From contig CAINQO010000082.1 of the NCBI GenBank assembly GCA_903852325.1, positions 1 through 33,305 on the forward strand: 33,305 nt of DNA, given 5' to 3'. Below, one piece after another: positions 1 through 33,305 of this stretch. The position numbers were made by a program, and so were the translations under genes. Origin of the DNA: Candidatus Omnitrophota bacterium. GTDB lineage: Bacteria > Omnitrophota > Gorgyraeia > Gygaellales > Profunditerraquicolaceae. The notes under the pieces were generated by a model. It had not been told where the DNA came from and made no database searches. It worked only from the letters and a program-made list of their open reading frames with translations. Each line of letters starts with the position of its first letter. Position 1 is the first letter of the stretch.

Positions 1-1
1 A

Positions 2-370
2 CCGGTTATACTTTTATTGATTGCCTTAACCAGCCTCTGCGACACCATCAACCAGCTGTTTTTAAAGTCGGCGATCGACTCCCTTCAGTTTAGCGCTACC
101 CTCAATCCGATAAAAATAATAAAATTTATTTTTCAATTAATCATCCGGCCGCGCCTGTGGTTGGGTTTTGTCTTTAGCCTGATTTCACTGGGTATCTGGC
201 TGGTGGTGCTTTCCAAGGCAGACCTTAATTTTGCTTTTTCGGCCGACAGCATGCACTATATTTTTATCGCTTTGGCCTGCCGGTTCGTGCTCAAAGAAAA
301 GATGGGCCCCCGGCGTTGGGCAGGGACCGGGTTGATCGTGATCGGGATAGTTTTGGTAAGCCTGAGTTAA
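2..370 (+). CDS. Small multi-TM membrane protein, EamA/SMR (DMT)-like transporter fragment, 5' truncated by window edge
   Basis: Reading frame is open to the left edge; hydrophobic segments and a 'RRWAGTGLIVIGIVLVSLS' C-terminus typical of DMT/EamA/SMR proteins. Confidence 0.5.
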   Translation, partial: PVILLLIALTSLCDTINQLFLKSAIDSLQFSATLNPIKIIKFIFQLIIRPRLWLGFVFSLISLGIWLVVLSKADLNFAFSADSMHYIFIALACRFVLKEKMGPRRWAGTGLIVIGIVLVSLS

Positions 371-386
371 AAAAGTTATTTTTTTC

Positions 387-415
387 TTGACAAAAGATAC
401 TAATATGGTATCATT
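387..415 (+). promoter_or_regulatory. Promoter with candidate autoregulatory Rrf2 operator
   Basis: TTGACA (387-392), 16 nt spacer, TATCAT (409-414); inverted repeat GATAC-N7-GTATC (396-400/408-412) lies between -35 and -10, upstream of the Rrf2 gene. Confidence 0.6.
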
Positions 416-458
416 ACAACAATTGCACCGTTCCCTAAGAATTGAGGAGAAAACCAGA

Positions 459-857
459 ATGAAACTGATCACCCGTAACACGGATTATGCTTTACGCGCT
501 ATTTGTTACATCGCCAAACAAAAAAGGATGGTGACGGTAACCGAACTGGTAAAAATCTTAGGAGTGCCCCGGCCGTTCATGCGTAAAATCCTGCAGCAGT
601 TAAGCCAGGCCAAAACTCTGGTTTCTTTTAAAGGACAGGCGGGAGGGTTTAAGCTGAACAAACCCCCGGCAAAAATTTTTATCACCCAGGTAATGAGCAT
701 TTTTCAGGGGCCGCTGGACCGGGACAGCTGTTATTTGAAAAAACAGCTCTGCCCGAACCGGAGCAGGTGCGTTTTAAGGGAAAAAATAAATTTCATTGAA
801 CAGGGCGCGCTGGCGCAGCTGGCGAAAATAAACATCGCTTCTTTAATCGAGGGCTAA
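459..857 (+). CDS. Rrf2-family transcriptional regulator (probable Fe-S sensor)
   Basis: MKLITRNTDYALRAICYIAKQ N-terminus and wHTH; three-Cys cluster C-x6-C-x5-C (CYLKKQLCPNRSRC) as in IscR/NsrR-type proteins; start set at the internal ATG after GAGGAGAAAA. Confidence 0.85.
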   Translation: MKLITRNTDYALRAICYIAKQKRMVTVTELVKILGVPRPFMRKILQQLSQAKTLVSFKGQAGGFKLNKPPAKIFITQVMSIFQGPLDRDSCYLKKQLCPNRSRCVLREKINFIEQGALAQLAKINIASLIEG

Positions 858-859
858 AC

Positions 860-1693
860 ATGGCAAAAAGAAAGATCATTGATATCGATGACCTTAAATG
901 TAACGGGTGCGGTTTGTGTATCCCGAATTGCCCCGAGGGGGCGATCCAGATCATCGACGGGAAAGCGCGGCTGATCAGCGATTTATTCTGCGACGGCCTG
1001 GGCGCCTGTATCGGGCATTGCCCGCAGGGGGCGATCAGCGTTGAGGAAAGAGAGGCGCAGCCCTATGATGAGGAGAGGGTAATGGCCAATATTGTTAAAC
1101 ACGGGCCCAATGTGATCAAGGCGCATTTAAAGCACCTGCAGGAGCACGGAGAATCGGTTTATTTGAAACAGGCTACCGAGTTTTTGAAAAAGAATAAAAT
1201 AAATATCACTTTTGAGCAGGCTTGCGGCGGGGCCGGTTCCGGAGGCTGCCCGGGCTCACGGTCGATGGAGCTGAAGAAAACGCAGGGGGCCAAAAACTCC
1301 GGGGCGAATTTGCACCAGGAGTCGGAACTCGGGCAGTGGCCGGTGCAGTTGCGGCTGGTCCCGGTACACGCCCCGTATTTTGCGGATACGGATCTTTTGA
1401 TCGCCGCGGATTGCGTGCCCTTTGCCTATCCCGATTTCCACCGGGACCTATTAAAAGGAAAGACGCTTATTATCGGTTGTCCTAAATTGGATGACCTGGC
1501 GTTATACAGGGAGAAGCTGGAGCAAATTTTTCAGAACAACAGCATTAAAAGCGTAACTTACGCGCATATGGAGGTGCCTTGCTGCTTCGGTTTGCTCCCT
1601 ATCATCCAGGAAGCAATCGCCGGGAGCGGCAAGAAAATCCCTTTCCACGATATTACCATTACGATCAGGGGAGAGAAGGCTAATGTTGGATAA
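860..1693 (+). CDS. 4Fe-4S dicluster ferredoxin-like protein with C-terminal extension
   Basis: CNGCGLCIPNCPEGAI and CDGLGACIGHCPQGAI motifs. Confidence 0.8.
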   Translation: MAKRKIIDIDDLKCNGCGLCIPNCPEGAIQIIDGKARLISDLFCDGLGACIGHCPQGAISVEEREAQPYDEERVMANIVKHGPNVIKAHLKHLQEHGESVYLKQATEFLKKNKINITFEQACGGAGSGGCPGSRSMELKKTQGAKNSGANLHQESELGQWPVQLRLVPVHAPYFADTDLLIAADCVPFAYPDFHRDLLKGKTLIIGCPKLDDLALYREKLEQIFQNNSIKSVTYAHMEVPCCFGLLPIIQEAIAGSGKKIPFHDITITIRGEKANVG

Positions 1694-2399
1694 ATGCCCC
1701 GGCAAGGATCGCCGCCAGGCGGATGCCGAAAATATAACTTGTTCTGTCTGCGGATACGCCGCCGAGATCTTTTTCGATGAAATCAAGGTGCGCTGCCCGG
1801 GATGCGGGAGTTCCATCTGCCGGGAAAGGTTGCCTACTTGTTTAGATTGGTGTAAAGCAGCCAAAGAATGTCTGGGCCAGGAGGATTACCGGTCTTATCA
1901 GGAAGGAAAGTCTGCGATTTTAAAGGATAAGCTGATCAAGGAGCTGGAGGATTATTTTGGCAGCGACCTTAAGCGGATAAACCACGCCAAAAAAGTATTG
2001 GGTTACGCCGAAGAGATATCAAGGAAAGAGCAGGCGGACTGGGAGGTGGTTATCCCCGCCAGCATCCTGCATGACGTGGGGATAAAATTAGCGGAAGAAA
2101 AATACTCTTCCAGCGCCGGCCACCTGCAGGAGAAGCTTGGCCCGGAGATTGCCCGCAAGATACTGCTGAAATCAGGGGTGAGTAAAGAAAAGAGGGATGA
2201 AATCTGCCAGATCATCGGCTGCCATCATTCTCCGGGTAAGATCAATACCGCAAACTTTAAGGTTTTATACGACGCCGATTGGCTGGTAAATTTAGGGGAG
2301 GAGGCGGGAACCGCGGACAAAGCGAAGCTTGCGCGGATCATCGAGAAAGTGTTTTTGACTAAAACAGGGAAGGATATGTCTAAAAGGATATATCTTTAA
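1683..2399 (+). CDS. HD-domain phosphohydrolase with N-terminal zinc-ribbon/Cys-rich region
   Basis: CSVCGY...CPGCGSSIC and HDVG...HHSPG...DADWLVNLG HD signatures. Confidence 0.7.
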   Translation: MLDKCPGKDRRQADAENITCSVCGYAAEIFFDEIKVRCPGCGSSICRERLPTCLDWCKAAKECLGQEDYRSYQEGKSAILKDKLIKELEDYFGSDLKRINHAKKVLGYAEEISRKEQADWEVVIPASILHDVGIKLAEEKYSSSAGHLQEKLGPEIARKILLKSGVSKEKRDEICQIIGCHHSPGKINTANFKVLYDADWLVNLGEEAGTADKAKLARIIEKVFLTKTGKDMSKRIYL

Positions 2400-2404
2400 T
2401 AAAC

Positions 2405-2535
2405 CTGCCGCCTAATGGAATCACCCAACGCTTAGCGGTATTGCGTTGGTGTGGCCCTTTGGCCGATGCGGCAGTTCGCCCAGAAAGGGCGACACTTGGC
2501 CTTCCTATAGGCCAAGGTGAATGTGTCCGTACACA
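2405..2535 (+). promoter_or_regulatory. Candidate structured 5' leader RNA of hcp
   Basis: Helices: CTGCCGC 2405-2411/GCGGCAG 2468-2474; CCAACGC 2425-2431/GCGTTGG 2443-2449; TCGCCC 2476-2481/GGGCGA 2487-2492; CTTGGCCT 2495-2502/AGGCCAAG 2509-2516; TGTGT 2522-2526/ACACA 2531-2535, followed directly by AAAAGGAGG. Confidence 0.55.
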
Positions 2536-2547
2536 AAAGGAGGAAAC

Positions 2548-3837
2548 ATGTTTTGCTATCAATGTGAACAAACAGCAGGCGGGACCGGTTGTACCAAAGC
2601 GGGGGTTTGCGGTAAAAACGAGGATATTCAGAGCCTGCAGGATACGCTGCTTTACGGCTTAAAGGGGATCGCCGCGTATGCCTACCACGCCCGGGAACTG
2701 GGGGCATTCGATCCGGAAGTGGATGCTTTCATGCACGAAGCGCTTTTTAAAACCGTCACTAATGTCAGTTTTGATTTGGACCAATACCTGGAGCTGGTCT
2801 TAAAATGCGGGCAGATGAATTACAAGATCATGGAGCTTCTGGATAAAGTCCATACGCAGAAATTCGGCAACCCGGTGCCGACGCAGGTAGAAACCGGGAC
2901 CAAAGCCGGCCCGGGGATCCTGATTACCGGTCATGACCTCCTGGACCTTTATGAGCTGCTTAAGCAGACTGAAGGCACCGGAATAAATGTTTACACGCAC
3001 AGCGAAATGCTTCCGGCCCACGGGTATCCGCAGCTGAAGAAATTCAAGCACCTGGCGGGTAATTATGGAGGGGCCTGGCAGGAGCAGAAAAAAGAATTTG
3101 GCGCTTTCAGCGGGGCGCTTTTAGCCACGACCAACTGCGTATTGATCCCCCCGGATAATACTTACCTGGACAGGTTGTTTACGATCGGCATTACCGGTGT
3201 ACCCGGAGCGACGCATCTAAAAAGCCGGGATTTTAAATCCCTGATCGAAAAAGCTAAATCCCTGCCGCCTTTACCGGAAGCCCCCGGCAAAAAGATCTGG
3301 ACCGGTTTCCATCACACCGCGGTTTTAGGCTTAGCGGAGAAGATCGTGGGGCTGGTTAAAGCCGGGAAAATTAAGCATTTTTTCCTGATCGGAGGGTGTG
3401 ACGGGGCCAAATCCGGGCGTAATTATTACACTGAATTTGCCGAAAAAGTACCCCAGGATTGCGTAATCTTGACCCTGGCCTGCGGCAAATACCGTTTTAA
3501 CAAAATGGATTTCGGCGAGATTGAAGGTATTCCCCGGCTAATTGATTTAGGACAATGCAATAACGCTTATTCTGCGGTGCAAATCGCGGTGGCGTTGGCC
3601 AATGCTTTCGGCTGCGGGGTAAACGATCTGCCGTTAACCTTAGTGCTTTCATGGTTTGAGCAAAAAGCAGTTGCCATTCTGTTATCTTTGTTGTATCTTA
3701 ATATCAAAGGAATCTATATTGGTCCGACAGCGCCGGCTTTTATCAGTAAAAATGTGTTCGGCGTCCTGCAGGAAAAATTCGGCCTGAAATTAACCAGCAC
3801 GCCGGATGCGGACTTAAAAACGATATTAAAAAGATAA
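2548..3837 (+). CDS. hcp: Hydroxylamine reductase / hybrid cluster protein (short form, ~429 aa)
   Basis: MFCYQCEQTAGGTGCTKAGVCGK (C-x2-C-x8-C-x5-C); HSEMLPAHGYP; IGGCDGAKSGRNYYTEFA; LACGKYRFN; LGQCNNAYSA; RBS AAGGAGG. Confidence 0.92.
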   Translation: MFCYQCEQTAGGTGCTKAGVCGKNEDIQSLQDTLLYGLKGIAAYAYHARELGAFDPEVDAFMHEALFKTVTNVSFDLDQYLELVLKCGQMNYKIMELLDKVHTQKFGNPVPTQVETGTKAGPGILITGHDLLDLYELLKQTEGTGINVYTHSEMLPAHGYPQLKKFKHLAGNYGGAWQEQKKEFGAFSGALLATTNCVLIPPDNTYLDRLFTIGITGVPGATHLKSRDFKSLIEKAKSLPPLPEAPGKKIWTGFHHTAVLGLAEKIVGLVKAGKIKHFFLIGGCDGAKSGRNYYTEFAEKVPQDCVILTLACGKYRFNKMDFGEIEGIPRLIDLGQCNNAYSAVQIAVALANAFGCGVNDLPLTLVLSWFEQKAVAILLSLLYLNIKGIYIGPTAPAFISKNVFGVLQEKFGLKLTSTPDADLKTILKR

Positions 3838-3910
3838 ACAGCGGCTGTTGACCAAGGTTTAGGGCAGCGTTTTAAAGCTTGAAAGCGCCGTTTAATCTAA
3901 GGAGGAGTTT

Positions 3911-4342
3911 ATGCTATTCAATTTATCGCGTTTAGCGGCGCTGATGCCGGTGGCGGTCCTGCTAACCGTAAGCTTTTTTGTCCTGGTTACGGTGACCAAA
4001 ACCGCAGAAAAATGGCTTAAAATTTTGGGATACCTGGCGGTAGCTTTGCTCTGGATAGCGGCGCTGGGTAATTTATGCGGGGCACAATATAGGCCAACCC
4101 AAGCATTCGTCAACCAAGCTCAATTCAGGGATATGCTGCAGTCCAGGGCCAAGACATATATCCGTTCGCAAGTGCTGCCTAATTATAATGTTTCCAGCGT
4201 CCCCGTTTCGGGCAGTGGCCCTGCTTCTGCGAACGCGTCATCCGGCTGCACTAAATGCCAGGCATGTCAGGCGAATAAATCAACGGCAAAAAAGGCGCCC
4301 TCTTATACGGCCGCCCACACTGGGGAGGAAACCAAACAATGA
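3911..4342 (+). CDS. Small membrane protein with Cys-rich C-terminal tail
   Basis: Two hydrophobic N-terminal segments; C-terminal CTKCQAC; RBS AAGGAGG; ATGA overlap with rubredoxin gene. Confidence 0.6.
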
Positions 4343-4500
4343 GCAAATATAAATGCTTAGTTTGCGGTTATATTTATGATCCGGCAGCCGGAGATCCGGG
4401 TAACGGGGTTGCTCCCGGCACCAGTTTCGAAAGCTTACCGGCGGATTGGGTTTGCCCGGATTGCGGGGTGGGCAAGGACCAGTTTGAAAAAATAGCTTAG
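4339..4500 (+). CDS. Rubredoxin (53 aa; absent from supplied ORF track)
   Basis: [53 protein letters not shown]: both CxxCG knuckles present. Confidence 0.95.
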
Positions 4501-4511
4501 GAGAAAATCTA

Positions 4512-5024
4512 ATGGCAAGGAGAGTGACCTTCAAAGGGGCACCGCTATTTTTAACCGGGAAAGCGGTCAAGGTGGGCGGACGGGCTTTTAATTTTAAACT
4601 GATCTCCCCGGATCTCAAGGAAGTCAAGCTTTCTGATTTTAAGGACAAGATCAAGGTGGTTAACTTCTTCCCGTCGCTGGATACCCCGGTTTGCGACCTG
4701 CAAGTCAAAGAATTTAACCGCAAGGCCGCCGGGCTGGGCCCGGAGGTCGTGGTGATCGGGGTCAGCAAAGACCTGCCTTTTGCGCAAGCGCGATTTTGCT
4801 CGGCCAACGCGATCAAGAACGAACTGGTCCTTTCCGATTACCGGTTTTCCTCCTTCGGCTTAAATTACGGCTTTTTAATTAAAGAGCTGAATTTGCTGGC
4901 CAGAGGTTCATTGATTATCGACCGCAAAGACCGTATCCGTTACATTCAATTGGTAGGTGAAATAACTCAGGCAGTTAATTTTGATGAGGTTTTCGCCGCT
5001 TTGCAGGAAATTATTAAGCAATAG
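4512..5024 (+). CDS. tpx: Thiol peroxidase (atypical 2-Cys peroxiredoxin)
   Basis: VVNFFPSLDTPVCDLQVKEFN peroxidatic Cys motif; VIGVSKDLPFAQARFC resolving-Cys region. Confidence 0.9.
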   Translation: MARRVTFKGAPLFLTGKAVKVGGRAFNFKLISPDLKEVKLSDFKDKIKVVNFFPSLDTPVCDLQVKEFNRKAAGLGPEVVVIGVSKDLPFAQARFCSANAIKNELVLSDYRFSSFGLNYGFLIKELNLLARGSLIIDRKDRIRYIQLVGEITQAVNFDEVFAALQEIIKQ

Positions 5025-5052
5025 TCAGCCGTAAAAACGCCTGCGCAATAAG

Positions 5053-5757
5053 ATGACCGCCGAGATTACCGCCAGAGTTAAAGAGGTTATTTCCCGGAAT
5101 TATAACGTCAAGAGTTTCCGGTTGGAAATAAATAACGCCCCGGATTTTCAGGCCGGTCAATTTTTGCTGGTAAAGCTGAACAATGATCCGGCGTTGAAAA
5201 GGTATCTTTCTATCTCCAGCTCTCCCACCGAAAAGTGTTATATTGAGTTTACCAAGAAATTGACGGAAAGCGACTTTTCCAAAAAGCTGAATAATTTAAA
5301 GGCCGGGGACCAGATAACTGTCCAGTACCCTTTCGGAAAATTCGTTTTGGACGAATCCGCCCCGAAAATCGCTTTTTTGTCCGGGGGGATCGGGATTACC
5401 CCTATCCGCAGCATCTGTAAATACGCCGCGGACAAAAAGCTGGGTGCCGATATTATCCTGCTTTATGCCAACCGTTCCGTAAAAGACGTTGTTTTTAAAG
5501 ATGATTTTGACGCGATGATGAAAGATTACCCGCGTTTAAGGGTCGCCCATGTCTTGTGCGAAACCGAACCCGGTTTCCAGTGCACCGTCGGCAGGATCAA
5601 CGCCGGGGTGATCAAACATCAGATCCCGGACTACCGGGAGAGAAAATTTTACCTTTGCGGACCGCCGCAGATGGTGGAAGCGATGCAGCAGATATTAATT
5701 CGGGAACTGGAGATCGCTCCCGGAGCGGTCGTAACGGAGAATTTCCAGGGATATTAA
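5053..5757 (+). CDS. Ferredoxin-NAD(P)H reductase-like FAD/NAD-binding oxidoreductase
   Basis: RYLSISSSPTE (FAD), FLSGGIGITPIRSI (NAD), YLCGPPQMVEAM. Confidence 0.88.
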   Translation: MTAEITARVKEVISRNYNVKSFRLEINNAPDFQAGQFLLVKLNNDPALKRYLSISSSPTEKCYIEFTKKLTESDFSKKLNNLKAGDQITVQYPFGKFVLDESAPKIAFLSGGIGITPIRSICKYAADKKLGADIILLYANRSVKDVVFKDDFDAMMKDYPRLRVAHVLCETEPGFQCTVGRINAGVIKHQIPDYRERKFYLCGPPQMVEAMQQILIRELEIAPGAVVTENFQGY

Positions 5758-5773
5758 GGCTTAAGGAGAAACT

Positions 5774-6961
5774 ATGGCAGCGATAAAAATATTGCCGGAT
5801 ATATATTCTGTAGGAGTGGTGGATTGGAATGTGCGTAATTTCCACGGGCATACTTATACTACGGCCCGGGGCTCAAGTTATAACGCCTATTTGATCATCG
5901 ATGAGAAGATTACCCTGGTGGATACGGTGTCCGCAGCGTTCGGCCCGGAGCTGATTGAGAACATCAAGGAAATCATTCCTTTGGAAAAGATCGACTACGT
6001 GATCGCCAATCACGTGGAAACCGACCATTCCGGGGCCCTGCCGCAGATCATCTCCCTTTGCCCCAAGGCGAAAGTTTTCGGCACCGCCAAATGCAAGGAG
6101 GGGCTGTACAAGCATTATTACAAAGATTGGGATTTTCAGGTGGTCAAGACCGGCGATCAGCTGAAATTAGGCAGGCGCACCCTTACTTTCATCGAAGCGG
6201 CGATGATCCATTGGCCGGACAGCATGTTTACCTATTGCCCTCAGGATGGGCTGCTTCTGTCCAATGACGCGTTCGGCCAGCATTTTGCTACCGGAGAAAA
6301 ATTCGACGACCAGGTCGATCCCTGCGCCTTAATGGATGAAACGGAGAAATATTACGCTAACATCCTCTGGCCTTTGGGCGCGGTCATCCTGAGAAAGATC
6401 CAGGAAATCCAGGGGATGAATATCCCGCTTAAAATTATTGCCCCCAGCCATGGAGTGATCTGGCGCAAAGATCCGGCTAAAGCGGTTAATTGCTATCTGG
6501 ATTGGGCCTCCGGAAAAACCCGGGACCGGGTAGTCGTGGTTTATGAAACCATGTGGCAGGCAACCGAAAAAATGGCCAGGAAAATCATCGAGGGGATAAT
6601 CTCCTCCGGAATCCAGGTCCAGCTTTATGATATCGCCCAGAGCGACCGCACGGAAGTAATTACCCGGATGTTAACCGCTAAGGGATTTCTTTTCGGTTCA
6701 TCCACGCATGACAATGACATGCTTCCTAATATTGCCGCTTTCCTGGAGATCGTTAAAGGGTTAAAGGCAAAAGGCAGGAAAGCGGGTTATTTCGGCTCCT
6801 ACGGATGGGCAGGCGGGGCAACCAAAGAAATGCGGGAGATGCTTAAAGACAGCGGGATCGACCAGAACGGGCCGGAGATTTCGGTTAAATATGTCCCCGA
6901 CCCCTCCGAACTGGCCGCTTGTTTTGATTTCGGAGTTAAATTTGCGGAAAGCTTAAAATGA
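5774..6961 (+). CDS. Flavodiiron protein, FprA/A-type flavoprotein (O2/NO reductase)
   Basis: Metallo-beta-lactamase ligand motif NHVETDHSGALP and C-terminal flavodoxin domain (VVVVYETMWQATEKMA...FGSYGWAGGA). Confidence 0.93.
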   Translation: MAAIKILPDIYSVGVVDWNVRNFHGHTYTTARGSSYNAYLIIDEKITLVDTVSAAFGPELIENIKEIIPLEKIDYVIANHVETDHSGALPQIISLCPKAKVFGTAKCKEGLYKHYYKDWDFQVVKTGDQLKLGRRTLTFIEAAMIHWPDSMFTYCPQDGLLLSNDAFGQHFATGEKFDDQVDPCALMDETEKYYANILWPLGAVILRKIQEIQGMNIPLKIIAPSHGVIWRKDPAKAVNCYLDWASGKTRDRVVVVYETMWQATEKMARKIIEGIISSGIQVQLYDIAQSDRTEVITRMLTAKGFLFGSSTHDNDMLPNIAAFLEIVKGLKAKGRKAGYFGSYGWAGGATKEMREMLKDSGIDQNGPEISVKYVPDPSELAACFDFGVKFAESLK

Positions 6962-7437
6962 AACAACTGTCGACGCTAATCGTTGATTTTTTGCGCACCC
7001 AGGATTTCGTGATCATTTCCTCGATCGATAAGCACGGGTTTCCCCATAGTTCGTGCAAAGATATCGTCAAGATCGATCCGGCCGGGGAGATCTACCTGAT
7101 GGATGTTTATCACGGCATGACCAGCAAAAATATTGCCCAGAATCCCGCCGTGAGCATCACTGTGGTCGATGAACATAAATTTATCGGTTATTGCCTGAAA
7201 GGCAGGGCCAGGATCATTCAGGACGAACAGATCAGCCCGGAGATCCTTAAAACCTGGGAGGATAATATTACTTCCCGCCTGGCCAAAAGGCTGCTGAAAA
7301 ATTTGTATCAGGATAAGGGGCAGAGTCACCACCCTGAAGCCAAACTTCCTCATCCTAAATACATGATTGTCCTGGAGGTCCTGGAGATTGTCGACCTGGC
7401 TCCCCATCAACTAAAAAAGGAGGTTGAGCATGGCTAA
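6958..7437 (+). CDS. Pyridoxamine 5'-phosphate oxidase-like FMN-binding protein
   Basis: FVIISSIDKHGFPHSS...NPAVSITVVD...GRARII, typical of the split-barrel PNPOx fold. Confidence 0.75.
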   Translation: MKQLSTLIVDFLRTQDFVIISSIDKHGFPHSSCKDIVKIDPAGEIYLMDVYHGMTSKNIAQNPAVSITVVDEHKFIGYCLKGRARIIQDEQISPEILKTWEDNITSRLAKRLLKNLYQDKGQSHHPEAKLPHPKYMIVLEVLEIVDLAPHQLKKEVEHG

Positions 7438-7666
7438 GAGCGTGAAAGTTTACAGCACTTCTACCTGCCCCTGGTGTATCCGCGCCAAACAATTTTTGAA
7501 AGATAACAATATTGAATTCCAGAACCTGGATGTTTCCGGAGACCAGCTGGCCGCCGATGAGATGATGGCCAAAACCGGGCAGATGGGGGTGCCGGTCATC
7601 GATATCGACGGAGAAATTATCATCGGGTTCGACAAGGAAAAAATAAAGTTAGCTCTGGGCATTTAA
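7430..7666 (+). CDS. Glutaredoxin-like thiol oxidoreductase (NrdH/YruB-like)
   Basis: VKVYSTSTCPWCIRAKQFL with TGQMGVPVIDIDGEIIIGFD; ATG 7430 has an AAAGGAGG RBS. Confidence 0.85.
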   Translation: MAKSVKVYSTSTCPWCIRAKQFLKDNNIEFQNLDVSGDQLAADEMMAKTGQMGVPVIDIDGEIIIGFDKEKIKLALGI

Positions 7667-7678
7667 GGCCGGTGGGAA

Positions 7679-8593
7679 ATGGACATTCACGATCTGATTA
7701 TTATCGGGGCGGGACCGGCAGGAATTACCGCCAGCGTATATGCCGCCAGGAAACAGCTGGATTTTTTAGTGATCAGCCGGGATATCGGCGGGCAGGCTGC
7801 CTGGAGCGGAGAAATTGAAAACTATACCGGTTATCAATTCATTACCGGCCCGGAACTGGCCAAGAAATTCGAAGAGCATATGCTTAAATATGGCACCGCG
7901 CTTAAGGAAAATGAAGAGGTGCTGGAATTGGAGAAAACCGGGCAGCTTTTTAACGTAAAAACCGATAAAGGCCGGTATCAGGCCCGCTGCGTAATCATCG
8001 CCAGCGGCAAGAAGGCCCGGGAGCTGGATGTTCCGGGAGAAAAAGAATTCAAGAACCGCGGGGTAACTTATTGCGCCACTTGCGACGGCCCGCTGTTCAG
8101 CGGTAAGGATGTGGCGGTGGTCGGCGGAGGAAATTCCGCGCTGGATGCTGTCTTGCAGTTGATGAAAATCGCCGGGCACATTTATATCATTAATCATTCC
8201 CCGGAGCTGGCGGGGGATGCGATCATGCGCCGCAAGGTCGAGGAAGCGGCGAATGTGCGGATTTTAAACAATACTTTCGTCACCGCGGTTTTGGGGGATA
8301 AATTCGTCAAGAGCATAAAAATAAAAAGTTTACTTCAGGAGAAAGAGCTGGTCGTGCAGGGAGTATTTGTGGAAATCGGATTAACTCCCAACTCGGCGTT
8401 TGCCAAAGGGGTGGGGAAAAACCCGGAAAATGAAATCATCGTTGACGCGCGCAACCAGACCAATATCGCCGGAGTGTTTGCCGCCGGGGACGTGACCGAC
8501 GTGCCGGAGAAACAGATCATTGTTGCCGCCGGTGAAGGCTCTAAAGCCTTGCTCAGCGCTTTCCATTATTTATCCAAGAACCAGTTCAATTAA
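7679..8593 (+). CDS. trxB: Thioredoxin reductase
   Basis: GAGPAGITASVYAAR; active site CATCDGP; GGGNSALDAV; GVFAAGDVTD. Confidence 0.93.
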   Translation: MDIHDLIIIGAGPAGITASVYAARKQLDFLVISRDIGGQAAWSGEIENYTGYQFITGPELAKKFEEHMLKYGTALKENEEVLELEKTGQLFNVKTDKGRYQARCVIIASGKKARELDVPGEKEFKNRGVTYCATCDGPLFSGKDVAVVGGGNSALDAVLQLMKIAGHIYIINHSPELAGDAIMRRKVEEAANVRILNNTFVTAVLGDKFVKSIKIKSLLQEKELVVQGVFVEIGLTPNSAFAKGVGKNPENEIIVDARNQTNIAGVFAAGDVTDVPEKQIIVAAGEGSKALLSAFHYLSKNQFN

Positions 8594-8680
8594 CGGTGAT
8601 CAAGCCGGACAGCAGCGAATGAAGCAGGACGCGCTTATTCCTGGTTTTATCAGTGAAGGCGCTTACTTAAGGAGAACCAA

Positions 8681-8902
8681 ATGAGAGAAAAAATAGAAAA
8701 AGCACTAGATAAGGTCAGGCCGATGCTTATGGCTGACGGCGGCAATGTCGAGCTGGTTGATGTTACTCCGGACGGGGTGGTAAAGCTGAAATTAAAAGGA
8801 AGCTGCGGATGTTGCCCGATGAGCTCGATGACCTTAAAGAACGGGATCGAGAGGATATTAAGGCAGGAAGTCCCGGAAATAAAAGAAGTCGTCGCGTTAT
8901 AA
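8681..8902 (+). CDS. NifU C-terminal-like Fe-S scaffold protein
   Basis: [17 protein letters not shown]...[20 protein letters not shown]. Confidence 0.88.
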
Positions 8903-8920
8903 AATAAAGAAGCTTCTTTT

Positions 8921-9727
8921 ATGGAGATCGAAGACAAGCTAAACCGGCTTAAGCGTTTAATCCGGGGATATAAATCAGCGCTGGTGGCGTTTTCCGGGGG
9001 ACAGGACAGCGCATTTTTACTTAAAATGTGCAGTCTGGTTTTACCGCCGGAAAAACTTCTGGCGGTCACCGCGGTTTCCGCCACTTATCCGCAAGGGGAG
9101 CTGGACAAAGCCCGGAGCCTGGCCAAACAAATCGGCTGCCGGCTTAAAGTGATCCGGACCGAGGAATTGCGCGACAAAAGATTTACGGAGAATTCCGTTT
9201 CGCGTTGTTATTTTTGCAAGCAGGAGCTCTTTTCAAAATTAATTACGCTGGCCCGGGAAAATAAGCTGAATTTTGTCCTGGAGGCCGGGAATATTTCGGA
9301 TAAAAAGGATTACCGGCCGGGGAATATCGCTAAGCGTAAACTAAAAATAGAATCACCTTTACTCCGGGCGGGTTTTACCAAAAACGATATCCGCCGGGTA
9401 AGTAAAAAAATGGGGCTATCCAGCTGGAATAAGCCCAGCCTGGCCTGTTTGGCTTCGCGCGTTCCCTACGGGACCAGGATCACCTCCGGGCTGCTCAGGC
9501 GTATTGACCGGGGGGAAAGTTATCTGCGCCGCCTCGGCTTTGCGCAGGTGCGCCTGCGGCACCATCAGGAGCTTTGCCGAATCGAAGTCGATAAAAGCGA
9601 ACTGCGCCGGCTGCTCGGTAAACGCCGGATGATCACCGGTAAATTAAAAGATTTAGGGTATAATTACGTTACCGTTGACTTGCAGGGTTACCGCACGGGA
9701 AGCTTAAATGAGGTGATTGGGAGATGA
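8921..9727 (+). CDS. LarE-like ATP-dependent sulfur-transferase (PP-loop)
   Basis: PP-loop SGGQDSAFLLKM; RCYFCKQELF CxxC plus SLACLASRVPYG Cys, giving the three-cysteine pattern of Fe-S LarE types. Confidence 0.8.
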   Translation: MEIEDKLNRLKRLIRGYKSALVAFSGGQDSAFLLKMCSLVLPPEKLLAVTAVSATYPQGELDKARSLAKQIGCRLKVIRTEELRDKRFTENSVSRCYFCKQELFSKLITLARENKLNFVLEAGNISDKKDYRPGNIAKRKLKIESPLLRAGFTKNDIRRVSKKMGLSSWNKPSLACLASRVPYGTRITSGLLRRIDRGESYLRRLGFAQVRLRHHQELCRIEVDKSELRRLLGKRRMITGKLKDLGYNYVTVDLQGYRTGSLNEVIGR

Positions 9728-9802
9728 ATCCCGCACCTTCTAATTATTGTCATATTTTAGTCATATAGTTTATAGATTGAATTAAGAAAGAAGGTGCGGG
9801 AT
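9728..9802 (+). promoter_or_regulatory. Hairpin element A sequestering RBS/start codon of the downstream cysteine desulfurase gene
   Basis: Perfect 14-bp inverted repeat ATCCCGCACCTTCT (9728-9741) / AGAAGGTGCGGGAT (9789-9802); 5' arm starts right after the upstream stop codon, 3' arm runs into ATG at 9801. Confidence 0.75.
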
Positions 9803-10961
9803 GAAAAAAGTATATTTAGATTACGCCGCCACTACTCCCTGCGACCCGGAAGTGGTCGCGGCGATGACCCCATATTTTTTCGATAAATTCGGTAACGCCT
9901 CCAGCCTGCATGCTTACGGCCAGGAGGCAAAGAAAGCTTTAGAGGATAGCCGGCAAACGCTGGCGGATTTTATCGGCGCCCAGCCGGAAGAGATCGTGTT
10001 TACCTCCGGCGGCACGGAATCGGATAATTACGCGCTTCTGGGAACAGCTTATGCTTTGCAAAAAAAAGGTGACCATATCATTACCTCGGCGATCGAACAC
10101 CACGCGATCAGCGAGCCGGCCGGATTTCTGGAAAAAAACGGCTTTAAGGTCACTTATCTGCCCGTAAACAAGGACGGCCTGGTCTCCGCTGAGGATTTGA
10201 AAAAAGCGGTCACCGATAAAACTATTCTGGTCAGTATTATGCACGCCAATAATGAAATCGGCACCCTGCAGCCGATCGCCGAACTGGGAAAGATTACCCG
10301 GGCAAAAGGGATTTATTTTCATACCGATGCGGTGCAGACGGTCGGGCATATTCCCATAAATGTTGATGCGCTTAATGTCGACATGCTTTCTCTTTCCGCG
10401 CACAAATTTTACGGGCCAAAGGGTGTCGGGGCATTATATGTCCGTAAAGGTACCCGCCTGCAGACGTTTATGCGCGGCGGTGACCAGGAAAAAGGGAGAA
10501 GGGCCTCAACGCACAATACCCCCGGCATCTTCGGCTTGGCAAAAGCCCTTGAGCTGTGCCGGGATAAAATGCAGGAAGAAATTAAATTTCAAACCGCTTT
10601 ACGGGACCGGTTGATCAAGGAGATCCCTCTTAAAATACCCCAGGTCAGGCTTAACGGTCATCCCAGCCTAAGGCTTCCCAACAATGTAAATTTTTCCATT
10701 AAATATATCGAAGGGGAATCGATCCTTTTAACCCTTGATCTTTTAGGCATTGCCTGTTCCACCGGTTCGGCCTGTACCTCCAGCTCCCTGGAGCCTTCGC
10801 ACGTGCTGCTGGCGATCGGCCTGGACCACGAGACTGCGCACGGCTCCCTGCGGATCACGATGGGGCGCTGGACCAAGGAAAGCGATATCGATTATCTTCT
10901 GGAAAAATTACCTCCGGTGGTGGAAAAACTACGCGCGATGTCCCCCCTTTATGAAAAATAA
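9801..10961 (+). CDS. Cysteine desulfurase (NifS/IscS family)
   Basis: VYLDYAATTPCDPEV; EIVFTSGGTESDNYAL; SLSAHKFYGPKGVGALYVRKG; CSTGSACTSSSLEPSHVL. Confidence 0.93.
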   Translation: MKKVYLDYAATTPCDPEVVAAMTPYFFDKFGNASSLHAYGQEAKKALEDSRQTLADFIGAQPEEIVFTSGGTESDNYALLGTAYALQKKGDHIITSAIEHHAISEPAGFLEKNGFKVTYLPVNKDGLVSAEDLKKAVTDKTILVSIMHANNEIGTLQPIAELGKITRAKGIYFHTDAVQTVGHIPINVDALNVDMLSLSAHKFYGPKGVGALYVRKGTRLQTFMRGGDQEKGRRASTHNTPGIFGLAKALELCRDKMQEEIKFQTALRDRLIKEIPLKIPQVRLNGHPSLRLPNNVNFSIKYIEGESILLTLDLLGIACSTGSACTSSSLEPSHVLLAIGLDHETAHGSLRITMGRWTKESDIDYLLEKLPPVVEKLRAMSPLYEK

Positions 10962-11991
10962 TTTACCAAAACTGGGTAAAATCCATCCGGATTTTTTTAA
11001 CCGGTATATCTACCGCAAATTAGGCCGGCCGGACCGGGCGATTATCGTCGGCCCGCAAAACGGGGTGGATTTCGGGGTAGTGGACCTGGGTTCCCGGGTA
11101 ATGGTCCTGTCCACCGACCCGTTTTTTATCGCCAAAGAATTGGGGATGGAAAAAGCCGCCTGGTTTGCCGTGCATATTATTGCCAGTGATGTGGCGGTAA
11201 GCGGGATCGCCCCGCAATACCTGGCGATCGACCTTAACCTGCCGCCTCAGATGAAGGAAGCGGAACTGGTCCGGATGTGGAATGCGGTCGACCGGGAGTG
11301 TAAAAAATTAAAGATCAGCGTGGTTACCGGGCATACCGCCCGCTATGCCGGGTGCAATTATCCGATGGTAGGAGGAGGGACGATGTTCGGCCTGGGCGCA
11401 AAAAAAGAGTTGATCAATCCGTGCGCCAAAGTTGGGGATGCGATCATTGTTACCAAAGGGCCGGCGATCGAAACCACCGGTTTGATGTCCGCTTATTTCC
11501 CGGAAGTTTTGCGAGCCCGGTTCGGAAAATCTTTTGTCAGGCGGGCGCAGGATATTTTTTATCAAATGTCTACGGTCAAGGATGCGGCGGTCGCTGCTTC
11601 CTGCGGCGGGGTTACCGCGATGCACGACGCTACCGAGTGCGGGGTTTGGGGCGGGCTTTTTGAGATTGCCCAGCACAGCCGGGTGGGGATGCGTATTGAA
11701 TTAAATAAAATAATCATTCAGGAGGAGGTCCGCCTGTCCTGTGAGTGCTTTGGGATCGATCCTTACAAGTCCATCAGTGAGGGGACCCTTTTGGCTACGG
11801 CCGCCAAGCAAAAAGCAGGGGCGATTGTCAAGGCGCTGGAGAAGGCCGGGATCCCCGCCAGCATCGTCGGAGAGGTTACGGCGAGGGAAAAAGGGATGCG
11901 GGTTTTTGACGGAGAGAACAGCGTTGAACTTAAACATCCCCGGATCGACCCGTTTTGGGGCAAGTTTGAAGAATATCTGAAAAAGAAATGA
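10951..11991 (+). CDS. AIR synthase-related / HypE-like protein
   Basis: PurM/HypE-like: DLGSRVMVLSTDPFF, ASDVAVSGIAPQYLAIDLNLPP, MVGGGTMFGLG, HDATECGVWGGLFEIA; overlaps the desulfurase stop. Confidence 0.75.
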   Translation: MKNNLPKLGKIHPDFFNRYIYRKLGRPDRAIIVGPQNGVDFGVVDLGSRVMVLSTDPFFIAKELGMEKAAWFAVHIIASDVAVSGIAPQYLAIDLNLPPQMKEAELVRMWNAVDRECKKLKISVVTGHTARYAGCNYPMVGGGTMFGLGAKKELINPCAKVGDAIIVTKGPAIETTGLMSAYFPEVLRARFGKSFVRRAQDIFYQMSTVKDAAVAASCGGVTAMHDATECGVWGGLFEIAQHSRVGMRIELNKIIIQEEVRLSCECFGIDPYKSISEGTLLATAAKQKAGAIVKALEKAGIPASIVGEVTAREKGMRVFDGENSVELKHPRIDPFWGKFEEYLKKK

Positions 11992-12944
11992 AAGAGAAAA
12001 TACTCGACTATTTAAATAAGAAGCACGATTATCTTTCCGGTGATCAGATCGCCAAACACCTGGGGATCAGCCGCCAGGGGCTCTGGAAACACATCCAGGA
12101 ATTAAAGGATGCCGGTTATGAAATCGCGGCAGTCCCGCATTTAGGGTATCGCCTCGAATCCTGCCCGGACCGGCTTTTTGTTTTTGAGGTCCAGCGCAAC
12201 CTGGGCACCCGGTTTATCGGAAAAAAGATCGATTATTTCGATTCCTTGAGCTCGACGATGGACCAGGCGATGGCGCTGGGGATGCACGGCGCTGCCGACG
12301 GCAGTTTGGTCCTGGCGGAAACGCAGACCAAGGGGCGCGGCAGGCTGGGCCGGGACTGGCTTTCCCCCAAATACAAAGGGATTTATCTTTCTCTGGTTTT
12401 GCGGCCGAAAATTTCCCCTTCCGCCTGCCCGATATTGACCTTAATGAGCGCGGTGAGTATTTGCGAGGCGCTCAAGGAGTCTGCCGGTTTAGAGGCGCAG
12501 ATCAAATGGCCCAATGATGTTTTGATCCACGGTAAAAAAGCCGCCGGAATCCTGACGGAAATGAACGCGGAAACGGATAAAGTAAATTTTGTGGTTATCG
12601 GTATCGGGTTAAACGTGAACAATGATAAAAAATCCCTGCTTTCGCACGCTACCTCCTTAAAAGAAGAGACGGGAGAGGAATTGAGCCGCGTGGCTTTACT
12701 GCAGGAGTTCCTGCGCAAGGTGGAGCACAATTATCTGCATTTGCAGGATAAGGGGGCGCGGGAGATCATCGAAAAATGGCGTAGTTTTAACCTGACCCTG
12801 GGCACGCGGGTCAAGGTGGATTATCTCAATAAACATATCGAAGGCCAGGCCGCCGATATCGATTCCGACGGGGCGCTGCTTATCCGCAAGGATTCCGGCC
12901 TCATCCAAAAGGTCTCCAGCGGGGATGTGACCGCCTGCCGTTAA
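11988..12944 (+). CDS. birA: Bifunctional biotin-[acetyl-CoA-carboxylase] ligase / biotin operon repressor
   Basis: N-terminal HTH (SGDQIAKHLGISRQGLWKHIQELKDAGYEI) plus ligase motifs ETQTKGRGRLGRDW and IKWPNDVLIHGKKAAGILTEM. Confidence 0.93.
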   Translation: MKEKILDYLNKKHDYLSGDQIAKHLGISRQGLWKHIQELKDAGYEIAAVPHLGYRLESCPDRLFVFEVQRNLGTRFIGKKIDYFDSLSSTMDQAMALGMHGAADGSLVLAETQTKGRGRLGRDWLSPKYKGIYLSLVLRPKISPSACPILTLMSAVSICEALKESAGLEAQIKWPNDVLIHGKKAAGILTEMNAETDKVNFVVIGIGLNVNNDKKSLLSHATSLKEETGEELSRVALLQEFLRKVEHNYLHLQDKGAREIIEKWRSFNLTLGTRVKVDYLNKHIEGQAADIDSDGALLIRKDSGLIQKVSSGDVTACR

Positions 12945-12956
12945 AAGCGCAAAACA

Positions 12957-13009
12957 ATGTAAACCATTTATATTTTATAAGTTGACAATTCATTCCGCCG
13001 CTTTATAAT
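12957..13009 (+). promoter_or_regulatory. Promoter with candidate BirA operator overlapping the -35
   Basis: TTGACA (12982-12987), 16 nt, TATAAT (13004-13009); operator-like ATGTAAACC (12957-12965) - N14 - AGTTGACAA (12980-12988). Confidence 0.6.
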
Positions 13010-13015
13010 TAGCTT

Positions 13016-14809
13016 ATGTTCAAGCTTAAAATAAAGCGGTTTTTTATTTTTTCTATCCTTTTCCTGTCCTTTCCCCGCTGTTCTTTCTGCCGGGAGCCCG
13101 ATCCCCAGGAACTGGAAACACTGGTGATTACTAAGGAAAAATCATTTTTATTCAGCGGTTCCTCCGCCCGCCCGGAGCAGGCAGGCGCTTTCCATTACCA
13201 GTCCGCGCTGGAAACGCTGGCCGGTTTACCTGTCGACCTGGAAAGCCGGGCCCTGGCCGGCGGGATACAGTCGGATTTCTCTCTGCGCGGCTCTACCTTT
13301 TCGCAGGTATTGATCCTGCTTAACGGGCAAAGGATCAATGATCCTCAGACCGCCCACCATAATTCCGATATCCCTTTTACCAAGGAAGACATTAAAAGAA
13401 TAGAGGTTATTCCCGGGGCGGGCTCCGCATTATTCGGGCCGGATGCTATTGCCGGAGCGGTCGACTTTGTGCTGCAGCCCCCGAAAGAAAGGAAAATAGT
13501 TCTGGAGTCTGCGGCGGGCACAAGGCATAGCGGTTACGGACTGCTCAGCGTGGGAGATAAAGTCAAGGATTTCGGCTTTAGGTTTTCGGTCGAAGAGGCT
13601 AAGTCCGGAGGTTTCCGTTATGACACGGATTTTGAAAAATTTACCGCTTCGTTAGCCACCCGCTGGGAGTTGCCGCTGGGCAGCTGGGAGAACGATTTTG
13701 GTTACCAGCGCAAAGCTTTCGGGGCGTATGATTTTTACACTCCGGGCTTAGGGTACCCGTCTTTTGAGTGGACCCGGACCTACCTTTTTAACAGCGGCTT
13801 GAGTTTAGAAAAAGACGGTATATTGGTCAAGCCGAATTTTCTCTGGCGCAGGCATTTTGATAAATTCGCCCTTAACCGCAACCTCGCCAGTTACAATGAT
13901 CACCATACGGATATGTTTGTCCCGGGAATTTATTTCCAGAAGGAAGCCGGGGTTCTGGGGAAAACCGGGATCGGTTTAGAGTGGGGACAGGAGAGGATCA
14001 TCTCGAGCAATCTAGGCAAGCACACCCGCGATTACCGGAGCATATATTTAGATGACAGCGCTGCGCTTAGCGACCGGGTCGATCTTGGTTTTTCTTTGCG
14101 CCTGGATGATTTTTCCGATTTCCGGCAGGCTTATACCGGCTCCGCTAATCTTAAATTCAAGTTGAATGCCGCCACGGCGCTCAATCTAGGGATTTCCCGC
14201 AGCTTACGCATCCCGTCATTCACGGAACTTTACTATAATGACCCGACGACCCTGGGCAATCCTGATCTTGCCCCGGAAAAGGCCTGGAACTATCAGGCGG
14301 GGTTGGAATATAAACAGGAGGGTTATTCCAGCGGGTTGGTTTTTTTCTTCCGGCAGGAAAATAAAATGATCGATTGGGTCAAAAAGGACCCTGCCGTAAA
14401 ATGGCAGCCGCGTAATTTTACTGCGGATAATGTTTTCGGCTTGGAATATTCGCTGCACAAAACATTCAACCGCCTGTTCAGTCTGGATGCCAACTATACC
14501 TACACCGATAAAGTGGTCGACCGCCAGGGGTATCTTTATAAATACGGGCTGAATTATGCCCGCCATCTAGCGCGTACGGTATTTAATTTTGATCTGCCTT
14601 TCGGCAGGCAGGAAATAGGGCTTGATTATAAACAGCAGCCCGGCCGGCGCGGTTGGCTGTTACTGAACGCCGGATTAAATTACGCTTTGAACAAAAACAC
14701 CGATATTTTTATAAACGCGGCCAATATCTTCAATGTGGAATACCAGGATATTCCCGGTATTCCCCAGTCCGGCAGGAGCGTGCAGGCGGGCCTGAGATGG
14801 GAATGGTAA
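13016..14809 (+). CDS. TonB-dependent outer-membrane receptor (BtuB/FepA-like plug and barrel)
   Basis: Signal peptide; TonB-box-like ETLVITKEK; plug motifs SDFSLRGSTFSQVLILLNGQRINDPQT and IKRIEVIPGAGSALFGPDAIAGAVDFVL; C-terminal barrel ending ...GLRWEW. Confidence 0.9.
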   Translation: MFKLKIKRFFIFSILFLSFPRCSFCREPDPQELETLVITKEKSFLFSGSSARPEQAGAFHYQSALETLAGLPVDLESRALAGGIQSDFSLRGSTFSQVLILLNGQRINDPQTAHHNSDIPFTKEDIKRIEVIPGAGSALFGPDAIAGAVDFVLQPPKERKIVLESAAGTRHSGYGLLSVGDKVKDFGFRFSVEEAKSGGFRYDTDFEKFTASLATRWELPLGSWENDFGYQRKAFGAYDFYTPGLGYPSFEWTRTYLFNSGLSLEKDGILVKPNFLWRRHFDKFALNRNLASYNDHHTDMFVPGIYFQKEAGVLGKTGIGLEWGQERIISSNLGKHTRDYRSIYLDDSAALSDRVDLGFSLRLDDFSDFRQAYTGSANLKFKLNAATALNLGISRSLRIPSFTELYYNDPTTLGNPDLAPEKAWNYQAGLEYKQEGYSSGLVFFFRQENKMIDWVKKDPAVKWQPRNFTADNVFGLEYSLHKTFNRLFSLDANYTYTDKVVDRQGYLYKYGLNYARHLARTVFNFDLPFGRQEIGLDYKQQPGRRGWLLLNAGLNYALNKNTDIFINAANIFNVEYQDIPGIPQSGRSVQAGLRWEW

Positions 14810-14813
14810 CGCA

Positions 14814-14842
14814 TTGCTTTCCTCACTCCCCTGTTATATAAT
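14814..14842 (+). promoter_or_regulatory. Sigma70-type promoter
   Basis: TTGCTT (14814-14819), 17 nt spacer, TATAAT (14837-14842). Confidence 0.55.
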
Positions 14843-14876
14843 AAGCCAATTCCGCAATTAAAAAAAAGGGGGAGGG

Positions 14877-15167
14877 ATGTTTATCCACGTAGTTTTATTC
14901 GTCGTCAAGCCGGGTGAATTGGCAAAATACCGGAAAGATAGTTTGATGTGGGCCCGCCACGCCAGGAAAACTTGCGGGTTGCTCAGCTACAGGACAATGC
15001 GGCGCCTCGGATACAAGGACCAGTACGCTTCCGTCTACCAGTGGGCCAGGAAATCCGACCACGATCGTTTTATGCGTAAATACCATGATTGGCTGGTGGA
15101 CAAGTCTAAGGCTAAGGTCAAGGTTGTCGAATACTATAATCTTAAGCGAATCGACAAATTTAAATAG
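14877..15167 (+). CDS. Small protein resembling ABM (antibiotic-biosynthesis-monooxygenase)/dimeric alpha-beta barrel fold
   Basis: FIHVVLFVVKPGELAKYRKDSL...GLLSYRTMRR...YASVYQWARKSDHDRFM; RBS GGGGGAGGG. Confidence 0.5.
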   Translation: MFIHVVLFVVKPGELAKYRKDSLMWARHARKTCGLLSYRTMRRLGYKDQYASVYQWARKSDHDRFMRKYHDWLVDKSKAKVKVVEYYNLKRIDKFK

Positions 15168-15222
15168 GGTTTTTGCCGGCCTGCCGCTGGCCGCTAAAAC
15201 CGTCCGGATAAAAATATTTTTA

Positions 15223-15250
15223 TTGACAATCATCCGGATTATTATATAAT
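15223..15250 (+). promoter_or_regulatory. Strong consensus promoter of csp gene 1
   Basis: TTGACA (15223-15228), 16 nt, TATAAT (15245-15250). Confidence 0.8.
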
Positions 15251-15257
15251 TTTCAAA

Positions 15258-15349
15258 GTAGCGAACAAGGGAGTAGAAGTCTTCAACCGTAAGGAGAAAA
15301 GAATAAAACGCCTTACGGTTTTTTTTATTTTGCTCCCGTTTGAGGCTAC
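15258..15349 (+). promoter_or_regulatory. Structured csp leader with embedded terminator-like hairpin
   Basis: GTAGC 15258-15262/GCTAC 15345-15349; GGGAG 15269-15273/CTCCC 15333-15337; AACCGTAAGG 15285-15294/CCTTACGGTT 15311-15320, T8 run ending 15326. Confidence 0.7.
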
Positions 15350-15378
15350 AATTTCATGGAAAGGAGGAAATAGAACAA

Positions 15379-15579
15379 ATGGCAAAAGGCAAAGTAAAGT
15401 GGTTTTCCAATCAAAAGGGTTATGGTTTTATTACGCCTGAGAACGGGGCTGATGTGTTCGTGCATCACACCGCTATCCAGGGTGAAGGCTATAAGACTTT
15501 AGAGGAGGGCCAGGAAGTAGAGTTCGAGATCGAAAAAGGTCCTAAGGGTGAACAAGCTACTAAAGTAGTGAAGTTATAA
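15379..15579 (+). CDS. Cold-shock domain protein
   Basis: [33 protein letters not shown] (RNP motifs); RBS AAAGGAGG. Confidence 0.96.
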
Positions 15580-15596
15580 CCTGTAAGGAATGAAAG

Positions 15597-15629
15597 AAAA
15601 GGGCCCGGCAGAATATGCTGGGCCCTTTT
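15597..15629 (+). terminator. Intrinsic terminator after csp gene 1
   Basis: AAAAGGGCCCGGCA GAATA TGCTGGGCCCTTTT. Confidence 0.85.
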
Positions 15630-15642
15630 CGCTTAAAGGGCG

Positions 15643-16743
15643 ATGAAAAATATAAAAAAACGCGTGGTCGTGGCAATGAGCGGAGGGGTGGATTCTTCGG
15701 TAGCCGCGGCTTTGCTTAAAGAGCAGGGTTATGAAGTGATCGGGCTGACGATGTGTTTTTCCACCGGGGCTTCGGCTTTCGGAAAAGATCCCTGGGAAAA
15801 ACAGGGGGGCAAGCCCGCCTGCTGCGGTTTAACCGGGATCGAAGACGCGCGCCTGGTCTGCCAGAAACTGGAGATCAGGCATTACGTATTGAATTTCAAT
15901 AAATTTTTTTATGAGGAAGTGATCCGGGATTTCTACCGCGAATACCTTGCCGGCCGTACCCCTAACCCCTGCGTGCGCTGCAATCAATTCATTAAGTTCG
16001 GCATTTTACTCAAAAAAGCGATGGCGCTGGAGGCGCAATTCCTGGCTACCGGACATTACGCCAGGATCGTAAAATCCCCGGGAGGCTATCTGCTCAAGAA
16101 GGCCAAAGACCCGCGCAAAGACCAATCTTATTTTCTCTACCGGTTGACCCAGGCGCAGCTTAAACGTGTAATCTTTCCTTTGGGAAATTTCAATAAAACT
16201 AAAGTCAGGGAGCTGGCAAGCGATTTTGGCCTGAAAGTGGCGCAGAAGCAGGACAGCCAGGAGATTTGTTTTGTCCCCGGCGGGAAATACGGAGAATTTA
16301 TCCAGGCCTCCGCAGGGGGAGAGGTTAAACCCGGAGATTTTGTCGGCCAGGACGGTAAGGCGCTTGGCCGCCACCGGGGGATAGCTTTTTATACCGTCGG
16401 CCAGCGCCACGGAATAGGGATTGCCGCCGGACATCCGCTTTACGTAACCCGGATCAACGCTAAAAATAACCAGGTTATCCTGGGCGGCCGGGAAACGGTT
16501 TATAAAAGGGAATTTACCGTAAAAGGCGGGCATTTCCTGGCTAAGCCTCCGAAAAAGAGAGTTGAGATTAAGGTGCGCATACGTTATAATCATAAAGAAG
16601 CGCGCGCCTTTGTTTACCCCGGAAAAAATCTTAAAGTTGTTTTCAAACAGCCACAGTTTGCGATTACCCCCGGTCAATCCGCGGTTTTTTACGATAAAGA
16701 CACGGTTTTAGGCGGAGGGATTATCCAAAAGGTTATCCGTTAA
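15643..16743 (+). CDS. mnmA: tRNA-specific 2-thiouridylase
   Basis: VVVAMSGGVDSSVAAALL; RTPNPCVRCNQFIKFG; ATGHYARI; DQSYFLYRL; DSQEICFV. Confidence 0.95.
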   Translation: MKNIKKRVVVAMSGGVDSSVAAALLKEQGYEVIGLTMCFSTGASAFGKDPWEKQGGKPACCGLTGIEDARLVCQKLEIRHYVLNFNKFFYEEVIRDFYREYLAGRTPNPCVRCNQFIKFGILLKKAMALEAQFLATGHYARIVKSPGGYLLKKAKDPRKDQSYFLYRLTQAQLKRVIFPLGNFNKTKVRELASDFGLKVAQKQDSQEICFVPGGKYGEFIQASAGGEVKPGDFVGQDGKALGRHRGIAFYTVGQRHGIGIAAGHPLYVTRINAKNNQVILGGRETVYKREFTVKGGHFLAKPPKKRVEIKVRIRYNHKEARAFVYPGKNLKVVFKQPQFAITPGQSAVFYDKDTVLGGGIIQKVIR

Positions 16744-16744
16744 A

Positions 16745-33305: not shown

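Follow-up and report, generated by a model that had tools for sequence, protein, structure and literature searches.

A conserved leader RNA ahead of cold-shock genes in the Omnitrophota and its possible role as a two-level switch for RNA-chaperone genes

Comparative sequence analysis indicates that the leader of a cold-shock gene (csp) in the 1.63 Mb assembly of a Candidatus Omnitrophota bacterium is a conserved RNA element, one that is found across the Omnitrophota before cold-shock genes and, in the genus of this organism, before an RNA helicase. We read this element as a two-level, autogenous cis-regulatory RNA of RNA-chaperone genes, and place the probability of this reading at about 0.55 at most; the leader probably sets the level of the RNA-unfolding machinery in the cell. 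The control of csp genes is little known outside a few model bacteria, and the in vivo weight of Csp antitermination is disputed, another group having pointed to northern patterns of the nusA-infB operon (PMC6511841). A leader that packs a terminator, a rival strand and a start codon into ~120 nt, and that csp and helicase genes have in common, would make a compact test system, would be portable to E. coli reporters, and would provide an initial regulatory mechanism for this large, uncultivated phylum.

The window analyzed is a stretch of 33,305 nucleotides, and this leader lies on its forward (+) strand. A σ70-type promoter, TTGACA-16-TATAAT (15223-15250), matches the consensus at 12 of 12 positions, in line with the consensus promoter named by the sequence-only reading, and is followed, in the order which that reading gave, by a hairpin with a T-run, a Shine-Dalgarno sequence (AGGAGG, 15362-15367) and the ATG of csp, which encodes a CspA-family cold-shock protein of 66 aa (15379-15579; PF00313 CSD, E 2e-29). 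The transcript is predicted to start at ~15258 with a segment termed A1 (GTAGCGAACAA, 15258-15268, including GTAGC at 15258-15262); since A1 begins 6-7 nt past the -10 element in 57 of the 74 leaders compared, it is taken as the predicted RNA 5' end. It is succeeded by seg1 (AAGGGAGTAG, 15267-15276), which spans a GGGAG motif (15269-15273), and by a U-rich linker (AAGTCTTC, 15277-15284) that is kept across csp leaders and is a possible site of Csp contact. The terminator stem has its 5' arm (AACCGTAAGG) at 15285-15294, a 16-nt loop at 15295-15310 and its 3' arm (CCTTACGGTT), also the putative target of seg1, at 15311-15320. Beyond the T-run (15319-15326) lie CTCCC (15333-15337) and a C strand (CCGTTTGAGGCTAC, 15336-15349), which is a potential partner either of A1, through its GCTAC (15345-15349) and the GTAGC of A1, or of the start-codon region A2 (CAAATGG, 15376-15382), through CCGUUUG:CAAAUGG. 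The 3' end of the C strand resembles TATAAT, and an internal promoter at this place was rejected by eye for want of a -35 partner at the usual spacing. Folding of the leader transcript (15253-15378) gave a predicted -36.4 kcal/mol with a z of -4.3, and 0 of 200 shuffles were equally stable.

The evidence for conservation begins with the promoter and the hairpin. In an alignment of 75 csp leaders taken phylum-wide (A3), which is the basis of all helix counts given here, the promoter is present in 74 leaders (at least 10 of 12 consensus matches in 64), the terminator stem is paired in 96.5% of cells with both-side changes at 5 of 8 pairs, and at least 6 U within the 8 nt after the stem occur in all 75. 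The tail described earlier as U8 is indeed a run of eight T, of which the first two pair with AA, leaving a free tract of U6. With the promoter standing between the hairpin and the end of the upstream gene at 15167, this is not a terminator of that gene. A simple terminator scan made no call at this leader because it allows loops of 3-8 nt and the loop here has 16. The proposal of attenuation with readthrough is well supported by this conserved succession of promoter, hairpin with U-run and gene, the arrangement of a transcription attenuator, and by its recurrence at csp and helicase genes; on this comparative evidence the element probably attenuates transcription. The conservation across genomes also means that the hairpin is not a chance feature, and the leader element itself is, in our judgement, almost certainly real. 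In two species (L016, L020) the C strand is naturally deleted and the terminator is retained immediately 5' of the Shine-Dalgarno sequence; we count these in favor of the two-level attenuator.

A covariance model of the leader (R1) found a match in 107 of the order's 129 genomes and in 201 of 392 genomes sampled across the Omnitrophota; these are assemblies from uncultivated organisms, and E-values given for such models are rough, resting on a short calibration. The leaders of the genus's 27 genomes align, and at most of the 46 csp loci read in the rest of the family the leader is of the first type, that of the window copy at 15379. A relative's leader pattern, searched for exactly in named genomes, returned 16 records, of which 15 belong to Candidatus Omnitrophota. 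Among the 13 that were read (the Omnitrophota records L128, L137 and L142 being outside this set), the hairpin was present in 12 of 12 Omnitrophota; the match in a Woesearchaeota record (L136) is inside a coding region, lacks the hairpin and was dismissed as chance.

Within its own genome the leader recurs. The three csp genes, at 15379 in the window, on contig C100 and at 32898 in the window, each have a promoter, a hairpin and a U-run 5' of the Shine-Dalgarno sequence, and the three leader types align in the genus over 24, 25 and 26 sequences. A model of the leader core (R3) has three strong sites in this genome, comprising two csp leaders and a site on contig C40 that lies before the genes for a small CxxC protein and a DEAD-box helicase; csp copy 2 on C100 and the helicase operon score E 3e-10 and 1e-9, and their layout is that of the window copy. 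A weak R3 match (C60:3518) falls within an S18-like coding region and was discarded. Directly downstream of csp copy 2 lies a gene for a divergent second cold-shock-domain protein (MNTGKIKK.., G000:C100:548-733). Of 20 further R3 sites that were fetched, 14 precede the helicase operon in members of the genus (L304-L309, L311-L315, L317-L319), and the remainder precede NMO-like genes, an EF-G-like gene, further csp genes and a CxxC protein. The core leader stands before an EF-G-like gene in L303/L322 and before nitronate-monooxygenase-like genes in L182, L310 and L316. The small CxxC ORF, for which no Pfam family match was obtained, has an ATC or ATT start in 15 of 15 readable genomes (L194:1616-1758; L304-L319), resembling infC, which starts with AUU.

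The candidate for a fold that competes with the terminator is seg1, just 3' of A1, which complements the loop end and the 3' arm of the hairpin (together seg3), as in AGGCGAGU:ACUCGCCU of L200 or AAGG.UUAG:CUAACCUU of many leaders. Over the 75 leaders, the pairing of each seg1 with its own seg3 averaged -6.81 kcal/mol versus -5.55 for swapped partners, a difference reached in 0 of 10000 permutations, and in an overlapping set of leaders the swap test gave 0 of 5000 while a seg1:seg2 control was flat. Reversed seg3 gave -5.45, so the bulk of the energy comes from composition, and what counts as signal is the partner-specific remainder. Counts in fixed columns were weak (59 of 500 shuffles reached the covariation score) because two registers exist, and they were replaced by the swap tests, which, like the shuffle tests, keep the relatedness among leaders. 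In the window copy seg1:seg3 is weak (-5.2 kcal/mol, z -0.66), as it is throughout the genus, from which no signal of its own was obtained. The terminator is far more stable than seg1:seg3 (means of -14.6 and -6.8 kcal/mol), so a helper or kinetics would be needed for seg1 to prevail. Seg1 is a candidate strand, either antiterminator or the partner of the hairpin loop in a pseudoknot.

This weakness in the window copy is what would be expected if the leader held a plain intrinsic terminator that has no competing fold and is melted by Csp or a helicase, with seg1 serving as a protein site or joining the loop in an H-type pseudoknot. Antitermination at intrinsic terminators has been described for CspA, CspC and CspE of E. 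coli (Bae 2000, as cited in a passage of PMC11648934), an activity which the suggestion that Csp melts its own leader hairpin would fit by analogy, and CspD relieves a terminator (PMC9765468). A plain terminator leaves unexplained, however, why seg1:seg3 complementarity is partner-specific and falls in several registers across families, and why the helicase leaders keep CTAACCTTT in the hairpin even though its CTAA falls outside the main stem; we hold this account to be unlikely. In the helicase leaders of 14 genomes of the genus seg1 (mostly AAAGATTAG) begins 5-6 nt past the -10 element.

The nested helices around the hairpin do not oppose the terminator, a point that the sequence-only reading missed, as it also missed the candidate rival strand immediately 5' of the hairpin, the start codon as a pairing partner, and the spread of the element over several genes and the whole phylum. 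The two outer helices that it had proposed fared differently. GTAGC:GCTAC is kept across the phylum with compensatory changes: the A1:C helix is paired in 91.3% of cells, has both-side changes at 8 of 10 pairs in the 75 leaders, and was matched by 0 of 500 shuffles on any measure; a swap test of A1:C was not significant in a narrow window and was significant in a wider one. GGGAG:CTCCC is restricted to the species of the window and was ruled out as a conserved helix. The placement of A1 at the predicted 5' end, and the fact that no outer helix has better support than A1:C, would fit a leader that protected the mRNA by pairing its 5' end near the Shine-Dalgarno sequence, hidden from 5'-end-dependent decay, with the hairpin a partial terminator that trims output. 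Such protection accounts neither for the complementarity of C to the start codon nor for the helicase leaders, which are without A1:C, and we think it quite improbable.

The second pairing of the C strand, with A2, involves 86% of cells over the 75 leaders; both-side changed cells number 23 versus 8.3 in shuffles (0 of 500), and the number of pairs changed on both sides was matched by 24 of 500 shuffles; compensatory support is less strong here than for the terminator and A1:C. In the pairing leaders the position facing the U of the start codon holds A 32 times and G 32 times, as fits a partner that is always U. Removal of the first 13 nt from the window leader lowered the start-codon exposure predicted by a folding model from 0.65 to 0.22, and such 5'-end deletions shifted predicted exposure clearly in just 15-19 of the 75 leaders. 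In some leaders (L232, L234-L237, L240, L184-L186, L050, L107, L108) a conserved insert, CCGTTAG..GGTAAAGGTGAT..CTAACGG, interrupts or doubles the C strand. It looks like the start-codon region, for which it is possibly a decoy. Mobile elements as the source of these palindromic inserts were dropped from consideration, the inner segment being conserved.

Pairing that sequesters the Shine-Dalgarno sequence or start codon, a feature of RNA thermometers, is present here as the C:start helix of the 75 leaders. The genes are of the cold-shock type, and the cspA mRNA of E. coli changes its fold on cold shock (PMC7858274), all of which could suggest that temperature alone is read by an RNA thermoswitch whose hairpin and start-codon helix refold in the cold with no protein sensor. 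Predicted start-codon exposure hardly changes between 10 and 37 C (0.22 to 0.25 in the folding model), however, and an Rfam search found no family for the leader alone; the E. coli cspA thermosensor family (RF01766) scored 50.8 bits against a cut-off of 78 on the window leader with coding sequence, a score lost on the leader alone, and one relative reached 79.1 bits, coding sequence included. A response to temperature by itself is unlikely in our estimation, about as doubtful as the plain terminator. Like the E. coli cspA 5' UTR, the present leader belongs to a CspA-family gene, is structured and would limit access to the translation start; it differs in having, in addition, a terminator and a partner strand for the RNA 5' end.

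The two-level reading would bring these pairings together as follows. At the level of transcription, RNA from ~15258 would end at the hairpin and U-run as a ~69-nt RNA, and readthrough would occur when seg1 captures the 3' half of the hairpin or the hairpin is blocked. At the level of translation, the C strand of the readthrough RNA would pair with its own 5' end, freeing the start codon and covering the 5' end, or would alternatively pair with the start codon, turning translation off. What is sensed, and which way expression then moves, are matters that we infer: the likely input would be RNA-chaperone activity (Csp, DEAD-box helicase), which would make the circuit autogenous.

Parts of this scheme have precedents in other bacteria. 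CspA-family proteins act at intrinsic terminators in E. coli metY-rpsO and, for CspD, on SgrS; in the Omnitrophota the terminator is within the leaders of the csp genes themselves, and action by the protein is putative. Bacillus subtilis rplJL, which is controlled autogenously by L10(L12)4 (PMC4538822), and the rimP-leader (PMC2965389, whose text mentions neither cold nor csp) share the order of promoter, leader, terminator and gene, whereas the genes, sequence and structure are different and the Omnitrophota leader adds start-codon sequestration. A Csp that controls its own expression is known from Staphylococcus aureus cspA (Caballero 2018, as cited in a passage of PMC11648934). Within the open-licence literature, a search found no csp attenuator of the present kind. 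To our knowledge, no terminator switch is involved in the S. aureus auto-regulation.

Leader peptides separate the window copy from the third csp gene of this genome. An SD-like AAGGGAG does lie 5' of the hairpin in the first leader type (type I), with a TTG at suitable spacing in some relatives, as if a translated leader peptide governed the window copy. No conserved set of Shine-Dalgarno sequence, start and stop was found among type I leaders, though, and the window reads TTC where the start would be, which makes such a peptide extremely improbable there. The third csp gene (32698-32898 on the - strand) has a different leader, type II, with a promoter (TTGACA-16-TATATT, 33092-33119), a hairpin (ACCGCAAAGCA..TGCTTTGCGGT) with a T-run (32987-33033), and a short ORF with a TTG start (MSSNMYKPQSSNRK) at 33009-33053, preceded by a Shine-Dalgarno sequence at 33065-33069 and ending with its stop in the hairpin loop, all on the same strand. 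In the order, 55 of 129 genomes have a match to a model of this leader (R2). Among 20 other genomes of the family, 18 combine a Shine-Dalgarno sequence and a start with a stop placed in the arm or loop, versus 4.9 in shuffles (0 of 1000). The overlap of a short ORF with a hairpin is shared with trp-type leader-peptide attenuators; type II differs from these in having no run of regulatory codons and in its starts, which across genomes are TTG, GTG, ATT (AUU in the RNA) or, rarely, ATG (L209-L228), and type I differs in having no conserved ORF. Type II is thus, on the strength of these sequence features, a probable translated uORF attenuator, unlike type I. A broader proposal, which we offer tentatively and consider rather less likely than the two-level reading, is of a phylum-wide Omnitrophota switch that senses free RNA-chaperone capacity and sets csp and DEAD-box helicase through termination and start-codon exposure, with one strand shared by the 5' end and the start codon, while parallel csp leaders would sense translation initiation through weak-start uORFs. 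In two genomes with tandem csp copies (L066/L067, L072/L073) the type II hairpin has given way, in the same place, to another hairpin that brings its own T-run, a replacement that we count in favor of the two-level attenuator.
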